DNA of 7,152 nucleotides from a bacterium (GTDB lineage Bacteria; Cyanobacteriota; Vampirovibrionia; Obscuribacterales; Obscuribacteraceae). Under the pieces are notes generated by a model that saw only the letters and a list, made by a program, of their open reading frames with translations, did not search any database and was not told the DNA's origin. The stretch spans positions 1 to 7,152 of the forward strand of contig JAUIJG010000278.1 in the NCBI GenBank assembly GCA_030431355.1, read 5' to 3'. The translations under genes were made by a program, and so were the position numbers. Numbering within the stretch: position 1 is the first letter of the stretch; each line of letters begins with the position of its first letter. This document shows positions 1 through 7,152 of this stretch, in pieces.

Positions 1-29
1 CACCAGAAGAACGCTCTTTCCATGTACCC

Positions 30-55
30 TCATCCAGTGTCTATACACTGGATGA
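30..55. promoter_or_regulatory. Perfect inverted repeat (11-bp stem, 4-nt loop) upstream of the thioredoxin gene
   Basis: The left arm TCATCCAGTGT (30-40) is perfectly complementary to the right arm ACACTGGATGA (45-55), with the tetraloop CTAT at 41-44. No run of T follows on either strand, so it does not look like a classical intrinsic terminator of an upstream gene. It lies about 95 bp before the thioredoxin start. It could be an operator for a dimeric regulator or an RNA hairpin in a leader or 3' end. The dyad is directly visible; its role is unknown. Confidence 0.5.
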
Positions 56-137
56 TTAAGTACATTGTGATGATCCCGGCATTGAATCGAATCGATTGTG
101 CTAGGCGATCGAGAACTGTTGAGGCATCGCATCGGAA

Positions 138-143
138 AAGGAG
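138..143 (+). promoter_or_regulatory. Ribosome binding site fixing the thioredoxin start
   Basis: AAGGAG sits 7 nt before the ATG at 151. The open frame extends further upstream to an ATG at 22, but that stretch does not look like thioredoxin and lacks such a site, so this motif decides the start. Confidence 0.8.
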
Positions 144-150
144 TGAGGGG

Positions 151-465
151 ATGGTCAGGGAGATCTCGGGGAAGACTTTTAAAACAAAACTGAAGAATTC
201 GGGGGATCCATTTTTAGTCGAATTCACCGCCGACTGGTGTCGTCCCTGTAAGTTGCTGGAGCCTGTTCTAGATGAAGTTGAAAGGAGTGGCGCCGGCAGT
301 CCAGAGATAGTAAAAATAGACGTTGAGAAAGAGAAGCAGATTTCAGAAGAGTTCAAAGTGAGAGCCATTCCCCATTTGGCTTTGATCTCTAAAGGGCGGA
401 TAGTGGATAGAGCGGTAGGCAACATTCCGAAGCTGAAAGTTCAGGAGATGCTGAGCAAGAGATGA
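151..465 (+). CDS. Thioredoxin with variant WCRPC active site
   Basis: This is a single-domain thioredoxin of 104 residues, the normal length for the family, and probably a cytoplasmic dithiol-disulfide oxidoreductase since there is no signal peptide. The redox motif W29-C30-R31-P32-C33 is followed by the usual Lys, then by the helix proline (P38). The beta-strand KIDVEK (residues 55-60) and the cis-proline motif R-A-I-P (P74) are in the expected places. Three positions differ from E. coli TrxA: the active-site Gly is Arg, the buried Asp26 equivalent is Glu (E24), and the residue after the cis-proline is His instead of Thr. These changes may alter redox potential or partner choice, so it is more likely a specialised paralogue than the housekeeping TrxA. 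The start at 151 is supported by AAGGAG. The next gene begins 85 bp downstream on the same strand. Confidence 0.9.
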   Translation: MVREISGKTFKTKLKNSGDPFLVEFTADWCRPCKLLEPVLDEVERSGAGSPEIVKIDVEKEKQISEEFKVRAIPHLALISKGRIVDRAVGNIPKLKVQEMLSKR

Positions 466-550
466 TATGTGCCCTGTGAGTCTACAGGAGCTAGAGATCC
501 TTACGTGGTAAATTTGTAAGTAGAGCTGATATGGAAGCATCAATAAATCT

Positions 551-910
551 ATGACCAGGCTTGCTTTTGTAATCGTTTTGATTCTCTTCTGCACCGGATT
601 TGCGTATCTGATGCGTCCCAAGTTGAGTATCGAGCCGAATACCAGTGCGGTTCACTTGCCGCAAAGTCAGCCAGTCCCCTCTCAGGTAGTGCGAGCAACT
701 AGAGATATAGCAAGAGGTGAGCAGTTTGACCGAGATGCTGTGGAAGAAGTTTTCGTCAAAGATCTTGGAGTGACTGAGTTGAAGTCAAAGCTTGGTCAGT
801 TTCCCTATACTTCCGCGCTGGTGCTGGGCAATAGAGCCGCACGGGATCTCTCTGCCGGGCATCTTTTAACCAATGATGATGTTAAGCTTACTGACGAAGA
901 TATGAGATAG
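551..910 (+). CDS. Membrane-anchored SAF-domain protein (CpaB/FlgA-like fold)
   Basis: The protein has 119 residues. Residues 4-21 form one hydrophobic segment (signal anchor), followed by a Pro/Ser/Gln-rich linker (about 30-45). Residues 46-113 form a SAF-type domain: 'VVRATRDIARGEQFDRDAV' near its start and 'GNRAARDLSAGHLLTNDDV' near its end show the repeated pattern of R-D-(I/L)-x-x-G followed by an acidic turn. SAF domains occur in CpaB/RcpC pilus-assembly proteins, in FlgA, and in antifreeze-like and sialic-acid enzymes. This protein is only the anchor plus one SAF domain, much shorter than CpaB, and no pilus or flagellar gene is visible nearby. The domain would face the periplasm. The start is the 5'-most ATG before the hydrophobic segment; the Shine-Dalgarno (GGAAG at 533-537, 13 nt away) is poor. 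The function is unknown beyond the domain assignment. Confidence 0.75.
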   Translation: MTRLAFVIVLILFCTGFAYLMRPKLSIEPNTSAVHLPQSQPVPSQVVRATRDIARGEQFDRDAVEEVFVKDLGVTELKSKLGQFPYTSALVLGNRAARDLSAGHLLTNDDVKLTDEDMR

Positions 911-986
911 GATTCTTGAGAGAAAGCATTACATGGAATCGTAATTCCCGTGTTGGCAGTGTTGCGGATAGCTCTAAAATGGAAAT

Positions 987-1847
987 ATGCAGCGGGTCTA
1001 CATTGTTTCCATTGTTCTATCAGTAATACTGGGTTTGTCATGGACCCTGATCTCGCCTGAGCTTAAAATTGATATGGCTAAGCTAGCTCCTATGCTGGTG
1101 TTTACTCCTATTCTTTCTTGCTTTCTCAGGCGTCTCAGGTTGTTTCTGATGGCTGTTGGTCTGGTAGGCTATTGTTTCCTTCTATTCTTTTTTTCTTTTC
1201 GGATTATGGATTTGACTACCGCATCACTCCTAGGATTCGAGTTAGTGGTAGGCACCATAGCCTTGATTATGCTTTCAGATGGCGCCGACAAGAGAGAGAC
1301 GATTACCAGTATTTTCCTGGTGATATCAATTATTGCTATCGGCTGTTTGACTTCGATGATCTATGCCGTGGCTTTCGCACCGGAAAATTTTGCTTTGAAC
1401 TTCAATTGTGCACTCTGTATTGATGGTGATAGATTTCCTCAGGTTTACTCCGACTGCTACGAAACCCACGCAAATGCTTTAGCCAGGCATGTTCTGAGGT
1501 CTATTCTGATGGCTGTTCCAGTGGTACTGGGCATGACTGTTTTGTTCCGGCGAAGAGTTTTAGGGATGGTTCGATCTCCATTCAGGTTCTCCGGGGCTTG
1601 TTTGTTGCTCTTTATTGTGATTGGTTCGTCACTTTTACCTTTCCTTCAAGCGCTTTATTTTGACATGTCCTCACTTTCTGATACCTGGTTTCAGCTGACA
1701 GGAATTAGGCATGCCTACAGGCTTTTGACAGCTTTTTTCACATTCCCTCTGATGATGGTCGCTTATATTGCTGGTTTGTTTTTTTCTTTTAGATACAATA
1801 ACTCTAGATTGATTTACCCTTCTATTCCAAATACTTCTTCGGAGTGA
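987..1847 (+). CDS. Polytopic membrane protein of unknown function (about 8 TM helices)
   Basis: I do not recognise this 286-residue protein. Hydrophobic segments lie near residues 4-22, 33-48, 52-71, 79-97, 105-130, 169-187, 203-223 and 247-268, suggesting about eight transmembrane helices. The longest hydrophilic loop (about 131-166) contains a CxxC pair (C141-A-L-C144) and a third Cys at 157, followed by several His residues. A basic stretch FRRR (187-190) precedes the seventh helix. The hydrophilic C-terminal tail is short. The start is the first ATG after an in-frame stop at 975-977, with no convincing Shine-Dalgarno, so the start is less certain than the rest. It lies 76 bp after the SAF-domain gene and 61 bp before the next gene on the same strand, so co-expression is possible. 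Confidence 0.75.
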   Translation: MQRVYIVSIVLSVILGLSWTLISPELKIDMAKLAPMLVFTPILSCFLRRLRLFLMAVGLVGYCFLLFFFSFRIMDLTTASLLGFELVVGTIALIMLSDGADKRETITSIFLVISIIAIGCLTSMIYAVAFAPENFALNFNCALCIDGDRFPQVYSDCYETHANALARHVLRSILMAVPVVLGMTVLFRRRVLGMVRSPFRFSGACLLLFIVIGSSLLPFLQALYFDMSSLSDTWFQLTGIRHAYRLLTAFFTFPLMMVAYIAGLFFSFRYNNSRLIYPSIPNTSSE

Positions 1848-1894
1848 GGGGAGGGTCACTGTAATCGCCAATATATTAGTAGCCTTGTGATTTG

Positions 1895-1900
1895 AAGGAG
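1895..1900 (+). promoter_or_regulatory. Ribosome binding site choosing ATG 1909 over GTG 1900
   Basis: AAGGAG ends at 1900, giving 8 nt to the ATG at 1909, which is ideal. An in-frame GTG at 1900 overlaps this motif and therefore cannot be its start codon. Confidence 0.75.
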
Positions 1901-1908
1901 TGTCGAAA

Positions 1909-2457
1909 ATGGTGGGAAGTTCCATGTTACCAGCAGGTTGGATAAGAACCGGAGCGAAGGAGAGTCGCTATTCGATAGGACTCACCGATGAGTTTCATCA
2001 CTCGGGCGACCAGTCGGCGTATATTATCTGTTCGAACAATGCAAAGGACGGCGGATTCGGGACGCTTATGCAAAGCGTCAAAGCCGCAGGCTACAGAGGT
2101 GGTCCTGTCACTCTGAGTGCTTGGCTAAAAACAGAGGATGTGACTGGATGGGCTGGTCTTTGGTTAAGAGTGGATGGGGACCGATCGCTTAAGAAACCCC
2201 TGCAGTTTGAGAACATGTTTGAGAGAAAAGTCACCGGCACCACCGACTGGACAAAGTACGAGGTGGTATTGCCGGTAGCACCCGAAGCAATGGTAATAAA
2301 CTTCGGAGGCATGCTCTGCGGAGCTGGAAATGCTTATCTTGATGACTTTACACTGCTTGGCACGCCGGATGAAAGCTTGCTTGATTCAAGAGCGGTCACA
2401 TTTGACTTTGATCAATGGGTAAATGATAGTCCTGTGAATATGGACTTTAGTCAATAG
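1909..2457 (+). CDS. Carbohydrate-binding-module-like (galactose-binding fold) protein, cytosolic
   Basis: The protein has 182 residues and no signal peptide or membrane segment. It resembles a beta-sandwich domain often found alone or at the C-terminus of AraC-type and other regulators. Features I recognise are the opening G-W-x-x-x-G (about residues 10-15), 'HSG' (31-33), 'GFGTLMQ' (49-55), 'LSAWLKTEDVTGWAGLWLRVDG' in two pieces (69-80 and 81-90), the core 'GTTDWTKYEVVLPV' (110-123) with its Trp, and 'AYLDDFTLLG' (142-151), the typical final strand ending in a D-D pair. The tail 'SPVNMDF' (174-180) resembles the 'P-x-N-L-D-F' ending common in this group. Here no DNA-binding domain is fused. 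A ligand is not predictable from the sequence, and sugar binding is only a fold-level guess. It ends 17 bp from the stop of the convergent gene on the other strand. Confidence 0.7.
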   Translation: MVGSSMLPAGWIRTGAKESRYSIGLTDEFHHSGDQSAYIICSNNAKDGGFGTLMQSVKAAGYRGGPVTLSAWLKTEDVTGWAGLWLRVDGDRSLKKPLQFENMFERKVTGTTDWTKYEVVLPVAPEAMVINFGGMLCGAGNAYLDDFTLLGTPDESLLDSRAVTFDFDQWVNDSPVNMDFSQ

Positions 2458-2474
2458 AACTAACCCTTCAAACT

Positions 2475-3998
2475 TTAGTCGTCGATGCCTTTGACAAGCT
2501 TTTCCAGGGCATCCAGCTCTTCTAACCTCTTTCTTGCTAAAGCATCCGGATGCAGTCCTTGTTTTCTAAGCTTTTGTCTGGTTATTTCACCTTGCACGTT
2601 TATTCTTAGAGTGTCGATAATTGCAAAAGTGGAAGCCGGCAAGGATATTAGCGACGAGGTGAATAGATTGCTGTTTGTCGCTCTATCGGCACGGTGACCG
2701 GAGGTGTTGAATCTGGGATTGAAGCCGGGAATCATGAAAAGAATTCCACTCGCCACTTTTGTCCCACCTACAAAGGCACCGGCCGCGATGTTCTGGGTGG
2801 CGATCCTTTTAGATTTGTTCAATCCTTTCAGTCCCCGCCTGATTTCGTCTTCGAAGTTCTTTTCAGATAGGGCGTAGATAGATTCGGAACGCTCGATGAA
2901 CTGTTCTATCTTCTCTTGGGGGCATCTTGCTGCCTTGCATGTTTGGGCAAGAATATCCAGATCTTTAGAGAGGGTCTCCAGAGTCTCATTCTCAGCGGTT
3001 TGAGTTGATGGTTTCAACAAGTGTCTTTCACGCATCACTCTGGCTTTAGCATAAAGGCGGCTAACAACTGGACCCAGCATGTAGAGACCGCCGGATATGG
3101 CGAACATGACTCCTGCTCTACCATTTTGAATTCGTTGCTTTCTTGCCAGGGACAGATAAGCAAACTCGTATCCTATGGCGCTGGTTACGTTCTTTGATAT
3201 GTCGAACAGGTACTGCATCTGTTGGAAAGCAAGTAATTTGCTTTTTCCCAGGTAGAACCGCTCGAACTGCTGAAGGGTTTGAGTCAATAGGTCTTCCAGG
3301 ACCTTTTGCTCAGCGGCATCTAGTCTTGCTCTTCCCACTAGTTCTGGTTTCTTCCCTTCTTCTAATACCAGTTTTGCTCGCTGCTCCAGCAGTTTTTCAA
3401 TTTCTTCTCGTTTCTCCTTAATCTTTTTCCGGGCTTTTCTTGGAGAGTAACCCTTTCTAGAGGCTCTATAGGAATGATACTCGTTGAGACCAAATTCGAT
3501 ACCAGCAGCTCCGGCACCAATTATGCTGCCAATCATCGGAATATAGTTGGCTGATTCCTGTGTTTTGACATTTACACTGGATGGGTCGTTTAGTTTACTG
3601 CCACGGTTTGATACTGAAATGATACCGCCAGCGAGACCAAGAGCAGAGTTTGCTTCACCGAAAGCTCCATAACGCCATCCTTTCCATCTGTCCTGAAATC
3701 CAAACAAAAGGTTGTAGTTTATTCCGTATCTCTCCAGATCGAATTCTTTTAATAGAATATCCCTTGTTAATTCATCGATCTTCCTTTCGAAGATTGTATT
3801 GCTAATTGATATTTCCTGCTTCAGGATCGGTGTTTCATCCGTTGCCTTCAATGGATTACTGTCTGTGATATCTGCAAAGACAGGTATCAGTGACTGCGAT
3901 AGAAGGGGGATTGATAGAAGAACGGGTAGTAAGTTAGTGCGCACTGGCGTGATACCCAAAGAAACTGCGTTATTCAGTCGGTAATCATTGCATAACAT
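2475..3998 (-). CDS. Orphan secreted or membrane-associated protein with charged helical and glycine-rich hydrophobic segments
   Basis: I do not recognise this 507-residue protein. The N-terminus has a hydrophobic stretch (about residues 22-39) ending in V-F-A before D, a plausible signal peptide with a long n-region. The remainder alternates long charged, helix-rich stretches (about 180-245, with Lys/Glu-rich heptad-like runs, and 335-400) with glycine/alanine-rich hydrophobic patches near 118-130, 152-168, 295-312, 403-425 and 447-462. These patches could be membrane-inserting hairpins. Two Cys (about 354 and 359) lie in the second charged region. ATG 3998 has GGAG directly abutting it, an unusually short spacing. 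TTG 4004 and GTG 3944 (which would give a compact signal peptide) are alternatives, so the start is uncertain. It is transcribed divergently from the sbtA-like unit and shares its intergenic control region. Confidence 0.75.
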   Translation of the reverse strand: MLCNDYRLNNAVSLGITPVRTNLLPVLLSIPLLSQSLIPVFADITDSNPLKATDETPILKQEISISNTIFERKIDELTRDILLKEFDLERYGINYNLLFGFQDRWKGWRYGAFGEANSALGLAGGIISVSNRGSKLNDPSSVNVKTQESANYIPMIGSIIGAGAAGIEFGLNEYHSYRASRKGYSPRKARKKIKEKREEIEKLLEQRAKLVLEEGKKPELVGRARLDAAEQKVLEDLLTQTLQQFERFYLGKSKLLAFQQMQYLFDISKNVTSAIGYEFAYLSLARKQRIQNGRAGVMFAISGGLYMLGPVVSRLYAKARVMRERHLLKPSTQTAENETLETLSKDLDILAQTCKAARCPQEKIEQFIERSESIYALSEKNFEDEIRRGLKGLNKSKRIATQNIAAGAFVGGTKVASGILFMIPGFNPRFNTSGHRADRATNSNLFTSSLISLPASTFAIIDTLRINVQGEITRQKLRKQGLHPDALARKRLEELDALEKLVKGIDD

Positions 3999-4078
3999 CT
4001 CCAAAAGTCAACTTGCTCTGGAGCAGATGCAGTGGAGACCATAGCATAGAAGATTCTGGACTTGTTTTTTGGTTATAC

Positions 4079-4144
4079 TTCGATCACATTTTCGTTATTA
4101 GTTCGTTGCAAGTTCGTCGCGAACCTATCACAAGTTCATCACAA
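4079..4144. promoter_or_regulatory. Array of six in-phase 11-bp direct repeats (PhoB/OmpR-box-like)
   Basis: Six consecutive 11-bp units can be laid end to end. They begin at 4079 (TTCGATCACAT), 4090 (TTTCGTTATTA), 4101 (GTTCGTTGCAA), 4112 (GTTCGTCGCGA), 4123 (ACCTATCACAA) and 4134 (GTTCATCACAA). Against the last unit, those at 4079 and 4123 match at 7 of 11 positions and those at 4101 and 4112 at 8 of 11. The unit at 4090 matches that at 4101 at 7 of 11. An 11-bp period places each unit on the same face of the helix. It is the spacing of direct-repeat units bound by PhoB/PhoP/OmpR-family response regulators; actinobacterial PHO boxes also use GTTCA-type 11-nt units. The array lies between divergent genes and could control either, most simply the + strand sbtA-like unit. 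The repeats are seen directly; the binding protein is inferred. Confidence 0.6.
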
Positions 4145-4152
4145 CTGGCGAC

Positions 4153-4167
4153 GATAATTGTTATAGA
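4153..4167 (+). promoter_or_regulatory. Candidate -10 elements downstream of the repeat array
   Basis: GATAAT (4153-4158) and TATAGA (4162-4167) are -10-like hexamers 8 and 17 bp after the end of the repeat array, and no good -35 is visible. This is the arrangement expected of an activator-dependent promoter where the regulator replaces the -35 contact. It would give a leader of roughly 30-45 nt before the small ORF. A further hexamer, TATACT at 4074-4079, just before the array is an alternative. All are weak calls. Confidence 0.25.
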
Positions 4168-4192
4168 GACAGTATGCTCGCCAACCTTTTTT

Positions 4193-4196
4193 GGAG
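4193..4196 (+). promoter_or_regulatory. Ribosome binding site of the small ORF
   Basis: GGAG lies 10 nt before the ATG at 4207. It is the only purine-rich motif at a usable distance and supports translation of the 45-codon reading frame. Confidence 0.4.
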
Positions 4197-4206
4197 TCCC
4201 TTGAGA

Positions 4207-4344
4207 ATGTCAGAGAATATTGAAACCGCTATTGAAGAACTTTTACCTCGTTGTCGTTTTATCTGGTCTGATCCATTTGTAGACTTTTTGATAGGGCTTG
4301 GCGACTTGCATTGTCACCTGAAACCCATAAATGGATTGAGATAA
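4207..4344 (+). CDS. Small ORF (45 aa) translationally coupled to the SbtA-like permease
   Basis: An ATG preceded by GGAG opens a 45-codon frame that ends with TAA at 4342-4344. The last A is the first base of the permease ATG (TAATG), the classic arrangement for translational coupling. The peptide begins MSENIETAIEELLPRC and ends with 'LGDLHCHLKPINGLR'. It is acidic at the start and has a short hydrophobic middle (about residues 23-32) and a Cys/His cluster (H-C-H). It has no clear signal peptide or recognisable domain, and is too short to be the PII-like SbtB. It may be a regulatory leader or a small partner protein, or a chance frame. The precise overlap with the permease start and the usable Shine-Dalgarno argue for it being translated. 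Confidence 0.45.
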   Translation: MSENIETAIEELLPRCRFIWSDPFVDFLIGLGDLHCHLKPINGLR

Positions 4345-6038
4345 TGTCGCTTCATCTATTCTCCAGGCTTTTGGGTCTGGCTTTGATTGTTTTTTGTTTT
4401 ACCGTCGCTCCGGCTGAGTGCAAAGTTGAGCATACTGTGACAGCCCATGCCACCATGGATCAGAATTTTTGTTTGTCCAGAGTTCAGACCGGTTTGTCGC
4501 ACCTTATCTATAGAGACCCGGTTACAAAAGAAGATACTTATTACTCTCTAACACCTTCTGTAAAAGTAGAGTTGAACGGAGATTCCGTCTCTGTTGGTCA
4601 GCTTCAGCCCGGAGATGAACTGAACCTGACTTTTGACGAGGAGAACCATGTTACCAGGGTTACCGCTCTGCGTACTGTGTCCGGTGCGGTTGTTTCCTTG
4701 AACGATAAGCAGTTGGTTTTGACGCCTGATTATCTTAATCGCATGACTTTCAAGATCATGCCTGATTCAGTTTTTAGAAGCAAAAAGAAATCGATAGAGA
4801 TTGGTTCCCTGAAACAAGGAGATCGAGTTACGGTCACCCCCGTGCATGGAAATCAAGTTGGATTGCTGGAGCTGAATTCCGAGAGTCCGCTCACTCAGTT
4901 CTGGCACAATTTGACCAAGAATTTGTTTAAACCACTCCTCCTCTTTTTCTACTTTGGTTTTTTGATCACTCTTTTCAAAGTGCCTTTTGATTTTCCTTAT
5001 GCTGTCTATCAAGGTTTGACCATCTATCTCCTTATTGCTATCGGATGGCATGGCGGAGAGGAACTTGCCTGTCTCTCCAGTGGAAATCTAGTCCAGGCGG
5101 GATTGTTTATGGTCGTGGGATTCTTCACTAACTTTCTTGTTGGATTTATCGCCTTTCAGATATTGAGAAGGAACAGAAAGTTGCGCTCTATAGATGCTGC
5201 CACCGTCGCTGCTTATTATGGCTCCGATTCGGCAGGTACCTTTCTCACCTGTCTTGGCGTTTTGCAGACTGCATCTATCGCTTACGCGGCTTATATGCCT
5301 GTGATGTTGGCCACCATGGAGATTCCTGGATGCTTGCTGGGACTTTTGCTTGTTTCTAAGCTGCGAAAGAGAGGCATGGATGAGAATGGAAATATGCCAG
5401 GGGAGCCGGAGTACAAGGCTGCTGAGAACGGGGAAGATGGAGACCATGCGGAAGAAGATGGCAAAGTGGATGAGTCTGCTGACTCTTCAGAGTCTTCTGC
5501 AAAACTAGAGAGCAGAGAAATATTTAGAGAGATCTTTTTGAATCCTGGATTGTTCTTGCTTATGGGTGGTATCGCCATCGGTTTTATTAGTCGTCTGCAA
5601 GGACCGGCTGCTACTGCGCCGGATGACCAGCTTTTTGTCTCACTCTTTCAGGGAATGTTATGTTTGTTCTTGCTTGAGATGGGAATGAATGCCGCTAAGA
5701 GAATAAGAGACCTTAAAGTTGCCGGTAAGAAGTTCATCGCTTTCGGAATTTTGGCTCCAAATATATTTGCCTCAATAGGCATTGGTGTAGCCAGTATTTT
5801 CAGCCATGCGATTGGACAACCCCTTCAGCTGGGTACTTATGCATTGTTTGCTGTTTTATGCGCTTCTGCTTCGTATATAGCGGTTCCGGCTATCCAAAGG
5901 CTGGCAATCCCGGAAGCCAGTCCGACTTTGCCGCTGGCGGCTTCTCTGGGGCTCACATTTACCTACAATGTGACAATTGGAATCCCGTTGTACATTGTTA
6001 TCGCAGAGACTTGTTTGCGCACATTTCCCGTCATGTAG
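4344..6038 (+). CDS. SbtA-family sodium-dependent bicarbonate permease with periplasmic DUF5666-like N-terminal extension
   Basis: The 564-residue protein has three parts. Residues 1-24 are a signal peptide (hydrophobic LLGLALIVFCF, likely cleaved after V-A-P-A). Residues about 30-180 hold two beta-rich modules, each ending in a G-x-L-x-x-G-D motif ('VGQLQPGDELNL', 'IGSLKQGDRVTV'). The second, starting S-G-A-V-V-S-L, resembles DUF5666. Residues about 195-564 are the SbtA/DUF897 permease in two inverted halves. The first half carries 'AAYYGSDSAGTFLTC' (289-303) and 'YMPVMLATMEIPG' (317-329). The second carries 'LEMGMNAAKRIRDL' (444-457), 'ASASYIAVPAIQRLAIPEASP' (split 507-517 and 518-527) and 'FTYNVTIGIPLYI' (539-551). 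A loop with 16 acidic residues (345-390) separates them. Family members import HCO3- with Na+, and cyanobacterial SbtA is about 370 residues, so the N-terminal 190 residues are extra. ATG 4344 is preferred to TTG 4311 because it starts a clean signal peptide. The substrate is inferred from the family. Confidence 0.88.
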   Translation: MSLHLFSRLLGLALIVFCFTVAPAECKVEHTVTAHATMDQNFCLSRVQTGLSHLIYRDPVTKEDTYYSLTPSVKVELNGDSVSVGQLQPGDELNLTFDEENHVTRVTALRTVSGAVVSLNDKQLVLTPDYLNRMTFKIMPDSVFRSKKKSIEIGSLKQGDRVTVTPVHGNQVGLLELNSESPLTQFWHNLTKNLFKPLLLFFYFGFLITLFKVPFDFPYAVYQGLTIYLLIAIGWHGGEELACLSSGNLVQAGLFMVVGFFTNFLVGFIAFQILRRNRKLRSIDAATVAAYYGSDSAGTFLTCLGVLQTASIAYAAYMPVMLATMEIPGCLLGLLLVSKLRKRGMDENGNMPGEPEYKAAENGEDGDHAEEDGKVDESADSSESSAKLESREIFREIFLNPGLFLLMGGIAIGFISRLQGPAATAPDDQLFVSLFQGMLCLFLLEMGMNAAKRIRDLKVAGKKFIAFGILAPNIFASIGIGVASIFSHAIGQPLQLGTYALFAVLCASASYIAVPAIQRLAIPEASPTLPLAASLGLTFTYNVTIGIPLYIVIAETCLRTFPVM

Positions 6039-6043
6039 AGGAA
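6038..6043 (+). promoter_or_regulatory. Ribosome binding site of the universal stress protein gene
   Basis: GAGGAA starts on the last base of the permease stop codon (TAG, 6036-6038) and lies 5 nt before ATG 6049. This fixes the start and shows the two genes are packed as one translated unit. Confidence 0.75.
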
Positions 6044-6048
6044 TTTCG

Positions 6049-6495
6049 ATGAAAGTATTGATCGCCGTTGATGGGTCAGAGTGTTCGGAGCAGGCAATAG
6101 ATTTTGTTGCAGGCAATGCCTGGAAAGAAGGATCGAAGTTTCTGGTGATTACGGTTGTGCAGCCTGTGCCCAGAGAGTTTGATTTCTTGCGGAAGTCCAG
6201 CGATGTTTCCGACGAATATATGGAGAAGATTGAGCGCAAAAGCGAGAAGATTGCCAAAGAGGCGGTTAAGAAAATAAGGAAGAAATTGCCTGACTATGAA
6301 GTCGAGTATGTTGTGAAAGTGGGCAGCGCCGCCTCCAAAATTATTCAGGTCGCTAAGTCCTGGCACGCCAATCTTATTGTGGTCGGATCCCATGGACGCA
6401 AGGGGTTCGAGAAAGTTTTTCTTGGCAGTGTTGCGGAGGAGATTATCAAAACTGCTCCCTGCTCGGTGGAAGTGGTGAGAGACTGCGAACATTAG
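6049..6495 (+). CDS. Universal stress protein, UspA superfamily (ATP-binding type)
   Basis: This is a single-domain USP of 148 residues, a typical length. The N-terminal strand 'MKVLIAVDGSE' carries the conserved nucleotide-contacting Asp (D8). The C-terminal part contains 'IVVGSHGRKGFEKVFLGS' (110-127), an exact G-2x-G-9x-G-S motif that marks the ATP-binding subgroup (MJ0577-like) as opposed to the non-binding UspA type. The closing strand 'APCSVEVVR' (136-144) is also typical. A Lys/Glu-rich helix occupies 57-80. The protein should be cytoplasmic and dimeric, binding ATP and possibly signalling energy state. It starts 10 bp after the SbtA-like permease, so it is very probably cotranscribed. 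Stand-alone and transporter-fused USPs are known next to membrane transporters, so a regulatory role on the permease is plausible but inferred. Confidence 0.93.
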   Translation: MKVLIAVDGSECSEQAIDFVAGNAWKEGSKFLVITVVQPVPREFDFLRKSSDVSDEYMEKIERKSEKIAKEAVKKIRKKLPDYEVEYVVKVGSAASKIIQVAKSWHANLIVVGSHGRKGFEKVFLGSVAEEIIKTAPCSVEVVRDCEH

Positions 6496-6499
6496 AGAG

Positions 6500-7152
6500 T
6501 TACTTGTCCGAGCAGGAGTTTCCGCTGCATCCGACTTTTTCATTCTCTTGATAGTTAGTGGACAAGTTAGCTATCTCTTCCTGAATTTGAGCGTCTTTTT
6601 TATTCTTTCTGGTGGATAGCTTCTCAATGATCACGTAGAAGACAGGTACGATTAAAACTGTCAACACAGTGGCGGAGATCATTCCACCAAACACCGCAGT
6701 ACCCAGAGAACGTCTCGCTCCAGCGCTGGCTCCGATGGCAAACACCAGAGGCCAGACTCCGAATATAAAAGCGAATGAAGTCATTAAGATGGGCCGGAAT
6801 CGCAGATGTGCCGCTTCGATGGCGGCGCTGACAACTGATTTGCCGTGGTCTCGTTTCTCTTTGGCATATTCTACGATGAGGATAGCGTTTTTGGCGGATA
6901 ATCCAATGAGCGTGACGATGCCGATCTGAGTATAAATGTCATAGGAAAAGTTTCGCAGAAAGATCCCCAGAAGAGCGCCGAACATTCCGAAGGGGATAGC
7001 AAACATGACGGCAAGCGGAATAGACCACCTTTCGTAAAGCGCGGCTAAGAACAGGAACACAAGTACTATGGCGAGACCGTAGACTGCCAATTCATTTCCT
7101 GCCGAAAGCTTTTCCTGGTAGGTGGTGCCGGTCCATTCAAAGCCGAATCCGG
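6500..7152 (-). CDS. RND efflux transporter, AcrB/MexB-type (HAE1), C-terminal part, truncated by window edge
   Basis: The visible 216 residues correspond to roughly the last fifth of an AcrB-like inner-membrane proton/drug antiporter; the rest lies beyond the right edge. Reading inward from the edge, 'GFGFEWTGTTYQEKLSAG' matches the AcrB G-x-G-Y-x-W-T-G-x-x-x-Q-E segment. Membrane helices then follow with 'VFLFLAALYERWSIPLAVM', 'IGLSAKNAILIVEYAK' (containing the Lys equivalent to AcrB K940), 'LRFRPILMTSFAFI' (Arg and Thr equivalent to R971 and T978) and the final helix 'ISATVLTVLIVPVFYVI'. The proton-relay residues visible here are intact, so nothing suggests a pseudogene. A hydrophilic tail of about 40 residues follows, ending in the Cys pair C-S-G-N-S-C. 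In the family such pumps export hydrophobic and amphiphilic compounds with a periplasmic adaptor and a TolC-type channel. The gene converges on the stress-protein gene with 4 bp between stops. Confidence 0.93.
   Translation of the reverse strand, partial: GFGFEWTGTTYQEKLSAGNELAVYGLAIVLVFLFLAALYERWSIPLAVMFAIPFGMFGALLGIFLRNFSYDIYTQIGIVTLIGLSAKNAILIVEYAKEKRDHGKSVVSAAIEAAHLRFRPILMTSFAFIFGVWPLVFAIGASAGARRSLGTAVFGGMISATVLTVLIVPVFYVIIEKLSTRKNKKDAQIQEEIANLSTNYQENEKVGCSGNSCSDK

Follow-up and report, generated by a model that had tools for sequence, protein, structure and literature searches.

A tandem RTCACA repeat array upstream of an SbtA-like permease gene is a probable operator of an OmpR/PhoB-type two-component system in Obscuribacterales

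Introduction

The response regulator PhoP of Mycobacterium tuberculosis binds as a tandem dimer to TCACAGC motifs of 7 bp that are strictly spaced by 4 bp, and tandem, cooperative binding is described for this protein (PMC4832192, in excerpt). The PHO boxes of E. coli PhoB and Streptomyces PhoP are likewise built from at least two direct repeats 11 bp apart, with the cores CTGTCAT or GTTCACC (excerpts of PMC4832192). For mycobacterial MtrA a motif GTCACAgcg is mentioned in an excerpt of PMC2945938. In Synechocystis, the LysR-type repressor NdhR/CcmR jointly controls sbtA and Na+-NDH-1 together with CupA (PMC4390856, in part).

Here we describe an array of direct repeats upstream of an sbtA-like gene that has the 11-bp period, the TCACA core and the OmpR/PhoB type of its putative regulator in common with the PhoP box TCACAGC-N4-TCACAGC. 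It differs from that box in its targets and in length, since PhoP uses a pair of units and the element described here comprises two to six. The 11-bp direct repeats are also those of the PHO boxes, whereas the core is RTCACA and no link to pst genes was observed. MtrA shares the core GTCACA, but the target sets are not alike. NdhR offers a suggestive parallel in that it controls sbtA jointly with complex-I-like operons; it is, however, a LysR-type repressor, whereas the regulator linked to the present element is of the OmpR type and comes with a kinase; the complex here is Hyf-like. The order concerned, Obscuribacterales, comprises non-photosynthetic sisters of cyanobacteria. Among the titles and abstract beginnings listed by searches of the open-licence PMC literature, none described the element or the regulon.

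Results and Discussion

The array and its gene context

The window, i.e. the whole 7152-bp stretch of DNA that was analysed, contains six direct-repeat units of the form RTCACA-N5 on the plus strand, all in one 11-bp register. For coordinates of the units and of the neighbouring genes see Table 1. A previous sequence-only reading had described six units in perfect 11-bp register. This description holds for the spacing; in sequence, units 2–4 match the core at only 3, 4 and 4 of 6 positions. The same reading took GTTCA as the core and compared it to actinobacterial PHO boxes, but the conserved part of the repeat is RTCACA and not GTTCACC.

Table 1. Features of the window.
Feature	Position	Strand	Sequence	Remarks
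SAF-domain, 286-aa and 182-aa proteins	551–910, 987–1847, 1909–2457			between thioredoxin gene and Div
Div	2475–4004	-		divergent gene; family of helical proteins specific to the order; name coined here
Array	4083–4148	+		six units RTCACA-N5
Unit 1	4083	+	ATCACATTTTC	exact core
Unit 2	4094	+	GTTATTAGTTC	degenerate
Unit 3	4105	+	GTTGCAAGTTC	degenerate
Unit 4	4116	+	GTCGCGAACCT	degenerate
Unit 5	4127	+	ATCACAAGTTC	exact core
Unit 6	4138	+	ATCACAACTGG	exact core
Promoter-proximal pair of perfect units	4127–4148	+		part agreeing with the order-wide element
Candidate -10 hexamer	4153–4158	+	GATAAT	located as in SulP promoters, at 5–10 of the 11-mer that adjoins the last unit
Possible 44-aa ORF	4207–4341	+		GGAG upstream; stops just before sbtA
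SbtA-like permease	4344–6038	+		presumed target; Pfam Sbt_1, residues 197–554, E = 4.9e-97
Universal stress protein (Usp)	6049–6495	+		10 bp after sbtA; presumed co-transcribed

The array is beyond chance. Exact RTCACA occurs at one register in three of the six units, which none of 2000 shuffles equalled, and the agreement with RTCACA over all six units (29 of 36 positions) was reached by none of 2000 either; for the best three units (16 of 18 core positions) 3 of 2000 shuffles were as good. In a lag-11 scan of the 7152-bp window the array ranked top both at four units (mean pairwise identity 0.61) and at six units (0.53). When the intergenic region was dinucleotide-shuffled 300 times, neither identity was matched, even with periods of 8–14 allowed; the two-unit identity was reached by two of the 300. 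At other periods a few four-unit stretches elsewhere in the window scored equally high (period 5: 0.67), and the array was missed by Tandem Repeats Finder at a score setting of 30. The two perfect units next to the promoter had a two-unit score of 21.3, a value that none of the 798,720 positions reached in an arbitrary 400-kb sample of DNA from the order. The array thus presents at least two same-strand repeats 10–11 bp apart, the arrangement of OmpR/PhoB-type operators. The CRP-like palindrome has the motif TGTGA-N6-TCACA; it was ruled out, because the units of the array are same-strand and not inverted repeats.

The hexamer GATAAT is placed, judged by sequence only, as in a promoter with repeats in place of the -35 element. 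The TG of the extended -10 found in SulP promoters is absent here. The permease downstream, which the sequence-only reading had called SbtA-like, is indeed a true member of the Sbt_1 family, with an additional N-terminal part ahead of the Sbt_1 domain, and is putatively a Na+-dependent bicarbonate transporter; no NCBIfam model matched it. Among relatives, Usp genes adjoin sbtA, SulP and RR-S genes (for RR-S see below). The end of the possible 44-aa ORF and the start of sbtA are arranged as if translationally coupled, and tblastn found no relatives of this ORF among the loci compared.

Every one of the 53 Obscuribacterales genomes carried the Div family, with several copies per genome throughout the order, whereas it was found in none of the 141 genomes drawn from the rest of the class Vampirovibrionia. 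Since the family is confined to this order in our sample, the window very probably belongs to Obscuribacterales. A structure model of Div was all-helical (mean pLDDT 76) and gave no PDB match at E ≤ 0.001, so that nothing on function could be obtained from it. Within the window, no element faces Div. The 286-aa and 182-aa proteins are without a Pfam or NCBIfam match.

A promoter element in Obscuribacterales

Genomes and loci are cited below by our G and L handles. A first search pattern, TTCRTYRCAAGTTCRTYRCAA, took the GTTC spacer for the core and was too weak (17 matches versus 10 in the control). Three RTCACA motifs 11 bp apart, with one mismatch allowed, gave 41 matches in 23 of the 53 genomes of the order, compared to a single match of the reversed pattern. 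Exact three-unit arrays occurred 12 times, in 10 of the 53 genomes. Across the phylum sample, such exact arrays gave seven matches in 6 of 386 genomes and none in the control; among the matches listed, G001 was the sole handle from the order. An element exclusive to the order was rejected on account of these phylum matches. In Obscuribacterales, the combination of (RTCACA-N5)n with a -10 hexamer behind it forms a promoter element that is rare in these genomes.

In seven genomes (G030, G044, G002, G045, G046, G047 and G048) the array has a histidine-kinase gene on one side and a SulP gene on the other. The last unit of most element-bearing SulP promoters is directly followed by an 11-mer such as TTGTTAGATTA, which represents the -10 element with A and T at hexamer positions 2 and 6. 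As this 11-mer abuts the last unit, the repeats occupy the position of a -35 element.

An identity scan found no long lag-11 arrays upstream of sbtA relatives or around Div orthologues. A core-based scan revealed two-unit forms at the orthologues, in the same register as in the window and hardly visible to the lag-11 statistic. Conservation of the register, proposed earlier as a test of the array, thus has a mixed outcome: it is found for the two-unit form, but the six-unit form is unique to the window among the sbtA relatives scanned.

Matrix scans of gene sets

We built a 33-bp matrix covering two units and the -10 11-mer from 14 sites chosen by eye, of which 13 lie upstream of SulP genes and one between a SulP and a CitM-like gene (G053). 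Leave-group-out scores of these training sites ranged from 15.8 to 32.6, and the threshold of 16 bits was picked after the distributions had been seen. Upstream regions were 800 bp long for sbtA, pstS and background genes and 700 bp for Div.

At this threshold a site was present in 6 of 13 sbtA upstream regions of the order, none of which had been used in training. The scores were 36.4 (G036), 25.8 (G027), 24.4 (G007), 22.3 (G008), 21.5 (G035) and 19.3 (G004), followed by 8.6 (G020) and at most 4.4 for the remaining six; partial sbtA matches in G028 and G034 were left unscored. In three of the seven site-poor cases (G001, G003 and one copy in G042), sbtA is separated from any operon promoter by a Usp gene. 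The Div family reached 9 of 30 and SulP 16 of 25, of which 14 hold training sites. Background genes gave 0 of 303 at 16 bits and also at 10 bits. Fisher tests against background yielded 1.3e-9 for sbtA and 1.1e-10 for Div with genomes treated as unrelated. Outside the order, none of 71 sbtA upstream regions reached 16 bits and one scored 10.1. This set comprised the 79 of 80 loci with enough upstream DNA minus eight that were removed as order loci, among them L001, although it is recorded as Planctomycetota. For pstS, 28 loci were scored after omission of the truncated L157 and L178; none reached 16 bits and two reached 10 or more (L167 in G021, 15.0; L164 in G018, 10.8).

The window itself scored 15.9 with the full matrix, just below the threshold, because its -10 11-mer fits poorly; the opposite strand scored -6.8. 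Reversed sequences reached a maximum of 13.5 in 3000 draws of 800 bp. Of the same number of forward draws from Div and pstS loci, 51 scored 16 or more, and the Div loci do contain sites. In 815 kb of loci from the order there were 38 distinct sites, 34 of them intergenic, and none in reversed sequence; as these loci had been picked for the genes and patterns studied, the site density is not that of an average genome. A 400-kb arbitrary sample of the order held one site, within a gene. According to these scans, the arrays are not placed at random genomic sites, which the sequence-only reading would have counted against it, and the direct-repeat operator of OmpR/PhoB type that it had suggested gains support from relatives carrying the element before sbtA, SulP genes and regulator operons.

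The linked regulator and its gene neighbourhoods

The regulator linked to SulP in relatives, RR-S, is of the OmpR/PhoB type with a receiver and a Trans_reg_C domain. We examined its best match in 30 of the 53 genomes of the order. A kinase gene (HK-S) adjoins RR-S in all 30 loci, and the recognition helix, read in all of them except L304, is D(T/S)VRGH(I/V). SulP is adjacent to RR-S in 19 of 30 cases (12 in standard loci, seven from larger stretches). A Usp gene adjoins RR-S in three further genomes, G025, G026 and G027, which are the nearest to the window as judged by the Div gene.

By sequence, the nearest solved relatives of RR-S are DrrD, MtrA, RegX3, a putative regulator (7lz9) and PhoP. 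The six base-contacting residues of M. tuberculosis PhoP (N, V, E, S, Y, Y; PMC4832192, in excerpt) correspond to D, T, R, G, H and R in RR-S. As none of the six is kept, the common TCACA core may be a result of convergence. MtrA is the second-best PDB match, and the helix H and final R occur in both proteins, but RR-S scored 203.6 against the MtrA model with its 300-bit cut-off. TCACA core and 11-bp period are thus those of the PhoP and MtrA boxes, whereas contact residues and family model are not.

In G048 and G044 one operon encodes an RND pump, an adaptor, a P-II-like protein, an OmpR-type regulator and a kinase, followed by the array and SulP; the gene order is the same in G002, G045 and G046. 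A P-II-like gene comes after an RND pump and adaptor in two settings, with and without RR-S/HK-S behind it (L209:8877-13770, L274:6761-11546). The SulP protein had BicA as its best NCBIfam model, at 147.9 far below the cut-off of 880; we regard the SulP proteins here as putative bicarbonate carriers.

In G004 a regulator gene lies directly 3' of sbtA. Its product is 47% identical overall and has the helix DTVRGHINR as in RR-S. Elements were found near the sbtA start (19.3), inside the longest ORF reading, and before the regulator (20.1). The genomes G017, G021 and G051 carry an element before a SulP-RR-HK operon and a second one facing a divergent gene or operon. The products of the divergent G017 operon match the Proton_antipo_M, complex-I 49-kDa and NuoB families; of the G021 operon, similar by eye, the first gene alone is on the contig. 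An element also precedes a similar operon adjoining RR-S in G052. At L318:7618-15024 and L325:7347-14767, complex-I/Hyf-like operons of six genes lie next to RR-S, and a Div-family gene is close by. G038 has an element that faces Div, with Div on one side and SulP-RR-HK on the other, transcribed divergently; this is the layout of the window with SulP replacing SbtA.

Assignment of the array and proposed mechanism

Taken with a probability of roughly 0.68, the array is an operator for RR-S/HK-S that would activate sbtA along with BicA-like SulP genes and, in some genomes, a complex-I/Hyf-like operon. That it serves some regulator as an OmpR/PhoB-type operator is, on its own, very likely. Against RR-S speaks the absence of a 16-bit site from 7 of 13 sbtA and 9 of 25 SulP upstream regions of the order. 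An RR-S paralogue with another signal could use the array instead; the RTCACA core would then be common to a subfamily. The genomes hold many OmpR-type paralogues (up to 55 matches at 1e-50), GTCACAG arrays occur near regulators with the helix EGLRTAIKR, and a long array in G035 with a window-like spacer precedes DUF1800/DUF1501 genes. We nevertheless consider a paralogue unlikely, given that the sbtA promoters of relatives have the ATCACA form with a SulP-type -10 and that the regulator adjoining sbtA in G004 carries the RR-S helix.

Control by phosphate or inorganic carbon had also been suggested from the sequence; the carbon part fits the carbon-uptake-like context, and the phosphate part does not fit the pstS scores. 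A PHO box through which a PhoB-type regulator turns on sbtA at phosphate starvation would account for the 11-bp direct repeats, which resemble those of S. coelicolor (GTTCACC-N4-GTTCACC; PMC4832192, in excerpt), and for the two pstS scores of 15.0 and 10.8. With no pstS site at 16 bits (pstS may sit inside operons, so that the true promoter was possibly missed), no convincing lag-11 array upstream of 29 pstS genes, and a linked regulator that stays under the NCBIfam PhoB cut-off (TIGR02154, 221 versus 296.2 bits), this explanation appears highly improbable. Least credible of all is a chance or decayed tandem repeat without regulatory function. It would explain why the six-unit form is not kept at orthologues, but core and spacing agree with an element conserved at independent promoters, orientation and position are right (the other strand scores negatively), and the shuffles did not reproduce the array.

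Under the preferred assignment to RR-S/HK-S, the order's SulP-linked two-component system and the most likely regulator, an OmpR/PhoB-family response regulator at the array would activate rightward transcription into sbtA-usp. Regulator dimers would occupy the direct repeats in tandem on one helix face, in 11-bp steps. By analogy with M. tuberculosis PhoP, the pair at units 5 and 6 would take the place of the -35 element and recruit polymerase to the -10 hexamer, and the four upstream units would fill cooperatively, leading to a steep response. RR-S would then be expected in the window's own genome, with bicarbonate or Na+ as the presumed signal. Further targets would be the Div-family genes and the BicA-like SulP transporters, joined in some genomes by the complex-I/Hyf-like operon.

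As a more tentative and still doubtful extension, SbtA, BicA-like SulP and the complex-I/Hyf-like operon of Obscuribacterales may form one regulon, in which an OmpR-type two-component system acting via tandem RTCACA arrays takes the role of NdhR in photosynthetic cyanobacteria. If so, each promoter's response would be tuned by the number of units in its array, from two to six, and the window would stand at the steep end. A clade known mainly from metagenome-assembled genomes would gain a concrete regulon, made up of a DNA element, a coherent gene set and a candidate regulator that can be recognised by its helix. Two questions would become amenable to testing: whether a two-component system was once in charge of sensing bicarbonate in the cyanobacterial phylum, and what makes heterotrophic relatives retain two families of Na+/bicarbonate-type transporters.

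Related arrays

Arrays of GTCACAG/GTCACC were observed near OmpR-type regulators with the helix EGLRTAIKR at L189, L206 and L207 (G039, G040 and G004) and probably represent a related box that belongs to a second class of regulators. These few cases suggest that core and recognition helix vary together; counter to this pairing, G053 has the helix EGLRTAIKR near ATCACA-type sites. The four-unit array of G035 (L217:5758-5800) reads ATCACAAGTTC ATCACAACTTC ATCACATGTCC GTCACA, with window-like spacers and nearly the window sequence. It is located upstream of minus-strand DUF1800 and DUF1501 genes, with no transporter, and in view of this array long arrays may serve another regulator.
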